From contig REES01000093.1 in NCBI GenBank assembly GCA_007694935.1, positions 1 to 64,000 on the forward strand: DNA of 64,000 bases, in the 5' to 3' direction. Made by a program: the position numbers and the translations under genes. Shown in pieces: positions 1-64,000 of the stretch (the first letter of the stretch is position 1; each line of letters opens with the position of its first letter). Source of the DNA: Rhodospirillales bacterium (GTDB taxonomy: Bacteria > Pseudomonadota > Alphaproteobacteria > Rhodospirillales > Defluviicoccaceae). The notes beneath the pieces are model-generated. The model was not told the origin of the DNA. It saw only the letters and a program-made list of their open reading frames with translations, and searched no databases.

Positions 1-142
1 TGTTGGGATGGAAGGTGTAGGGGTACTGGGTGACGCCGATCACCAGTTCGTCCCGGGCGGCCGCGGGCTGGGGCACGAGACCGGCCACGGCCAGCACGAC
101 GGCCAGGGAGAGCAACCAGCGGCGGATCGGGACGGAAGGCAC
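1..142 (-). CDS. N-terminus of a peptide-type ABC transporter solute-binding protein (partial)
   Basis: Only the first 47 codons are inside the window; the gene runs off the left edge. Reading from a GTG at 142, the protein opens with a basic stretch (PSVPIRR), a hydrophobic core and an AAA signal-peptidase-like site, followed by RDELVIGVTQYPYTFHPN. That mature start resembles family 5 (peptide/opine type) periplasmic binding proteins, which begin with a short strand followed by a phrase of the kind TLHPN. It would act in the periplasm and deliver peptides to an ABC importer whose other genes should lie to the left. The ribosome-binding site before the GTG is poor, so the exact start is uncertain. 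Confidence 0.6.
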   Translation of the reverse strand, partial: MPSVPIRRWLLSLAVVLAVAGLVPQPAAARDELVIGVTQYPYTFHPN

Positions 143-330
143 GGCGGGAGGGTAGCACACGAAGGCGGCTGATCCATCCGGCGCAATCCTGTCGGTGACG
201 CCCCGCTGGGTGGCGGCGTTACCGGCCGATACGAGCTACCGGATTGCCCGCGCCGGCGACCATGCCCAAGCACCTTGCAATATCGGTCGGCTGGCCGGCG
301 GCAATAGTGTCACGTCCAACCAAATCCGAC
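143..330. other. Intergenic, no feature recognised
   Basis: This is the 188 bases between the solute-binding protein start and the VapD stop. I see no convincing coding frame, RNA or strong hairpin. Base composition shifts from GC-rich on the left to clearly AT-richer near 300-330, where the VapD pair begins. Confidence 0.4.
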
Positions 331-612
331 TCAGTTACCTTTAACGAGAATGGTAAAGTCTGACCACTGTTCAATTCGAAACGCCCGAATATCGCGCACA
401 GACTTGGGAAACCACGAGCAGCTCCGCAACGCTTGGATCGCGAGGAACAGATTGGCCATGTCCTCGTTGTCAGTGACGTACAAGGACCCCTGAACGCGAC
501 GGAAACCGTGCTCCGCTAAAATTGCGCCGATGTCCGTATAAGCCTGTGTCACACCTTTCGGATGATGCTGCTCCGTGTCGGCTACCACCAGATCGAACGC
601 TACAGCATACAT
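331..612 (-). CDS. vapD: VapD family protein (Cas2-like ribonuclease toxin)
   Basis: The product is a complete 93-residue VapD family protein. It begins MYAVAFDLVVADTEQHHPKG and has the ferredoxin-like beta-alpha-beta arrangement with an early Asp in FDL. VapD proteins are homodimeric RNases related in fold to Cas2 and act as toxins or persistence factors. The ATG at 612-610 overlaps the stop of the upstream DUF5397 gene by one base (TGATG), so the pair should be translationally coupled. Composition is AT-richer than everything around it, with AAA, TTT and ATT codons, which fits recent acquisition. Activity is inferred from the family. Confidence 0.85.
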   Translation of the reverse strand: MYAVAFDLVVADTEQHHPKGVTQAYTDIGAILAEHGFRRVQGSLYVTDNEDMANLFLAIQALRSCSWFPKSVRDIRAFRIEQWSDFTILVKGN

Positions 613-812
613 CAGCGCGCGTCCGGATCGTCCGACAGGCGACTCAGGCGGTATTCGGCCTTTTCCCCCGTTTCAACCAGGGTTACTTCCACCAGCCAGT
701 CCCCGTCACCCAGCTCCCGCAGCACTCGGCCGACCTCGTACTTCGGTCCAAACGGACCAAACGACTTGATCCTGCCGACCGGCACCGCCGGTGGTGCCAA
801 ATCTGTCTGCAT
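612..812 (-). CDS. DUF5397 family protein, likely antitoxin partner of VapD
   Basis: This 66-residue protein (MQTDLAPPAVPVGRIKSFGP...) matches my recollection of DUF5397, a small family found just upstream of vapD and presumed to be its antitoxin. I chose the ATG at 812 because an AGAAGG ribosome-binding site (minus strand of 822-827) lies nine bases before it; an in-frame ATG 21 bases upstream would place that site inside the gene. Residues about 20-60 are rich in alternating hydrophobic and charged positions (GDWLVEVTLVETGEKAEYRL), suggesting a small beta domain. No DNA-binding motif is obvious. The antitoxin role is inferred from position. Confidence 0.7.
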   Translation of the reverse strand: MQTDLAPPAVPVGRIKSFGPFGPKYEVGRVLRELGDGDWLVEVTLVETGEKAEYRLSRLSDDPDAR

Positions 813-1159
813 GATGATGATCCTTCTGTACAACCAATCTTAAAATTAGGGGATAGCAACGAACCGGACAACCGGGATGGTATCGCCGAGACAGAACGGG
901 CTTGGCGTGGGCTTCGTGGACAGGCGGGACGAGCACAGCCGTGACGGCAAGGGCGGATACGTGCAGCCCTGATGAAGCGCGGCGGAAGACCCATCCCGTT
1001 CGCTCCGGCGCCGAGACTCTCCCCCTTGTCACCGGCGGGCTTGACCCGCGGGTCCACGGCCTGGGGTGCGCAGGTGCCGTGGATTGCCGGACCAGGCGCC
1101 CGGCGATGACTGAAGCGGGGCGCGCCGGCCGAGCGTGTTCTCCCACGTCCTCGGCCTGA
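813..1159. other. Promoter-side gap of the vapD pair plus a degenerate intergenic repeat
   Basis: The first about 50 bases (813-860) are AT-rich and are the likely promoter region of the DUF5397-vapD pair. From about 905 the sequence becomes GC-rich and contains degenerate relatives of the dispersed repeat described at 1010-1115, including a segment near 910-945 resembling the repeat half at 25591. No gene is supported here. Confidence 0.5.
1010..1115. repeat. Dispersed alphaproteobacterial intergenic repeat (DPRVKP/PAMTE type), copy 1
   Basis: Read on the minus strand this segment gives the phrase MDPRVKPAGDKGE; read on the plus strand its second half gives IDCRTRRPAMTEAG. Both are variants of translated phrases that recur in intergenic DNA and spurious gene calls across Rhodospirillales and Rhizobiales. 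It is a non-coding repeat with inverted halves around a gacccgcgggtc core. Related copies are at 21165-21330 and 25591-25770. Confidence 0.55.
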
Positions 1160-4100
1160 TCAATCCGGCGATTTGTCGTCGCCGGTCGAGGACTCCCCCG
1201 CCGGTTCATCGATCAGCCCGGCGAAGATCTGGAGCACCCGGGCGGCGAGATCACCCATGTGCGCGGCCAGATCGTCCAGCCCGTCGCCGGCAATGCCGCG
1301 GAGCGCCCGCCGCAGCGATTGAGGTGCGTCCTCGGCGCCTTGCGCGCTGACCGGAGCCGCGAGGGTCAGGCGGACCCGCCCCTGCACCGCCTGCCACAGC
1401 GCCAGCGCCTCCAACAGGGTCGACGCCGTCGCCCGGTCGATCACCCCGGCATCCCTGCACCGCGCCAATGCCTCGGCGGTGTTGGTGGCGAGGATGTCCG
1501 GATGCCGGTGGGCGTGGCGGAGCTGCAGATACTGGGCGATGAATTCCACGTCCACCAGGCCGCCGCGAAGATGCTTCACCTCCCAGATCGATTCGGTGTG
1601 GTGCTCCGCATCCATGCGCCGGCGCATGTCGGCAACGTCGCGCACCAGGGCGTCGGGATCCCGCGACTGGGTCAAAACCCCTTGGATCACCTGGGTGATG
1701 CCGGCCTCCAGGGACGGCGGGCCGGCCACCACCCGTGCCCGGGTCAGGGCCATCCGCTCCCAGGTCCAGGCCTCGTCCTGCTGATAGCGCTCGAACGCGG
1801 CAAAGCTGACGGCGATGGGACCGGCCCGGCCGGACGGGCGCAGCCGCATGTCCACCTCATAGAGGGTGCCTTCCCCGGTCGGCGCGGTCAGGGCGTTGAT
1901 GAACCGCTGGCTGAGCCTCGCAAAGTAATGGCTGGCGGCGAGCGGCCGCCGCCCATCGGATTCAGCCCCCTCCCCCGGCGTCTCGTACACGAAGATCAGG
2001 TCGAGATCGGACGTGGCGGTCATCTCCCGACCACCCAGCTTGCCCATGGCGATGATCGCCATGTCGCAGCCGGGGACCCGGCCGTGGTCTTGGGCGAAGG
2101 CCTTCTCGACCCGCGGCAGCAGCGTCCGCATGGAGACTTCCGCAATGCTGCTGTAGTCGAGCCCAGCGGCGACCGGGTCCAGGGTCCCGCGCAGTTCCTG
2201 AACCCCCACCTGGAACCGGCGGTCGTTGGCCCAGCGCCGCATCAGGTCGAATACGTCCTGGAGATCGTCGGCCCGAGCGAGCCATGTCTCCAGCTCCTCG
2301 GCCAGCTCGGCCGCGCCGGGCGGCTCGGCAAAGAAGTCCGGCATCAGCACGCTTTCCAGCAGCGCCGGCTGGGCGGCCAGGCGCGCGGCCAGTCGGGGCG
2401 CCCCGCCCATGATCTCGGCCACCAGGGCCAGCACCGGCGGATTGGCGTGGAAAAGGGAGAACAACTGGACCCCGGCGGGAAGGCCGGCCAGGAACCGGTC
2501 GAAGGTCAGCAGCGCCGCATCCGGATCGGGCGTGTCGCCCAGCGCCTTCAGCAGCAGCGGCATCAACTCGGTCAGGATCTCCCGGGCGCGGGTGCTGCGG
2601 GTGGCGCGGTAGCGGCCGCGATGCCAAGTCCGAACCACGTTGTCCACCGTCTCGGGCTGGGAGAAGCCCAGCTTGCGCAAGGTCTCCAGCGTGTCGGGAT
2701 CGGCCTCGCCGCCGGTGAAGACGAGGTTGCCGGCGATGCCATCGGCCATCGACAACGCCGGCGCATCCTCGAACAGATCGCCATAGGCGGCTTCCACCGT
2801 GCGCAGGTGCTCGAGGACCTGGGATTCGAAGGCGGCCAGACTGGTGGCCCCGAAGAAGGCCGCCAGATGGGCGAGTTCGGCCGGCCGCTTCGGCAACTGG
2901 TGAGTCTGTTCGTCGTGGATCATCTGCAGGCGATGCTCGAGCCGGCGCAGAAACCGGTAGGCGGCGACCAGTCCGTCGGCGGTGTCCGCCGCGGTCTTAC
3001 CGTGCTCCACCAGGCCGCGAAGGGCCGGCACGGTGGCGATGGCGCGAAGGTCCGGCACTCGGCCGCCCCAGATCAGCTGCTGGGTCTGGGCGAAGAACTC
3101 GATCTCCCGGATGCCGCCGCGACCCAGCTTGATGTTGTGGCCGGCAACGGCGATGCGGCTGCCGCCGCGATGAGCATTGATCTGCCGCTTGATGGAATGG
3201 ACGTCCTGGATCGCGGCGAAATCCAGGTTCTTCCGCCAGATGAAGGGTTGCAGCCGGTGCAGCAGCGCCCGGCCGGCGTCGCGGTCACCGGCGACTGCAC
3301 GCGCCTTGATGAAGGCCGCACGCTCCCAGTTCTGCCCCAGGGTCTCGTAGTACGTTTCGGCCGCCAGCACCGACAGGGCCGGCGGGGTCACGCTGGGGTC
3401 GGGCCGAAGCCGAAGATCGGTGCGGAACACATAGCCGTCGGCGGTCCGCTGCTCCATCAGCCGCACCAGGGCATGGACCAGGCGGACGAAGTGATGCTGC
3501 AGGCGGTCGGGATCGCGGCTCCGGATGAGATCGCTGTCGTAGAAGACGATGATATCGATGTCGCTTGAGTAGTTCAGCTCGCGCGCGCCAAGCTTGCCCA
3601 TACCCAGCACGATCAGGCCGGAGCCGTGTCCCGGTGCTGACGGGTCCGCCAGCTCGATGACGCCCTTGCGGCCGGCCTCGGCCAGGAGGTGGTCGACCGC
3701 GCAGTCCAGTGCAGCCTCGGCGAAATCCGACAGCGCGCCGGTCACCGCGTCGAGTGCCCAGACGTCGGCGATGTCGGCCAGCGCGGTGGTGAGCGCGACG
3801 CGCCGCTTGGCGACGCGCAAACTGCCGGACGGATCGGTGCCGTCGATGGCAGCGGCCCGTGCCTCGGCAACCGCCGCCATCACCTCGTCGAGAGCCGCAT
3901 CCGGACCCGCGGTCAACAGGTGAATCAGAAACCGGGCCTCCCGTTCGGCGGCGGCGCTGAGAAAGGGACTGGATGAGAACACGACATCCAGCAGCCGGGC
4001 CGCGTCGGCATCGGCGAGCGCCGCCTCGGCCTGCTCCACCAGGTCGGAATCGCCGGTCGCCGCGACCGCTTCGCGCCAGCGTTCGCGCGGCACCTCGGCT

Positions 4101-4168
4101 GCGCCCGGGTCCCGGGGTGTAGGCAGCCCAGCCGTCGGAAATGCTACCGAGAAGTTCTGCATGTTCAT
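1160..4168 (-). CDS. glnE: Bifunctional glutamine synthetase adenylyltransferase / adenylyl-removing enzyme
   Basis: GlnE attaches AMP to, and removes it from, a tyrosine of glutamine synthetase, tuning cytosolic ammonia assimilation in response to PII (GlnB). The product is about 1002 residues, the usual GlnE length, with two nucleotidyltransferase modules. The N-terminal module has GMGKLGARELNYSSDIDIIV at about residues 195-215; the C-terminal module has AMGKLGGREMTATSDLDLIF. Each pattern GKLG..E....SD.D is the metal-binding active site. I prefer the ATG at 4168 over a GTG at 4189; another in-frame ATG follows at 4162. It diverges from the AsmA-like gene at 4262 across about 93 bases. Confidence 0.95.
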   Translation of the reverse strand: MNMQNFSVAFPTAGLPTPRDPGAAEVPRERWREAVAATGDSDLVEQAEAALADADAARLLDVVFSSSPFLSAAAEREARFLIHLLTAGPDAALDEVMAAVAEARAAAIDGTDPSGSLRVAKRRVALTTALADIADVWALDAVTGALSDFAEAALDCAVDHLLAEAGRKGVIELADPSAPGHGSGLIVLGMGKLGARELNYSSDIDIIVFYDSDLIRSRDPDRLQHHFVRLVHALVRLMEQRTADGYVFRTDLRLRPDPSVTPPALSVLAAETYYETLGQNWERAAFIKARAVAGDRDAGRALLHRLQPFIWRKNLDFAAIQDVHSIKRQINAHRGGSRIAVAGHNIKLGRGGIREIEFFAQTQQLIWGGRVPDLRAIATVPALRGLVEHGKTAADTADGLVAAYRFLRRLEHRLQMIHDEQTHQLPKRPAELAHLAAFFGATSLAAFESQVLEHLRTVEAAYGDLFEDAPALSMADGIAGNLVFTGGEADPDTLETLRKLGFSQPETVDNVVRTWHRGRYRATRSTRAREILTELMPLLLKALGDTPDPDAALLTFDRFLAGLPAGVQLFSLFHANPPVLALVAEIMGGAPRLAARLAAQPALLESVLMPDFFAEPPGAAELAEELETWLARADDLQDVFDLMRRWANDRRFQVGVQELRGTLDPVAAGLDYSSIAEVSMRTLLPRVEKAFAQDHGRVPGCDMAIIAMGKLGGREMTATSDLDLIFVYETPGEGAESDGRRPLAASHYFARLSQRFINALTAPTGEGTLYEVDMRLRPSGRAGPIAVSFAAFERYQQDEAWTWERMALTRARVVAGPPSLEAGITQVIQGVLTQSRDPDALVRDVADMRRRMDAEHHTESIWEVKHLRGGLVDVEFIAQYLQLRHAHRHPDILATNTAEALARCRDAGVIDRATASTLLEALALWQAVQGRVRLTLAAPVSAQGAEDAPQSLRRALRGIAGDGLDDLAAHMGDLAARVLQIFAGLIDEPAGESSTGDDKSPD

Positions 4169-4261
4169 CGCTGCCGGTTTCCCGCACACTGCGAGCCTCG
4201 CGGCGCACCGTCAAGGCACCGCCGTCCCGAACCACCGATCGAACCACGGCGAGGGTCCCCC

Positions 4262-7200
4262 TTGATCACCAGACGGGCTCGGTGGCTGTTGCAGGGATGC
4301 GGCGGGATCGTCGCCGGGATCGCTGTCGCCGTCACTCTCCTCGGCTGGAGACTTGCGGAGGGGCCGCTGTCATTGCCGCTGCTGACTCCTGTGGCCGAAA
4401 GGCTGGTGTCGGCACGTATCGCCCCATACCAGCTCCACATCGCCGATACCATGCTCTCCTGGGAAGGCTGGAAGGAGACTCTCGACCTTCGGTTCCACGA
4501 CCTCCGGCTGACCGATGAGGACGGACTGACCATCGCCAGGGCACCGGCGCTGTCGGCATCGCTGAGCCCGCGGGCGCTGGCCCGAGGACGGGTTGCGCCG
4601 GAAAGCATCCGCCTGTTCAACCCCCGATTCTCCGTCCGGCGTGATGCCGACGGCGTCGCCATCGTGGTGCCGAGTGATGACGGGGAGCGCAGGATCGCGC
4701 TCGCCGACGCCGACCCGACGGATACCCGATCCGACACCGGTGGTCATGAGCGCTTTCTCCAGTATTTGAAAGAGGTCCGGATCGTCGGGGCAGCCGTTCG
4801 CGTCGAGGACTTGCCGCTCGGCATCCAGGTCACGACGTCGGCTGCGGAGATCAGGCTGTGGCGGGACGGCCCCGCCATCCGGGCGTCCGCCGACCTCGCC
4901 CTCAACGGGAAGGACAGCCGCGACCAGGACGCCGAGGTGGCGGTGAAGGCACGCTATTCGCCCGCAACCGAACGCCTGGACATCGGGGTCGCGTTCAGTG
5001 ACCTGCGCCCGGCCGCATTTCCCGGCGACGCACTGGGGCCGGCTGGTCTCGACGGCATCGACCTGCCGCTGAGCGGAACCATCACCGTCGACCTGCCGGT
5101 GATCGGGGGACCGGCCACCGCGGGATTCGCGATCACCGGCGGCGGCGGTCGGATTCGAATTCCCGATGGAAGCGCGGCAGACAACTCCGGCGATTCCGCC
5201 CAGCGGCTCCTCAACGTTGCCGGCCTCACCCTGCATGGCCATGTCGATTCCGAACAGGAGCAGGTGACGATCCACCGCCTCACGATCGATTTCGGCGATC
5301 AGGGCCATGTCCGGCTGCCGCTGCCGCTCGACCATGACCTGCCGCTTCGGCGGCTGTCTGCCCGCGGCCAGTTCGATCTCGGCCGCCTGCACGTGGTGAT
5401 CGACGACCTGCAGGCAGACCTCGGCGGACCCCGCCTCGCCGGAGTGGCGGTCCTCGACCAGGATGCCGGCACGGCCCGCATCCGTGTCGCAGCCACGATG
5501 CACGACCTCGGCGTCGACGACCTGCATCGCTACTGGCCCCCCACCGTGGAGGCCGGCTCCCGGGCGTGGGTCACCCGCCACCTGGCAGCCGGCGTGATCA
5601 CACGGGCGACGGTGACCGCGGACATCCGCGAGGCACCGGACGGCGGCTACCGGATCGCCGACCTTGCCGGAACCGCAGAGGTCGACGGCACCCGGGTGAG
5701 CTACCTGCCACCGATGCCCCCGGTTGAAGGCGCATCGGCACGTGCCGTCTTTGATACCGAGAGCTTCCTCATCACCCTGGACAGCGGCCACTGGAACGAT
5801 CTTCGCATCACCGGAGGCACAGTCCGCTTCGATGCCATCTCGGAACGCCTTCCACGTGCCGAGATCGTCATCGATGTCGAGGGACCACTCAGCGATCATC
5901 TGAAGCTGATCGACCACCCGCCCCTCGGCTACGCCGCTGCGCTCGGGATCAGTCCGCAAAGCGCCGCCGGAACGGCAGCGGTCCGGCTTGCCATCGGCTT
6001 TCCGCTGCTGGCGGCCCTTCGGCTGGACGACATCGACATCCGGGCCGATGCCGAAGCCGAGTCGGTGTCGATGCCCACTCTGTTGCTGGGCCAGGACCTC
6101 GCCGACGGCCGTTTGACCCTGGCCGTGGACAAGGAAGGGCTCGAGTTCCAGGGCCGTGCCTACCTTGGCGGGATTGCCGGCAGCTTCGAGGGACGGGAGA
6201 CATTCGACACCGACGCCCCGACCTTGCGGTCGCTGCGGATCACGATCCCGTCTGCGGAGGTCGGGCGGGTGCAGGAGGTCATCTTCGGCCGGCCGCTGCT
6301 GCCGCCGGATATGGCTGCGGGAGCCGTCGCCGCCGACATCGTGGTGGCGCTATCGCCGGATGGCCGGGGCGAGGTCACCGCAGCGCTCGACCTCACACCG
6401 GTCACTCTGGATGTCCCGGCGCTGGCCCTGGCCAAGCCGCCAGGTCAGGCCGGCAGCGCCGACGTCACTGTCCGCTTCCAACGTGAGCGCGTCACCGAGG
6501 TCGCGGCCGCCGCGCAGCTTGCCGGCGGAACGCAACGTGCGGTCGGCACCATCCGATTCGCCGACGACCACGCGGTTGAGTCGGTAGAGCTCCCCACCCT
6601 GGTGATCGGCCGGACCGATGCCCGCGCCCGCGCCCATGCACGTGCCGATGGCGGCTGGGTGTTGGACATCCAGGGCAAGAGCTTCGACCTGCTGCCGCTC
6701 CGGCAGACGCTGGACAGGGTGGCAACCGGCACCTCGGACATCGGCGATACCCGGCAACTGCGACTGACCACCGACATTGCCACCGTCTGGCTATCGGAGG
6801 ACCGGCAACTCCGAGACCTGACCGGTTCACTGACCCGGATCGGCCCGCGGGTGACCGCGGCCGACTTCGCGGCAGCAACCCCGTCCGGGACTGGACTCGC
6901 GGTGCTGCTGCAGCCGGGCGCGCATGGCCATCGCCGACTGATGGTGACTGCAGACGACGCCGGCGATGCGCTCAGGACCCTCGGCCTGTTTTCCGACATG
7001 ATCGGGGGGAGCCTGAGCCTCGATGCGACCTTTGCCGACGATCGGCCCAGCCGGGCGCTGGAGGGGCGCCTGCTGGTGAGCGACTACCGGCTGAGCGGGG
7101 CACCGTTCATCGCACGGCTGCTGAGCGTGATGGCGCTGACCGGAATCGAGGCCGCTCTCCGGGGTGACGGGATCCGCTTCTCGGTGCTGGATGTTCCGTT

Positions 7201-7576
7201 CACCTACAGCGGCGATGTGCTGCAGGTCACCAACGCGCGAGCGTCCGGCTCGTCCCTGGGGTTCACCGCATCGGGCCGGATCGACCTCGACGGGGATGAC
7301 ATCGATCTTCGGGGAACGGTGGTCCCGCTCTATGCCGTCAATGCCACGCTGGGACGGATTCCGCTGATCGGCGACCTGCTCACCGGCGGAGAACGCGGCG
7401 GCGGCGTGTTCGCCGCCACGTACCGCGCCACCGGCCGGCTCGATGACCCGCAGATCACGGTCAACCCGCTGGCCGCCCTGGCGCCCGGCTTCGTCCGCAA
7501 CATCTTCGGGGCGCTCGGCAGCGGCGCCGCGGAAGAAGCGTGGTCACCGCCCGGCAGCAGCGATTTTCCCCGCTAG
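4262..7576 (+). CDS. AsmA/YhdP-like large envelope protein (DUF3971)
   Basis: This 1104-residue protein has one N-terminal membrane anchor (about residues 12-32) followed by a long beta-rich region with repeated short hydrophobic strands, and ends in an AsmA-C-like segment (YTFSGD-type phrase VPFTYSGDVLQVTNARASG near residue 980). The arrangement matches the DUF3971/YhdP branch of AsmA-like proteins, which form bridge-like grooves thought to carry phospholipids between inner and outer membrane. The start is a TTG at 4262; no ATG or GTG lies nearby in frame, and only a weak GAGGG precedes it. It diverges from glnE and converges with tyrS. Lipid-transport function is inferred from the family. 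Confidence 0.8.
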   Translation: MITRRARWLLQGCGGIVAGIAVAVTLLGWRLAEGPLSLPLLTPVAERLVSARIAPYQLHIADTMLSWEGWKETLDLRFHDLRLTDEDGLTIARAPALSASLSPRALARGRVAPESIRLFNPRFSVRRDADGVAIVVPSDDGERRIALADADPTDTRSDTGGHERFLQYLKEVRIVGAAVRVEDLPLGIQVTTSAAEIRLWRDGPAIRASADLALNGKDSRDQDAEVAVKARYSPATERLDIGVAFSDLRPAAFPGDALGPAGLDGIDLPLSGTITVDLPVIGGPATAGFAITGGGGRIRIPDGSAADNSGDSAQRLLNVAGLTLHGHVDSEQEQVTIHRLTIDFGDQGHVRLPLPLDHDLPLRRLSARGQFDLGRLHVVIDDLQADLGGPRLAGVAVLDQDAGTARIRVAATMHDLGVDDLHRYWPPTVEAGSRAWVTRHLAAGVITRATVTADIREAPDGGYRIADLAGTAEVDGTRVSYLPPMPPVEGASARAVFDTESFLITLDSGHWNDLRITGGTVRFDAISERLPRAEIVIDVEGPLSDHLKLIDHPPLGYAAALGISPQSAAGTAAVRLAIGFPLLAALRLDDIDIRADAEAESVSMPTLLLGQDLADGRLTLAVDKEGLEFQGRAYLGGIAGSFEGRETFDTDAPTLRSLRITIPSAEVGRVQEVIFGRPLLPPDMAAGAVAADIVVALSPDGRGEVTAALDLTPVTLDVPALALAKPPGQAGSADVTVRFQRERVTEVAAAAQLAGGTQRAVGTIRFADDHAVESVELPTLVIGRTDARARAHARADGGWVLDIQGKSFDLLPLRQTLDRVATGTSDIGDTRQLRLTTDIATVWLSEDRQLRDLTGSLTRIGPRVTAADFAAATPSGTGLAVLLQPGAHGHRRLMVTADDAGDALRTLGLFSDMIGGSLSLDATFADDRPSRALEGRLLVSDYRLSGAPFIARLLSVMALTGIEAALRGDGIRFSVLDVPFTYSGDVLQVTNARASGSSLGFTASGRIDLDGDDIDLRGTVVPLYAVNATLGRIPLIGDLLTGGERGGGVFAATYRATGRLDDPQITVNPLAALAPGFVRNIFGALGSGAAEEAWSPPGSSDFPR

Positions 7577-7619
7577 TGTTGCTGGCAGACTTGGCGGGGC
7601 GTCGGCACAGTACCGGGGC

Positions 7620-8879
7620 TCAGACGGCACGGACCAGGGCGTGGCGCTTGCGGCCGGCGGACAGCTTGATGACGCCCTCGGCACTAAGGTCCGCATCGGT
7701 GACCAGCCTCAGCTCGCTCTCGATCACGCCGTTGTTGATCCGGGCACCCCCGCCCTTGATCAGGCGGCGGGCGTCGCTGTTGCTGGCGGCAAGGCCGGCG
7801 CGGCGGAACAGCTCGAACGCCGGCACGCCCGCTTGCAGGTCAGCCATGCCGAGTTCCACGGTCGGCAGATCGTCCCCGGCCGCCTGCTCGGCAAAGGTCT
7901 GGCGCGCCGTCTCCGCGGCACCCGCCGCCGCCGCATCGCCATGGCAGAGCCGGGTGGCTTCGTTGGCCAGAACGATCTTGGCCTCGTTGATCTCGGCTCC
8001 CGCAAGCGCCTCCAGCCGACTGACCTCATCCAACGGCAGTTCGGTGTAGAGACGGAGGAAGCGGCCGACGTCGCCGTCCTCGGTATTCCGCCAGAACTGC
8101 CAGTACTGATAGGGGGACAACATGTCGGGTGACAGCCAGACCGCGCCGGCAGCGGTCTTGCCCATCTTGGCGCCGGACGCGGTGGTGAGCAGCGGCGTGG
8201 TCAGCCCGAACAGGGTCCGGCCGTCGATCCGCCGGGCGAGATCAACGCCACCGACGATGTTGCCCCACTGGTCCGACCCGCCCATTTGCACCACGCAGTC
8301 GCAACGCCGGGCGAGCTCGAGAAAGTCGTACGCCTGCAGGACCATGTAGTTGAACTCAAGGAAGGTCAGCGGCTGCTCCCGCTCCAGGCGAAGGCGCACC
8401 GAATCGAACGTCAGCATGCGGTTGACCGAGAAGTGGCGGCCGTAATCGCGGAGGAACGGAATGTAGCGAAGGTCATCCAGCCAGTCGGCGTTGTCGACCA
8501 TCACCGCGTCGGCGGGAGCGTCGCCGAACCGCAGGAACCGGTCAAAAACCGTCCGGATCCCGGCCATGTTGGCGGCAATCGCGGCGTCGTCCAGAAGCTG
8601 ACGCGCCTCGTCCCGGCCGGACGGATCGCCGATGCGGGTGGTCCCGCCCCCCATCAGCACGATCGGCCGGTGCCCCGCCTGCTGGAACTTGCGCAGCAGC
8701 ATGATCGAGACCAGGCTGCCGGCATGCAGGCTGGGCGCGGTGCAGTCGAAGCCGATGTAGCCGACCGCCGGCGGCGTGCCGGCCAGGACGGCGTCCAGCC
8801 CTTCAAGGTCGGTGCACTGGTGGAGGTAGCCGCGTTCGACGACCGTGCGGACGAACTCGGAACGATAGGAAGGGGGCAT
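7620..8879 (-). CDS. tyrS: Tyrosyl-tRNA synthetase
   Basis: A class I aminoacyl-tRNA synthetase that charges tRNA-Tyr in the cytosol. The product from the ATG at 8879 is 419 residues, the normal bacterial TyrS length. The HIGH-type ATP site appears as APSLHAGSL near residue 45, the tyrosine/ATP pocket as GSDQWGNI, and the KMSKS loop as GAKMGKT. The last about 70 residues form the S4-like RNA-binding domain ([16 protein letters not shown]). Frame continuity upstream of 8879 is shadow coding; MPPSYRSEF is the natural TyrS start. It diverges from anmK. Confidence 0.97.
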
Positions 8880-8985
8880 GAGCGATGGACCGATGGAGGG
8901 ATGCCGGGAGCGTTGCCGTGGCGGCGCGTCTAGCACACAACCGGCCGGCGGCACAACGCCGGGTCCGGAATCGGACGGCAACACC

Positions 8986-10179
8986 ATGAGCCGCCGCGAT
9001 CGATCCGGGGAAGGCGAGCCCAGGGTCGCCATCGGACTGATGAGCGGCACCTCGATGGACGGCATCGATGCGGCGCTGCTCACCACCGACGGCGAGCGCG
9101 TGCTGTCACTGGGTGGTGTGGCCACCTACCCCTACGATGGGCACTTTCGTGACCGGCTGCGGGCACTGCTGGGGCGGTCCCCCGGCGACGATGCCAACGG
9201 CGTGGTTCGCCGACTGACCAAACTGCACGCGGAGGCGGTGCAGCGGCTGCTCGCAGCATCAGGACTGGACGCGGCCGCGGTGGACGTGGTGGGGTTTCAC
9301 GGCCACACGGTGCTGCATCGGCCGGAACGGCGCCTGACCCGGCAGATCGGCGACGGCCAGCTTCTGGCCGATCTTCTCCAGATCCCGGTGGTGGAGGATT
9401 TCCGCTCCGCCGACGTCGCCGCCGGCGGCCACGGCGCCCCGCTGGCCCCCCTGTTCCATGCCGCCATGGCCTGGTCGCTGGTGAAGCCGGTAGCGGTGCT
9501 CAACATCGGCGGGGTCGCCAACGTCACCTGGATCGGCGAGGCACCGGACGGCAGCGAAACGGTCATGGCCTTCGATACCGGACCGGGCAATGCCCTGGTG
9601 GATGACTGGGTGCGGCGGATTTCCGGCCAGCAGTGGGACGAGCGAGGCCGGCTGGCCCGCGGCGGCCGAGTGCGCGAGGACCTGGTGTCCGCTTGGCTCG
9701 ACGATCCCTACTTTCGGGCACCGCCGCCCAAGTCACTGGATCGCGACAGCTATGCCGCCGTGCTGGACAGCGTCACCGGGTTGAGCGCGGAGGACGGTGC
9801 CGCCACCCTCACCGCGTTCACCGCTCTCTCCGTCGCTGCGGGCCGGGCCTTCCTGCCGGCGGCGCCGACACGGTGGCTGATCTGCGGCGGTGGACGGCGC
9901 AACGGCACGATGATGGCGATGCTCGCCGAAATCCTGGAGGCGCCGGTGGAACCGGTCGAGGCGGTGGGCTGGGACGGCGACGGGCTGGAGGCCCAGGCCT
10001 TCGCCTTTCTGGCCGTGCGATCCCTCAACGGACTGCCGCTCAGCCTGCCGTCCACCACCGGCGTGCCGAGCCCGACGCGGGGCGGAGTGCTCCGAACCCC
10101 GGGGCGTTCAATCCTCCGCCATGACGCTGGGGCTGAAGCGCCGGCTCAGGCGGCCGGCGCGAGGGCACGGTCCAGGTAG
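8986..10179 (+). CDS. anmK: Anhydro-N-acetylmuramic acid kinase
   Basis: AnmK phosphorylates and opens 1,6-anhydroMurNAc recovered from murein turnover, giving MurNAc-6-phosphate for peptidoglycan recycling. The signature [11 protein letters not shown] lies at about residues 15-25, [13 protein letters not shown] near residue 200 and the glycine-rich [11 protein letters not shown] near residue 302. The ATG at 8986 leaves a 106-base divergent spacer to tyrS; an earlier in-frame ATG at 8878 would overlap tyrS. The C-terminus runs about 25 residues past the usual GVP.P...GG ending and overlaps the 3' end of the convergent hydrolase gene by 34 bases. Confidence 0.93.
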
Positions 10180-10793
10180 TCGTCGACGATCCGCATCAAC
10201 TCGTCCATGCCGGTGGAGAACAGGTGGTCGGCGCCGGGGATGGCGTGATACTCGACCTTGATGTTGCGCTGATGGGCGAGCTTGGTCGCCAGTTTCACGA
10301 CCCCCTGGATCGGCACGGTCGTGTCGGCATCGCCGTGGACGATCAGGCCCGAGGCCGGGCACGGCGCCAGGAAGGAAAAGTCCTGCACCCCGGCGGGTGG
10401 CGCCAAGGTGATAAACCGGTTGATCTCCGGGCGACGCATCATCAGTTGCATGCCGATCCAGGCACCAAAGGAATAGCCGGCGATCCAGCATTCGGCGGCG
10501 TTGGGATTGATGCTCTCCAGCCAGTCGAGCGCGGAAGCGCCGTCGTTCAGTTCGCCATAGCCGTTGTCGAACCAGCCCTGGGACCGGCCCACCCCGCGGA
10601 AGTTGAACCGCAGCACCGAGAATCCCCGCCGCTGAAACGCCTGGAACAGGGCGAACACGATACGGTTGTTCATGGTCCCGCCTTGCAGCGGATGAGGATG
10701 CAGAACCAGGGCGATCGGCGCCGCGGCCCGCTTGGAATGATGGTACCGGCCCTCGAGCCGGCCTTCCGTTCCGTTGAAAATCACGTCGGGCAT
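10146..10793 (-). CDS. Alpha/beta hydrolase of the YfbB/COG2945-like type
   Basis: The 215-residue protein starts MPDVIFNGTEGRLEGRYHHS and carries LVLHPHPLQGGTMNNRIV (oxyanion region), the RFNFRGVGRSQG strand-turn, the nucleophile elbow GYSFGAW (Gly-x-Ser-x-Gly), HGDADTTVP with the acid residue, and the catalytic His in GADHLF. These place it in the compact COG2945-type alpha/beta hydrolases common in alphaproteobacteria; the substrate is unknown. The ATG at 10793 matches the family start. In many relatives it sits next to the isc region; here cysE and iscR follow divergently. It converges with anmK, overlapping by 34 bases. Confidence 0.85.
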   Translation of the reverse strand: MPDVIFNGTEGRLEGRYHHSKRAAAPIALVLHPHPLQGGTMNNRIVFALFQAFQRRGFSVLRFNFRGVGRSQGWFDNGYGELNDGASALDWLESINPNAAECWIAGYSFGAWIGMQLMMRRPEINRFITLAPPAGVQDFSFLAPCPASGLIVHGDADTTVPIQGVVKLATKLAHQRNIKVEYHAIPGADHLFSTGMDELMRIVDDYLDRALAPAA

Positions 10794-11026
10794 GGCTTGC
10801 GTATCATCCGCCGTTCCGGCCGCACCGCCGCGACCACCGCTAGTCCGAGCCCCGCACTCGGGCATGATACATTGAATCGGCGCTTCCTGGCCGTGCATAC
10901 TTGAATGCCGGACTCGGACATCCTATTGTTCGTCCAATCACCGGGAGCCGCCGATCGATGCTGACAGGGTTAGGGCGCACCGGAGCACGCCGCGAAACCA
11001 AGCTTCACAGAGTTACCGCTTCCCCG

Positions 11027-11806
11027 ATGCGTTTCAAGAGGCTTAAGGAAGATATCGATTCGTTCATGGCGCGCGACCCAGCCGCGCGCTCGCGCCTTGA
11101 GGTCGTGCTGTGCTACCCGGGGTTTCACGCCATTCTCCTCTATCGCGTGGCCCATGCGTTGTGGCGCCGCCGGTTTCGGCTGGTGGCGCGCATCGTCTCC
11201 CAGATCGCGCGGCTGCTGACCGGGATCGAGATCCACCCCGGCGCCCGCATCGGCGCCCGGCTGGTCATCGACCACGGCTTCGGCGTCGTCATCGGCGAGA
11301 CGTCGGAGATCGGTGACGACGTCACCTTGTACCAGGGCGTGACCCTCGGCGGCATTGCCCCTTCCGTCGACTCCCATGCCCAGGTGGATGTCAAGCGCCA
11401 CCCGACCTTGCGCAACGGCGTGATCGTCGGCGCCGGCGCCCACGTGCTCGGCCCCATTATCATCGGCGAAGGGGCCCGCATCGGCGCCAACGCCGTGGTC
11501 TCCCGCGATCTGCCGAAGGGCGTGACGGCGGTCGGCATTCCCGCCCATCCGGTGATGCCGCGTGACCGGATCGCGGCGCAGCGCTTCGTCGCCTATGGCA
11601 CTCCGGCGGAAGGCTGCCCGGACCCGGTTCTCGCGACCATCGAATCCATGCGCGCCCAGGTGACCGCGCTTCAGGGTCGGATCGGCGAGCTGGAAGCCCG
11701 CCTGCGGCGGCACGAGGACACCACCGACGAACGCGCCGGCGAGTTCGTCAGGAGGACGGCGGACGACGCCCCGGTCGCTGCCGTGGGCGATCGGATTCGC
11801 CGCTGA
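11027..11806 (+). CDS. cysE: Serine O-acetyltransferase
   Basis: CysE acetylates L-serine with acetyl-CoA, the committing step of cysteine synthesis. The 259-residue protein begins [20 protein letters not shown] and has the left-handed beta-helix hexapeptide region ([40 protein letters not shown]), including the catalytic DHG. It is the short alphaproteobacterial form with a charged C-terminal coil (about residues 205-245). The ATG at 11027 starts the family homology but has no good ribosome-binding site; an in-frame ATG at 10958 is possible. It leads a set of sulfur genes, supplying the precursor of cysteine for the desulfurases downstream. Confidence 0.92.
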
Positions 11807-11892
11807 TGCCGCGGCGGGGACGCAGTACCGGTTCATTGGCAGCACCGCGCCGGGATGCCCCGGCAACGGCATAGGAAAAGGGAGATCCGGCA

Positions 11893-12396
11893 GTGAAGCT
11901 CAGCACCAAGGGACGCTACGCCGTGATGGCTATGGCCGACCTCGCCTATCACGGTCACGGCAAACCGGTGACCCTGGCGGAGATCGCCGATCGACAGGAG
12001 ATCTCCCTGTCCTACCTCGAGCAATTGTTCGGCAAGCTTAGACGCGCCGGCTTGGTGAACAGCGTGCGAGGCCCCGGCGGCGGCTACCTGTTGGGGCGGC
12101 CGGCGGCGCAACTGCGGGTGGCCGATGTCATCATGGCCGTCGACGAGCCGATCAAGGCGACCCGCTGCACCCCCGGCTCGCCCACCGGCTGCCACTCCCA
12201 CCGCGGCCGCTGCCTCACGCACGACCTGTGGGAGGAGCTGGGCAACCAGATCTATCTGTACCTCAGTTCCGTCAGCCTTGCGGATGTGTGCGACGGCCGT
12301 ATCCTCGGCAGCAGCCGTGCTTTGTTCCAGTCGCTGCGGGCGGGCGGTGGCACCAGCGGTGACAGCATGGCCGTCCACGCCGCCACGACGCAGTAG
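11893..12396 (+). CDS. iscR: Rrf2-family iron-sulfur regulator IscR
   Basis: A 167-residue Rrf2 regulator with an N-terminal winged helix (KLSTKGRYAVMAMADLA...SLSYLEQLFGKLRRAGLV) and the [2Fe-2S] ligands C92, C100, C107 and H110 in RCTPGSPTGC-HSHRGRCLTH. The spacing C-x7-C-x6-C-x2-H differs from the C-x5-C-x5-C-x2-H of E. coli and is, as I recall, the alphaproteobacterial form. It senses cellular Fe-S status and normally represses isc genes in the cluster-bound state. An AAAGGGAGA ribosome-binding site precedes the GTG/ATG region. It lies 49 bases before the first desulfurase, so autoregulation of the downstream operon is likely but not shown. Confidence 0.93.
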   Translation: MKLSTKGRYAVMAMADLAYHGHGKPVTLAEIADRQEISLSYLEQLFGKLRRAGLVNSVRGPGGGYLLGRPAAQLRVADVIMAVDEPIKATRCTPGSPTGCHSHRGRCLTHDLWEELGNQIYLYLSSVSLADVCDGRILGSSRALFQSLRAGGGTSGDSMAVHAATTQ

Positions 12397-12445
12397 CCGG
12401 GCAAGCCCGGCAGGGCACCCGCTGTTCGCACGATTTCGGCCCGAC

Positions 12446-13582
12446 ATGACCGACACCATCGCCTACCTCGACCACAACGCGACGGCTCCGGTGCGCCCCG
12501 AAGCGGTCGCCGCTGTGGCCGAGGTGCTGTCCCTCATCGGCAACCCGTCGTCGGTCCACCGGGCCGGCCGCGCCGCCCGCTCGCGTCTTGAACGGGCGCG
12601 TGATCAGGTTGCTGCACTGGTCGGTGCCTCCCCGTCCGACGTGGTGTTCACCAGTGGCGGCAGCGAAGCCAACATGCTGGCCATGGTCGGCACCGGCCGG
12701 ACCCGGATTCTGGTGTCGGCGGTGGAACACGCCTCGGTGCTGGAAGTGGTGCCGGAGGCCGCGCGCATCCCCGTCGACAGCAACGGCATCATCGACCTGG
12801 CGGCCCTGGAGGCGCTACTGGCCTCGGATACCCGCCCGGCGCTGGTTGCGGTGATGCTCGCCAACAACGAGACCGGCGTGATCCAGCCGGTTCGGGACGT
12901 GGTTGCCGTCGCCAACCGGTATGATGCGCTGGTGCATTGCGATGCGGTCCAGGCGGCCGGCAAGATCCCGGTGGATCTGGCCTCCCTCGGTGTCCATCTG
13001 ATGTCGGTTTCGGCCCACAAGCTCGGCGGACCGGCCGGCGCCGGTGCCTTGATCATCCGACCCGGTGTCACCGTGGCGGCGGTACAGCGGGGCGGCGGGC
13101 AGGAACGGGGCCGGCGTGGCGGCACCGAGAATCTCCCGGGGATCGTCGGGTTCGGGGCCGCCGCCGAGGCGGCGTTGGCCGGCCTGCCGGCAGCAGGGGC
13201 CCTGGCCCTGCAGCGCGACCGGCTGGAACGCCGGCTCGAGGCCGAGGTGCCCGGGTGCCGTCCGATCGCCGCTTCGGCACCGCGGCTGCCCAACACAACC
13301 TGCATCAGCCTGCCGGGGGTGGCGAGCGAGGTGCAGGTGATGGCACTGGACCTCGCAGGGGTCTGCGTCAGCGCGGGTGCTGCCTGTTCATCGGGGAAAA
13401 CCGGCCGAAGCCACGTCCTGAAGGCAATGGCGGTCCACCCGGTGATCGCCGATGCGGCCATCCGGGTAAGCCTCGGCTGGACCACCACCGAAGGGGACAT
13501 CAACCGGTTCGTCACCGCCTGGTGCGCGCTGGCGGCCCGCATCGGGCCGCGGCGGCAGGCACGGGTGGCGTCCGCGGCGTGA
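12446..13582 (+). CDS. Cysteine desulfurase, NifS/IscS-like (first of two)
   Basis: A PLP enzyme that removes sulfur from cysteine as an enzyme-bound persulfide. The 378-residue protein has the PLP-binding Lys in SAHKLGG (about K192), the His of VEHAS near residue 95, and the catalytic Cys in SAGAACSSG (about C314). The loop around this Cys is of the long, mobile group I type. The ATG at 12446 gives MTDTIAYLDHNATAP, the canonical start. The gene lies between iscR and a second desulfurase with only 26 bases to the latter. The two are clearly paralogous but differ in active-site loop (CSSG versus CTSA), so they may serve different acceptors. Confidence 0.93.
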   Translation: MTDTIAYLDHNATAPVRPEAVAAVAEVLSLIGNPSSVHRAGRAARSRLERARDQVAALVGASPSDVVFTSGGSEANMLAMVGTGRTRILVSAVEHASVLEVVPEAARIPVDSNGIIDLAALEALLASDTRPALVAVMLANNETGVIQPVRDVVAVANRYDALVHCDAVQAAGKIPVDLASLGVHLMSVSAHKLGGPAGAGALIIRPGVTVAAVQRGGGQERGRRGGTENLPGIVGFGAAAEAALAGLPAAGALALQRDRLERRLEAEVPGCRPIAASAPRLPNTTCISLPGVASEVQVMALDLAGVCVSAGAACSSGKTGRSHVLKAMAVHPVIADAAIRVSLGWTTTEGDINRFVTAWCALAARIGPRRQARVASAA

Positions 13583-13608
13583 CCGACGGCGGGGCAAGGA
13601 GCTTGGTG

Positions 13609-14832
13609 ATGACTCAGCCAGCCATGCGGCAACGGCGGGACGGGCTGCGGCAGCGGCCGATCTATCTGGACTACCAGGCGACCACACCAACCGATCCCCG
13701 GGTGGTGGCGGCGATGCTGCCCTACTTCACCGACATGTTCGGCAACCCCCACTCCAAGAGCCACCCGTTCGGCGAGGAGGCGGCACGGGCAGTCGAGGCG
13801 GCACGCCGACAGGTCGCCGACCTGATCGGCGCCGAAGCCCGGGAGATCGTGTTCACCTCCGGCGCCACCGAAGCCAACAACCTTGCCATCAAGGGTGCCG
13901 CCCGGTTCCTCCGCGGGCGCGGCCGGGATCACGTCGTCACCTGCACCACCGAGCACAAGTGCGTACTGGAAAGTGCGCGCCGGCTGGAAATCGAAGGCTT
14001 TCGGGTCACCCGTATCGGCGTCGGCCCGGACGGGCTGATCGACCTCGATGCGCTGGCGGCAGCGGTGGATGAGCGAACCGCGCTGGTGTCGGTCATGGCG
14101 GTCAACAACGAGACCGGGGTGATCCAGCCGATTGCCGAGATCGGCAGGCTGTGCCGGTCGCGCGGCGCCCTGTTCCATGCCGATGCGGCACAGGCAGCGG
14201 GCAAGATCGCGATCGACGTCGCCGGAATGGACATCGACCTGATGAGCCTGTCGGCCCACAAGATGTATGGCCCCAAGGGCATCGGCGCCCTGTACGTACG
14301 CCGGCGGCCACGGGCGCGCCTGGCCGCGGAGATGGACGGCGGCGGCCAGGAGCGGGGCCTGCGCTCAGGAACCCTGCCGGCACCGCTCTGCGTCGGCTTT
14401 GGCGCGGCCGCGGCCATCGCCGCCGATGAGATGGCGACCGAGTCCGCACGGATGCTGGAACTGCGCCGCCGCCTGCTGGAGCGCATCGAAGCGGACGTTC
14501 CCGATGTCCGACTGAATGGTCATCGCGAGCGGCGGGTTGCCGGAAATCTCAATCTGGCATTTCCGGGGATCGAGGCGGAGATGCTGCTCACCCGCCTGCC
14601 CGGCCTCGCCGTCTCGACCGGCTCGGCGTGCACTTCGGCGGCGGTGGAGCCGTCCTATGTGCTGCGTGCCATGGGCCTCGACGCCGAGCTCGCCGGCTGC
14701 AGCATCCGCATCGGCCTCGGCCGCTTCACCACCGACGATGAGGTGGAGACGGCGGCCAGCGCCATCGTCGCCGCCGTTCAGGCTTGCCGGGCGGAGCGCC
14801 CGCCGGCGCTGCAGGATGCCGGAGCGATGTAG
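13609..14832 (+). CDS. iscS: Cysteine desulfurase IscS (second of two)
   Basis: The 407-residue product matches housekeeping IscS in length and motifs: IYLDYQATTPTDPRV at residues 18-32, PLP Lys in SLSAHKMYGPKG (about K218), and catalytic Cys in STGSACTSA (about C341). It provides persulfide for Fe-S cluster assembly and for tRNA thiolation. An AAGGAG ribosome-binding site at 13596-13601 fixes the ATG at 13609 with a seven-base spacer. In E. coli-like isc operons iscU and iscA would follow; here the next gene is fdx after 123 bases. The C-terminus ends in PALQDAGAM and lacks the E. coli IscU-docking tail as far as I can judge. Confidence 0.94.
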   Translation: MTQPAMRQRRDGLRQRPIYLDYQATTPTDPRVVAAMLPYFTDMFGNPHSKSHPFGEEAARAVEAARRQVADLIGAEAREIVFTSGATEANNLAIKGAARFLRGRGRDHVVTCTTEHKCVLESARRLEIEGFRVTRIGVGPDGLIDLDALAAAVDERTALVSVMAVNNETGVIQPIAEIGRLCRSRGALFHADAAQAAGKIAIDVAGMDIDLMSLSAHKMYGPKGIGALYVRRRPRARLAAEMDGGGQERGLRSGTLPAPLCVGFGAAAAIAADEMATESARMLELRRRLLERIEADVPDVRLNGHRERRVAGNLNLAFPGIEAEMLLTRLPGLAVSTGSACTSAAVEPSYVLRAMGLDAELAGCSIRIGLGRFTTDDEVETAASAIVAAVQACRAERPPALQDAGAM

Positions 14833-14955
14833 ATCGCGGTCACCCCGCACGATCAACGCGACACCCGGGGAACCGCCCATCGGTTCCGACCTAATGGCTC
14901 AGCTTCCGAGACCCCCTCAGCATTCGAAACAAACAGAAAGGAAGGCACGACAACC

Positions 14956-15294
14956 ATGCCCAGGATGATCTTTGTCTCCCCCGACGGATCGCAGCGCCGG
15001 GAGGTGGACGCACCGCTCGGCCTCTCGGTGCTGGAAATCGCCCACCTCAACGACGTGGACATCGAAGGAGCCTGCGAGGGATCGCTCGCCTGCTCCACCT
15101 GCCACATCATCGTCGATCCCGACTGGTACGAGCGGCTGGACGAGCCCACGGAGGAAGAAGAGGACATGCTCGACCTCGCATTCGGTCTCACCCACACCTC
15201 CCGCCTCGGCTGCCAGATCCGGATGACCGAGGAGCTGGACGGGCTCACCGTCACCCTGCCATCGGGCACCCACAACATGATGGGCGGGACGTAA
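14956..15294 (+). CDS. fdx: ISC-type [2Fe-2S] ferredoxin
   Basis: A 112-residue adrenodoxin-type ferredoxin. Cluster ligands are C40, C46, C49 and C86 (pattern C-x5-C-x2-C, then a distant Cys in RLGCQI). The acidic stretch [11 protein letters not shown] at about residues 63-73 is typical of ISC ferredoxins and contacts partner proteins. It provides electrons for cluster assembly with IscS. A GAAAGGAAGG ribosome-binding site precedes the ATG. tenA begins two bases after the stop codon, so the two are co-transcribed. Confidence 0.95.
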
Positions 15295-15295
15295 C

Positions 15296-15973
15296 ATGCC
15301 CGGAGCGGCGCCACTGTTCGGGCGGCTGAAGGACGCGGCCGGTGAGACATGGTCGGCCTTCGTCGCCCACCCGTTCGTCCGCTCCCTCGCTGACGGCTCG
15401 CTGCCGGAGGCGGCATTCCGTCACTACCTGATTCAGGACTACCTGTTCCTGATCCATTTCGCCCGCGCCTACGGCCTGGCGGCATTCAAGGCGGATACGC
15501 TGGAAGACATCCGCCACGCGGCCGCGGGCCTTGGCGCGATGGTCGGACAGGAGATGGCGCTGCACGTCGGCTACTGCCGAAGCTGGGGCCTGGATGAGGC
15601 CCAGATGGCGGCGGCGGAAGAAGCGGATGCCACCATGGCTTATACCCGCTACGTGCTGGAACGCGGGCTTGCAGGCGACCTGCTCGATCTGGCGGTCGCG
15701 CTGGCACCCTGTATCGTCGGCTATGCCGAGATCGGGCGGCAGCTTGCTGCGGACCCGGCGACGAAGCGGGACGGCAATCCCTACACCGCCTGGATCGAGA
15801 CCTATGCCGGCGATGACTACCAGGCGGTGGCTCGCGATCACATCGCCCACATGGACCGGCTGATGGCACGGCGCGGCAGCCCGGAGCGTCTGCCGGCCCT
15901 CAAGGTGACGTTCCGCCAGGCGACCCGGCTGGAGGCCGCGTTCTGGCAGATGGGGCTGGACGCAGCGAGCTGA
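15296..15973 (+). CDS. tenA: TenA family aminopyrimidine hydrolase / thiaminase II
   Basis: A 225-residue all-helical TenA protein. Family features include the N-terminal [28 protein letters not shown] stretch (about residues 19-46, read in pieces), the Cys in GYCRSWG thought to be the nucleophile-region cysteine, and the C-terminal LE..FW phrase ([11 protein letters not shown]). TenA hydrolyses aminopyrimidine breakdown products of thiamine, returning HMP for vitamin B1 salvage in the cytosol. Its start lies one base after the fdx stop, so a thiamine-salvage gene is locked into a sulfur-transfer operon. No TPP riboswitch can fit in front of it. Confidence 0.88.
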
Positions 15974-16013
15974 TCGCCAGCCAGGGAGCGCTGAGGCCCA
16001 TCCGCTTGCGGGC

Positions 16014-17201
16014 ATGCCTGGCGACGGCGATATGGACAGCATGAATCGGGTTCTCGCCGACCTCGACCCTACCCTGGCCGCCGACATGGCGCTTCCCGGC
16101 CGCCCTCAGGACCACCGGGTGGTGGTGGCGATGTCCGGCGGTGTGGACTCGGCGGCAACGGCAGCGCTGTTGGTGGCGGCCGGCTACGACGTGGTGGGCA
16201 TCACCCTGCAACTCTATGATCACGGCGCGGCGACCGAATCCGCCAAGGCTGGAGGCAAAACCTGCTGCGCCGGGCAGGACATTTACGACGCGAGGCGGGT
16301 TGCCGAGACGCTCGGCATCCCCCACTACGTGCTCGACTACGAGCACCGCTTCCGCACCCAGGTGATGGAGCCGTTCGCCGACGCCTATCGTGCGGGCGAG
16401 ACCCCGGTCCCCTGCGTGCTTTGCAACCAGACCGTCAAGTTCCGCGACCTGCTGGAGACCGCCCGCGACCTCGGCGCGGACGCCCTGGCCACCGGCCATT
16501 ATGTCCGCCGGCGCCAGGGCGAGCACGGCCCGATGGTGCTGAGAGGGACCGACGAAGGGCGCGATCAGAGCTATTTCCTGTTCGCCACCACCCGCGACCA
16601 GCTTGAGCTGCTGCGCTTCCCCCTGGGCGGCCTCGCCAAGGACGCGACACGGCGGATCGCCGCCCGCTTCGGCCTCGCGGTGTCGGCCAAGGCGGACAGC
16701 CAGGACATCTGCTTCGTGCCGACCGGCGGCTATGCCCGGGTGGTGGAACGGCTCCGCCCCGGCGCGCTGGAACCGGGGGAGATCGTCGACCTGGACGGCC
16801 GGGTGCTGGGCCGCCACGACGGGATCGCCCACTTCACCATCGGCCAGCGGCGCGGCCTCGGCATCGCGGCGGGACACCCCCTCTACGTGGTGCGGCTGGA
16901 CCCGGTCCGCCGGCAGGTGGTGGTGGGGCCCGAGCACGCGCTCAAGACCCCGCGCCTCCGCCTCCGGGGGGTCAACTGGCTCGCTAACGACCCGCTGCCG
17001 CCGGCGGGCGTGCGGCTCGACATCAAGGTCCGGTCCACCCGGCCGGCCACCCCGGCCACCGTCTTCGGCCGATCCGATGGTGGCGCTGAGGTGGTGTTCG
17101 ACACGCCGCAGCCGGGCATCGCCCCCGGCCAAGCCGGCGTGCTGTATCAGGGTGAGCGGCTGATGGGCGGCGGCTGGATCAGCCGTGACGACGCCGACTG
17201 A
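16014..17201 (+). CDS. mnmA: tRNA-specific 2-thiouridylase MnmA
   Basis: MnmA adenylates and thiolates U34 of tRNA-Lys, -Glu and -Gln using persulfide sulfur, here presumably taken directly from IscS. The PP-loop [10 protein letters not shown] is near residues 42-51, the first catalytic Cys in PVPCVLCN (about residue 140), and the second in [12 protein letters not shown] (about residue 235). The start codon is uncertain among ATGs at 16014, 16032 and 16041, none with a strong ribosome-binding site. It ends the plus-strand sulfur set and overlaps the convergent glycosyltransferase gene by 23 bases. Confidence 0.94.
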
Positions 17202-18180
17202 CCGGGTTCGGCTCGGCGGCCGACGGGGGTTGTGAACTCGCGCTCAGCAGCTCGACGACGGTCCGCTCGACCGCATCAACCGTCAGGGTCCCCATCAGGC
17301 TACCGGTGGTGCGGTGGTCGTAGCCGGTATGGCCGGTCAGTTCTTCGACGCTTTCCGGCGTCCGGACCACCCGGCAGTGCTCGCCCCACGGCCGGTACAG
17401 TTCGTCACGGGTCGGGCCGAACAGGCCGATGGTGGGGGTGCCGGCGGCGGCGGCCAGGTGCATCAAGCCGGAATCGTTGCCGATGAACAGGCGACAGCGC
17501 TGAAACATCGCCGCCGCAACGAGAAGATCGAGCCCGATGCAGGCGATCCGCCGTTGTTCGGGAATGCTATCCAGGAACGGCCGGGCCAGTGCCTCCTCGC
17601 CGCGACCGGCGGTGACGAAGATGCGGGCACCGGCGAGCGGCCCGGCCGCCCTGGTCAAGCGCTGCACCAGCTCGGCGAAGCGCTCCCCCGGCCAGATTTT
17701 GCCGGCCCAGTTGGCGGTGGCGGCGATCGCCAGCACCGGTTCGTCGCCGCCGGCCAGGATCTCGGCCGCCCGCGCCCGCTCCGGTGCGCCGATCCACAGG
17801 GAAGGCGGCGGCGGCGGATCAAGGCCGAGGGTCGCCGCGATGAGTTGCACCCGGTGCTGGCCGGGTCGCGGATGCGGGATCGAACGGCGGACGCCGGCCC
17901 GCACCGTCCACGGCAGCAGCGACCGCCTGAGATCGACCACCATGTCCCAGCGCTTTCGGACCACCTCCCACCACAGGCTCCGCCAGTGGCCGCCCAGCGG
18001 GCGTTTGCTCAACGGGATGATCCGCTCGACCTGAGGGTGTGCCCGGAACAGGGATTCGGCGACTGCGCCACAGGCCACCGTCATTCGGGCCTGAGGATGG
18101 GTGGTCGCCAGCCACTGGAACAGGCCGGATGACAGAACGACATCGCCGATGCGGGTGGCGGTGATGAAGAGGATGCGCAT
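17179..18180 (-). CDS. Glycosyltransferase family 9 (heptosyltransferase-like)
   Basis: A 333-residue GT-B fold protein with the N-terminal [18 protein letters not shown] signature of ADP-heptose:LPS heptosyltransferases, the [18 protein letters not shown] nucleotide-sugar region near residue 155-170, and the donor-site [25 protein letters not shown] near residue 235-260. GT9 enzymes act at the cytoplasmic face of the inner membrane on lipopolysaccharide core. The exact acceptor is unknown. It follows DUF6165 by 80 bases on the same strand, a common pairing. The basic proline-rich C-terminus (about 20 residues) overlaps the mnmA stop. Confidence 0.87.
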
Positions 18181-18260
18181 GGCGCTGCTTCAGGCCAACC
18201 CGAAGTGTTCGGTCCACCGGCCGCTGCCGGCGATGTCGCGAATCGTTGAAGCCTGCGGGT

Positions 18261-18662
18261 TCACCGGCTGGCCGACCGCTGGCTCGAATAGCCCTTGGCC
18301 TCGGCGATATCGGTGTTCAGCAACTGGTTGATTCGTCGCTTGATGGCGAAGCGGCGGTCGTTGGTGATGTAGACCGACCGGGCGAGCTTGATGAAGCCAA
18401 GCCCGAAGTCGCCTGCCCGTTCATGGGCGCGAATGCGGTCCTCGATGTCCCAGAGCCGCTCATTGATGGCCTTGAGCAGCGCGCATAGCCGGCGGAGATC
18501 CTCGGAGTCACGGATGGCATGGCGGCGCGCCCGTTCCAGGCTCGCCAGTTCCGCCTCGACATGGCGCAGCGACGACGGATCGCTGAGCCGCTCGGACTTG
18601 ATCTCGAGGATGGTCAGCTTGTCCAGCAGTTCGCCAGGGGCGATCTCCACACTGATCCGCAT
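18261..18662 (-). CDS. DUF6165 family protein
   Basis: A 133-residue protein starting MRISVEIAPGELLDKLTILE, which I recognise as DUF6165, a small helical family found beside glycosyltransferases of the cell surface. The middle is a heptad-like helix (LRHVEAELASLERARRHAI, LKAINERLWDIEDRIRAHE), so coiled-coil dimerisation is plausible. The ATG at 18662 has an ACGGAG nine bases upstream and matches the family start; an upstream in-frame start at 18701 is less likely. Function is unknown; the neighbour suggests a role in LPS or surface glycan assembly. Confidence 0.75.
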   Translation of the reverse strand: MRISVEIAPGELLDKLTILEIKSERLSDPSSLRHVEAELASLERARRHAIRDSEDLRRLCALLKAINERLWDIEDRIRAHERAGDFGLGFIKLARSVYITNDRRFAIKRRINQLLNTDIAEAKGYSSQRSASR

Positions 18663-18828
18663 CCTCTGGGGCTCCGTTTCGTTGCGGAAGGCAAGTGACA
18701 CCGGCGACGACCGCGCGCGGGCGCGCTCGACAGCGGTCTAGCGGCAGGATCGCTCACGGGCAAGTTTCGTTGCGAGGCGCCGCGACCGCCGGCATCGCCG
18801 AGGGGTGATCCCGGGTGGGGCGTCGGCG

Positions 18829-19635
18829 CTAGCGGACGGACCTCGCCGTGGCAAACGAATCCATGACGGCGCGCCCGCCCTGTCGGGCATCCGGATAGAA
18901 CGGATCGGCATGGATGTCCGACCCCGGCAGGCCGCGGTCCAGCAAAGCCGCCATCACCGTTTCCACCATGGCCGGCGGGCCGGCGAGATAGGTCTTGAAG
19001 CCGCCGAACCCGGCGAAGTCGTCGACAATGACAGGGGCGAGTGGCCCGACGCGCCGCCGGGTCGGCCGTTCGGGATCGGACAGCACCACCTCGAACCGGA
19101 GGTTTGGGTAGCGGCGCTGGAGCGCCATGAAGTGCCCCTCCAGGTAGACATCCCGCTCGTCACGTGCGCCGAAATAAAGATTCACGGGCCGCGTTACGCC
19201 GTGGTTCAGCGCGGTTTCGACGATCGAGCGGATGGGACCGAGGCCGGAGCCGCCGGCCACGGCCAGAATCGGACCGTCATGATCGGACCGCAGCCACGCA
19301 TCGCCGAACGGTCCCTCGCACCATACCGGATCGCCGATGCGGAGCGATCGCGCCACGTAGGCGCTGGCACCGCCGCCGTCCATGTGACGGATGTGGAACT
19401 CCAACAACGGCTCGCCGGGCAGACTAGCCATGGAATAGTCCCGGGGCGGCAGATCCGCGAATGCGAGCCGGGCGTATTGGCCGGCAGCGAAGGGCACGAC
19501 CTCCCGGTTGACCGGCTGCAGCCGGACGATGCGGATATCGTGGGTGGCGTTGCCGATGGCGACCACCCGGCAACCGACAACGCGGGGGCGAGCCGGTGGC
19601 AGTCGGAATGGCTCGAGCGGCGCGGTGGTCTGCAT
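18829..19635 (-). CDS. FAD/NAD(P)-binding oxidoreductase of the ferredoxin reductase family, without its own Fe-S domain
   Basis: A 268-residue flavin reductase. The FAD domain has RDYSMAS (RxYS motif) near residue 72, and the NAD(P) domain has GGSGLGPIRS (GGxGxxP) near residue 133 and the AGPPAMVE end motif near residue 225. These match the reductase module of CDP-6-deoxyglucoseen reductase and phenol hydroxylase component proteins, but no CxxxxCxxC plant-type ferredoxin domain is present. A free-standing flavin reductase or an electron donor to a separate ferredoxin is likely. It starts at the ATG at 19635. No partner gene is adjacent. Confidence 0.83.
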   Translation of the reverse strand: MQTTAPLEPFRLPPARPRVVGCRVVAIGNATHDIRIVRLQPVNREVVPFAAGQYARLAFADLPPRDYSMASLPGEPLLEFHIRHMDGGGASAYVARSLRIGDPVWCEGPFGDAWLRSDHDGPILAVAGGSGLGPIRSIVETALNHGVTRPVNLYFGARDERDVYLEGHFMALQRRYPNLRFEVVLSDPERPTRRRVGPLAPVIVDDFAGFGGFKTYLAGPPAMVETVMAALLDRGLPGSDIHADPFYPDARQGGRAVMDSFATARSVR

Positions 19636-19687
19636 GCCCCTTCCCCTGTCTCGGTCCCCCCTCCACCCTCGCTCAGCCAACAAGGAA

Positions 19688-19722
19688 GGGGGCGGGCGCT
19701 GTGGAGGAAGCGGCCCGCCCCC
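19688..19722. terminator. GC-rich hairpin upstream of the flavin reductase
   Basis: GGGGGCGGGC at 19688-19697 pairs perfectly with GCCCGCCCCC at 19713-19722 around a 15-base loop. There is no T-run on either side, so it is not a classical rho-independent terminator. It lies just before the reductase start on the minus strand and could affect its leader RNA. Confidence 0.35.
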
Positions 19723-19753
19723 GCCCGGCACCGCGCGACAGGGGGCTTGTCCG

Positions 19754-20126
19754 ATGTGTGCCGAGTGCAGGAGTTACGCTGACGACACGGCACCGGATCA
19801 CGCACGCAACCAAAAAATTCCACAGCCCGAATCCTGGATGCGCGAGCGGTTCGGCCGCCATGTGCGCACATGGCTTGAAGCCGCCGCTGGGGTCTGCGAC
19901 TGTGTGCACTACGAGGCCACGGCACCGTGGAGGGCGAGTCCCATGATCCTGCGGACTGGCGGCGTCGTCGCCGACCTTCCGCCCGACCCGGATCGGGGTG
20001 AGATGGTGGGGCTCCGCCGCAGCGCCGAGCGGCTCAAGGGCCTCGCCTGGGCGGTGACCGCGGTGTCGGGCAAGACCTCTGGCGCCTGCGGTCGGACATG
20101 CATCAACAGTACTCGGAGGGGCTATC
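19754..20126 (+). other. Possible unrecognised small ORF (Cys-containing), unresolved
   Basis: A plus-strand frame opens MCAECRSYADDTAPDHARNQ and continues with natural-looking composition (SWMRERFGRHVRTWLEAAAG, VVADLPPDPDRGEMVGLRRS). It holds CxxC and CxC pairs but has no stop before the patatin gene start, so it would have to overlap that gene or be frameshifted. I do not recognise a family. The third-position GC bias is coding-like after about 19920 and weaker before. It may be a small novel gene, a decayed fragment or chance. Confidence 0.2.
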
Positions 20127-21116
20127 ATGACCCGTTACGGCTTCGTCGCGTCCGGTGGCGGCTACCGCAGCTTCTACTCGGCCGGGGTGCTGGTCTGGCT
20201 GAAGAGCGCGGACGTGCCGGTGGTGCACGTCACCTCCACCAGTTCCGGCAACAACATCGTGCTGGACTACCTGTTGTGGGATCGACGGACGGAAGACCTG
20301 CCGCCGGTGCTCACCCGGACCATGCGGCTCAGCCTCAACGACATCGTCCAGGTGTTCTCCAACTTCCTCGGCCTGCGCCCGTCGCTGCTGCCCACCGGCT
20401 CCCACTTGTTCACGGTGGACAAGTCAAGCTGCCGGAAATCGCTGCTGCTGGACGAGCCGGCCCGGCGCACACTGCTGACCGCCAACCTGAAGGAAACCCG
20501 TTGGGACATCCTGGCCACCAACCTGGCCCGACGGCAAGGTGAGTTGTTCCGGGTGAATGACATCCTTGGCGAGATCAATGACCGCACGCTGGACCGCTTC
20601 ATGGACGTGTTCCTGGCCGGCATCACCACCATCCCCTATTTCAAGGCAGCGAGGCTGGGAAAGGAAAAGGACTTCTACATCGAAGGGGGCTACGTCGACA
20701 ACACGCCGATGCGCGCCTTGTTTGAGAACCCGGAGGTGGACGAGATCATCGCCATCGACTTCACTGACTATGATTACCAGAAGGAGTTGGAGAAGATCTA
20801 CGACAGCAGCACCTTCACCCTACCCTTCAACAGCATCGATATGTTTCTTCTCGTCAGCGACCTGCAGTTGACATTACCCAACGCCAAGATCTTTTCCCAG
20901 GCCGCCCTGATGAACGCCATGCTGGAGAAGATGGGCGTCGACCAGGTCGCGCTCGGGGACCGCACGTTCTATCGCAAGCCGCTACACATCCTGCGGCCGC
21001 GAAACCTCGAGAGCATGACCATCTCCCTCAAGGATTCGACGATCCAGAAGAAGTATTTCCAGCTGGGTCAGGTGGAGGCGCGGGATCAGCTCACGCTGGC
21101 GAAGGACCGGGCGTGA
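20127..21116 (+). CDS. Patatin-like phospholipase family protein with atypical catalytic motifs
   Basis: A 329-residue protein with a patatin N-terminus: ASGGGYRSFYSAGVL (oxyanion-hole glycines plus Arg) at residues 8-22. The nucleophile elbow is STSSGNN where patatins have GxSxG, so the first glycine is replaced by serine. The usual DGG of the Ser-Asp dyad appears as EGGYVDNTP near residue 190, with Glu for Asp. The fold is therefore clear but catalysis is uncertain. GGAGGGG six bases before the ATG fixes the start. It resembles family members acting on membrane lipids; no signal peptide is seen. Confidence 0.75.
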   Translation: MTRYGFVASGGGYRSFYSAGVLVWLKSADVPVVHVTSTSSGNNIVLDYLLWDRRTEDLPPVLTRTMRLSLNDIVQVFSNFLGLRPSLLPTGSHLFTVDKSSCRKSLLLDEPARRTLLTANLKETRWDILATNLARRQGELFRVNDILGEINDRTLDRFMDVFLAGITTIPYFKAARLGKEKDFYIEGGYVDNTPMRALFENPEVDEIIAIDFTDYDYQKELEKIYDSSTFTLPFNSIDMFLLVSDLQLTLPNAKIFSQAALMNAMLEKMGVDQVALGDRTFYRKPLHILRPRNLESMTISLKDSTIQKKYFQLGQVEARDQLTLAKDRA

Positions 21117-21164
21117 CCAGTCCGTAACGGAGACCGGCTGGAGCGGAGCGTCATCCGGTCTGCG

Positions 21165-21330
21165 CTTGCTTGCCCGATTTGCCCGGGCGTGTCCCGGGCA
21201 TCCACGCCTTGCTTCTCCTTCGGGGGGCGGGCGTGGCCGTCCCAGCGACTTTCGAGGGTGGTCGCGCCAAGCCCGGCCAGGTCTGGAGAAAAACGCAGTC
21301 CAAGCCCGGCCATGACAAGGGACGCGTCGT
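21165..21330. repeat. Dispersed intergenic repeat, copy 2
   Basis: Between the convergent patatin and rplI genes the plus strand translates as DLPGRVPGIHALL and, further on, KPGHDKGR. These are variants of the same PG-x-x-PGIH repeat seen at 25591-25770. The core around ttgcccgggcgtgtcccgggcatccacgcc is shared. It is non-coding and could act as a bidirectional transcript end. Confidence 0.55.
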
Positions 21331-21348
21331 CCCGAGCCGGGGCGGGGT

Positions 21349-21984
21349 TCAGGCGCTGCGGCCCTCCGGCAGATCCAGCTCGTCCTGGCCACCCAGCTCC
21401 GCGGCCTCGTCCGCCGGGGCGAACGCCGCCGCCTCGTCCACGTCCGCATCCAGCATCGGTGCCATCGATGCCTCCCGCTCGTCGCCGATCCCGGTGACGG
21501 CCCGGCCGCTCCGCGCCTGGATCTCGGCCTCGTCCGGCGAGCGGGCGACGTTCACGGTGACATCCACCACCACCTCCGGATGCAGGCCGATCGGCACCGG
21601 ATACAGGCCGAGGCTCTTGATCGGCTGGGACAGCAGCACCTGGCGGCGGTGGATGGTGAGGCCGCTGGCTTGGCTCGCCGCTTCGGCGATATCCCGGGGT
21701 TGCACCGAGCCGTAAAGCTGCCCGCTCTCCCCGGCCTGGCGGATCAGCACCACGGTGAGGTGTTCCAGCCCGCCGGCCAGCGATTCCGCCTGGGCGCGGT
21801 GTTCCTGGTTGACCGCCTCCAGCTGCGTCCGCTCCGCCTCGAAGCGCTGGCGGTTGGCTTCCGTCGCCCGCACCGCCTTCTTCTGGGGTAGCAGGTAGTT
21901 GCGGGCATAGCCCGGGCGCACCTTGACGACTTCGCCCATCCGGCCGAGCTTGGCCACCCGTTCCAGCAGGATCACATCCATCAC
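21349..21984 (-). CDS. rplI: 50S ribosomal protein L9
   Basis: L9 binds 23S rRNA and spans between ribosomes in polysomes. The N-terminal RNA-binding domain starts [20 protein letters not shown] with the signature [17 protein letters not shown], followed by the long connecting helix (about residues 42-75) and the C-terminal domain. The protein is 211 residues, about 60 longer than E. coli L9 because of an acidic, alanine-rich C-terminal tail ([19 protein letters not shown]) common in alphaproteobacteria. It is last in the rpsF-rpsR-DUF2232-rplI operon. Confidence 0.97.
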
Positions 21985-22023
21985 ATCGCTTCCTTCACCA
22001 AGCCCCGCCGTCGCCCCATCGCC

Positions 22024-22950
22024 CTATTGGGGTGGTGCGCCCGGCAGGCGCCGCCGAATTCCCATCCACTGATCGATCACGCCAAGACCGGCCGTGGCCC
22101 CGGCAATTGCCGGAAACGCCAGAGCCAGCAGCACGTAATAGCAGGCCAGCAGCAGCCCCTTGGCCCCGGTCCGGCGCGCCAGCGTGTGCAGCACCGCGAG
22201 GCCGGCAAAAAAGTAAGGCACCGCAAACACCAGCACAAGGTTGCGGGCAAGATAGCGGATGTCCCCCACCGCCACCAAGCCGATTGCCGCCGCCGCCACC
22301 AGCGGCCAGGCAAACCAGTTCGGTACCGTGAACTCGGACCAGCGCGGCGACGGCCGCCGGTTCCAATGCCGTCGCGCCAGCAGCCCCTGGGCGGCGACGG
22401 CATTGAGCGCGATCATGATCACCCACATGCCGCCGACGGCACCGACGAAGAAGGGGGTAATCTGCGCCGTCACGGCGGCCCGGTCCGCCTCCGGCAAGTC
22501 CGGGGCGGCGGTGCGCAAGGCCTCCTCCATCACCCGGCCGACCCCGGCTTCGATGTCCCCGCCTGCGAGCATCGCCCCGACCACCACCGTCCCGGCGCAG
22601 AACACGCTGAGCAGGCTCACGATCACCCCCGGGGGAGTCCACAGGTTGGGATCGCTGGCGTCGCCCGGCCGGTGGATCAGGGCCTGATGCACCACCAGCC
22701 AGGACGGCAGCGCGTGCAGGCCGCCGTAGACGCCCGCGGCGGCGACCCCACCGGCGCCCGCCACCACCCCGATCCCGGCCAACGCGGCGATGGGAATGGC
22801 AGCGGCACCCAGCCCCAACCCCACCAGCATCAGCGGCAGTGGCGAGAAATACGCCAGCAGCATGCCGCCGGGCGCGCCGGTGATCGCTGCAAGCGACACC
22901 AGGGCACTCAGCGCGCCGCCCCCGGCGGCAATCAGTGCGGTTTGCAGCAT
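22024..22950 (-). CDS. DUF2232 integral membrane protein
   Basis: A 308-residue polytopic membrane protein with about eight hydrophobic segments, starting MLQTALIAAGGGALSALVSL and including LAYFSPLPLMLVGLGLG. DUF2232 proteins occupy this position between rpsR and rplI in most alphaproteobacteria; function is unknown, with distant likeness to ECF-transporter S components (YybS). The gene sits 39 bases before rplI and 103 bases after rpsR on the same strand. Confidence 0.9.
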   Translation of the reverse strand: MLQTALIAAGGGALSALVSLAAITGAPGGMLLAYFSPLPLMLVGLGLGAAAIPIAALAGIGVVAGAGGVAAAGVYGGLHALPSWLVVHQALIHRPGDASDPNLWTPPGVIVSLLSVFCAGTVVVGAMLAGGDIEAGVGRVMEEALRTAAPDLPEADRAAVTAQITPFFVGAVGGMWVIMIALNAVAAQGLLARRHWNRRPSPRWSEFTVPNWFAWPLVAAAAIGLVAVGDIRYLARNLVLVFAVPYFFAGLAVLHTLARRTGAKGLLLACYYVLLALAFPAIAGATAGLGVIDQWMGIRRRLPGAPPQ

Positions 22951-23053
22951 CCGGTCTCTCCGCGCCCGGTTCTGAACAGATCGTCCCCGGCGCCGCGACG
23001 GCCCCGATCACGGCCAGACATCGCCGACGGGGTCCCGTGGGCAGATGGCCCGG

Positions 23054-23287
23054 CTACTTCAAGACGTAGGGCAGCAGGGCCAGATACCGGGCCCGCTTGA
23101 TGGCCCGCGCCAGTTCCCGCTGCTTCTTGGCGGAGACCGCGGTGATCCGGCTGGGCACGATCTTGCCGCGCTCGGAGACGAACCGCTGCAGCAGCCGGAT
23201 GTCCTTGTAATCGATCTTGGGCGCGCCCGGACCGGAGAACGGGCACGACTTGCGGCGACGGAAGAACGGCCTGCGGGCGGCGCTCAT
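23054..23287 (-). CDS. rpsR: 30S ribosomal protein S18
   Basis: A 77-residue S18 with KSCPFSG near the N-terminus and the RNA-binding core [19 protein letters not shown], ending in [17 protein letters not shown]. It pairs with S6 on the 30S platform. Its ATG overlaps the rpsF stop by four bases (ATGA), giving tight coupling and equal synthesis of the two partners. Confidence 0.98.
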
Positions 23288-23808
23288 CGGCTTCCCTCCT
23301 GGTCGACGGCCGGCTGGGCGCGCTCGTCCGCTTCCGGCCCACGGCGCCCTTCGTCACGATAGCCGCGGCCTTCGTCACGATAGCCGCGGCCTTCGTCCCG
23401 CCGTCCCTCCTCGCGCGGCCCGCGCCCTTCGCCGCCTTCGCGGAACCGCCCGCCCTCGCGCCGCCCGCCCCGCTCTTCACGGCCCGGCCGGCTCTGCAGG
23501 ATCGCGGAGGGACCTTCCTCCAGTTCTTCCACCCGGATGGTCAGGTAGCGCAGCACATCCTCGTTGATGCGCATCTGACGTTCCATCTCATGGACGGCCG
23601 CCGGTGGCGCGTCGAGGCCGAACAGCACGTAGTGGCCCTTGCGATTCTTGCGGATCCGGTACGCCAGGGTGCGCAGCCCCCACGGTTCCCGCTTGGCGAC
23701 ACGGCCGCCATTGTCCTCGATGATCTTGGTGATGGTGTCGGCCAGAACGTCAACCTGCTGGGCGGCGACGTCCTGGCGTGCGATAACAATGCTCTCGTAG
23801 AGGGGCAA
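23284..23808 (-). CDS. rpsF: 30S ribosomal protein S6 with an extended charged C-terminal tail
   Basis: Residues 1-95 are a standard S6 ferredoxin-like fold ([13 protein letters not shown] at the start, [19 protein letters not shown] in the middle). The start is a TTG at 23808 preceded by AAGGA; no ATG fits. After residue about 105 the protein has a roughly 70-residue low-complexity tail rich in Arg, Gly and Glu ([14 protein letters not shown]). Within it the heptapeptide RGYRDEG is exactly repeated by a 21-base tandem duplication at 23348-23389. Such RG-rich S6 tails occur in alphaproteobacteria. rpsR follows by ATGA overlap. Confidence 0.96.
23348..23400. repeat. 21-base tandem duplication inside rpsF
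   Basis: The unit ccttcgtcacgatagccgcg(g) occurs twice without mismatch at 23348-23368 and 23369-23389, and the first about ten bases of a third copy follow to 23400. It encodes two RGYRDEG units of the S6 tail. Slippage here would change tail length in-frame by seven residues. Confidence 0.9.
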
Positions 23809-24309
23809 TTCCGGTTTCCTTCCCCTTGTGGATTGTCTCAGCCCGGGTCGGTGACCAAGGCATAGCCGACCGGCTCGCCGGCAAGGAGGCCGCGGCACTG
23901 TACACATCAGTGGCGGCACCGCAACAGGGAAGTGTTCCAGGGCGCGATTCAGCAGATCGCGATTCGGCCAGCACGCCCGGCACGTGTTTGCCGGTGGATA
24001 CACCGTCACCGCAGCCCGGCGCTGTACAAACCGGACTAGCGCCGGAAAAAAACCACTCCGTACGGTGGTGGCTGGGCGGAAACGCAAAAAAGGCTTGGAA
24101 AGCCAAGGAGAGCCGACTAAGTTCCAATCACGGTTCCGTCGGGTTGTCACGCCTAGCTTGTCTGCGACCGACGATACCGGATAGCCAGCCTATAACCCCC
24201 AAGCGTGCGGCAGACCCGCAGGTCGGCTTGGCAGTGTTGCGTAATGCGGCAGCAGGATGCGCAGCCGTGTTCCTTGGGGGTGGCTCGCAGCCAGCTATTC
24301 AGGGATGCG
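23809..24309. other. Leader and divergent spacer between rpsF and the DUF4167 gene
   Basis: This 501-base gap has no supported gene. It holds two adjacent inverted repeats (24016-24045 and 24053-24071) separated by a seven-A run, and is presumably the promoter and leader region for the S6 operon on the left and DUF4167 on the right. Confidence 0.5.
24046..24071 (-). terminator. Intrinsic-terminator-like hairpin upstream of rpsF
   Basis: On the minus strand CCAC-CA-CCGTACGG-A-GTGG (24071 to 24053) folds into an imperfect hairpin and is followed immediately by seven Ts (24052-24046). It sits about 240 bases before the rpsF start, so it could end read-through from the right or act as an attenuator in a long S6 operon leader. 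A second stem (24016-24023 with 24038-24045, ccggcgct/agcgccgg) follows at once. Confidence 0.5.
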
Positions 24310-24705
24310 ATGAAACACAATTCGGGTTCAAGACGGCTCCGCGGTCGCGGCAGCGGCAAGCGCCAAGCCCCGTCCAGGAATCAGACGTTCGAAAGCAACG
24401 GCCCCGAGGGCAAGATCCGCGGTTCGGCGCAACAGGTGCTGGAGCGCTATCTGGCTCTGGGCCGTGACGCCGCGTCCTCGGGCGATCCGATCGCGGCCGA
24501 GGGGTTCTTTCAGCACGCCGAGCACTACTATCGGCTCATCAGCGCCGACGGTCCCATCGACCGCGGCAACGGCTCGGGCGGCGGCGACCGGGCCGCACAG
24601 CCCCGCCGCACCGGCGATCCGGGCGAGATCAACCCTGCCGAGGTTCAGCCGGGTGAGCCCGACGAGACCGGCGCCGACGAGAATGCCGAACAGGTTTCCT
24701 TCTGA
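24310..24705 (+). CDS. DUF4167 domain protein
   Basis: A 131-residue basic then acidic protein starting MKHNSGSRRLRGRGSGKRQA, followed by the DUF4167 core (GKIRGSAQQVLERYLALGRD, AEGFFQHAEHYYRLIS at about residues 37-75). The N-terminal arginine/glycine stretch suggests nucleic-acid binding, and the C-terminus is a disordered acidic tail. The family is restricted to alphaproteobacteria and usually follows prfA-prmC, which are absent here. The ATG at 24310 is the family start; in-frame codons upstream look non-coding. Confidence 0.85.
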   Translation: MKHNSGSRRLRGRGSGKRQAPSRNQTFESNGPEGKIRGSAQQVLERYLALGRDAASSGDPIAAEGFFQHAEHYYRLISADGPIDRGNGSGGGDRAAQPRRTGDPGEINPAEVQPGEPDETGADENAEQVSF

Positions 24706-24731
24706 GTCCCCATCCCTGGGCGCAAGCGCCA

Positions 24732-25391
24732 TCAGGGCCGGTGGGGATCACGACGGTAGGCCCCGCCTGCACCCGGCCCGGCCAGCACCGCGGCAATGAC
24801 ACGGCGTTCGGCCTCGTACCAGTTGGCCTCGGGCTCGCGATCCGGACGCTCCTGAGACAGCGACCACGCCGCCCTGGCCATCGCCTCGCGGTGCGCGTCC
24901 ACCAAGTCCGCCCAGGCACCGTGGTAGGCCTCCCAGTCGGGCTCGGCGCCGGGCCGGGCCGCCCGGATCAGGGCCAGGGCGTCCTCGGCAGACCACAACT
25001 CGACGAAGCTCAGGTAGGCCAGGATGGTGAGGGGCGACCGGTTGATGCCGGCGGTGCAGTGGACATAGACGCGGTGCCCCAGGCTTATCAGGCGCGCCAG
25101 CGCCGTCACCGCCGCCGGCAGCTGACGGCGCTGGTCCGGTGGATCGAAGTCCCACATCGGCACGTTGACCGGCACCAGCCCCAGCGCCCGCGCGCGCCGC
25201 ACATGGGCGTCGTAATCGATGGCGAAGGCGCCGCGGCAGAGGTCGGTCTGCAACGAGAGGATGGCGGTGGCAGCGGTGCCGGCCCGGATCGTGTCGATGT
25301 CCTCAGATGCCATCGGGCAGGCGCCGACGATCAGGTCATCCCGCACCCTGCCCCAGTCCAGCACCCACCGCCACTCGCTGCCGTCGTCCAT
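24732..25391 (-). CDS. Dual-specificity protein phosphatase family protein
   Basis: A 219-residue protein with the cysteine-phosphatase P-loop HCTAGINRSP (HCxxGxxRS) near residue 125 and a preceding general-acid region (NVPMWDFDPPD). The pattern belongs to the dual-specificity/PTEN-like phosphatase superfamily. The substrate could be phosphoprotein, phosphoinositide or RNA. The ATG at 25391 is preceded by CAGGAAC; upstream in-frame codons overlap the intergenic repeat and are not coding. It converges with DUF4167 across 26 bases. Confidence 0.8.
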   Translation of the reverse strand: MDDGSEWRWVLDWGRVRDDLIVGACPMASEDIDTIRAGTAATAILSLQTDLCRGAFAIDYDAHVRRARALGLVPVNVPMWDFDPPDQRRQLPAAVTALARLISLGHRVYVHCTAGINRSPLTILAYLSFVELWSAEDALALIRAARPGAEPDWEAYHGAWADLVDAHREAMARAAWSLSQERPDREPEANWYEAERRVIAAVLAGPGAGGAYRRDPHRP

Positions 25392-25867
25392 GTTCCTGCC
25401 CGAACCGCGGATGCCTCCGTGCACCAGAGTTCCCGACACGCTCCGCCGAGTCTCCATCCGGTCGGCTGCGTGCCACAGGCTCAATCTAAAGGTATGGTAC
25501 GGCAACATCCCGCTCAAGGAGCCGCCTCTGCCTAAGGCTCGCCGGGCCCCCTCCCTCTCCCGCGGCGGCGGGCGTGGCAGAATCAGTGTCTTTCGTGGAT
25601 GGCCATGACGAGCACGGCCATGACAGGCAACGTGCAGAGGGAAACAAAGAGCGACTTGCCCGGGCTCGGCCCGGGCATCCACGCCTTGCCTTCGCTTGAG
25701 GCAAGGGAACGGCGTCACGGTTTTTCGTGGATGGCCATGACGAGCACGGCCGTGACAGGGGCAGGGCCGGTCTTGCCGCTGCGCATACGCTTTGTTAGAC
25801 CGGCTCGTGCGATCAGTGGCATCGGACCGGCGACAGACCAACCAGCAGCACCCCGGGGCGTCAAGCG
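25392..25867. other. Divergent spacer filled largely by an intergenic repeat
   Basis: This 476-base gap between the phosphatase and uppP holds no gene. Its right two-thirds is repeat copy 3 (25591-25770). The promoters of both flanking genes must lie here. Confidence 0.5.
25591..25770. repeat. Dispersed intergenic repeat, copy 3, with duplicated end
   Basis: The plus strand translates to DLPGLGPGIHALPSLEA and SWMAMTSTAVTG, the full form of a phrase recurring in alphaproteobacterial intergenic DNA. The segment tttcgtggatggccatgacg and its continuation occurs at 25591-25627 and again at 25723-25759, 132 bases apart, with one difference in about 37. The internal core gcccgggctcggcccgggc is itself palindromic. 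Confidence 0.65.
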
Positions 25868-26734
25868 GTGAGCTATCTCGAAGCGGCGATTCTCGGGCTG
25901 GTGCAGGGCGTGTTCATGTTCGTCCCGGTGAGTTCCACCGCGCACCTGGTGATCGCCCAACACCTGTTGATCCAGGGCGGATCCTCGCTGCCACCGCCGG
26001 AAAGCCCGGCGATGATCCTGTTCGACCTGGTGGTCCACGTCGGCACCCTGGTCTCCATCGTCTACGTGTTTCATCGCAGCCTCCGCCAGTTCACCGCCGC
26101 AACCCTCCAGGACACCGTCGCCCTCGCCCGCCAGCCCAAGGAGTGGCTGGACCGGCGGCTGTCCCTCCGGCTGGCGCTGCTGGGCCTTCTCACCGTCTTC
26201 GTGACCGGTGTGATCGGCCTCGCCTTCAAGAGCGATTTCGAGCGGGTGTTCGCGGCGCCGGAGGCAGTGGCGGGAACCCTCGCCATCACCGGCGCCCTGT
26301 TGTGGTGGACCGACCGGCTGTCGCCCCGGACCAGGGGGCTCCGGGACATCGGTTTCGGCATCGCCATCACCATGGGGGTGGCCCAGGGGCTGTCGTTGAT
26401 CCCGGGCTTGAGCCGCAGCGGCATGACCATCATTGCCGGGCTGTTCATGGGGCTGAAGCGGCGCTGGGCGGCGGAGTTCAGCTTCCTGGTGGCGATCCCG
26501 ACGATTCTGGCCGCGACCCTGGTGCAGAGCATCGAGGTATTCCGCGGCACCGGGATGGAAGGCATCGGCCCCGGCCCGCTGCTGGTGGGGTTCGTGGTGT
26601 CCGCCGCGGTGGGGATCGCCGCGTTGAAGCTGGTGCTGGCCCTCCTGTATCGGGCGAAACTGAAGATCTTTGCGTTCTATCTCTGGGGGATGGCCGCCCT
26701 GGTGGCGTTCGGCGCCCTGGACGGCCTGCTCTGA
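25868..26734 (+). CDS. uppP: Undecaprenyl-diphosphate phosphatase, variant signature
   Basis: UppP removes a phosphate from undecaprenyl-PP in the inner membrane to recycle the carrier for peptidoglycan and O-antigen. The 288-residue polytopic protein has the two family signatures: LVQGVFMFVPVSSTAHL at residues 11-27 and PGLSRSGMTI near residue 180. In the first, the canonical (E/Q)xxxE is QGVFM: Gln13 is kept but the second acidic residue (E21 in E. coli) is Met17. An about 11-residue insertion (SLPPPESPAMI) lies after the first helix. The start is a GTG without a clear ribosome-binding site. It converges with mgtC. Confidence 0.85.
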   Translation: MSYLEAAILGLVQGVFMFVPVSSTAHLVIAQHLLIQGGSSLPPPESPAMILFDLVVHVGTLVSIVYVFHRSLRQFTAATLQDTVALARQPKEWLDRRLSLRLALLGLLTVFVTGVIGLAFKSDFERVFAAPEAVAGTLAITGALLWWTDRLSPRTRGLRDIGFGIAITMGVAQGLSLIPGLSRSGMTIIAGLFMGLKRRWAAEFSFLVAIPTILAATLVQSIEVFRGTGMEGIGPGPLLVGFVVSAAVGIAALKLVLALLYRAKLKIFAFYLWGMAALVAFGALDGLL

Positions 26735-26809
26735 CCTTCCCTCCGGTAACCTGAGTCGTTGCCTGGGCGCCGCTCGGGTACGCCCTGCCAAGCGGGACCG
26801 TCGCCCGCG

Positions 26810-27538
26810 TCATCGCCCGAACAGGGAGCGCGGAGGCGCGTTGGCGTGGTCCTCGGAGTTCACCGACCAGCTGGCCGCCATGACGCTGGGCTCAAGGCTT
26901 AATCGGCCAACGATGTGCTCGAGCACAATGTCACAGCGGTCCGTGCAAACCATTTCGGCGTTCACCATGACCCGTGCGCCCTCGGCCATGTCCTTGCTCT
27001 CCAGTCGCCTCAGCCTCAGGTCGCTGGTGCTGACCCCCTGCAGCAGCAGGGCACGCACATGCGCCTCCTGGTCGGGCCGGCACACCACCTCCACGTGGTA
27101 GTGATGCTCGATCTCGGTGCCACTCAGCGGCTGCCGGTTGATCAGGCGAACCACCGGCCGCAAGGCCAGGTTGGTCAGGGTGACGAACCCTGCCGCGACC
27201 ACCGCCGGAACGATGTAACCAGCCCCGGCGAACACCCCGACCGCGGCCGCACACCACAGGGTGGCGGCGGTGTTCAGACCCTGGATGTTAACGCCGGTGC
27301 GCATGATCACACCGGCCCCGAGGAAGCCGATCCCGGACACCACCTGGGCGGCGACACGGGTCGGGCTGACTTCCTCAGGGGTCATCATCGAGAACACGGT
27401 GAAGGACGCCGCCCCCAGCGCCACCAGCACGTTGGTCCGGAGGCCGGCCATACGCTGTCGCCACTGCCGCTCGAAGCCGATGACGGCGCCCAACAGCAGG
27501 GCGACGGCGAGTCGAAGGACCACGTCTTCGATGTTCAT
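26810..27538 (-). CDS. MgtC/SapB family membrane protein
   Basis: A 242-residue protein with four to five N-terminal membrane helices bearing the MgtC signature (GAVIGFERQWRQRMAGLRTN, SGIGFLGAGVIMR) and a C-terminal cytosolic ACT-like domain (HHYHVEVVCRPDQEAHVRAL). MgtC proteins support growth in low magnesium and, in pathogens, inhibit the F-ATPase. I chose the ATG at 27538 because GGGAG lies nine bases upstream; an ATG at 27547 is possible. It follows mgtE by 61 bases on the same strand. Confidence 0.88.
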   Translation of the reverse strand: MNIEDVVLRLAVALLLGAVIGFERQWRQRMAGLRTNVLVALGAASFTVFSMMTPEEVSPTRVAAQVVSGIGFLGAGVIMRTGVNIQGLNTAATLWCAAAVGVFAGAGYIVPAVVAAGFVTLTNLALRPVVRLINRQPLSGTEIEHHYHVEVVCRPDQEAHVRALLLQGVSTSDLRLRRLESKDMAEGARVMVNAEMVCTDRCDIVLEHIVGRLSLEPSVMAASWSVNSEDHANAPPRSLFGR

Positions 27539-27599
27539 GGCCGGCATCTCCCTGGTTGCGACCCCAGTGGACGGGGCGTCGAATCGGGGATTTCGTCCG

Positions 27600-28952
27600 C
27601 TACTGCACCGCCGGGAACAGGAACGCGGTGGCAAGGGCGAAGTAGATGATCACGCCGGTCGCATCCGCAATCGAGGTGACCAGGGGCGCGCTCGCCGTGG
27701 CCGGATCCAGGTTCAGCCGAGTCAGGATGAACGGCAGGGTCATGCCGATCAGGCTGCCGACGATGACGATGATCACCATCGACAGCGACACCACCAGCGC
27801 GATCTCCGGTCCGGCCCGGATCACGCCGATGGCCGACACGGCAATCGCCATGGTCAGGCCAAGCAGGGCGGCCACCGCCACCTCGCGGCCGAGCATCCAG
27901 CCCCAATCCGCCATCTTCACATCGCCGGTGGCCAGCGCCCGCACCATCAGCGTCGCCGCCTGGGAGCCGGCATTGCCGCCGGAATCGATCAGCAGGGGCA
28001 GAAAGAATACCAAGGCAACATAGGCAGCGATGGTGTCCTCGAAGTAGGCGATCCCGGCGCCCGAGAATATATTGCCGAAGACCAGGATCACCAGCCAGAA
28101 AATCCGCGAACGGTACAGCATCAGGATGCTGGCATCCCGGACGTTGGTGAGGAATTTCGAGACCGTGCCGACGCGATGGAAGTCCTCGGTCGCTTCCTCC
28201 TGCATCACGTCCATGGCGTCATCGTGGGTGACGATGCCGACCAGCCGCCCGTCGGCGTCCACCACCGGCACCGCCAGAACGTCATACTTGGCGATTTGCC
28301 GCGCCACCAGTTCCTGATCGTCGTCGACCCGCACCGCGAGCGTGTTCGTCTCCATGATGTCGCTCACCTTGGCCCGGGACGGCGCCACGATGAGGTCGCG
28401 CAGCCGCACCGATCCGATCAGGCGACGGTCCGGGCCGATCACGTACGCGCGGTAGATCGTCTCCTTGTCCGGGGCCTCCCGCCGCAGGTGCTCGATGGCT
28501 TCGGCCGCGGTCAGCGCCGGGATGAGGGTGGCGTAGTCGGAGGTCATGATGGCGCCCGCGGTATCTTCCGCGTAGCCTGCCAGTCGGCGGATGTCCTCCC
28601 GCTCGGCCTGGGCCAGGGCGGGGAGGAGCGCCTCCTGCTGGGCCTCCGTCAGCTCGTTGAACAGGTCGGCCCGCTCGTCCGCGTGCATCTCGGTGACGAT
28701 GCCGGCAAGCTTGTCCCGCGGTGCGTGGCGCGCAATCTCCACCTGGAAATCACGGCCGAGATAGCCGAACACCTCCGCCTGCTCCTCCACCGGCAGCAGG
28801 TCGAGCACGGTCCAGGCATCCCGGGGCTCCAGGCCGCCGAGAAAGTTGGCGAGGTCGGCCGGGTGCTCCGCGTTCACGAACGCCCGGAGGGATTGGAGAT
28901 CACCCTTGCGGGCGGTGTCGCGGATCGCTTGGGCGAGGAGTTCGTAGGTCAT
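27600..28952 (-). CDS. mgtE: Magnesium transporter MgtE
   Basis: A 450-residue MgtE channel. Order: N-terminal superhelical domain (residues about 1-130, ADLANFLGGLEPRDAW), tandem CBS domains (about 135-255, AGAIMTSDYATLIP and VSDIMETNTLAVRV), a plug helix, and five membrane helices with the pore signature PLLIDSGGNAGSQAATL near residue 320. Magnesium binding between the N and CBS domains closes the pore. AAGGAGG stands six bases before the second of two ATGs, so 28952 is preferred over 28955. Transcription continues into mgtC. Confidence 0.95.
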   Translation of the reverse strand: MTYELLAQAIRDTARKGDLQSLRAFVNAEHPADLANFLGGLEPRDAWTVLDLLPVEEQAEVFGYLGRDFQVEIARHAPRDKLAGIVTEMHADERADLFNELTEAQQEALLPALAQAEREDIRRLAGYAEDTAGAIMTSDYATLIPALTAAEAIEHLRREAPDKETIYRAYVIGPDRRLIGSVRLRDLIVAPSRAKVSDIMETNTLAVRVDDDQELVARQIAKYDVLAVPVVDADGRLVGIVTHDDAMDVMQEEATEDFHRVGTVSKFLTNVRDASILMLYRSRIFWLVILVFGNIFSGAGIAYFEDTIAAYVALVFFLPLLIDSGGNAGSQAATLMVRALATGDVKMADWGWMLGREVAVAALLGLTMAIAVSAIGVIRAGPEIALVVSLSMVIIVIVGSLIGMTLPFILTRLNLDPATASAPLVTSIADATGVIIYFALATAFLFPAVQ

Positions 28953-29366
28953 CATCCACCTCCTTGTCCGCCGATGCGATCATCGGCGGCTGGAGGTGGC
29001 GCGGATGCTATGGACGCACCGCCATCCGATCAGACCGCCGGGTCACGCAACGGCTGTGGCCGACCGCCGGCCGGCACGCGGTTGCCAAGTTCACGCTTCC
29101 GCAGAAGCGTCGACTACTGGGATCGTCCATTGCTCACGTGAGGTTCTGCTGTGGGAAACGGCCCAACACCGTCAGTGTTGCAGCCACGACACCAATTAGC
29201 CCGAGTTGGTGGCCAATGCAACCTAGTCCCAGCCGCGGTGCACCGCGACCTGGTGGTTCCATGCCAGCGGATGGGTCCCACCCGTTGGCTGAATCGATCC
29301 ACCAGATCAACAGCCTGGTGGATCGACCAATTTGACGCTTGGGATCCAGGCGTCAAACCCGATCCA
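28953..29366. other. Gap upstream of mgtE with two hairpins at its right end
   Basis: This 414-base spacer separates the M48 gene from mgtE. I see no coding frame. Two perfect inverted repeats lie at 29295-29357, immediately after the M48 stop. The 28960-29290 part presumably holds the mgtE promoter and leader; I could not find an M-box-like element. Confidence 0.5.
29295..29357 (-). terminator. Tandem hairpins downstream of the M48 peptidase gene
   Basis: Reading the minus strand away from the M48 stop: TTTGACGC (29357-29350) pairs with GCGTCAAA (29338-29331) and is followed by TTGGT; then CGATCCACCAG (29325-29315) pairs perfectly with CTGGTGGATCG (29305-29295). Both stems are exact (8 and 11 base pairs). 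They are well placed to end the sigma/anti-sigma/M48 transcript. Confidence 0.6.
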
Positions 29367-30155
29367 CTAGCGGCGGTGCTGTGCGTAGATCGCCAGCGCC
29401 TCCGGCATCAGCGCCTCCATCCGCGCGATCCGGTTGGCTGGGGAGGGATGGGTGGACAGGAACTCCGGCGGCCGGCCGTTGCCGGACACGGCCCCCATGT
29501 TGTGCCACAACTCGATGGCGGCGCGCGGGTCATAGCCGGCCCGGGCCATCAGCATCAGCCCGATGTGGTCGGCCTCCGCCTCCTGCTCCCGGGTGAACGG
29601 CAACAGCAACCCCAACGTCGCCGCCTGGGCGGCGATCTCCACCATCGCCTGGGCACCGGGGCCGGTGAGTCCCGCCAGTCCGCCCAGCCCGTACTGCAGC
29701 AGCATCTGCCGGCTCATCCGCTCGGCGCTGTGCCGGGCCATCACGTGGGCGACCTCGTGAGCGATCACCGCGGCCACCTGGTCTTCGGTGCGCGCCACCC
29801 GGAACAGCCCGGTATGCACCCCGACCTTGCCGCCCGGCAGGGCGAAGGCGTTGGGCGACGGGTCCTGGATCAGGATGAATTCCCAATTGTACCCGCTCAA
29901 CGCCGAGGCATGGGCGATCCGCCGCCCGATCTCCTCGATCATCCGGTTTTCCGGCCGGCCGCGGACCACCGGCTGGTCGGCCTTGATCTGCTGGAAGGCC
30001 TGGATGCCGATCTGCTCCGCCTGCGCCTCCGGCATCAGGATGAGTTGCTGGCGGCCGGTGATCGGCGCGGTCTCGCACGCCGCCAGGATCAGGGCGGCCA
30101 GCAGCAGCGCGGCCAGCCGCGCCACCGTTCCAAGCCGGGGAGAACGCACTGCCAT
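29367..30155 (-). CDS. M48 family metalloprotease, lipoprotein
   Basis: A 262-residue zinc protease. The signal peptide ends in a lipobox LAAC (LILAACETAP), so it is probably tethered in the periplasm or outer membrane. The zinc site is VIAHEVAHVMARHS near residue 135 (HExxH), with the third ligand in EQEAEADHIGL. This is the BepA/LoiP-like group that works in outer-membrane protein quality control. Its ATG (30155) lies eight bases after the anti-sigma stop, placing it in the ECF sigma operon and suggesting an envelope-stress regulon member. Confidence 0.88.
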   Translation of the reverse strand: MAVRSPRLGTVARLAALLLAALILAACETAPITGRQQLILMPEAQAEQIGIQAFQQIKADQPVVRGRPENRMIEEIGRRIAHASALSGYNWEFILIQDPSPNAFALPGGKVGVHTGLFRVARTEDQVAAVIAHEVAHVMARHSAERMSRQMLLQYGLGGLAGLTGPGAQAMVEIAAQAATLGLLLPFTREQEAEADHIGLMLMARAGYDPRAAIELWHNMGAVSGNGRPPEFLSTHPSPANRIARMEALMPEALAIYAQHRR

Positions 30156-30163
30156 CGGCGGGC

Positions 30164-31018
30164 TTACCGGGCAGGCACCGGCACCGCGTCGAAGACGGAG
30201 AAGAGCCCGACAGCGGTCGCCTCGGCCAGGCGCCGGCCGGCATTGGTGACGACACCCACAAACAGGCCATCGCTTTGCCCGATTTGCATGTCGCCGGCCG
30301 GGCCCCGCATGGCCATTCGAGAGAACGAAAGCGGGGGCGGATCCGTTCGGGGCCAGATGAAGATGCCGAGGTAGTCGTCGCCGTCGCCGTCGTGGTAGAC
30401 GAGAACGCCGCTGGCACACTCGTAACCAGGTATCAACGTGCCGCCAACGAATCGGTAGCCGAAGGGCGACAGGTCCGGCCGCGCGACCGACCGCCCCACC
30501 GCCTTATCCAACCATTCCATCAGTTCGTTCTGGCGCCCTTCCGGGAACGGCAGGAGGTTGCGGACGCGCTCCGGTGCCGCGCTGAAGCCGGTCGTTACAT
30601 CCCGGACGATGGGATCGCACGCCAGTGCGGGCGGCACCACCGCATCATGCCCCGCCCAGCCGACGGTGACCCCGATCACGAAGGCCAGCGCCAGGGTGCC
30701 CATCGCCATGCGCCGCGTCCTTGGCCCGGAAGGCAGGCTCTGCCAGGTGGCGGTGGCGAAGGCAGACCGGGACGTGCCGGCCGAGGCGGCCGATCGCGCA
30801 ACACGGGTCAACCGTTCCGGCACCGACTCGACCAGGATGTCAGCGCCGAGCCGCCGGAGGGCCGCATTACGCCGCCGGCAAGCTCGCACGGCCGCGGCCA
30901 GGGCTCGATCATGCTCCAGCGCCGTTTCGAAGTCGTCGAGACGGTCGAGCGAAAGCCGGCCGTTGACATAATCCTCGATATCGTCAACCGAGAACGGCGG
31001 AGGAATCACAGAATCCAC
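30164..31018 (-). CDS. Anti-sigma factor (membrane-anchored, cognate to the upstream ECF sigma)
   Basis: A 284-residue protein with an N-terminal cytosolic anti-sigma-like helical region (VDDIEDYVNGRLSLDRLDDF, residues 11-30), a single membrane helix (MGTLALAFVIGVTVGWAG, about residues 107-124) and a periplasmic domain. The phrase LGADILVESVPERLTRV at about 57-73 is the linker typical of these anti-sigma factors. The ATG overlaps the end of the sigma gene by 13 bases, so the two are translationally coupled. The periplasmic part has conserved Cys-containing loops (LACDPIV, YECASGV) that might form a disulfide sensor; this is inference. Confidence 0.8.
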   Translation of the reverse strand: MDSVIPPPFSVDDIEDYVNGRLSLDRLDDFETALEHDRALAAAVRACRRRNAALRRLGADILVESVPERLTRVARSAASAGTSRSAFATATWQSLPSGPRTRRMAMGTLALAFVIGVTVGWAGHDAVVPPALACDPIVRDVTTGFSAAPERVRNLLPFPEGRQNELMEWLDKAVGRSVARPDLSPFGYRFVGGTLIPGYECASGVLVYHDGDGDDYLGIFIWPRTDPPPLSFSRMAMRGPAGDMQIGQSDGLFVGVVTNAGRRLAEATAVGLFSVFDAVPVPAR

Positions 31019-31518
31019 TCCTTGCCGCCAACTCCGCTTGAGGGCTGCAGAATGTCGCGGAGCGCGCTCCGTGCCCTTGACAGGCGCGAGCGCACGGTGC
31101 CGATGGGCACATCCAGCACGCGGGATGCCTCCTCATATTCCAGGCCTTCGACCGCCACGAGCAACAGCACTTCCCGGTGCTCCTCCGACAATTGGTTGAA
31201 AGCGCGCTCCATCTCGACCATCGCCTGGCGCGCCTCCTGGCCGCCGCAGACACCGACGGCCGCATCGTCATCCTGCAACTCGGCGGGCGCCGGAGACGTC
31301 CGGAGCTTGCGCAGATCGTTGATGTAAACGTTTCTAAGGATGACAAACAACCAGGAGCGTAAATTGGTTCCGCGCTGCCACTTGTCCAGATTGCTGATCG
31401 CCCGGACCAGCGCGTCCTGCACCAGATCGTCGGCGCGGTCGACATCGCGCACCAGGTAGCGCGCATATCGTCTCAATCGAGGAATTTCACCCTCGATCAA
31501 CGAAACAACGTCATCCAT
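31006..31518 (-). CDS. ECF-type RNA polymerase sigma factor
   Basis: A 170-residue sigma-70 family ECF factor with region 2 (ARYLVRDVDRADDLVQDALVRAI, about residues 18-40; NLRSWLFVILRNVYINDLRK, 50-69) and region 4 (LSEEHREVLLLVAVEGLEYEEAS, VPIGTVRSRLSRARSALRDI). It should direct the polymerase to its own promoter and to envelope-stress genes, released by loss of the anti-sigma factor. The start ATG at 31518 follows GGGGAGAGG. I did not find a confident autoregulatory promoter upstream. Confidence 0.92.
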   Translation of the reverse strand: MDDVVSLIEGEIPRLRRYARYLVRDVDRADDLVQDALVRAISNLDKWQRGTNLRSWLFVILRNVYINDLRKLRTSPAPAELQDDDAAVGVCGGQEARQAMVEMERAFNQLSEEHREVLLLVAVEGLEYEEASRVLDVPIGTVRSRLSRARSALRDILQPSSGVGGKEWIL

Positions 31519-31868
31519 CCGCCTCTCCCCCCGCAACCGAGTGCTGGGAACCAAGCGCATCCCACCCGTCATTACGTTACATACCCCAAGTTCGGCAGAT
31601 TGATGATGGTCTTTTACACCTAGCCTGTTGATTTTGTGCCGGCATGGCCCGCAGCACGAGGCGGGAGATGTACGCACGGACAATTACGCACCCCAAAAGG
31701 GGCAACAAATCCCCGTCACGGGGTCCGGTGCCGCGGTTCGGAACTTCCGTTCCCTTTGAACAGGCCGCGAGGCGACCCGGTCCCCTGATGCTGACTTACG
31801 TGCATTCCATGCGGTTGCCTGGCGTACGGAAACACCGCTTGCATGACCGGCAACAACGATCGCAAGGC
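31519..31868. other. Gap upstream of the ECF operon with small palindromes
   Basis: This 350-base spacer has no gene. Small hairpins occur near 31690-31725 (ccccaaaagggg and ccccgtcacgggg) and a ggaacttccgttcc inverted repeat near 31739. On the minus strand the ccccgtgacgggg stem precedes ATTTGTT and might end transcription of the CheB-FixJ locus to the right. Confidence 0.4.
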
Positions 31869-33186
31869 TCAAGGGCGACGTGCCGTGTCCCGCGCGATGT
31901 CGAGGGCTTCGCCCATGCGCACCAGATCCGCAAACGAGTGTGCTTTCATCTTGCGCATGATCTGGGCGCGATGGCCCTCGACGGTCCTCTGGCTGATCCC
32001 GAGCCGGAAGCCGACCTCCTTGTTGGCGCAACCCTGAACGATCAACGCCATGATTTCTTGCTCGCGCGGCGTCAGCTCTTCATAAAGAGACTTTAAATCT
32101 GCGACTTCGATGGCGCCCGCCAAAACGGCCCGGGCGGCGATCCTGAGCTCCTGGTGCGCGGTCGCGACGATGACCGGAATGGTCGCGCCGATCTCCCGCA
32201 GTCTGCTTTGCAGCTCGAGTCCGTTCATCCCGGGCAGCACGACGTCGGTCACCAGGCAACCCGGCGTGCCGGGCTCGTAGGCGTCCAGAAAGGCTTCGGC
32301 GGTTGCGAATGCCCTGACCGGGAAGCCCTTGTCCTGCAGGAGACTGCGCCAGGCATTCCGCGTGGCTTCGTCGTCGTCCACCACGAAGATGACCGTGTCG
32401 GTTGGCTCATCGGGCGCGGCCATCCGTTGGGATTCGGGAACGATGCTGTCCGCCGGCCACGTCCTCGCTTTTGGGAGGTACCGGTCTTCACCGGCCGCCA
32501 GGTCGCGATCCAGCACGTCCTCGAGCCGCTCTCCGGGGGGCAAGCCGGTGGTTCTGCCGTTGACGTACGGTTGCGAGAAATAGTTTCGTATGGCCTCGGG
32601 CATGTCACGGACGGCCAGGACCAGGTCGACGGCGGCGGTGCCGATGGCGCTGCGCGGCATGCCGTCGTAAGCGGCCTCCTTTGGGTCCTGGACGATCGTC
32701 AGCCCCCCTTTCTCCTTGATCGCGCGCAAACCCAGCGTGCCGTCGGTGCCGGTGCCCGAAAGCACGATGCAGACCGACTGTTGTTCCAGGTCTTCCGCCA
32801 GCGACCGGAAGAACAGATCGACCGGTAACCGCGCCCAACGCGCCGCTTTCGGCTCGGAAACGCATAGGGTTCCACTTGTGATCTGCAGAGAGACGCCGGG
32901 CGGAATCACATAGACGTGGTCGCGCTCCACTTGCATGCCGTTGGCAGCCTGTTCGACAGGCATCTCCGTGTGCCTGGAAATGATTTCCGCCATATTGCTT
33001 TCGTGTTCGGGGGCGAGGTGCTGAATCACGACAACCGCCGCACCCGGGCGCGCCGGCATCGCCTCGAAAAAACGCGTTGAGCGCGTCCAAGGCGCCGGCC
33101 GAACCGCCGATGCCGATCACCGGCACGCGGCCGCCGCGTTCGCCGATGGTCTCTCCGTCCGCTTGTTCTCGATTCTCGGCGGCCAT
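31869..33186 (-). pseudogene. CheB methylesterase-FixJ response regulator chimera, frameshifted and internally truncated
   Basis: From an ATG at 33186 (after GGAGAGG) the frame reads RVPVIGIGGSAGALDALNAFF, the CheB start with its catalytic Ser. It then breaks at a run of six A/T (33068-33073); dropping one base restores EAMPARPGAAVVVIQHLAPE with the catalytic His, and later LSGTGTDGTLG with the catalytic Asp. The CheB domain is followed by a FixJ-like receiver (IFVVDDDEATRNAW, TDVVLPGMNGLEL) and a LuxR helix-turn-helix (LTPREQEIMALIVQG...RTVEGHR). The receiver jumps from AVLAGAI straight to EVADLKSLYEELTPRE, missing about 30 residues including the conserved Lys. It looks like a collapsed CheB/CheR-kinase plus FixJ locus. 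Confidence 0.75.
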
Positions 33187-33913
33187 TGCCCCTCTCCTCG
33201 AACGGAAGCGGGGGTGTGTCCGGATGAGAAAGAACCCTTTGCGGCCCCCGTGCAACGCTGCTCGCGTCCGCGGCGTTTCACGGATGGCGGTCGCGAGCGG
33301 CTGCTGCGGATCGTGTGAGCGATCCGTGTCAACGATGATGGAGCGGCCCACGCAGACGCGCAAGCCGCATGGGCCATCGAGGACGCCGGCATCGCCCGTG
33401 CCGCCAGCAGCAAGCAAGGGGCGACCCTTCGTGCCGGAACACTCTGCTCAGCGTGGGAACGCGCCCAATCGTGGGTCAAGTCGCCCCGTCTTGCACCATC
33501 GCATCAGGCCGTCCCCCGCCCCGCCGAAAATGCTGGCGCAGCCACGACCCGGCCGGGCATCAGCCCACCGTCCGCGACATGTCCCATGTGATCGTGAAAA
33601 TCACGTCCGCATTTGGGCGGCAATGCGGCAGCCATGCGTTGCAGGCGAGGCAGTGGGAGCCGCAATCCCCCGCCTGACGTCACCGGCACCATGGCACCAT
33701 GGCCGGGGGGGACCTGCCACCATACCGCTGGCAGGCGCGACTGGGCTGAAAGCCCCGGCACGCGACGGGAGTTCGGCGGCACGGCCGCCCTTATGGGGAT
33801 TGTCTTTTTGGTTCGACTTGCGCAACACTCGGTTAAGGCGATATCGATATAAGATCGGGGATGTGCGGGTCGGCTTGTTCCGAGTGGCGGTCTACCTGGA
33901 TTGGATATGAGAC
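33187..33913. other. Long gap with no recognisable gene
   Basis: This 727-base stretch lies between the broken CheB-FixJ gene and the 33914 hypothetical. None of the frames on either strand reads like a protein I know. Composition becomes AT-richer near 33790-33900 (atcgatataagatc), a plausible promoter area for the 33914 gene. It may be decayed DNA from the same event that damaged the chimera. Confidence 0.45.
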
Positions 33914-34315
33914 ATGGTGCCAACGTCGGTCATGGACGATACCGGAGGTGAAGCCACCGGCGGTCTGGGTGCCACGCCTGCAGTGGTGGTGAATGCCTCA
34001 CGGATGGACGATACCGAAGGATCGAGTGCCCCGCCTTCAACGGAACCGAATTTACTGACGGATGCGCTCGTCCCCGTGGCAGACCTCTGTGGTACCGAGG
34101 TTTCGACGGCTGACCTTGAGGATTTGGTGCTCGGCTGGATGACAGCCGGGGACACCATGGTTGTGGAATCCCGTGCTCTGATCGAACCGCTTCTGGCAGC
34201 CCGGCTGGAGAACGTGCGCAGCACCCTGCTGCCGCTCCGCGACCTGGGCGCATCGATCCTGGCCGAGCCGCTGCCGGACCGGCTTACGGCCTGCCTGCAT
34301 CCTGCCAAGGGCTGA
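33914..34315 (+). CDS. Small hypothetical protein with an anti-sigma-like C-terminal phrase
   Basis: A 133-residue protein of unknown function. The first about 50 residues are low-complexity (Gly, Ala, Thr, Pro). The second half is helical, with LEDLVLGWMTAGDTMVVESR and the terminal phrase LRDLGASILAEPLPDRLTACL, which resembles LRRLGADILVESVPERLTRV in the anti-sigma factor at 30164-31018. It may be a duplicated, shortened relative lacking the membrane helix and sensor. The start has no clear ribosome-binding site. The 3' end overlaps the Crp/Fnr gene by 32 bases on the other strand. Confidence 0.5.
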   Translation: MVPTSVMDDTGGEATGGLGATPAVVVNASRMDDTEGSSAPPSTEPNLLTDALVPVADLCGTEVSTADLEDLVLGWMTAGDTMVVESRALIEPLLAARLENVRSTLLPLRDLGASILAEPLPDRLTACLHPAKG

Positions 34316-35120
34316 CGTCCCTCCCGTCGGCCGCGGCGGTCAGTTCGCTGAGCGTATCGGCGCCGGTCAGCCCGGCCAGATCCATCAGCGCTTCGATGTC
34401 GTGGACCGCCACCCGGCCCGCCGCCATGTCCACCAGCCCATCCTCGCGGAGGGACCTGAGGGTGCGGTTGACGTGCACGATGCTGAGGCCGAGGGCATCG
34501 GCCAGCAACTCCTGGGTGACCGGGAACGGGAACCAGCCGTCACTGGCCACCCCGACCTGCTGGGTTCTCTGGAGCATCTCCACCAGAAGGCTCGCCATCC
34601 GTTCCTTGGCATTGCGGCGCCCGAGGCTCACCGTCTTCTCCAGAAGCCGCGTCATCTCGCCGGCCATGCCGCGCTGAAGCGCTGCGGCCAAGGGCGAGTC
34701 GATGATGGCGAGGGCGCTCAGATCACCGGAGGCATGGCGCCGGACCGTGCAATCGGTCAGTGCGGCGACGAAATGGCTGGCCATCGGCGACAGCGGCGCG
34801 ACCAAATCGCCGGGCACCAGGAAATCGATGATGTGCCGCCGGCCATCGCCCAGGAGCCGGTAGCGAAACGCCCAGCCGGCCTCGAGCGTGAGAACGCCAT
34901 CGCTCCGCTCTCCCTCGACGACGATATCGGTGAACCGGGGTACATGCCGGACGGTCGGATCCTCCGGGCCGCGGCCGTTGCCGCCGGCACGGGGCCCGCG
35001 AGCGCGCCCGCTCCGGGCGGCCGGCGCGCTCTTGGACCCTGGTGTCCGGCAAGAATGGAACTGCTCTCCGCGCGCTTGCGCCATCGTCACGAGCGCCCTC
35101 CCCTTCAAGCCAGTGTTCAC
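34284..35120 (-). CDS. Crp/Fnr family transcriptional regulator with atypical N-terminus
   Basis: The cyclic-nucleotide-binding-like domain is represented by DIVVEGERSDGVLTLEAGWAFRYRLLGDGRR (read in parts) and IDFLVPGDLVAPLSP, and the winged helix by TQELLADALGLSIVHVNRTL and SLREDGLVDM. This is the heme/Fe-S-free Crp/Fnr branch abundant in Rhodospirillales; no N-terminal Cys cluster is seen. The first strand-helix segment of the family is missing or replaced by a low-complexity basic stretch (SKSAPAARSGRARGPRAGG). The start may be at 35120, an ATG at 35084 or downstream. Ligand unknown. Confidence 0.75.
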   Translation of the reverse strand: MNTGLKGRALVTMAQARGEQFHSCRTPGSKSAPAARSGRARGPRAGGNGRGPEDPTVRHVPRFTDIVVEGERSDGVLTLEAGWAFRYRLLGDGRRHIIDFLVPGDLVAPLSPMASHFVAALTDCTVRRHASGDLSALAIIDSPLAAALQRGMAGEMTRLLEKTVSLGRRNAKERMASLLVEMLQRTQQVGVASDGWFPFPVTQELLADALGLSIVHVNRTLRSLREDGLVDMAAGRVAVHDIEALMDLAGLTGADTLSELTAAADGRDVSPWQDAGRP

Positions 35121-35243
35121 GAACGGGGCTGTGAGCCTTGCTCGCTTTCAACACCGCAACGGGAGGAGAGTTCCCCAAAAGGGAGCAAGCAGCCCCCCTT
35201 CCGGCCGCGCGTGGAGCCGGACGTCGGAGCCGACACAGCCCCC

Positions 35244-35660
35244 TTACCGGAGCTGCCGCCGGACGAAGCGGCGGAGCGCCGGGCTGGCGCCGTAGGCGAA
35301 CCCGGCGGCCAGGGCCACCGCCGGACCAACCCATGGCCGGGCGCTGAGCGCCGCCTGGGCACGGGCGCCCGCCAAGCGGCCCAGCTCAGCCGCCGCATCA
35401 TGACTCATCCCGGCCTCCCCGTCGGGGCGACGCTCGCGCCGGCGCCGGCCGCCGCCCCCAACCAGAGCGGCAACCCCGACAAACAGCAAGGCCGCCGCAA
35501 CGCCTGCGAGGCCGGTGACCACGGCCGCGGTCGCCGGTGGCGCGATCTCGGCCACTGCCAGGTAGACGGCGGCGCCCAGCATGCCGATGCCGCCGGCCAG
35601 GACGATCAGGGCCAGCAGCACCAGCACGATGGCAACGCCAACGCGGGCGGCGATCGGCAT
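35244..35660 (-). CDS. Phage holin family / YqjE-like membrane protein
   Basis: A 138-residue protein with two adjacent N-terminal membrane helices (VGVAIVLVLLALIVLAGGIG; ATAAVVTGLAGVAAALLFVG) and a charged linker, then a weakly hydrophobic C-terminal segment. This fits the Phage_holin_3_6/DUF1469 group, which in proteobacteria (YqjE) is chromosomal and pairs with a YqjD-like ribosome-anchoring protein rather than being a true holin. The YqjD-like gene lies 55 bases upstream on the same strand, supporting this reading. Confidence 0.7.
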   Translation of the reverse strand: MPIAARVGVAIVLVLLALIVLAGGIGMLGAAVYLAVAEIAPPATAAVVTGLAGVAAALLFVGVAALVGGGGRRRRERRPDGEAGMSHDAAAELGRLAGARAQAALSARPWVGPAVALAAGFAYGASPALRRFVRRQLR

Positions 35661-35715
35661 TCAAGCGGTCTCCGCTGCCGTCACGGTGTCGACCGGGGTC
35701 CCAGCCGGATCGCGG

Positions 35716-36006
35716 TCAGCGCCGGTTGCCGAACAGAAAACCGAACAGAAGGCCGATGCCGAAGGCGGCGAGAACGCTGCTGAACGGCCGGTGCTCCAAC
35801 TCCCGGGCGACCGCCTGTGCCATCCTGTCGCTCTCGCTTCGCGCCCGGTCGGCACTGGATCGCAACCGTTCGAACGCGGCCGCACCGCGCTCGCTGCCCA
35901 TCTCCTTCAAGGTATGGATGACCGCCGACAGGTCGTCGCGAAGTTGGTTGACCTCCATGCGAAGGGCTTCAGCATCCTTAACGTCCTTGGTTTCCTTGGC
36001 GTCCAT
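35716..36006 (-). CDS. YqjD/ElaB-like (DUF883) inner-membrane protein
   Basis: A 96-residue protein: a long amphipathic helix (residues about 8-70, MEVNQLRDDLSAVIHTLKEM) and a C-terminal membrane segment ending in FGIGLLFGFLFGNRR. The layout matches DUF883 proteins such as YqjD and ElaB, tail-anchored in the inner membrane and, in E. coli, linked to stationary-phase ribosome binding. GGAGA seven bases before the ATG at 36006 sets the start. It is followed by the YqjE-like gene. Confidence 0.78.
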   Translation of the reverse strand: MDAKETKDVKDAEALRMEVNQLRDDLSAVIHTLKEMGSERGAAAFERLRSSADRARSESDRMAQAVARELEHRPFSSVLAAFGIGLLFGFLFGNRR

Positions 36007-36081
36007 GGCTTGCTCTCCTGATGGTCCCGAACGGATCAAGCGATCGATCCTAGGGCCGAGTGGGCACCCCAGGCAACGTCG

Positions 36082-36843
36082 TCACCGCGCCGGCTGCTCC
36101 GGTTCCGGCTCCGGCGCCGCCTCTGGCTCAGCCTCTGGCTCGGCGTCCTGCCAGCGCTCCTGGAACTCGCTCCAGGCCTCGTCGAACGATTGCCGGGCAT
36201 CCCGCCAAGCCTCCTCGCCGGCATCGCGCAGGCGCTGCCAGCGCTCCCGCACCACCGACCAGGCCTGATCCACCCGCTCGGCCGCCTCGGCAGCAAATTC
36301 CTCGCCGGTGGCCTCGGCCTCTTCGGCCAGGCGCTCCACCTCATCCCCCCAGCGTTCCACTTGGCGTTCCGCCTGCTCCAGGTAACGGCGGCGGTCTTCC
36401 GCGGTCTCGGCCGGGGGCGGCACAAAGATGTCAAAACCCTCGGGCTCGTGTACGGCCGGCCGGGCGCGCAGCACGTCGTCGCCGTAGGGTAGCTCAACCC
36501 GGTTGTCCTCGGTCACCGTGATCTCACCGAACGCCACCGGCACGCGCTTCTCCGGCAGGCCTACGGGATCCCCCAGCGACACCACCACGAAGGTGGCTTC
36601 CCCAGCCTGATCCACGATCACGTCGTAAACGGTGCCGATCAGGGAGTCGTCCGGTCCGTGAACCGGGGCCTCGATCAGGCGGCGCATGCGATAGCCGCCG
36701 ATCAGCACCGCCTCCACTGGCGCGATCACCTCCCCTTCGGCCGCGGGCTGCTGCGGGTCGGGCTCGGTTGCCGCCGCGGGACGGGGTGCCGCGATCAGGG
36801 TTCCGGCGAGCACCGCGGCCATCCAGATCAACATGGTCTTCAT
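36082..36843 (-). CDS. Periplasmic PRC-barrel domain protein with coiled-coil tail
   Basis: A 253-residue protein with a signal peptide (MKTMLIWMAAVLAGTLIAAP), a PRC-barrel domain (GTVYDVIVDQAGEATFVVVSL and VPVAFGEITVTEDNRVEL, about residues 55-125), and a strongly charged C-terminal helix (RRRYLEQAERQVERWGDEVE, ERWQRLRDAGEEAWRDARQ) likely forming a coiled coil. It ends in an acidic EAEPEAAPEPEPE stretch. Secreted PRC-barrel proteins of this kind often accompany envelope-stress loci in alphaproteobacteria. Role unknown. Its gene is first in a row of three small membrane or envelope genes. Confidence 0.75.
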   Translation of the reverse strand: MKTMLIWMAAVLAGTLIAAPRPAAATEPDPQQPAAEGEVIAPVEAVLIGGYRMRRLIEAPVHGPDDSLIGTVYDVIVDQAGEATFVVVSLGDPVGLPEKRVPVAFGEITVTEDNRVELPYGDDVLRARPAVHEPEGFDIFVPPPAETAEDRRRYLEQAERQVERWGDEVERLAEEAEATGEEFAAEAAERVDQAWSVVRERWQRLRDAGEEAWRDARQSFDEAWSEFQERWQDAEPEAEPEAAPEPEPEQPAR

Positions 36844-37111
36844 GTCTCGGGTCCTCTCCATTCGTGCGCCGCCGGGAGCGTGGTCATCGTGCCCCCGGGG
36901 GACGGTCCGGCACATCTACCTTCCTGCCGTTTCCATCCCATCGCAATAACCTGGTTTAACCATGGCATGGGCGGCGACCACCACGCGGCGTCCGCCGCAC
37001 CGGCCCGGGATGCGGCGGCGTCCCGGGCGGGCAACGCTTCGTTAGGACGTTGACGGATATCAAGGAAGCCGTTTGGCAGGATGCACCGGGCCTGGAGCGA
37101 GGATCGGTTTC

Positions 37112-37534
37112 GTGTTCCCAACAGTAAGTCGCGCAGAAGCCACCACCGACCGCTACGATCCCGCCTGGGCCAGGACAACCCGCGGACGCTACTACCGCCT
37201 CGTCCACCTCGACCCTGAAGCGGAGAACCTGGCGGGCGCCGGCGGAGTCCTGGTCGTCTGGCACGCCGGCTTCTGGCCGGCCTGGGTCTACGTGGCATCG
37301 GCCCGCGATCTCGCCCACGCGCTCCACGATCTCGCCAACAACGACGACGTGATGAGCTACGAGACCAACGGTGGGCTCTTCGTCACCTGGTCGTTTCTCC
37401 GGCCAGAGTACCGGGACGGCGTTGTCACCTACCTGCTGGAACGGCTTCGCCCGAAGGTGTTGCCGGCGTCACCGCCGGTCCAGGCAACTCCCATTCCTGT
37501 CCTGTCGCCGACCGAGCCGTCCCGGTCCCTCTGA
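37112..37534 (+). CDS. Conserved hypothetical protein
   Basis: A 140-residue protein read from a GTG at 37112; an upstream ATG at 37073 is an alternative. The core has RTTRGRYYRLVHLDPEAENL, VVWHAGFWPAWVYVASARDL and SYETNGGLFVTWSFLRPEYR, giving a compact mixed alpha/beta look with conserved aromatic residues. No signal peptide or membrane segment. I have no family name for it. It converges with ecm, with nine bases between the stop codons. Confidence 0.55.
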   Translation: MFPTVSRAEATTDRYDPAWARTTRGRYYRLVHLDPEAENLAGAGGVLVVWHAGFWPAWVYVASARDLAHALHDLANNDDVMSYETNGGLFVTWSFLRPEYRDGVVTYLLERLRPKVLPASPPVQATPIPVLSPTEPSRSL

Positions 37535-37543
37535 TCATCAGCC

Positions 37544-39556
37544 TCAGGCCGCCGCCGGCACGCTGCCCTCGACGATGTCGATGATGTCGCCGATGATCGC
37601 GTTGATGTCGAAGTCCTTGGGGGTGTAGACCCGCGACACGCCCGCTTCTTGCAGCGTCTTGGCGTCCTCCGACGGGATGATCCCGCCGACCACCACCGGC
37701 ACGTCGGTGAGATCCGCCTCCCGCATCCGCTCCATGATCTCGGTCACCAGCGCCACGTGGGACCCGGACAGGATCGACAGCCCGACCACGTGCACGCCCT
37801 CCTCCAGGGCGGCATCGACGATCTGTTGCGGGGTGAGCCGGATCCCTTCGTAGACCACCTCCATGCCGGCGTCGCGGGCACGGAGCGCAATCTGCTCGGC
37901 GCCGTTGGAATGGCCGTCGAGCCCGGGCTTGCCCACCAGAATCTTGATGCGGCGGCCGAACTTGTCGGTCAGCCCCTGGACCCGGCCGCGCACCTTCTGC
38001 AGCGCGGCGGCATCGGTGGTGACGGCCGCTTGGCCCACCCCGGTGGGAGCCCGGTACTCGCCGAAGATCTCCCTGAGGCAGCCGGCCCATTCCCCGGTGG
38101 TCACCCCGGCATGGGCGCAGGCGATGGACGGCGCCATGATATTGCGGCCTTCCTTGGCGGCGGTCGCCAGGTCGGCCAGGGCGGCATCCACCTTGGCCTG
38201 GTCGCGGCTCTCCCGCCATGCCTGGAGGCTGCGGATCTGGTTGGCTTCGCTGGCCGGATCGATGGTCATGATGCTGCCCGCGCCGGTCGACAGCGGCGAT
38301 GGCTCGGCTTCGGTGAACTTGTTGACGCCGACCACGACCTGGGTCCCGTCCTCGATGGCGGCGAGGCGCTTGGCGTTGGATTCCACCAGGCGCTGCTTGA
38401 GGTAGCTCGATTCCACCGCGCGGACGGCGCCGCCGACCTCATCGATCCGCTTCAGTTCGTCCCGCGCCAGATACTTGAGTTCTTCCACCTTCTCGGCGAT
38501 CGCCCGGGAACCGTCGAAGATGTCGGCGTATTCCAGAAGATCGGTCTCGTAGGCGACGATCTGTTGCAACCGGAGCGACCACTGCTGATCCCAGGGCCGC
38601 GGCAGCCCCAGTGCCTCGTTCCAGGCCGGGAGCTGTACGGCGCGGGCGCGGGCGTTCTTGGAGAGCACCACCGCCAGCATCTCCAGAAGGATGCGATAGA
38701 CGTTATTCTCGGGCTGCGGCTCGGTCAGGCCGAGAGAGTTGACCTGCACGCCGTAGCGGAAGCGGCGGTACTTGACATCGCTGATGCCGTAGCGCTGCTC
38801 GGTCAGCTCATCCCACAACTCGGTGAACGCGCGCATCTTGCACATCTCGGTGATGAACTTGATGCCGGCGTTGCAGAAGAAGCTGATACGCCCCACCACC
38901 TGCGGCATCTCCGCCTCCGGCACTTGGCCCGAGGCCTTGACGGCGTCGAGCACGGCGAACGCAGTGGCCAGCGAGAACGCAAGCTCCTGCACCGGGGTGG
39001 CCCCGGCTTCCTGGAGGTGGTAGGAGCAGACGTTGATCGGGTTCCACTTGGGAACTTCCTTGTAGGTGTAGCAGATCATGTCGGCGGTCAGCCGCATCGA
39101 CGGCGTGGGCGGGAAGATGTAGGTGCCGCGCGACAGGTATTCCTTGATGATGTCGTTCTGCGTGGTTCCCTGCAGCTTCTGGCGTTCGACGCCCTGACGT
39201 TCGGCCGCGGCGATGTAGAGCGACATCAGCCACGCGGCCGGCGCGTTGATGGTCATCGATGTATTCATCTGATCGAGGGGGATGCCCTCCAGCAGTGTCT
39301 GCATGTCGCCCAGGTGGCAGACCGGCACACCCACCTTACCCACCTCACCGCGGGCCAGCACGTGATCGGAGTCGTAGCCGGTCTGGGTCGGCAGGTCGAA
39401 GGCGATGGACAGCCCGGTCTGGCCCCGCGCCAAATTCTTGCGATACAGCGCGTTGGATTCCCTGGCCGACGCATACCCCGAATAGGTTCGGATCAACCAC
39501 GGCTTGTCGCGTGGCGGGGCGTCCGTGCGTGCTCCAGTCGCTAGTGTCTCGGCCAT
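37544..39556 (-). CDS. ecm: Ethylmalonyl-CoA mutase (B12-dependent)
   Basis: Ecm converts (2R)-ethylmalonyl-CoA to (2S)-methylsuccinyl-CoA, a step specific to the ethylmalonyl-CoA pathway for acetate assimilation. The 670-residue protein has the mutase TIM barrel (SIAFDLPTQTGYDSDHVL, QGTTQNDIIKEYLSRGTYIF) and a C-terminal B12 domain with LDGHSNGAEQI near residue 546 (DxHxxG) and SILSGSH near residue 597. The LDGHSNG form and the neighbours ccr and mcd separate it from methylmalonyl-CoA mutase. A GAGGAGGAGGGAGG run precedes the ATG. It diverges from ccr. The cofactor enzyme PduO is encoded nearby. Confidence 0.93.
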   Translation of the reverse strand: MAETLATGARTDAPPRDKPWLIRTYSGYASARESNALYRKNLARGQTGLSIAFDLPTQTGYDSDHVLARGEVGKVGVPVCHLGDMQTLLEGIPLDQMNTSMTINAPAAWLMSLYIAAAERQGVERQKLQGTTQNDIIKEYLSRGTYIFPPTPSMRLTADMICYTYKEVPKWNPINVCSYHLQEAGATPVQELAFSLATAFAVLDAVKASGQVPEAEMPQVVGRISFFCNAGIKFITEMCKMRAFTELWDELTEQRYGISDVKYRRFRYGVQVNSLGLTEPQPENNVYRILLEMLAVVLSKNARARAVQLPAWNEALGLPRPWDQQWSLRLQQIVAYETDLLEYADIFDGSRAIAEKVEELKYLARDELKRIDEVGGAVRAVESSYLKQRLVESNAKRLAAIEDGTQVVVGVNKFTEAEPSPLSTGAGSIMTIDPASEANQIRSLQAWRESRDQAKVDAALADLATAAKEGRNIMAPSIACAHAGVTTGEWAGCLREIFGEYRAPTGVGQAAVTTDAAALQKVRGRVQGLTDKFGRRIKILVGKPGLDGHSNGAEQIALRARDAGMEVVYEGIRLTPQQIVDAALEEGVHVVGLSILSGSHVALVTEIMERMREADLTDVPVVVGGIIPSEDAKTLQEAGVSRVYTPKDFDINAIIGDIIDIVEGSVPAAA

Positions 39557-39652
39557 GTCCTCCCTCCTCCTCGGACCGTGCGGGCCGGCACGGCGCGGGT
39601 GCAATTCCTTGGCAAAGCGCCGCATCCGGGCGCTGTCACAAACCCCACGTTA

Positions 39653-39668
39653 GCAAATTGTGCATTGC
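39653..39668. promoter_or_regulatory. Candidate operator between ecm and ccr
   Basis: GCAAATTGTGCATTGC has GCAA/TTGC ends facing each other and overlaps the putative -35 box of ccr. A similar GCAATTGCA-type palindrome lies in front of pccB (56475-56486). Short-chain acyl-CoA regulators of alphaproteobacteria (ScfR/PccR type) bind TTTGCAAA-like repeats, so a shared regulator is possible; this is inference from two sites. Confidence 0.35.
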
Positions 39669-39693
39669 GAAAAAAGGCCCAAGCCGCTACAAC
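39665..39693 (+). promoter_or_regulatory. Putative sigma-70 promoter of ccr
   Basis: TTGCGA at 39665-39670 and TACAAC at 39688-39693 are separated by 17 bases, close to the TTGACA-N17-TATAAT consensus. Transcription would start near 39700 and leave a leader of about 140 bases before the ccr ATG. The divergent ecm promoter should lie on the other strand of the same 285-base spacer. Confidence 0.5.
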
Positions 39694-39841
39694 GATTCTC
39701 CGGCTGGTGACCGGGACGGCGCCAAAGCAACCAACACCGGGGGGCGAAGCAGCAACAGCGCTCTTCGCGTGAAGCGGTGGAGGGCGATGCGCTTGCGACC
39801 AAAACCAGAGCACACTTTCAACCGCTCGCGGAGGGAACAGA

Positions 39842-41599
39842 ATGCCAAAGGAACTCTACGACATCGGTGATGCGCCGCCCCTCGGAGAAGTGCCGGCGAA
39901 GATGCATGCCTGGCTGATCCGGGCAGAGCGCTTTGGTCAGCCGACGAAGGCGTTCCAGAAAGAGGTGATCGACGTTCCCCCGATCAAGGATGACGAGGTC
40001 CTCGTCTATGTGATGGCCGCCGGCATCAACTATAACAACGTCTGGGCCGGTCTCGGCATCCCGATCGACGTCATCAAGTCCCGCAACAAGCAAGGCGAAC
40101 CGGAAGATTTCCACATCGGCGGCAGCGACGCCTCCGGCATCGTCTACAAGATCGGCAAGGACGTCACCAACCTCAAGGTCGGCGACGAGGTGGTGATTCA
40201 TTGCGGCAAGTGGAGCCGCGACTGCCCGATGGTCAAGGCCGGTGTCGATCCGATGTATACCCCCACGTTCCGGATCTGGGGGTATGAGACCAACTACGGC
40301 AGCTTCGCCCAGTTCACCCCGGTCCAGGCGCACCAATGCATGCCGAAGCCCGCGCACATGACCTGGGAAGAGGCGGCGGCCTACACCCTGGTCGGCGCGA
40401 CGGCGTGGCGGATGCTGCACGGCTGGCCCGAGCACAAGATGAAGCCGGGTGACCCGGTGCTGATCTGGGGCGGTGCCGGCGGCCTTGGCTCCATGGCGAT
40501 CCAGATCGTCAAGGCGGCGGGCGCAATCCCCATCGCGGTGGTCTCCGGCGAGGACAAGATCGATTACTGCATGCAGCTGGGCGCCAAGGGCTGCATCAAC
40601 CGAAAGAACTTCGACCATTGGGGGATGCTGCCCCATTGGAAGGACTCGGTGGGATATGCCAACTGGCTCAAGGGCGTACGGAAGTTCGGCTCGGCGTTCT
40701 GGGAAGTCCTGGGCGAGAAGCGGGCCCCCACCATCGTGTTCGAGCATCCGGGCGAATCCACCATCCCGACGTCCATGTTCCTGTGCGAGACCGGCGGCAT
40801 GGTGGTGATCTGCGCCGGCACCACCGGCTACAACGCCACCGTCGACCTGCGCTACCTGTGGATGCGGCAGAAGCGGGTTCAGGGCTCCCACTTCGCCAAT
40901 GACGAACAGTCGTATGCCATGAACGAGTTGGCGCTGAAGGGTGTCCTGGATCCCTGCATGTCGCGGGCCTTTCCGTACGACGACATTCCCACCGTGCATC
41001 AGCTGATGCATGACAACCTGCATCCCCACGGCAACATGTCCGTGCTGATCGGCGCTCCCGATTTCGGCCTCGGCAAGAGCGCCCAGGCGCCGCGCATGCA
41101 GCCGCAGGCCACCTTGCCCGCGGACGATCGTCACGACACACCCCACCCCTACCCGCTGTCCGCGCCGCTTCCCGACCTCGATGGCGCCATCGAGGAGATC
41201 ACCATCGTCGACGACGGCACCAAGGTGCGCGACCATATGCACCCGGGGATCATATCCTGCGACCGTTCCGACAAGCTGCTCGAGGCAGCCAAGCGGATGG
41301 TCGACAACGACGTCCATGCCCTGGTCGTGATCGAGGGGAACCGGGCCGTCGGCGTACTGTCGCAGACGGATATTGTTCTGGCCCGGCAGGGGCGCACCAT
41401 TGACGACGTCAGACCGTTCACCGTCGGTGACTGGATGACCGAGGGATGTGCCACCGTGGATGTCGGTGCGCCAATGAGCCAAGCCATAACGGCGATGATG
41501 AAGCAGCGGATCCATCGCCTGGTGGTGACGGAGGCCGACAAGCCGGTGGGTGTGCTGTCCATGACCGACATCGTTCGCAAGGCGATGGTGGCAGAATGA
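39842..41599 (+). CDS. ccr: Crotonyl-CoA carboxylase/reductase fused to a C-terminal CBS domain pair
   Basis: Ccr reductively carboxylates crotonyl-CoA to ethylmalonyl-CoA with NADPH and CO2, the committing step of the ethylmalonyl-CoA pathway. Residues 1 to about 415 are a full Ccr of the MDR superfamily ([21 protein letters not shown] site [20 protein letters not shown], ending NMSVLIGAP). A proline-rich linker follows (about 415-458), then two CBS repeats: about 460-515 ([11 protein letters not shown]...[10 protein letters not shown]) and 527-582 ([11 protein letters not shown]...[10 protein letters not shown]). Typical Ccr is about 430 residues; this one is 585. GGAGG seven bases before the ATG fixes the start. 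CBS pairs bind adenine nucleotides, so energy-state control is a reasonable inference. Confidence 0.93.
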
Positions 41600-41720
41600 T
41601 GGAGGCTGGCGCCATCTGCGCCTTGTCACCTGCCACGGCGGCGGTCACTTTAGTGGGTTGAACATCTTGGCCCCTATGTTGATCGGACCGTTCGCCCTTA
41701 TGGGACCGATTTGCAGCAAC

Positions 41721-41752
41721 CGGGGCCGGAGCAATCCGGCCCCGTCTGTTTC
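41721..41752 (+). terminator. Rho-independent-like terminator between ccr and mcd
   Basis: CGGGGCCGGA (41721-41730) pairs perfectly with TCCGGCCCCG (41735-41744) across a GCAA tetraloop of the stable GNRA type, and TCTGTTTC follows. It lies 122 bases after the ccr stop and 44 bases before mcd, so ccr and mcd are probably separable transcripts or the hairpin sets their ratio. Confidence 0.75.
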
Positions 41753-41787
41753 AGGAACATGCGCATTGCTAGGGAGAGGAAATCGCC

Positions 41788-43476
41788 ATGGACGCCGCAA
41801 CCCTTGACAAGACTCCGGCGACGGAGACGCAAATTGTCGTTCCCGACCTGATCCCCACCTGCGTCGAGGCCTTGAGCGCGGCACAGCATCTGCTCGTCGA
41901 GGTGCGCAAGGAAGTTTCCCAGATGGTCGTCCGCAACGGCCGCATTCAGGCCGACCTTGTGGACCAACAACAATTCGCGGCGCATGGCTATGCCTGGCTC
42001 GCCACCTATGTTGCGGCGCTCCGGGCCATGCTGGCCTGGGCCGAACGGCTCGAGGGTGAAAGCAAGCTGGGCGAACTGGAGGCGCTCTATCTGCAGTCGG
42101 CCTTTGGCGAGTACCTGAACCAGATGATCGGCGGCATTCCGATGTCGCAAGTGGAAGTGGTGCGCCCTGCCGACATGGGGGTCTCCGACGACGCCATCCA
42201 TGCCTTCTTCGTCCCGGCCGTCGCCACCCTGGTCAAGCACGGCAACAACAATGCCGTCCGCATGCGCATCGCCGCCCTGATCGCCGACCGTCAGTTCGGC
42301 AATCTCGGGCTGGAAGAAACGGACGAGATGATCCGCGACCAGTTCCGGCGCTGGAGCGAGGAGAAAGTGTTGCCGTTCGCCCACGGCTGGCACGAACGGG
42401 ATGAACTGATTCCGATGGAAATCATCCAGGAGATGGCCGAGCTTGGGGTGTTCGGCCTGACCATCCCCGAAGAGTTCGGGGGGCTCGGCATGAGCAAGCA
42501 GGCGATGTGCGTGGTCACCGAGGAGCTGAGCCGTGCCTACATCGGCGTCGGCTCCCTCGGCACCCGGTCGGAGATCGCGGCCGAACTGATCCGTCTCGGC
42601 GGCACCGACGATCAGAAGGCCCATTTCCTCCCCAAGCTGGCTTCGGGCGACATCCTGCCGACGGCGGTGTTCACCGAGCCCAATACCGGCTCCGACCTGG
42701 GCTCGCTGCGCACCCGGGCGGTGCGTGACGGCGACGTCTACCGGGTCACCGGCAACAAGACCTGGATCACCCACGCGGCCCGCACCGACCTGATGACCCT
42801 GCTCGTCCGGACCGACCCCAATGAGAAGGGCTACAAGGGGCTCAGCATGTTTCTTGCCGAGAAGCCGCGGGGCACCGACGAAAATCCGTTCCCGGCCCAA
42901 GGCATGACCGGCGGCGAGATCGAGGTTCTCGGCTACCGCGGCATGAAGGAGTACGAGATCGGCTTCGATGCCTTCGAGGTGTCGGCTGAGAACCTGCTCG
43001 GGCGGGCCGAGGGCAACGGCTTCAAGCAGTTGATGGCGACGTTCGAAAGTGCCCGCATCCAGACCGCGGCGCGGGCCGTCGGCGTGGCACAGAACGCCAT
43101 GGAACTCGGCCTGCAGTACGCCCAGGAACGGATCCAGTTCGACCGCCCGATCTTCCAGTTCCCCCGGGTTGCCGGCAAGCTGGCGTGGATGGCGGTAGAA
43201 ACCATGGTGGCGCGGCAGATCACCTTCGACGCCGCCCGCCAGAAGGACCTGGACCAGCGCTGCGATATCGAGGCGGGGATGGCCAAGCTGCTGGCCGCTC
43301 GGGTGGCCTGGGCCAACGCCGACAATGCCGTGCAGATCCACGGCGGCAACGGCTACGCCCTGGAGTACCCGATCTCCCGGGTGCTGTGCGACGCCCGGAT
43401 CCTCAACGTGTTCGAGGGAGCGGCCGAGATCCAGGCGCATGTGATCGCCCGCGGGCTGCTGGCGGCAAGAACCTGA
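41788..43476 (+). CDS. mcd: (2S)-methylsuccinyl-CoA dehydrogenase
   Basis: Mcd oxidises methylsuccinyl-CoA to mesaconyl-CoA with FAD in the ethylmalonyl-CoA pathway. The 562-residue protein is longer than ordinary acyl-CoA dehydrogenases because of a roughly 150-residue N-terminal helical domain (TCVEALSAAQHLLVEVRKEV, AHGYAWLATYVAALRAMLAW), a mark of Mcd. The dehydrogenase part has TEPNTGSDLGSLRT, the substrate/FAD region NKTWITHAAR and QIHGGNGYALEYPISRVLCDAR. GGGAGAGG precedes the ATG. It stands between ccr and cobalamin genes. Confidence 0.93.
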   Translation: MDAATLDKTPATETQIVVPDLIPTCVEALSAAQHLLVEVRKEVSQMVVRNGRIQADLVDQQQFAAHGYAWLATYVAALRAMLAWAERLEGESKLGELEALYLQSAFGEYLNQMIGGIPMSQVEVVRPADMGVSDDAIHAFFVPAVATLVKHGNNNAVRMRIAALIADRQFGNLGLEETDEMIRDQFRRWSEEKVLPFAHGWHERDELIPMEIIQEMAELGVFGLTIPEEFGGLGMSKQAMCVVTEELSRAYIGVGSLGTRSEIAAELIRLGGTDDQKAHFLPKLASGDILPTAVFTEPNTGSDLGSLRTRAVRDGDVYRVTGNKTWITHAARTDLMTLLVRTDPNEKGYKGLSMFLAEKPRGTDENPFPAQGMTGGEIEVLGYRGMKEYEIGFDAFEVSAENLLGRAEGNGFKQLMATFESARIQTAARAVGVAQNAMELGLQYAQERIQFDRPIFQFPRVAGKLAWMAVETMVARQITFDAARQKDLDQRCDIEAGMAKLLAARVAWANADNAVQIHGGNGYALEYPISRVLCDARILNVFEGAAEIQAHVIARGLLAART

Positions 43477-43568
43477 ACTCGTCGGCGGCGGAGCGGCGGC
43501 ATGGCCGCTCCGCCCCGGCCTGACACCGCGACCGTGACAAATCGCACCGCCGATGCCATATCTCCGTG

Positions 43569-43763
43569 ATGCAAACGATACTCCCGTTTATTCTGGTCGC
43601 GGTGATGCTGGCCACGGTCGGGGCACTGTTCGCCGGCATCGTCTCTTTCGCCTTCAACATCGGCGGCAACAAGCAGTCGACGCGCCTGATGTCCGCGCGC
43701 GTGCTGCTGCAGGGACTGGCGCTTGCGGTGTTCGGGCTGCTGGCTTTGGTCTCAATGCACTGA
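43569..43763 (+). CDS. Small twin-helix membrane protein, HIG1-domain-like
   Basis: A 64-residue protein with two membrane helices (LPFILVAVMLATVGALFAGIV, about 5-25, and VLLQGLALAVFGLLALVS, about 44-61) joined by a loop GGNKQSTRLMSARVLLQ. The loop resembles the HIG1/QIL motif (RxRxxxQ), here SARVLLQ, so the first Arg is not kept. Small HIG1-like proteins often precede the cobalamin adenosyltransferase gene in alphaproteobacteria. The ATG at 43569 is preferred to a GTG one codon earlier. It is 19 bases from the next gene and likely co-transcribed. Confidence 0.7.
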   Translation: MQTILPFILVAVMLATVGALFAGIVSFAFNIGGNKQSTRLMSARVLLQGLALAVFGLLALVSMH

Positions 43764-43782
43764 ACCAGCGTCGAGGCGTGAC

Positions 43783-44346
43783 ATGGTAACTCTCACCCGG
43801 ATCTACACCCGCGGCGGCGACCAGGGTCAGACTTCGCTCGGCGACGGCACCCGGGTCGCCAAGCACGATCTCCGGGTCGAGGCGTATGGCACGGTGGATG
43901 AAGCCAACGGCGTCATCGGTCTCGCCCGGGTGCACACAGAAGGCGAGGCCGACGCGATGCTGGCGCGGATCCAGAACGACCTGTTCGATCTCGGCGCCGA
44001 CCTGTGCACGCCCGAGAGCGGCCGCAAGGCCGAGGGCGCGCTTCGGATCGTCGAGGCCCAGGTGGAGCGGCTGGAGCGGGAAATCGACACGCTGAACGGG
44101 GAGTTGAAGCCGCTCACCTCGTTCATCCTCCCGGGGGGGTCGCCGGCGTCCGCCTACCTGCACCTCGGCCGGACGGTGGCACGGCGGGCGGAACGCTTGG
44201 TCACCCGGCTCGCCGAGATTGAGGCGGTCAATCCGGCCACCATCCGCTACCTCAACCGGGTGTCCGACCACCTGTTCGTGCTGGCACGCCACCTCAACGA
44301 CAAGGGTGCCGGCGATGTGTTGTGGGTGCCGGGCGGCAATCGCTGA
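43783..44346 (+). CDS. PduO-type cob(I)alamin adenosyltransferase
   Basis: A 187-residue enzyme that converts cob(I)alamin and ATP to adenosylcobalamin. Signatures: YTRGGDQGQTSLGDGTRV at residues 7-24 (ATP-binding TRTGDxGxT-like loop), the helix EAYGTVDEANGVIGLA, and the corrinoid/ATP region RRAERLV with NRVSDHLFVLAR. Adenosylcobalamin is the cofactor of Ecm, encoded about 4 kb away, so the location is functionally sensible. The ATG at 43783 gives the family start. Confidence 0.93.
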   Translation: MVTLTRIYTRGGDQGQTSLGDGTRVAKHDLRVEAYGTVDEANGVIGLARVHTEGEADAMLARIQNDLFDLGADLCTPESGRKAEGALRIVEAQVERLEREIDTLNGELKPLTSFILPGGSPASAYLHLGRTVARRAERLVTRLAEIEAVNPATIRYLNRVSDHLFVLARHLNDKGAGDVLWVPGGNR

Positions 44347-44396
44347 CCGGCTGCGAACATGACCGTGGGGGCGCTGTCACCGCTTGAGCGGTCGTC

Positions 44397-44762
44397 TCAA
44401 CCGCCCACCCTGACGTGATCCGTGCCCAGGGGGTTCGGATAGCCCTCGGACAGACTGCTGACCGCCTCGGCATGGCAGCGATTAAGGGCCGCGACGATCT
44501 CGGAATCGGTGACCGTCACGCCAGCGGCGCCCAGGTCCTGCGCCACCCTCGCCACCAAGTGGTCGATGCCGGGTCGCTCGAGGTTGAGCGCGACCAGCCC
44601 TCTCGCGTATTCTGCCGCCGCCTCGGGTGCCAAGCCCATGCGCTCCGCGGCCCACTGGCCGAGCAGACGGTTGCGCCGTGCCTGGGCCTTGAAGCGCATC
44701 TCCTCGCTCAGCTTGAAGCGCGCCTCGTGGCTTTGTTCCAGTTCACGCAGGGTATCGCTCAT
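44397..44762 (-). CDS. DUF1476 protein, F1F0-ATPase inhibitor subunit zeta
   Basis: A 121-residue helical protein starting MSDTLRELEQSHEARFKLSE, with EMRFKAQARRNRLLGQWAAE near residue 20-40, the hallmark of the alphaproteobacterial zeta subunit that blocks reverse rotation of the F1F0-ATPase. The inhibitory N-terminus and the four-helix bundle are both present. It converges with the adenosyltransferase gene across about 50 bases. Confidence 0.9.
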   Translation of the reverse strand: MSDTLRELEQSHEARFKLSEEMRFKAQARRNRLLGQWAAERMGLAPEAAAEYARGLVALNLERPGIDHLVARVAQDLGAAGVTVTDSEIVAALNRCHAEAVSSLSEGYPNPLGTDHVRVGG

Positions 44763-44881
44763 GTCTCATTCCAGTCCGTTAACCATCGTGCAGCCAACCG
44801 TATGTAGACGTGGCGGCATGGCCCCGCAATGACACCGTGCCGACCGGCCCCTGGGGCCGGGCCCCGCTTCCGGATGCAGCC

Positions 44882-45673
44882 ATGTGCACCGTGGTAATTC
44901 TCCGCAGGCCCGGTCACCCTTGGCCCCTGCTGCTGGCGGCCAACCGGGACGAGATGGCCGACCGTCCCTGGCTGCCGCCGGGCCGCCACTGGCCCGACCG
45001 TAGGGATGTCACCGCCGGCATGGATGTGCTGGCGGGCGGCACTTGGCTCGGCATCAACGATGCCAGGGTGGTGGCGGGCGTGCTCAACCGGATCAACACC
45101 CTGGGCCCCGCACCGGGCCTCAGGAGCCGGGGCGAGTTGCCGCTGGAGGCCCTCGATCACGCCGATGCCGGCACCGCCGCCCGGGCGCTGTCCGCCCTCG
45201 ATCCGGATGCCTACCGGCCGTTCAACCTGTTCATCGCCGATGCCCGCGAAGCGTTCTGGATCCGCGCGACCGACGCCGATGAGGGCGAAAACGGTCCCGG
45301 CCGGCTTGACCTGTTCCCAATTCCGGCCGGCCTGTCCATGCTCACCGCGTACGACCTCAACGACATCGGCTCGCCCCGGATCGGCCGCCACCTGCCGCGA
45401 TTCCGTGACGTTCCGGCGCCCGACCCGGAGTGCGGCGACTGGTCCGGCTGGACCGCCCTCATGACCGACCGCAGCCACGACCCCGCGGCCGGACCCGGCG
45501 GCGCCATGACGGTGGTGACCGACACCGGTTTCGGGACCGTGTGCTCCAGCCTGCTGGCGCTTCCGGCACAGGATCGTCGGGGGGTAAAGCCGGTATGGCG
45601 GTTCGCCGCCGGCCGACCGCCGGACGCCCCCTACCGGCCGATCCTGCCCGAGCCCGTAGAGCGCTCGGCGTGA
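44882..45673 (+). CDS. NRDE family (TANGO2-like) protein
   Basis: A 263-residue protein starting MCTVVILRRPGHPWPLLLAANRDE, with the diagnostic N-terminal Cys and NRDE motif (about residues 21-24) and the GGTWLGIN phrase near residue 55. It has the Ntn-hydrolase-like layout of the family, which is linked to heme or lipid handling in eukaryotes; the bacterial role is unsettled. The ATG at 44882 puts Cys at position 2, as in the family. A GGGG-rich leader and no clear ribosome-binding site precede it. Confidence 0.87.
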   Translation: MCTVVILRRPGHPWPLLLAANRDEMADRPWLPPGRHWPDRRDVTAGMDVLAGGTWLGINDARVVAGVLNRINTLGPAPGLRSRGELPLEALDHADAGTAARALSALDPDAYRPFNLFIADAREAFWIRATDADEGENGPGRLDLFPIPAGLSMLTAYDLNDIGSPRIGRHLPRFRDVPAPDPECGDWSGWTALMTDRSHDPAAGPGGAMTVVTDTGFGTVCSSLLALPAQDRRGVKPVWRFAAGRPPDAPYRPILPEPVERSA

Positions 45674-45748
45674 ATAGCCGCCGCGGCACGGCGATGCCCG
45701 GCCAGCCGGAGCCCGTGGCCGCCGGGGAGGGGTCGATGGGTGAGGGCT

Positions 45749-45824
45749 TGGCGTCCCCTAGGGGATTCGAACCCCTGTTGCCGCCGTGAGAGGGCGGTGT
45801 CCTAGGCCTCTAGACGAAGGGGAC
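45749..45824 (-). tRNA. tRNA-Glu (anticodon CTC)
   Basis: On the minus strand the gene begins GTCCCCTTCGTCTAGAGG. The acceptor stem pairs GTCCCCT with AGGGGAC, the anticodon arm is CCGCC-CTCTCAC-GGCGG giving CTC at positions 34-36, and the T arm is AGGGG-TTCGAAT-CCCCT. Discriminator G and a CCA end are encoded (45752-45749). It reads GAG codons, very common in this GC-rich genome, and its U34 relatives are MnmA substrates. Confidence 0.95.
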
Positions 45825-45899
45825 CTCGAGAGCACCACACTTACCCGATGCGCACCTTTGGGATCAAGCCCGGATCTCTCGCCCGGCCCCACCCCACCG

Positions 45900-47687
45900 T
45901 CAGCGATAGAGGGCGTCGAGAGCCTCCCCGTAGCGATCGCGGATGCTGTGGCGGCGGATCTTGAGGGTCGGCGTGAGTTGGTTGTTGTCGATCCCGAACG
46001 GCTCCGGCGCGACGGCGAACCGCCGCACTTTCTCGATGGCCGAGAGCTTGGCGTTGACCCGGTCCACCACCGCCGCCAGTGCCCGCCGGAACTCGGCGTC
46101 TTCGGCCAGCGCCGCCGGATCCGCGGCCTTGCCGGCCTTAGCCGCCCAAGCCTTCATCCAGTCCGCATCAGGTACCAGCAAGGCGACCAGATGCGGGCGG
46201 CGGTCGCCGTAGACCATCGCCTGGGCGATCTCCCGCTCCAGGGTGAGGATGCCTTCGACCCGCACCGGTGAGATGTTGTCGCCGCCGGAGATGACGATGA
46301 TGTCCTTCTTGCGGTCGGTGATGATGAGGTGACCGTCGCCGTCGAACCTGCCGATGTCGCCGGTGTGCAGCCAGCCATCGCGGATCACCTGGCGGGTCGC
46401 CTCCGGATTCTCCCAGTAGCCCCGCATCACCAGCCCGCCGCGGACCAGGATCTCGCCGTCATCGGCGAGGCGCACCTCCACGTTCTTGAGCGGTGGCCCG
46501 ACCGTGTGGATCTTCGCCCGGCCCGGGCGGTTGACGCTGATCACCGGCCCGGCCTCCGTCTGACCGTAGCCTTGCAGCACCGGCAGGCCGAGAGCCTGGA
46601 AGAACAGGCCGATCTCGACGTTGAGCGCGGCGCCTCCGGACACCAGCGCCTTGAGCCGGCCACCGAACACCGCACGCACTTTCTGCCGCACCACCCGGTC
46701 CAGCAGACGGTCGGTCAGGCGGTCGCCAAGACCCAGGCTTTCCGGGTTCTGGTAGCGCGCGCGCCCGAGATCGAGAGCGCGGTGGAAAAGACGCCGCTTG
46801 AGCGGGGAGGCCCGGCGGACCCCGAGGGTGATCCGGTGGTGCAAGGCCTCGTAAAGCCGGGGCACCGCGGCCATGATCGTCGGCCGCGCTGCCAGCATGT
46901 CGGCGGTCAAGGTTTCAACCCCCTCGGCATAGTAGATCTCGGCGCCGATGGCGATGGGGAAGAATTGCCCGGCGGTGTGCTCGTAGGCATGGGACAGCGG
47001 CAGGTACGACAGGTACACCTCTCCCGCGAGCCCGAGGGGGGCCAGGGCATCCTCGGCCCCGGCGCAATTGTGCAGGAGCGCCCCATGATGCAGCATCACG
47101 CCCTTGGGCGCCCCGCCGGTCCCGGAGGTATAGATGAGGCAGGCGAGATCTTCCGCCGTGAAGCGCTCGGCGGCCTTGGCGACGTCATCATCGGCGCGCT
47201 CCCCCTCCGCCATCACCGCCGCCCAGTCCAGGAGTTCGCCGTTGATCCGCTGCTGCAAAGGAATCGATTCCAGGGTGATCACGAATCGCGCCTCGGCAGA
47301 GCGGATCACCGCCGGCAGCAGGCGTTGCGCCAGCCGCTCGGTCGACACGATCACGCCCCGCGCCCCGCTGTTCTCCAGGATGTGCTGATGATCGGCTTCG
47401 GTGTTGGTGGTGTAGGCCGGCACGGTGACCGCCCCGGCCGCCATGATCGCGATGTCGGCGATCAGCCATTCGGGCCGGTTCTCGGCACAAAGGACGATGC
47501 GGTCGCCGGGCTCGACGCCGATGGCTCTGAGGCCGCGGGCGAGGGCCGAGACTTGGTTGGCGGTCTCGATCCAGGTCAGCGGCTGGTAGGTGCCCTCCCG
47601 CTTGGCCCAGAGGAACGGGCGATCGCCGAAGCGCTTGGCCTGGGCGAAGAAAAGGGTGACGAGGTTGGGCCAGCGCTCCGGCTTCAT
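45900..47687 (-). CDS. Long-chain fatty-acid--CoA ligase / AMP-dependent synthetase
   Basis: A 595-residue adenylate-forming enzyme of the FadD15/Faa type. Motifs: the P-loop YTSGTGGAPKGVML near residue 190, the YGQTEAGP adenine site near residue 370, HTGDIGRFDGDG (A8 region) near 448 and the hinge/lysine region DRKKDIIVISGGDNISP. It activates long-chain fatty acids with ATP and CoA. AAGGAG six bases upstream sets the ATG at 47687. It diverges from pepF across 133 bases and has the tRNA-Glu gene downstream. Confidence 0.9.
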   Translation of the reverse strand: MKPERWPNLVTLFFAQAKRFGDRPFLWAKREGTYQPLTWIETANQVSALARGLRAIGVEPGDRIVLCAENRPEWLIADIAIMAAGAVTVPAYTTNTEADHQHILENSGARGVIVSTERLAQRLLPAVIRSAEARFVITLESIPLQQRINGELLDWAAVMAEGERADDDVAKAAERFTAEDLACLIYTSGTGGAPKGVMLHHGALLHNCAGAEDALAPLGLAGEVYLSYLPLSHAYEHTAGQFFPIAIGAEIYYAEGVETLTADMLAARPTIMAAVPRLYEALHHRITLGVRRASPLKRRLFHRALDLGRARYQNPESLGLGDRLTDRLLDRVVRQKVRAVFGGRLKALVSGGAALNVEIGLFFQALGLPVLQGYGQTEAGPVISVNRPGRAKIHTVGPPLKNVEVRLADDGEILVRGGLVMRGYWENPEATRQVIRDGWLHTGDIGRFDGDGHLIITDRKKDIIVISGGDNISPVRVEGILTLEREIAQAMVYGDRRPHLVALLVPDADWMKAWAAKAGKAADPAALAEDAEFRRALAAVVDRVNAKLSAIEKVRRFAVAPEPFGIDNNQLTPTLKIRRHSIRDRYGEALDALYR

Positions 47688-47820
47688 GACGGCTCCTTCT
47701 GGGCATGGTCACGGTGAGGTACGATCGACAGTGGCAAGGGGATGGCGCTCCGCGGTCCCGGCCTTGTGGTCGCGGAGCCGACGGCCCAATATACGGTCAA
47801 GTCGTACAAGGAGGAACCGA

Positions 47821-49623
47821 GTGGGCGAAATCAAGCCAGTGATGCGATCGGCCGAAGGGGTTTCCATGGAGATTCCGGCATGGAACCTGGGCGATCTTTA
47901 CGCCGGACCGGACGATCCGGCCCTGGCGGCGGCGCTCGATGACGCACGGCGGGATTCGGAGGCGTTCCACGCCGCCTACGCGGGGCGCCTGGCCTTGCTT
48001 TCCGGTGAAGAACTCGGCACCGCTATTGCGCGCTACGAGAACATCATGGAACGGCTTCAACGTGTGCTGTCCTACGCCCAGCTCTATTTCGCCGAGGACA
48101 TGAGTGATCCCGAACGCGGCCGATTCCAGCAAACGATCCAGGAGCACTACAACGCGATTACAGTGGAGCTGCTGTTTTTCACCCTGGAATTGAACCGCAT
48201 CGACGACACCGTCCTGGACTCCCAGTGCAGCCATCCTCTGGCAGCCAAGTATCGCCCATGGCTGCGGGATCAGCGGGTGTTCCGGCCGCATCAGCTCGCC
48301 GACGACGTGGAGGCGATCCTGCACGAAAAGGCGGTGGCCGGCCGCAACGCCTGGATCCGGCTGTTCGAACAGACCCTGGCGCGGTTGCGCTGTCCCGTCG
48401 ATGGCGAGGATCGCACCCTCACCGACCTGCTCAACATGATGTCCCACGCCGACCCGGCACGACGGCGCGACGCCGCCCGGGCCCTCGGCAGCGGACTGGC
48501 CGACCAGATCGAGTTGCTGGCCCTGGTCACCAACACCCTGGCCAAGGACAAGGAGATCGAGGACCGCTACCGCCGCTATCCCACCCCGGTCTCCCACCGC
48601 AATCTTGCCAATCGGGTCGAGGATCAGGTGGTGGATGCCCTGGTGACGGCAATCCAGTCGGCCTACGACGCCCTGGCGCACCGCTACTACCGCCTCAAGG
48701 CGCGCTGGTTTGGCGTGGACGCCCTCGACTACTGGGACCGCAATGCACCGCTGCCGGGTGGCGAAGAACGCACGTTCACCTGGGCCGAGGCTCGCCACAC
48801 CGTTCTGGACGCCTTTCAGCGCTTCCACCCGACCCTGGCCGAGGTGGCAAGCCCATTCTTCAGTGAGGGCTGGATCGACGCCCAGCCCCGTCCGGGCAAG
48901 GAGCCGGGGGCGTTCTCGCATCCCACGGTGCCGTCGGTCCACCCCTACATCCTGCTCAACTACTACGGCCGGCCGCGGGACGTGACCACCCTCGCCCACG
49001 AGCTCGGCCACGGCGTGCATCAGCAGCTCGCCGGCCGGCAGGGCGCGCTGATGGCCGACACGCCGCTTACCCTGGCGGAGACCGCCTCGGTGTTCGGCGA
49101 GATGCTGGTGTTCCGGGCGGTGCTGGAGGGCGTGAGCGATCCGGATCAGCGGCGCCGGCTCCTCGCCGCCAAGGTCGAAGACATGCTCAACACGGTGGTC
49201 CGGCAGATCGCCTTCTATGAATTCGAGCGGCTTGTCCATGAGGAGCGCCGGAACGGGGAGTTGTCACCGGAGCGTCTTGGCGAGATTTGGTTCGAGGTGC
49301 AGCGCACGAGTCTCGGACCTGCCATCCGCTTTCATGACGAGTATAAGTATTTTTGGTCATACATTCCGCATTTCATTCACTCTCCCTTCTATGTTTATGC
49401 GTACGCATTTGGAGACTGCCTGGTTAATGCCCTGTACAATGTCTATCGGACCGGATTCGACCGTTTCGAAGAACATTATATCGATATGCTTCAGGCCGGC
49501 GGCACCCGTGGCCACCATGACCTGCTGCAACCGTTCGGACTGGACGCCCGTGATCCGCAATTCTGGCGCGGCGGCCTGGACGTCATCGTCGGGCTGATCG
49601 ACGAGCTGGAAGCGCTCGGCTGA
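47821..49623 (+). CDS. pepF: Oligoendopeptidase F (M3 family)
   Basis: A 600-residue zinc metallopeptidase that degrades short peptides in the cytosol. The M3 zinc site is LAHELGHGVHQQLA (HExGHxxH) near residue 395, with the third ligand Glu in LAETASVFGEML. The start is a GTG at 47821 with a strong AAGGAGG six bases before; in-frame ATGs at 47842 and 47866 are alternatives. The C-terminal YIPHFIHSPFYVYAYAFGD is typical of PepF. Note the local AT-richer stretch at 49335-49500, unlike the rest of the gene. Confidence 0.94.
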   Translation: MGEIKPVMRSAEGVSMEIPAWNLGDLYAGPDDPALAAALDDARRDSEAFHAAYAGRLALLSGEELGTAIARYENIMERLQRVLSYAQLYFAEDMSDPERGRFQQTIQEHYNAITVELLFFTLELNRIDDTVLDSQCSHPLAAKYRPWLRDQRVFRPHQLADDVEAILHEKAVAGRNAWIRLFEQTLARLRCPVDGEDRTLTDLLNMMSHADPARRRDAARALGSGLADQIELLALVTNTLAKDKEIEDRYRRYPTPVSHRNLANRVEDQVVDALVTAIQSAYDALAHRYYRLKARWFGVDALDYWDRNAPLPGGEERTFTWAEARHTVLDAFQRFHPTLAEVASPFFSEGWIDAQPRPGKEPGAFSHPTVPSVHPYILLNYYGRPRDVTTLAHELGHGVHQQLAGRQGALMADTPLTLAETASVFGEMLVFRAVLEGVSDPDQRRRLLAAKVEDMLNTVVRQIAFYEFERLVHEERRNGELSPERLGEIWFEVQRTSLGPAIRFHDEYKYFWSYIPHFIHSPFYVYAYAFGDCLVNALYNVYRTGFDRFEEHYIDMLQAGGTRGHHDLLQPFGLDARDPQFWRGGLDVIVGLIDELEALG

Positions 49624-49741
49624 GCGGCCGTCCGGGAAGCAGGCGCATTCCCGGCTTTTTCACGCCGCAGGCCGCCCCCATATGTGCATCGAGTGGTCGC
49701 GACCGCGGCCTGACGGCACCAACGGGAGAGAGCAACGCCGC

Positions 49742-51118
49742 ATGCCCGAGAACGGGTCGACCCCGATCAAGCCGCGAGACGTCGAGCGCGACACCTTCGG
49801 CGGTCGTTTCATGCGCTACGCCCGCGTCGGTACCGCCATGGGCTCGGCCGCCGCGCGCTTCGCCGGCGGTCGCTTCCTCGGGATCACCATCGACAACCCG
49901 CAGCATGCCGCGGAGCTGACGGCGGCGCTGGGCGGCCTCAAGGGGCCGCTGATGAAGGTGGCGCAGATTGCGTCCACCGTTCCTGACGTTCTTCCCGAAG
50001 CCTACGCCACCGAGCTCTCCCAGCTTCAGGCTAATGCCCCACCGATGGGCTGGGCCTTCGTCAAGCGGCGGATGTCGACGGAACTGGGCCCGGACTGGCA
50101 GCAGCGGTTCGCCAGCTTCGAGCGGGAGGCGGCAGCGGCGGCCTCGCTCGGCCAGGTGCACCGGGCGACCGCTTTGGACCGCCGGGCGCTGGCCTGCAAG
50201 CTGCAGTATCCCGACATGGCTTCGGCGGTCGAGGCGGATCTTCGCCAACTCTGGGTCGTGTTCTCGATCTATCGCCGGTATGACAAGGCGATCGACCCTC
50301 GGGAGGTCCACGCCGAGCTTTCGGAGCGCCTCCGCGAGGAGTTGGACTATGGCCGTGAGGCCCGGCACATGGGCCTCTATGCCCGGATGCTGGCCGACGA
50401 GCCCGGGGTGCACGTTCCGGAACCCCTGCCGGAATTGTGCACCGACCGTTTGCTGACCATGACTTGGCTCTCGGGCGACCCGATCCTGCGCTATGTCGAC
50501 CGTCACCTGGAGGATCGCAACGCAGTTGCCGTCAACATGTTCCGGGCGTGGTACGTGCCCCTCTATCAGTGCGGGGTGATCCACGGCGACCCGCACCTCG
50601 GCAACTACACGGTTCGCCCCGACAGCACCATCAATCTTCTCGACTTCGGCTGCATCCGCGTCTTCAAGCCGTCATTCGTGCGGGCAGTGATCGATCTCTA
50701 CCGCGCGCTCTGCCACGACGATCCGGATCTGGCGGTCCATGCCTACCAGACCTGGGGCTTCCACAACCTCAATCGGGACATGATCGAGATCCTGAACCAG
50801 TGGGCCCGGTTCCTGTACCGCCCGCTGATGGAAGACAAGGTGCAGCGCATCCAGGATGACGGCGGCACCCAGTACGGCGCCAAGGTGGCCGCCAAAGTTC
50901 ATCAGGACCTGCGACGGACCGGCGGCGTGACGCCGCCCCGGGAATTCGTGCTGATGGACCGGGCCGCCATCGGCCTCGGCGGCGTCTTCACCCGGCTGCG
51001 CGCCGAGATCAACTGGCACCGGATGTTCCACACGCTGATCGAGGACTTCGACGAGGAAGCCCTGCGCCGCCGGCAGTCGAAGGCGCTCTCCGAGTTCGCT
51101 CTGCCGGTACCTCAGTAA
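49742..51118 (+). CDS. ABC1/AarF (UbiB/ADCK-like) kinase family protein
   Basis: A 458-residue atypical kinase-like protein. The N-terminal KxGQ-type segment is GPLMKVAQIAS near residue 77, the ATP lysine lies in ACKLQYPDM (about residue 155), and the catalytic and metal motifs are HGDPHLGNYTV near residue 280 and LLDFGCIR near residue 300. ABC1 proteins support ubiquinone synthesis or lipid handling through an ATPase activity. An alanine-rich stretch (EREAAAAASLGQVHRA) replaces the usual Ala-rich nucleotide loop. GGGAGAGAG precedes the ATG. The gene is 118 bases after pepF. Confidence 0.88.
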   Translation: MPENGSTPIKPRDVERDTFGGRFMRYARVGTAMGSAAARFAGGRFLGITIDNPQHAAELTAALGGLKGPLMKVAQIASTVPDVLPEAYATELSQLQANAPPMGWAFVKRRMSTELGPDWQQRFASFEREAAAAASLGQVHRATALDRRALACKLQYPDMASAVEADLRQLWVVFSIYRRYDKAIDPREVHAELSERLREELDYGREARHMGLYARMLADEPGVHVPEPLPELCTDRLLTMTWLSGDPILRYVDRHLEDRNAVAVNMFRAWYVPLYQCGVIHGDPHLGNYTVRPDSTINLLDFGCIRVFKPSFVRAVIDLYRALCHDDPDLAVHAYQTWGFHNLNRDMIEILNQWARFLYRPLMEDKVQRIQDDGGTQYGAKVAAKVHQDLRRTGGVTPPREFVLMDRAAIGLGGVFTRLRAEINWHRMFHTLIEDFDEEALRRRQSKALSEFALPVPQ

Positions 51119-51155
51119 ATCCGCCGGCCGGTCGCCGCTTCCGCGGGGGCGCGGT

Positions 51156-51362
51156 TCAGGCGCAGAGTTGGATCGGCGCCCCAGTGTTCTGATAACGCCG
51201 CTGCGCGAGCGCGGTCGCCGCTTGGCGGGCCTCCGCGTAGGTGCCGGCATGGCAGAAGGTGGAACCATCCGGCATCCGGAAATACCACAGCCGGTAGCCG
51301 CGCGGCTTGCGCCGGTGTGCCCACTCGTAACGCACGGTGCTGATCTCGATATAGTGGGTCAT
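51156..51362 (-). CDS. Small conserved-looking hypothetical protein
   Basis: A 68-residue protein starting MTHYIEISTVRYEWAHRRKP and continuing WYFRMPDGSTFCHAGTYAEA with a C-terminal helix (RQAATALAQRRYQN). The Tyr/Trp/Arg-rich strand pattern looks like a small beta-sheet protein. No family name recognised. The ATG at 51362 has GAGGA about nine bases upstream. It converges with the AarF-like gene. Confidence 0.5.
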   Translation of the reverse strand: MTHYIEISTVRYEWAHRRKPRGYRLWYFRMPDGSTFCHAGTYAEARQAATALAQRRYQNTGAPIQLCA

Positions 51363-51830
51363 CGTCGTCAATCCTCAACCCGTTGGGCCGCCGCCGATTA
51401 TGACCCAAATGGGTCACACCACCAAGCGCAATCCGAACCGGCGCACGGGGTTGCCCTCTGTGCGCCTTCTCGTCCACCGCCGATCGCCGCCAACAGTCCG
51501 CAACCACGCCCACCACCGACGCGCTTGCATCGGGTTCGACTGTGTGATCCAACGGACGGCAACAGTGGCAATATTCGGTCCCCGGCACGTCCATTTCAAG
51601 ACACAAACACAGGGGCCTCGCTTCCGACTCAACGATATCAGGGCCTTAGCGGGGGCGTCGCCCCCTGCCTGGGCCCGATTTTGCCCCTTGGCAACGGAGG
51701 GGTTCCGGGGCTCCCGCACCGTCCGGCACGGGCCTGTTGATTTCGCAGCCCTTTTCATCGCGAATCACGCGCCGATCGGACGCCGGCCGGCAGCCCAGGC
51801 CGAGACAGCGGATACCCGGAGGTCACCACG
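51363..51830. other. Gap with a perfect small palindrome and no recognised gene
   Basis: This 468-base spacer separates the 51156 gene from the divergent hydrolase gene. It is AT-richer in its middle (51550-51640). TGACCCAAATGGGTCA at 51401-51416 is a 7-base inverted repeat with a two-base centre, about 40 bases upstream of the small gene. I see no coding frame. Confidence 0.45.
51401..51416. promoter_or_regulatory. Operator-like palindrome upstream of the small hypothetical gene
   Basis: TGACCCA-AA-TGGGTCA is a perfect inverted repeat of the size bound by dimeric helix-turn-helix regulators. It lies about 40 bases before the 51362 start on the minus strand. No regulator gene is adjacent, so its use is unknown. 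Confidence 0.35.
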
Positions 51831-52647
51831 GTGATACGGATGTTCCTGGAGATCGCCGGTACCCGGCTGGAGGCCGCGTGGATCGGTTCAGGCCCGGCTG
51901 ATTCGCAGCATGGCCGCCCAATCCTGGTGTTTCTGCATGACGGGCTCGGCTGCGTCGACCTGTGGCGGGGCTTCCCGGAGCGCCTGTGCCGGAAGGCCGG
52001 CCTTGGCGGCTTTCTTTACAGCCGGGCCGGCTACGGCCGGTCTGACCCCATTCCCCTGCCCCGGCCGCTGGATTACGAGACGGTCGAGGGCGTCACCGTG
52101 CTGCCGCACGTGCTGGAAGCGGCCGGCATCGGCGACGCCATCCTGGTCGGCCACAGTGATGGCGCCACCATGGCCCTGCTCTGTTGCGGCGGCACCCCGG
52201 CGGCGGGCATCCGCGGCATCATCGCCATGGCGCCCCACGTCTTCAACGAGGACCGGTCCGTCGCCGGCATCATCGCCGCCCGGCAGGCCTACCGGGAAGG
52301 CGACCTGCGTGCCCGCCTCGCCCGCGTCCATGGTGCCAACGTCGACTGCGCTTTTCTCGGCTGGAGCGGTGCGTGGCTGGACCCCGGCTTCCGCCACTGG
52401 AACATCGAGCCGGTGCTCGCCGACGTCCGGGTGCCGGTGCTGGTGATCCAGGGCGAGGACGACGAGTACGGCACCCTCGCCCAGGTCGACGCCATCCGCG
52501 CCGGCGCGGGCGGGCCGGTCCAAACGGTCGTGTTGCCCGGGTTGCGGCCATGTTCCCTACCGGGACCAGCCGGTGGCCACCATCGAGGCTTGTGCCGCCT
52601 TTGTCGCCAGCCTTGTCGACGGGCCCGCTGCACCGCATCAGGCCTGA
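51831..52647 (+). pseudogene. Alpha/beta hydrolase with a C-terminal frameshift
   Basis: The GTG at 51831 (GGAGG eight bases before) opens an alpha/beta hydrolase: LVFLHDGLGCVDLWRGFPER, SRAGYGRSDP and the nucleophile elbow VGHSDGATMA (Ser), with the acid residue in IQGEDDEYGT. After VVLPG the frame breaks: the uncorrected reading gives a low-complexity LRPCSLPGPAGG tail ending at 52658. Removing one G at 52539-52541 restores CGHVPYRDQPVATIEACAAF and ends at the TGA at 52645-52647. The lost segment holds the catalytic His (CGHVPY), so as written the enzyme would be inactive. A base-calling error is equally possible. Confidence 0.8.
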
Positions 52648-52738
52648 GCGTGGGATGATGAGGGGCCGGGATGGGCGCCGCCGTTGCGCCTGCGCCCGGC
52701 CCCTTCACGGTGACAACGAGGGCTGCCGCCGGTGGCGC

Positions 52739-54931
52739 CTATTCCGCCGGCACCGGCACCTGCCTTCGGCCGAACATCCGCTGGAACAGGAACAGGGCAA
52801 CGCCGATCCCGATTCCCGCCAGGTCGCTCACCCCCCCACCGGTGATCATGAACATGGCGCCCGCCAGCAGGACGGCCCTGAACAGCATATTGACGCGACC
52901 GAAGAAGTAGCCCTGGACGGCGGAAGCCAACAGGCAGACACCGATGGACGCCGTAAAGGCCACCTGGACGATGCGGAGCCAGCCCGGGATGGCCATCCCG
53001 AACATGGTCACGTCCGGCGACGGCTCCAGCAGCATGGCCGGGCTGTAGAAGAAGATGAACGGCACGATGAAGGCGGCAAGCCCGATCTTGAACGCCGTTA
53101 CTGCCGTGCGCATGGGCTCCGCCCCGGAGATCGCCGCGCCGGCGTAGGCTGCCAGTGCCACCGGGGGCGTGATCGCCGAGACCACCGCATAGTAGAACAC
53201 GAAGAAATGGGCGATCAGCGGCGGAATGCCCAGCTGCTGCAGACCCGGCGCCACCACCGAGGCGGCCACCGCATAGGCCGCGGTGGTCGGCATGCCCATG
53301 CCCAGCATGATGGAGATGAACATGGCGAAGATCAGGGCGAGAAGCTGGCTGTGCGCTGCCACCCCCAGCAGCAGAGAGGAAAACCGCGCGCCAACGCCGG
53401 TGAGCGCGATCACCCCGACGATGATGCCGGCACACGCGCACACCGCGATGATCTGGATCGACATGCGGGCGGCGAGTTCCAGTGCCCGGATGATGGCCCG
53501 CGGCCCCATGCGGTAGGGCGTGAGCCAGCTCACCACCATGGCACTCATCAGGGCGAGGGTACCGGCCCGGATCACCGAGTAGCCGAAGAACAGCGCGCCA
53601 ATCAGGATCAAGACCGGAAGGAACAGGAACGCCTGCCGGACCAGCTTGCGGAACTCCGGCAGCTCATCCTCGCGCATGCCGCGAAGGCCCAGCTTGAGGG
53701 CCTCCAGGTCGACCATGATGAACACCGACAGGAAGTAGAGGCAGGCCGGGATGATCGCGGCGACGATCAGGTCGGTGTACGGAATGCCGGTGATCTCGGC
53801 CATGATGAAGGCACCGGCGCCCATGATCGGCGGCATGATCTGGCCGCCGGTGGAGGCGGTCGCCTCGATCGCGCCCGCGGTCTGCGGGCGGTAGCCGACC
53901 CGCTTCATCAGCGGGATGGTGAGGCTGCCGGTGGCCACCACGTTGCCAGCCGAGGTGCCGTTGATCATCCCCATCAGGCCGGAGGCGAACACCGCCACCT
54001 TGGCGGGACCGCCGCGGGTCCGGCCCGCGACGGCGAAGGCGAAGTTGACGAAGTAGTCGCCCACCTTGGATGCCTGCAGAAACGCGGCAAAAGCGATGAA
54101 CAGGATGATGTAGGTACTGGACACCGCCACCGGTGCGCCGAGAATGCCGTTGTCGGTGTAGATGTAGGTGAAGAACCGGCCGGCACTGTAGCCGGCATGG
54201 TGCAGGAACCCGGGGAGCCAAGGCCCCACGAACGAATAGAGGATGAAAATGACCGAGATCGCCACCAGTGCCATGCCGGCGGACCGGCGGGTCAGCTCGA
54301 TGATCAGAAGTGTACCCGCCACCGCCGCCCACAGATCCGGCGGCAGCGCCATCACGCCGGCGCGGAATCGCCAGATGTCGAGGTGGAACAGCAAGTAGCT
54401 GGCGACCGCGATGGCCCCGCCGATCAGCACCCAGTCGAACCAGTTGATGCTGCGCCCGCCGCTGCGGAACACCCATGAGGAGACGATCGCTACCGACGTC
54501 GACACCACCAGCGGAATGCCGAAGTTCTGGAACACCCAGGGCGGCGGAAACATCTGCCCCAACTGATGCCGGTACCAGTAGGCGATCACCAGACACCCGA
54601 GCGCCCACAACATGCCCGCCGCGGCGACCAGCAGCGCGGCCCCTTGCACCATGTCCATGCGTTTTAACGGCGCGTCCATGTCAACCCGCATGGCGGCCAC
54701 CAGGGCGAAGCCGATACAAAGCGCCCCCGCCACGTGCAGGATGCGGTATGTCCAGGTTTCCAGCGGATACACGTTGAGACTGAGCAGATGGAACGCGGTG
54801 AACGCCGCGCAGGCCCAGAACAGGACGTGTTTCTGCCAGCCGGTCAGGCTGCGCTCGTTGCTGGCGACGGGCTCGTCGTCGATGCCTTGGGCGATCAGAC
54901 GAGTCTCAGCTTCGGCCGATGATGCGGACAT
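52739..54931 (-). CDS. TRAP transporter fused permease subunit (TAXI type)
   Basis: A 730-residue inner-membrane protein with about 17-18 membrane segments: an N-terminal DctQ-like part and a DctM-like part. The DctM signature is visible as GLMGMINGTSAGNVVATGSL and ASTGGQIMPPIMGAGAFIMA near residue 320-370, repeated in the second half as MGMPTTAAYAVAASVVAPGL. With the TAXI binding protein at 55118 it forms a sodium-driven importer for a carboxylate or amino-acid substrate. It lies 186 bases after that gene, with a hairpin between. Confidence 0.93.
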   Translation of the reverse strand: MSASSAEAETRLIAQGIDDEPVASNERSLTGWQKHVLFWACAAFTAFHLLSLNVYPLETWTYRILHVAGALCIGFALVAAMRVDMDAPLKRMDMVQGAALLVAAAGMLWALGCLVIAYWYRHQLGQMFPPPWVFQNFGIPLVVSTSVAIVSSWVFRSGGRSINWFDWVLIGGAIAVASYLLFHLDIWRFRAGVMALPPDLWAAVAGTLLIIELTRRSAGMALVAISVIFILYSFVGPWLPGFLHHAGYSAGRFFTYIYTDNGILGAPVAVSSTYIILFIAFAAFLQASKVGDYFVNFAFAVAGRTRGGPAKVAVFASGLMGMINGTSAGNVVATGSLTIPLMKRVGYRPQTAGAIEATASTGGQIMPPIMGAGAFIMAEITGIPYTDLIVAAIIPACLYFLSVFIMVDLEALKLGLRGMREDELPEFRKLVRQAFLFLPVLILIGALFFGYSVIRAGTLALMSAMVVSWLTPYRMGPRAIIRALELAARMSIQIIAVCACAGIIVGVIALTGVGARFSSLLLGVAAHSQLLALIFAMFISIMLGMGMPTTAAYAVAASVVAPGLQQLGIPPLIAHFFVFYYAVVSAITPPVALAAYAGAAISGAEPMRTAVTAFKIGLAAFIVPFIFFYSPAMLLEPSPDVTMFGMAIPGWLRIVQVAFTASIGVCLLASAVQGYFFGRVNMLFRAVLLAGAMFMITGGGVSDLAGIGIGVALFLFQRMFGRRQVPVPAE

Positions 54932-55024
54932 CGGGGTTCCATCCCTTTACCTTTTGCGGTCTCAGGGCCGCGATTCGTGTTGGCCGCAAGCGGGCGGCGC
55001 CGTACCTCTTCCCACCAGACGACC

Positions 55025-55062
55025 GGTCCCTGCGCCGCTCGAGAAGGAGAAGCGCAGGGACC
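55025..55062 (-). terminator. Stable hairpin between TAXI binding-protein and permease genes
   Basis: GGTCCCTGCGC (55025-55035) and GCGCAGGGACC (55052-55062) form a perfect 11-base-pair stem with a 16-base loop. There is no T-run. Such hairpins after the binding-protein gene commonly raise its mRNA relative to the permease by protecting or partly ending the transcript. Confidence 0.6.
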
Positions 55063-55117
55063 CTGTGTCGTGCCTCGTGCCAGCTACGGGGGGCCGTAGC
55101 GCTTGGAGGTGTGTGGG

Positions 55118-56101
55118 TTATCCCTTGAGTTCGTCGGGAATCTCGTACCCGTTTTCCTCGAACCAGCGGACTGCGCCCGGATGGTACGGAAGGAAGCCGT
55201 TGTGGATGTAGTTCTCCGGCAGGGTCTCTTCCGCCGCGCTGTGGATGGTCATCATCCGGTCGTGCTGGGTCATCGCGATCCGGGTCATCTCATAGACCAG
55301 GCTTTCCGGCATGTCGCTGGAGGCGATGAAGAAGTTCCACATGGCGACGGTCTCGAGCGGTTCGGTCTGGCCGCTATAGGTCCCCGCTTCAATGGTGAAC
55401 GGCGCCAGTGACGGGAACCTCTCCAGCAGGACCGGCATCTGTTCCGCCGTCGGCCCGAACACCACACCGTCCACCTGCGCCAGGATCTGGCTGAACGCCG
55501 CGATGGGCACGCCGGCGGCGAAGCCGAAGCCATCGATCAGGCCGTCCTGAAGCTGGCCCGCGAGATCGGCCGCGCCGCCGAACCGCGCGGTCACCGGAAC
55601 GCCGATGGCATCCATGATGCGCGGCCAGTAGGTCCCGGGGGTGCCGCCCGCGGGGCCGACCCCGAAGGTCTTGCCGGCGAGCTGGTCGAGGGTGGTGATG
55701 CCGGACCGGCGCAGCGCGATGGCGTGGAACGGCGTCTGATACATCGGGAACATGGCGCGAAGCTTGTCGTGCCTGACGCCCGGCATCAGCGGGCTTTCGC
55801 CGACCCAGGCCTCGTAGGCCGGGCCCATGGTGACCATGCCGAACTGGTGCTGCCCGGTCTGTACCAGGGTCGCGTTCTGGACCGGGCCGCCGGTGACTTC
55901 ACCGCCGCCGCTGATGCCCAACTGCTCGGAGACGAGGTTGGCGAAGCCGGCACCGTAGATGAAGTAGGTGCCGCCTTGGCTGGCGGTGCCGACGGTGAAC
56001 GAGGCCGGCCACCCCGTGCGGTCCTGAGCCGACGCGGCGCCGGCAACCAGGGCCACGCAGGCAGCGGCCATCGCCGCCGTGCGGAGAATGCTAACTGACA
56101 T
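55118..56101 (-). CDS. TAXI family TRAP transporter solute-binding protein
   Basis: A 327-residue periplasmic protein with a signal peptide (MSVSILRTAAMAAACVALVA, cut after ASA) and the TAXI signature GTASQGGTYFIYGAGFANLV near residue 37-56 and GPAGGTPGTYW near residue 150. TAXI proteins are the TRAP receptors that pair with fused permeases; known ligands include glutamate and other dicarboxylates. The stop is TAA/TGA at 55118-55120 and the permease gene follows. It diverges from pccB over 428 bases. Confidence 0.92.
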   Translation of the reverse strand: MSVSILRTAAMAAACVALVAGAASAQDRTGWPASFTVGTASQGGTYFIYGAGFANLVSEQLGISGGGEVTGGPVQNATLVQTGQHQFGMVTMGPAYEAWVGESPLMPGVRHDKLRAMFPMYQTPFHAIALRRSGITTLDQLAGKTFGVGPAGGTPGTYWPRIMDAIGVPVTARFGGAADLAGQLQDGLIDGFGFAAGVPIAAFSQILAQVDGVVFGPTAEQMPVLLERFPSLAPFTIEAGTYSGQTEPLETVAMWNFFIASSDMPESLVYEMTRIAMTQHDRMMTIHSAAEETLPENYIHNGFLPYHPGAVRWFEENGYEIPDELKG

Positions 56102-56529
56102 CTATTGAGTCCTCCCAGTGTGTCTGGACGGTTCCATTGATCTTACAGCGTGGCCCGATCCAGCTTGACCGCCGATCAACAACCCACGCTTGTTCAGAGC
56201 AGCCCCCCGTCTGCTGTTACGACATTATGGCAAAGCCGGCACCGGCTGGCCAGCGCGATTAAGCGCCATCGCCCCAGGAAAACGCGCAAAAGTTTCAAAA
56301 GGTTCACCCCGCATGGGGTGGTCCGGGCCCCGGACGGGACCGGCCCCAGCCCCCGAGCGCTGCTGTCCCTGACGGTCAGGACGCAACGGATCGCACCCCG
56401 GCCGGGTCTGCAGTCTCGCGATCATACCCCTACCTGATCGCAGGGGTTTAGGAACTGTTGCCTGTAAACAACCAGTGCAATTGCACGCATACTGTGCTGC
56501 ACATGCGAACACGAAAGGATGCTCCCGTC
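56102..56529. other. Divergent regulatory spacer between the TAXI gene and pccB
   Basis: This 428-base gap has no gene. It holds two adjacent palindromes, CACCCC-GCAT-GGGGTG (56305-56320) and GTCCGGG-C-CCCGGAC (56321-56335), and the GTGCAATTGCAC palindrome (56475-56486) near pccB. Promoters of both genes must lie here. Confidence 0.5.
56475..56486. promoter_or_regulatory. Candidate operator upstream of pccB
   Basis: GTGCAATTGCAC is a perfect 12-base palindrome 44 bases before the pccB ATG. It shares GCAA/TTGC half-sites with the element in the ecm-ccr spacer (39653-39668). In other alphaproteobacteria PccR/ScfR regulators control pcc genes through TTGCAA-like sites, so a similar role is possible; no such regulator gene is in this window. 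Confidence 0.4.
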
Positions 56530-58062
56530 ATGCGTCACATCATCGGACAGCTCGAACAAAAACGAGCCCTGGCCCGTCAGGGCGGCGGCCAGAAGCGGAT
56601 CGACGCCCAGCACCAGCGCGGCAAGCTCACCGCCCGCGAACGCATCGAGGTCCTGTTCGACCCCGATTCCTTCGAGGAATGGGACATGTTCGTCGAGCAC
56701 CGATGCAACGATTTCGGCATGGACAAGGAGCAAATCCCGGGCGACGGCGTCGTGACCGGCTTCGGCACGGTGAATGGCCGGCCAGTATTCGTCTACAGCC
56801 AGGACTTCACGGTATTTGGCGGCAGCCTCTCGGAAGCGCACGCCGAGAAAATCTGCAAGGTTATGGATCAGGCCGTGAAGGTGGGGGCTCCGGTGGTGGG
56901 CATCAACGACTCCGGCGGTGCCCGTATCCAGGAGGGCGTGGCGTCCCTCGCCGGCTATGCCGAGGTCTTTCAGCGCAACGTGGATGCCTCCGGCGTGATC
57001 CCGCAGATATCGGTCATCCTGGGCCCGTGCGCCGGCGGTGCGGTGTACTCGCCCGCACTCACCGACTTCATCTTCATGGTGAAGGACACCGCGCACATGT
57101 TCGTCACCGGTCCCGACGTGCTGCGTACGGTGACGCACGAGACAATCAGCCATCAGGACCTGGGCGGTGCGAAGGTACACACCACCATGTCCGGCGTGGC
57201 CGATCTCGCGTTCGAGAACGACGTGGAGGCACTCCTCTATGTACGCCGTCTGATCAACTTTTTGCCTCTGTCCAACCGCGCCGAGCCGCCACTTCGCCCC
57301 ACCACCGACAGCCTCGACAGGGTGGAGCCGTCGCTCAACACCCTGGTGCCCGACAATCCGAACATGCCCTACGACATCAAGGAGCTCATCCTGAAGGTCG
57401 TCGACGAGGGCCTGTTCTTCGAGATCAAGCCCGATTTTGCGCCCAACCTGGTGGTCGGCTTCGGCCACTTCAACGGTGCCACCACCGGCATCGTGGCCAA
57501 CCAGCCAATGGTGCTGGCCGGCTGCCTGGACATCGATGCATCCGTCAAGGGGGCCCGGTTCGTCCGCTTCTGCGATGCGTTCAACATCCCCATCGTCACC
57601 TTCCTCGACGTGCCCGGTTTCCTTCCCGGGGTAGCCCAGGAGCATGCCGGCATCATCCGCCACGGCGCCAAGCTGCTGTTTGCCTACGCCGAAGCCACCG
57701 TACCCAAAGTCACCGTGATCACGCGAAAAGGCTACGGCGGCGCTTATGTCGTCATGGGATCGAAACACCTGCGAGCCGACATCAACTACGCTTGGCCCAG
57801 CGCCGAGGTTGCCGTGATGGGAGCCAAAGGCGCGGTTGAGATCCTGTACCGTGGCGACATCCAGACCGAAGCGGAGTTGGAAGCGCGTATCGCGGCCTAT
57901 CGCGACGCGTTTGCCAATCCCTTCGGCGCCGCCCGGCGCGGTTTCATCGACGACGTGATCATGCCGCAGAGTACCCGCCGACGGCTTTGCAAGGCACTGA
58001 CGATGCTGCGCAACAAGGACGTCGCGGCGCCTCACCGCAAGCATGCCAACCCACCCCTTTGA
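56530..58062 (+). CDS. pccB: Propionyl-CoA carboxylase beta subunit (carboxyltransferase)
   Basis: The 510-residue carboxyltransferase moves CO2 from carboxybiotin to propionyl-CoA, giving methylmalonyl-CoA. The start is [20 protein letters not shown] at the ATG 56530. Crotonase-fold motifs include [20 protein letters not shown], the oxyanion glycines [11 protein letters not shown] near residue 132-142 and [15 protein letters not shown] near 161-175, and the second site DVPGFLPG. With PccA it handles propionyl-CoA made by the ethylmalonyl-CoA pathway. The gap to pccA is 16 bases. Confidence 0.95.
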
Positions 58063-58078
58063 TCGGATGTGATCCGCC

Positions 58079-60079
58079 ATGTTCAATAAAATCCTGATCG
58101 CCAATCGCGGTGAGATCGTCCTGCGCATCGCCCGCACCGCCAAGCGTCTCGGCATTCCCACCGTCGCCGTGTACTCGGATGCCGACGCGTATGCCCGGCA
58201 TGTCTCGGCCTGCGACGAAGCTGTTCGTCTCGGGCCGCCACCGGTGCGCGAGAGCTACCTGGCCACCGACAAGATCATCGCCGCCTGCAAGCGACTGGGC
58301 GTCGACGCCGTCCACCCCGGCTATGGCTTTCTCTCCGAGAACGCCGAGTTCGCAAAGACTCTGGCCCAGCATGGTATCACCTTCATCGGCCCCGACCCGG
58401 AGGTGGTGGCCTTGATGGGGGACAAGATCATGGCCAACCGCTCGGCCAAGGCGGCCGGCGTGCCCACCGTCCCCGGCCACTGGGAGCCGATCGCCAGCGC
58501 CGACGAGGCCGTGGCGATCGGCCTCGAGATCGGGCTTCCGGTGATGCTCAAGGCGGCAGCCGGCGGCGGCGGCAAGGGCATCCGGATTGCCCGCACCGAA
58601 TCGGACCTGCGCGACGCCTTCCGCCTCGCCCGGTCGGAAGCGCAGTCCGCCTTCGGCGATGACCGGGTGTTCATCGAGAAGTTCATCATCCGTCCCCGCC
58701 ACATCGAGATCCAGGTGCTGGGCGACCGCCACGGCAACGTCATCCACCTTGGCGAACGCGAATGCTCGATCCAGCGCCGCCACCAGAAAGTGATCGAAGA
58801 GGCGCCGTCACCGTTTGTCGACGAAGAAATGCGCCAAGCCATGGGCGGCAGCGCCGTCGCTTTGTCCAAATCAGTGGGCTACAGTTCTGCGGGCACGGTC
58901 GAATTGATCGTTGGCCAGGATCGCAGCTTCTACTTCCTTGAGATGAACACCCGTCTTCAGGTTGAGCACTCGGTCACCGAGTACATCAACGACATCGACA
59001 TCGTCGAGTGGATGATCCGGATTGCCGCCGGCGAGGAACTGGATCGAACGCAGGACGATGTGCGTCTCAACGGATGGTCGGTGGAAGCGCGAATTTATGC
59101 GGAAGATCCCAACCGCAACTTCATGCCTTCCATCGGTCGCCTTGTCCGTTGTCGCATGCCGGAGGACACTGACCAACTCCGAGTGGACAGCGGCGTCTAC
59201 GAAGGCAGCGAAATCTCCCACTACTACGACCCGATGATCGCCAAGGTGACGAGCTGGGATCTCAATCGCGACAGCGCCATCACCCGGATCCGGCGGGCTC
59301 TGGACGAGATCTACATCAAGGGGGTCACCCACAATGTGGAGTTTGTGGCCACGTTGATGGCGAACCCCAGGTTCCTCGCCGGGGATATCAGCACCAGCTT
59401 CATCGAGGAGGAATACCCCGACGGCTTCGTGCCCGCCTCGCTGCAGGACAGTGAGGTGGAGGCGGTCATCGCCGCCGCCGTCCTGATGCATCTCCGCTAT
59501 CTCCACCGCATGGCCCACGTCACCGGCGCCCTGCCCGGCTACCGTCGCCAGATCGGCCATGACTGGGTGGTCGTCGTCGACGGGGCGCATTATCCTGTGT
59601 CGGTGACACCGGTGGCCGGACGCGGCCCGGAGGAAGGGTTCGACATTGATGTGAGCGGCCACCTGCTGTCGGTGCACAGTGACTGGCAGGTGGGAGACCC
59701 GGTGCTGCGCTGCACCGTCAACGCGAAGCCGCAGCGGTTCACGGTGGAGCGCAATGGGCTCGGCTACCGGCTGCACCACATGGGGGCGGAAACGGACGTG
59801 GTGGTCTATCGTCCGTCGGTGGCCGCACTGGCCAAGCTCATGCCGGAACGCAAGGCGCCGGACATGTCCAAGTACCTTCTGTCGCCGATGCCCGGGATGC
59901 TGAAGTCGATGGCCCGGGAAGAGGGAGAGAAGGTCGGACCGGGCGATGAGATCGCCGTGGTGGAGGCCATGAAGATGGAGAACATCATTCGCGCCGGCAC
60001 CACCGGGACCATCGCCAAGTTCCACGTCAAGCCCGGGGACACGCTGTCCACGGGTCAGATCATCGCCGAGTTCGCCTGA
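58079..60079 (+). CDS. pccA: Propionyl-CoA carboxylase alpha subunit (biotin carboxylase and carrier)
   Basis: The 666-residue protein has a biotin carboxylase domain (residues 1 to about 450; NRGEIVLRIARTAKRLGI, ATP-grasp loop AAAGGGGKGIRI, EMNTRLQVEHSVTEYI), a linking BT domain and a C-terminal biotinyl domain with EAMKMEN, Lys at about 632. It carboxylates biotin with ATP and bicarbonate. The loop reads HSVTE where most relatives have HPVTE, a small variant next to catalytic residues. It follows pccB on the same transcript. Confidence 0.94.
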   Translation: MFNKILIANRGEIVLRIARTAKRLGIPTVAVYSDADAYARHVSACDEAVRLGPPPVRESYLATDKIIAACKRLGVDAVHPGYGFLSENAEFAKTLAQHGITFIGPDPEVVALMGDKIMANRSAKAAGVPTVPGHWEPIASADEAVAIGLEIGLPVMLKAAAGGGGKGIRIARTESDLRDAFRLARSEAQSAFGDDRVFIEKFIIRPRHIEIQVLGDRHGNVIHLGERECSIQRRHQKVIEEAPSPFVDEEMRQAMGGSAVALSKSVGYSSAGTVELIVGQDRSFYFLEMNTRLQVEHSVTEYINDIDIVEWMIRIAAGEELDRTQDDVRLNGWSVEARIYAEDPNRNFMPSIGRLVRCRMPEDTDQLRVDSGVYEGSEISHYYDPMIAKVTSWDLNRDSAITRIRRALDEIYIKGVTHNVEFVATLMANPRFLAGDISTSFIEEEYPDGFVPASLQDSEVEAVIAAAVLMHLRYLHRMAHVTGALPGYRRQIGHDWVVVVDGAHYPVSVTPVAGRGPEEGFDIDVSGHLLSVHSDWQVGDPVLRCTVNAKPQRFTVERNGLGYRLHHMGAETDVVVYRPSVAALAKLMPERKAPDMSKYLLSPMPGMLKSMAREEGEKVGPGDEIAVVEAMKMENIIRAGTTGTIAKFHVKPGDTLSTGQIIAEFA

Positions 60080-60098
60080 TCCGGGCCGGCGGCGGCGT

Positions 60099-60899
60099 CT
60101 ACTTGACTGGCGCCGCCGCCGCAATCGGGTCGAGCGGCAGGGCCCGGGCGGCATCGCCGCCCTGGTCCAGTGCCCAAGGCGGATCGGGTGCGTCGGCGAA
60201 CACCCGCCGGAGCCCCTCGCCCCAGTGGCGGCAGAGCTGGTTGAAGTAGGGATCGTCCTCGCGCACCCGCTGGTGGGTGGCCACCCGAAAGGCATTGGTC
60301 CGGTACATCACCAGGTCGATGGGCGGCGCTACCGAGATATTGGCCTTGATGGTCGAGTCGAAGGACACCAGGGCGCACTTGGCGGTTTCCACCAACCCCA
60401 CCTCCGGCGTCAGAACGCGCTCCAGGATCGGCTTGCCGTACTTGGTCTCGCCCAGTTGAAAGTAAGGGGTGTCCTCACTGCTCTCGATGAAGTTCCCGGC
60501 CGAATACACCAGGAACAGCCGGTGCGGCTCCCCCCGGATCTGGCCGCCGACAATGAACGACGCCGTGAAATCGCTGCCGTGAGCCTTGAAGTAGGCGCTG
60601 TCGCGATCATACACCACCCGCACCAGATTGCCGACCACCTGCGCCGCATCGAACATCGAGGTGACCTTGGACAGGCTCCGGCTCGGGTCGTCGGTGGTGA
60701 TGCCCCGATCCAGCATGCTGATCACCTCCTGGGTGATCGCCAGGTTGCCGGCGGTCAGCACGACGACCACCCGGTCGCCCGGCTGCTCGAAAACGAACAC
60801 CTTGCGGTAGACCGAGACGCTGTCGACGCCCGCGTTCGTCCGCGAGTCCGCCGCGAACACCAGCCCCGCGGCCACCCGGATGCCAAGGCAGTAGGTCAT
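60099..60899 (-). CDS. Anbu (ancestral beta-subunit) proteasome-like peptidase
   Basis: A 266-residue Ntn-hydrolase starting MTYCLGIRVAAGLVFAADSR. After loss of Met the N-terminal Thr would be the nucleophile, with Asp in ADSRT and Lys in YRKVFVF as the other active-site residues, as in proteasome beta subunits. Anbu assembles into an open helical (lock-washer) ring rather than a closed barrel. GAGG eight bases before the ATG at 60899 supports the start. It is last in the four-gene cluster with transglutaminase, alpha-E and ATP-grasp genes. It converges with pccA across 19 bases. Confidence 0.92.
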   Translation of the reverse strand: MTYCLGIRVAAGLVFAADSRTNAGVDSVSVYRKVFVFEQPGDRVVVVLTAGNLAITQEVISMLDRGITTDDPSRSLSKVTSMFDAAQVVGNLVRVVYDRDSAYFKAHGSDFTASFIVGGQIRGEPHRLFLVYSAGNFIESSEDTPYFQLGETKYGKPILERVLTPEVGLVETAKCALVSFDSTIKANISVAPPIDLVMYRTNAFRVATHQRVREDDPYFNQLCRHWGEGLRRVFADAPDPPWALDQGGDAARALPLDPIAAAAPVK

Positions 60900-60958
60900 C
60901 GGCCCATCCTCATGGCGCGCCCGTCCCAGGCGGCCTTCCCGCAAACCATCGGCCGGCG

Positions 60959-61762
60959 CTATTCGTTGAGAACCTGCACCCGCACGGTCATCTCTTCAAA
61001 CCCGCCGCCGCGGCGGATGCCGCGCACCGGGCACGCCCCTTCGTAGTCCATGGCCACGGCCAGACGCACGTAGGCATCGGTGGCGCAGACGCCGTTGGAG
61101 GCGTCGAACGACACCCAGCCGAGATCTTCCACGTAGGCCTCGGCCCAGGCGTGGCTGGCGACGCTTGCGCCGTCATCGCCTTCCGAAAACAGATAGCCGC
61201 TGACGTAGCGGGCAGGAAGTCCGAGCACCCGACAGCTGGCGATGAACAGATGGGCATGGTCCTGGCACACCCCGTAGCCATGTGCCAGAGCCTCGGCCGC
61301 CGTACCGTGAACGTGGGTCGAGCCCGACTGGTAAACCACGTGGTCCCGGATCAGCCACATCAGGTTGTGCAGCGTCGCAACCTGGCCTTCGTCCGCCACC
61401 CGTTCCACAATCGGCGCGACGAACTCACGAATACTGTCGTCGAGTTTGGTGTAGCGAGTCTCCCTGAGGAACATCAGTGGCGGCAGGCCGTCATGGGGCG
61501 GGAGAACGCCGGTGGTATCCATGGTCTCCACCTCGCCCCGCACCACCACCGGCACCTCGTCGTGCAGGCCATCCTGGACCGAGACATGGGAGAGGTTGCC
61601 GAAGCCGTCGGTCCAGCTCCTCAGCTTTCCCGGGGTGGACACCGACCAGGAACGGACCAGCTGGGCATGATCCGGGCGCGGCGTCAGCCTCAGGTACTGG
61701 ATGCTGTGCCGGGCCGGCTCATGGAACCGATAATGAGTCTCGTGAGCGATCGTCAGTTTCAT
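60959..61762 (-). CDS. Transglutaminase-like cysteine protease of the Anbu operon
   Basis: A 267-residue protein with an N-terminal beta domain (KLTIAHETHYRFHEPARHS) and a transglutaminase-like core. The catalytic triad is visible: Cys166 in GVCQDHAHLF, His204 in SHAWAEAY and Asp220 in SFDASNG. Members of this group work as proteases in clusters with Anbu and with alpha-E/ATP-grasp proteins. The ATG at 61762 overlaps the alpha-E stop by one base (TGATG), so translation is coupled. Confidence 0.92.
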   Translation of the reverse strand: MKLTIAHETHYRFHEPARHSIQYLRLTPRPDHAQLVRSWSVSTPGKLRSWTDGFGNLSHVSVQDGLHDEVPVVVRGEVETMDTTGVLPPHDGLPPLMFLRETRYTKLDDSIREFVAPIVERVADEGQVATLHNLMWLIRDHVVYQSGSTHVHGTAAEALAHGYGVCQDHAHLFIASCRVLGLPARYVSGYLFSEGDDGASVASHAWAEAYVEDLGWVSFDASNGVCATDAYVRLAVAMDYEGACPVRGIRRGGGFEEMTVRVQVLNE

Positions 61763-62694
61763 CACACCATCATGAATTCGTGACCGATGCGGCCGTGCAA
61801 CTCGTTGTTGCGAACCACGAAGTCGTTGAGGTAACGGCGAATATCAGAGCGCAGGATGCTGTCGATCCGGCTGTGGCGGACCCGGGCGTGGATCTGCTCG
61901 GCAAGCCGGGTGCAGGGCGCGTCCCGCCGCAGGTTGACCAGGATGCGCGCCACCTCGCCGATACAGGCGGTCAGCGAGCGCGGCATGTCTGCCCTCAGCA
62001 CCAGCAGCTCCGCCACCTTGCGCGGCTCGATGATGCCGGAATAGACCTCCCGATAGGCCTTGAAGGCGGCAAACGCCCGCAGCAGCGACCCCCAACGGTA
62101 GTAGTCCTCGGCCGCCATCGGCTTGGTGCTGTTGGGGGTGAGCAGCGTCCATTTCACCGCGAGCAGGCGGGCGGTGTTGTCGGCACGCTCGATGAACGTG
62201 CCGAGCCGGCAGAAGGTGAACGACTGACCGCGCCGCATGGTACCGTAGATCGCCCCCCGGAACAGGTGCGAACGCTCCTTGACCCAGTCGAAGATCTCGG
62301 GGAAGCCCTGATCGACAACCTTCGGATACGACAGGTTTTCAATCTCAATGTAGGACTGATTGAGGCATTCCCAGACCTCGGAGGTGAGGTCCTGGCGGGT
62401 CGCCCGGGCGTTCTCCCGGGCCCGCCGGATGTTGCTGCGGATGCTGTTGGGGTTCTCCGGATCGAGCGCGACGAAGTGGATCACGTTGCCGGACGACACC
62501 TCGCCGTGCCGGGCGAGGAAATCCTCCCGGCCGCCGACGATGTCGATGGGCGCTTCCCACTGGCGGATGCCGTTGCGGTCGGATGCCGGCAGCAGCGACA
62601 TGTGGTAGGTGCTGGCCAGCAGCCGGGCCATGTTCTCGGCCCGCTCCACATAGCGGGCCATCCAGTAGATGTTGTTGGCGGTGCGTCCCAGCAT
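61762..62694 (-). CDS. Alpha-E domain protein (DUF403)
   Basis: A 310-residue, almost entirely helical protein starting MLGRTANNIYWMARYVERAE, with NTARLLAVKWTLL and further paired helices, matching the alpha-E family. Alpha-E proteins have no known enzymatic motif and accompany circularly permuted ATP-grasp proteins and transglutaminase-like proteases. The ERAEN/ERADN phrases near residues 17 and 170 are an internal repeat typical of the family. It lies four bases after the ATP-grasp stop. Confidence 0.93.
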   Translation of the reverse strand: MLGRTANNIYWMARYVERAENMARLLASTYHMSLLPASDRNGIRQWEAPIDIVGGREDFLARHGEVSSGNVIHFVALDPENPNSIRSNIRRARENARATRQDLTSEVWECLNQSYIEIENLSYPKVVDQGFPEIFDWVKERSHLFRGAIYGTMRRGQSFTFCRLGTFIERADNTARLLAVKWTLLTPNSTKPMAAEDYYRWGSLLRAFAAFKAYREVYSGIIEPRKVAELLVLRADMPRSLTACIGEVARILVNLRRDAPCTRLAEQIHARVRHSRIDSILRSDIRRYLNDFVVRNNELHGRIGHEFMMV

Positions 62695-62698
62695 CGCG

Positions 62699-64000
62699 TC
62701 AGCCCTCGAGTATCCAGGTATCCTTGGTCCCGCCGCCCTGAGACGAATTGACCACCAGCGATCCCTCCCGCAGTGCCACCCGGGTCAGGCCGCCCGGCAC
62801 CGCCGTCGTTGTCTCCCCGGTGAGCACGTAGGGCCGGAGGTCGACGTGGCGGGAGACCATCTCCCCGGCGACCAGGGTCGGGCAGGTGGACAGCTTGAGG
62901 GTCGGCTGGGCGATGAACCCTTCCGGGTTGGCCAGGATCTTGGCGCGGAAGGCGCTTCGCTGATCGGCGGTGCTGAACGGGCCCACCAGCATGCCATAGC
63001 CGCCGGCGCCCGCCACCTCCTTCACCACCAGCTCCTCCAAGTGATCGAGGACATAGGCGCAGTCATCCGGGTTACGCAGCGCATAGGTCGGCACGTTGTT
63101 GAGGATCGGCTTCTCGCCCAGGTAATAGCTGATCATCTCCGGCACGTAGACATAGACCGCCTTGTCATCGGCGATCCCGGTGCCGACGGCGTTGGCCAGG
63201 GCGACCCGGCCGTTCCGCGCCACCGACAGCAGCCCGGACACGCCGAGCGTCGAATTGGCATTGAAGGCCAAGGGATCGATGAAGTCGTCATCGATGCGGC
63301 GGTAGATGACATGCACCCGCTGCGGCCCTTCGGTGGTACGCATGAACACAGTGTTGTCATCGACGAACAGGTCCTGCCCTTCCACCAGTTCCACGCCCAT
63401 CTCCCGGGCGAGGAAGGCATGCTCGAAGTAGGCACTGTTGAAGTGACCAGGGGTGAGGACCACGATGGTCGGGTCGCTCACACCCGGCGGCGCCACCGCG
63501 CGGAGCGTGCGGAGCAGCACCTCGGGATAGTGGTTGACCGGTGCCACCCGGTGCCGGGAGAACAGCTCGGGAAACAGCCGCATCATGGTTTCCCGGTTCT
63601 CCAGCATGTATGACACGCCCGAGGGGACCCGGCAGTTGTCCTCCAGCACGTAGAACTCATCCGGTCCCACCCGCACCACGTCGATGCCGGCGACATGCAC
63701 GTACACCCGCCGCGGCACGTCCAGGCCCAGAGCCTCCGGCCGGAACGCCGGGTTGTTGAGCACCAGAGTTGCAGGAATTCTCCCGGCCTTCAGGATCTCC
63801 TGCTCATGATAGATGTCGTCGAGGAAGGCGTTGATGGCCCGCACCCGCTGGCTCACGCCGGTGGCGACGGTGCGCCACTCGTCCGGATCGAGGATCCGTG
63901 GAATGACGTCGAACGGGATCAGCCGCTCGACGCCGTCGTCGTCGCCGTGCACCGCAAACGTGATGCCGAGCCGCCGGAACAGGATGTCCGCCTGCTGATG
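62699..64000 (-). CDS. Circularly permuted ATP-grasp protein (partial, continues past the right edge)
   Basis: The visible 433 codons cover most of a circularly permuted type 2 ATP-grasp protein (DUF404/DUF407 type). Readable motifs include DIYHEQEILKAGRIP, VLEDNCRVPSGVSYMLENR, the metal/ATP region IYRRIDDDFIDPLAF, VGTGIADDKAVYVY and the C-terminal VNSSQGGGTKDTWILEG. The coding frame continues through the window edge (ADILFRRLGITFAVHGDD), so the start is outside. Such enzymes are thought to be amide-bond ligases making a peptide or modified peptide. It is the first gene of the Anbu operon. Confidence 0.92.
   Translation of the reverse strand, partial: HQQADILFRRLGITFAVHGDDDGVERLIPFDVIPRILDPDEWRTVATGVSQRVRAINAFLDDIYHEQEILKAGRIPATLVLNNPAFRPEALGLDVPRRVYVHVAGIDVVRVGPDEFYVLEDNCRVPSGVSYMLENRETMMRLFPELFSRHRVAPVNHYPEVLLRTLRAVAPPGVSDPTIVVLTPGHFNSAYFEHAFLAREMGVELVEGQDLFVDDNTVFMRTTEGPQRVHVIYRRIDDDFIDPLAFNANSTLGVSGLLSVARNGRVALANAVGTGIADDKAVYVYVPEMISYYLGEKPILNNVPTYALRNPDDCAYVLDHLEELVVKEVAGAGGYGMLVGPFSTADQRSAFRAKILANPEGFIAQPTLKLSTCPTLVAGEMVSRHVDLRPYVLTGETTTAVPGGLTRVALREGSLVVNSSQGGGTKDTWILEG

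Follow-up and report, generated by a model that had tools for sequence, protein, structure and literature searches.

The CheB-FixJ gene on the minus strand is probably a lineage-specific chimera that was recently frameshifted and is a pseudogene in the making, not a new kind of regulator. It lies in a stretch of 64,000 nucleotides that was analysed as a whole (the window). We read it as a decaying chimera because it carries three lesions (an apparent CheR-kinase loss, a cut receiver, and a frameshift), has a singular architecture, and is absent from a sister genome. The frameshift is suggested to be recent, since the lesions that preceded it left the frame intact and the codons beyond it are still host-like. 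Counting against long decay are the 396 codons without a stop after the run of T at which the frame changes, and host-like codon use throughout; with the downstream frame open and its residues kept, the last lesion would be either recent or an error.

Gene layout and reading frames

The gene starts at ATG 33186 behind GAGGAGAGG, a strong Shine-Dalgarno sequence. Frame 0 runs from this ATG for 193 amino acids to a stop at 32605, without any Pfam match in its product, and carries VPVIGIGGSAGALDALNAFF, the CheB Ser motif, within its first 40 codons. It then meets a run of six T (T6), which is six A on the plus strand at 33067-33072, followed by CGA. The preliminary description had correctly picked out this six-A run as the point of frame change, but had placed it at 33068-33073. 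Past the run, the shifted frame is open from ATG 33059 to 31869 (396 codons) and encodes, in this order, CheB, a linker, a FixJ-type receiver, and a GerE helix-turn-helix (HTH). No Rfam element was found within 28000-38000.

Table 1 Features of the CheB-FixJ gene and its locus
Feature	Coordinates	Strand	Basis
Stretch with no counterpart at the syntenic locus in G001, a genome of the same genus	31684..33913	.	Locus comparison
First 40 codons, frame 0, up to and including the T6 run; contain the CheB Ser motif GIGGSAGA	33067..33186	-	Coding score 0.33 in frame 0
T6 run, then CGA; the frame changes here	33067..33072	-	Sequence, codon-usage signal
Rest of the CheB methylesterase domain, shifted frame	32574..33066	-	Pfam PF01339, 2.6e-48
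Linker, first part aligning with the CheB-to-CheR linker of relatives	32427..32573	-	Alignment
FixJ-type receiver, beta1 to alpha4 only	32102..32426	-	Pfam PF00072, 1-94/111
Linker helix, GerE/LuxR-type HTH, stop codon	31869..32101	-	Pfam PF00196, 1.3e-18; AlphaFold

The CheB half

Positions 21-174 of the CheB_methylest model are matched in the shifted frame with 164.5 bits against a cut-off of 24, and 17 of 18 near-invariant columns are retained in comparison with 45 relatives. The Ser lies in the upstream frame, and His14 and Asp106 lie in the 396-codon open frame; what we take to be the CheB catalytic triad is thus divided between frame 0 and the shifted frame. The domain had been described as complete across the frames, with Ser, His, and Asp all present, and the Pfam match together with the Ser motif upstream of the run bears this out. 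Sequence comparison supports the CheB half as a member of the CheB-CheR-kinase family. In an alignment with relatives, the CheB-to-CheR linker is retained and ends just short of CheR_N; CheR, which comes after CheB in that family, is absent from the open frame.

The receiver and HTH half

The receiver (Response_reg, 3.5e-21) is without 31 residues, lost in frame, and the conserved Lys is among them. In an alignment of the receiver-HTH half with 91 relatives, from which four badly placed rows had been removed beforehand, the CheB-FixJ receiver has gaps at the Lys and Pro columns, which hold K and P in 91/91 relatives; 27 of 32 near-invariant columns are retained. Between the alpha4 motif and the HTH lie 16 residues, whereas the distance is 47 in 40 of 43 scorable relatives (the other 48 of the 91 gave no score). 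The earlier estimate of about 30 missing residues, Lys included, is therefore confirmed. As in FixJ/NarL regulators, a phospho-acceptor Asp and a Thr are present in the receiver and a GerE HTH follows; the complete receiver with the conserved Lys on beta5 is not there.

An AlphaFold model made with 25 sequences (mean pLDDT 83, pTM 0.49 overall) built the receiver from beta1 to alpha4, the joint at low confidence (pLDDT about 53), and the linker helix and HTH confidently (about 85-97 over most of their length). The HTH should still be capable of binding DNA. Normal switching by phosphorylation is predicted from the known mechanism of the family to be lost, because beta5-alpha5 with the Lys is missing.

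It is very unlikely that the FixJ part alone is in use as a short-receiver regulator. An in-frame ATG at 32423, about 10 residues ahead of the receiver, and the intact HTH would suit such use, but no Shine-Dalgarno sequence is seen before this ATG, no sigma-70-like promoter was found within 31600-34000, and the Lys and beta5-alpha5 are absent.

The T6 run and the frameshift

A score of codon usage, for which 43 frames of the window served as training set (the 31872-33116 frame of the CheB-FixJ gene itself included), is positive for frame 0 up to the run and for frame 1 from there to the end of the gene. The window contains 29 homopolymer runs of at least six bases, and the best-scoring frame was held across 15 of them and changed across 14. 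Positive scores on both sides were found at 13 of the 15 frame-keeping runs, two of these 13 within the CheB-FixJ gene. Among the 14 frame-changing runs, only the T6 run scored positive on both sides on one strand in different frames; the other 13 were at gene edges, intergenic, or strand-ambiguous. No general homopolymer error in the assembly was seen. The survey argues against a generally indel-prone assembly, and it is compatible with a single error at the T6 run.

If the surplus base were such a sequencing or assembly error, the gene would encode an intact transcription factor of CheB, linker, short receiver, and HTH, carrying an esterase domain and uncoupled from phosphorylation. Both halves read as coding in host-like codon usage, with most invariant residues preserved, the start has its strong Shine-Dalgarno sequence, and AlphaFold builds beta1-alpha4 and the HTH at fair confidence. 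We nevertheless think this unlikely, in view of the 13 other runs that keep their frame in coding DNA, the damage to the receiver as well, and the lack of an intact homologue of the CheB-receiver-HTH architecture among the genomes and plasmids searched.

The preliminary description had also raised the possibility of a real but bypassed frameshift. The CheB frame would be restored if the Phe tRNA slipped by +1 at UUU UUU CGA, and to that extent the site fits. UUU_CGN is described in PMC5052127 as a +1 shift motif of influenza A and plant amalgaviruses, on eukaryotic ribosomes; the bacterial transcription slippage treated in PMC5009743 involves runs of nine A or T, which are longer than the T6 run here. 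It should be noted that UUU_CGA is not independent evidence, because adding one T to such a codon pair creates the motif by itself. In 14 window genes (7979 codons), TTT-CGN occurred once against 2.7 expected, and TTT-CGA did not occur. At least five T were found at the run site in one of 36 relatives' stretches, so that the run is not conserved as the site of a programmed +1 frameshift would be. We consider it highly improbable that some ribosomes slip by +1 at UUU_UUU_CGA and so produce small amounts of a CheB-receiver-HTH protein, its esterase tied to a DNA-binding domain without a phospho-switch. Were this true, CheB would act on transcription directly.

The locus and its counterpart in a sister genome

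The same-genus genome G001 has the same order of M48 peptidase, anti-sigma, ECF, small plus-strand, and Crp genes, with nucleotide identity of 73-83% in blocks. There, the ECF gene and the small gene are only about 0.6 kb apart, and the interval shows no trace of CheB or FixJ. This comparison is with one same-genus genome and is compatible both with gain and with loss. No flanking direct repeats of an insertion were found across the missing stretch (Table 1), and a search for the same neighbours in other family members gave no close ECF match beyond G001. Elsewhere in this genome (97.6% completeness), only an ordinary cheB and cheR are present. A synteny check proposed earlier thus yielded a genome with the same neighbours and without the CheB-FixJ gene; an ancestral CheB/CheR-kinase gene next to FixJ was not seen there.

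Several neighbouring genes have features of their own. The ECF sigma factor (31009-31683, minus strand) has a region 2 that best matches the PhyR sigma2 domain (PF22029, 9.3e-17), and the anti-sigma gene (30164-31018, minus strand) is next to it, downstream. Judged by eye, the small gene beside Crp (33914-34315, plus strand) is similar to the N-terminal portion of the anti-sigma gene; the two share an ...LGADIL/LL.E.VPERL... end, and both have counterparts in G001. Farther along, 39773-41593 (plus strand) encodes a zinc alcohol-dehydrogenase-type protein with two C-terminal CBS domains, an unusual combination, and adjoins a methylmalonyl-CoA mutase gene.

Search for the same architecture

CheB matches were found at 130 places in 317 genomes of the order (E <= 1e-30), 23 places in 385 genomes of the class (E <= 1e-40), and 61 places in 398 genomes of the phylum (E <= 1e-36). 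Three places stood on two lists, so that the distinct places number 211, from up to 1,100 genomes. No CheB-receiver-HTH fusion of 415 residues turned up among these 211 other places (0/211) at the E limits used, a count that includes G375:C98, G656:C403, G1048:C10 (225), G883:C76 (609), and G701:C1 (618) as listed. Nearly all 211 belong to open frames some 500-1,800 residues long. Shorter CheB frames occur in G125:C168, G117:C440, G469, G375, G656, and G1048; the first two were rejected as short CheB genes, since their frames reach contig ends.

Among 1,162 matching plasmid records, none was found to be a CheB-receiver-HTH fusion. Query coverage reached 80% in three records (Hyphomicrobiales UR115, Caballeronia SBC1, and Caballeronia SBC2). 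UR115 and SBC1 proved to be separate adjoining genes with stops between them, and SBC2, whose match equals that of SBC1 in extent and identity, is probably alike. The lower-coverage Cupriavidus EM10 and Sphingobium V4 were likewise rejected as stop-divided neighbouring genes. Among the papers listed in literature searches, none was seen to describe a CheB-receiver-HTH protein. Intact CheB-HTH fusions of the same length in many genomes, named in the preliminary description as the finding that would speak against its chimera, were looked for in both collections and did not appear.

The closest CheB subfamily has CheB, CheR, PAS, kinase, receiver, receiver, and GerE on one chain. These large CheB-CheR-kinase proteins (giants) seem prone to decay: G469 has a CheB with CheR cut short, G496 and G663 are frame-broken, and in Methylocapsa polymorpha the CheB gene is split from a CheR-to-FixJ gene.

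Origin of the join

That a CheR-PAS-kinase part was lost is plausible, because the CheB half belongs by sequence to the CheB-CheR-kinase family and its linker is kept to just before CheR_N. No CheR remnant was found in this genome besides the ordinary cheR. The scar of a deletion, as first proposed, thus keeps its plausibility as to the part lost, and the route by which the halves met is left between two.

One route is an internally deleted giant, in which a CheB-CheR-PAS-kinase-receiver-FixJ chain lost its middle; this would be compatible with a dead gene. All 13 such giants read within the taxonomic order (13/13) have a CheB 50-56% identical to that of the CheB-FixJ gene and a C-terminal receiver-HTH. 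However, a careful FixJ tree, made with 49 of 99 rows after removal of long-branch rows and choice of a subset, and including 16 giants (one split in two genes), held the giants in a 100/100 clade that excludes the FixJ half of the CheB-FixJ gene. This half grouped instead with the end of a MASE1 hybrid kinase of G005 (98/71), both branches being long. The CheB half, too, lies outside the giants' CheB clade (100/98), and the in-frame ATG ahead of the receiver also counts against this route. The AU test did not reject placement of the FixJ half inside the giants clade in the careful tree (p 0.39), and in a larger, quickly searched tree with four badly placed rows removed, the giants-constrained tree was likelier than the first-found one (AU p 0.82). 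An internally deleted giant could therefore be the source, though we doubt it.

We lean weakly towards a separate FixJ gene that was joined by a CheB remnant. The earlier proposal of a join to a downstream FixJ gene agrees with the ATG at 32423, as expected of a once-separate gene, but in the 16 giants of the FixJ tree the FixJ part is already C-terminal on the kinase chain.

Proposed history and implications

In the history that we favour, a gene of CheB-CheR-kinase type would have lost everything past CheB, in a deletion that we infer, and become joined in frame to a FixJ-type regulator. The receiver would have lost its 31 codons (beta5-alpha5 with the Lys) in frame, at that time or earlier. 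Last, one surplus T in the run near the start would have shifted the frame between the catalytic Ser motif and the rest. Translation would then start normally and give a 193-residue nonsense product, and internal starts could yield at most a Ser-less CheB fragment or a free receiver-HTH fragment.

On this history, the gene would illustrate how giant single-chain sensors lose domains and become fused to regulators next to them, with one such fusion product caught apparently dying. If the protein is made, it would represent a regulator type new to the searched collections, in which an adaptation enzyme is wired to a promoter without phosphorylation. The earlier suggestion of a new type of regulator agrees with an architecture that is unique in those collections; however, a dying gene is judged likelier, as the receiver is cut and the run is not conserved.

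Comparison with known systems

The CheB-FixJ gene shares with CheB-CheR-PAS-histidine kinase fusions the same linker start and a CheB domain for which the best relatives show 50-56% identity, and many of these fusions end, as it does, in a receiver-HTH. An example is G044:C157 (1494 aa), with CheB, CheR_N, CheR, PAS_10, HisKA, HATPase_c, two receivers, and GerE. In contrast to them, the CheB-FixJ gene lacks CheR, PAS, and kinase and has a cut receiver and a frameshift. With the FixJ family (NarL/LuxR type), it shares the receiver Asp, the Thr, and the HTH, and its receiver-HTH is 41-50% identical to 24 aligned relatives; it differs in the 31 missing residues, Lys included, and in the CheB fused in front. 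Of the FixJ ends sampled in the tree, the closest (98/71) is that of the MASE1-PAS-kinase-receiver-FixJ hybrid of G005, a protein of 1095 aa from the same family. Unlike the CheB-FixJ gene, this hybrid has a full kinase, an intact receiver, and no CheB, and its gene order differs; yet a FixK-like Crp gene adjoins both it (G005:C29) and the CheB-FixJ gene.
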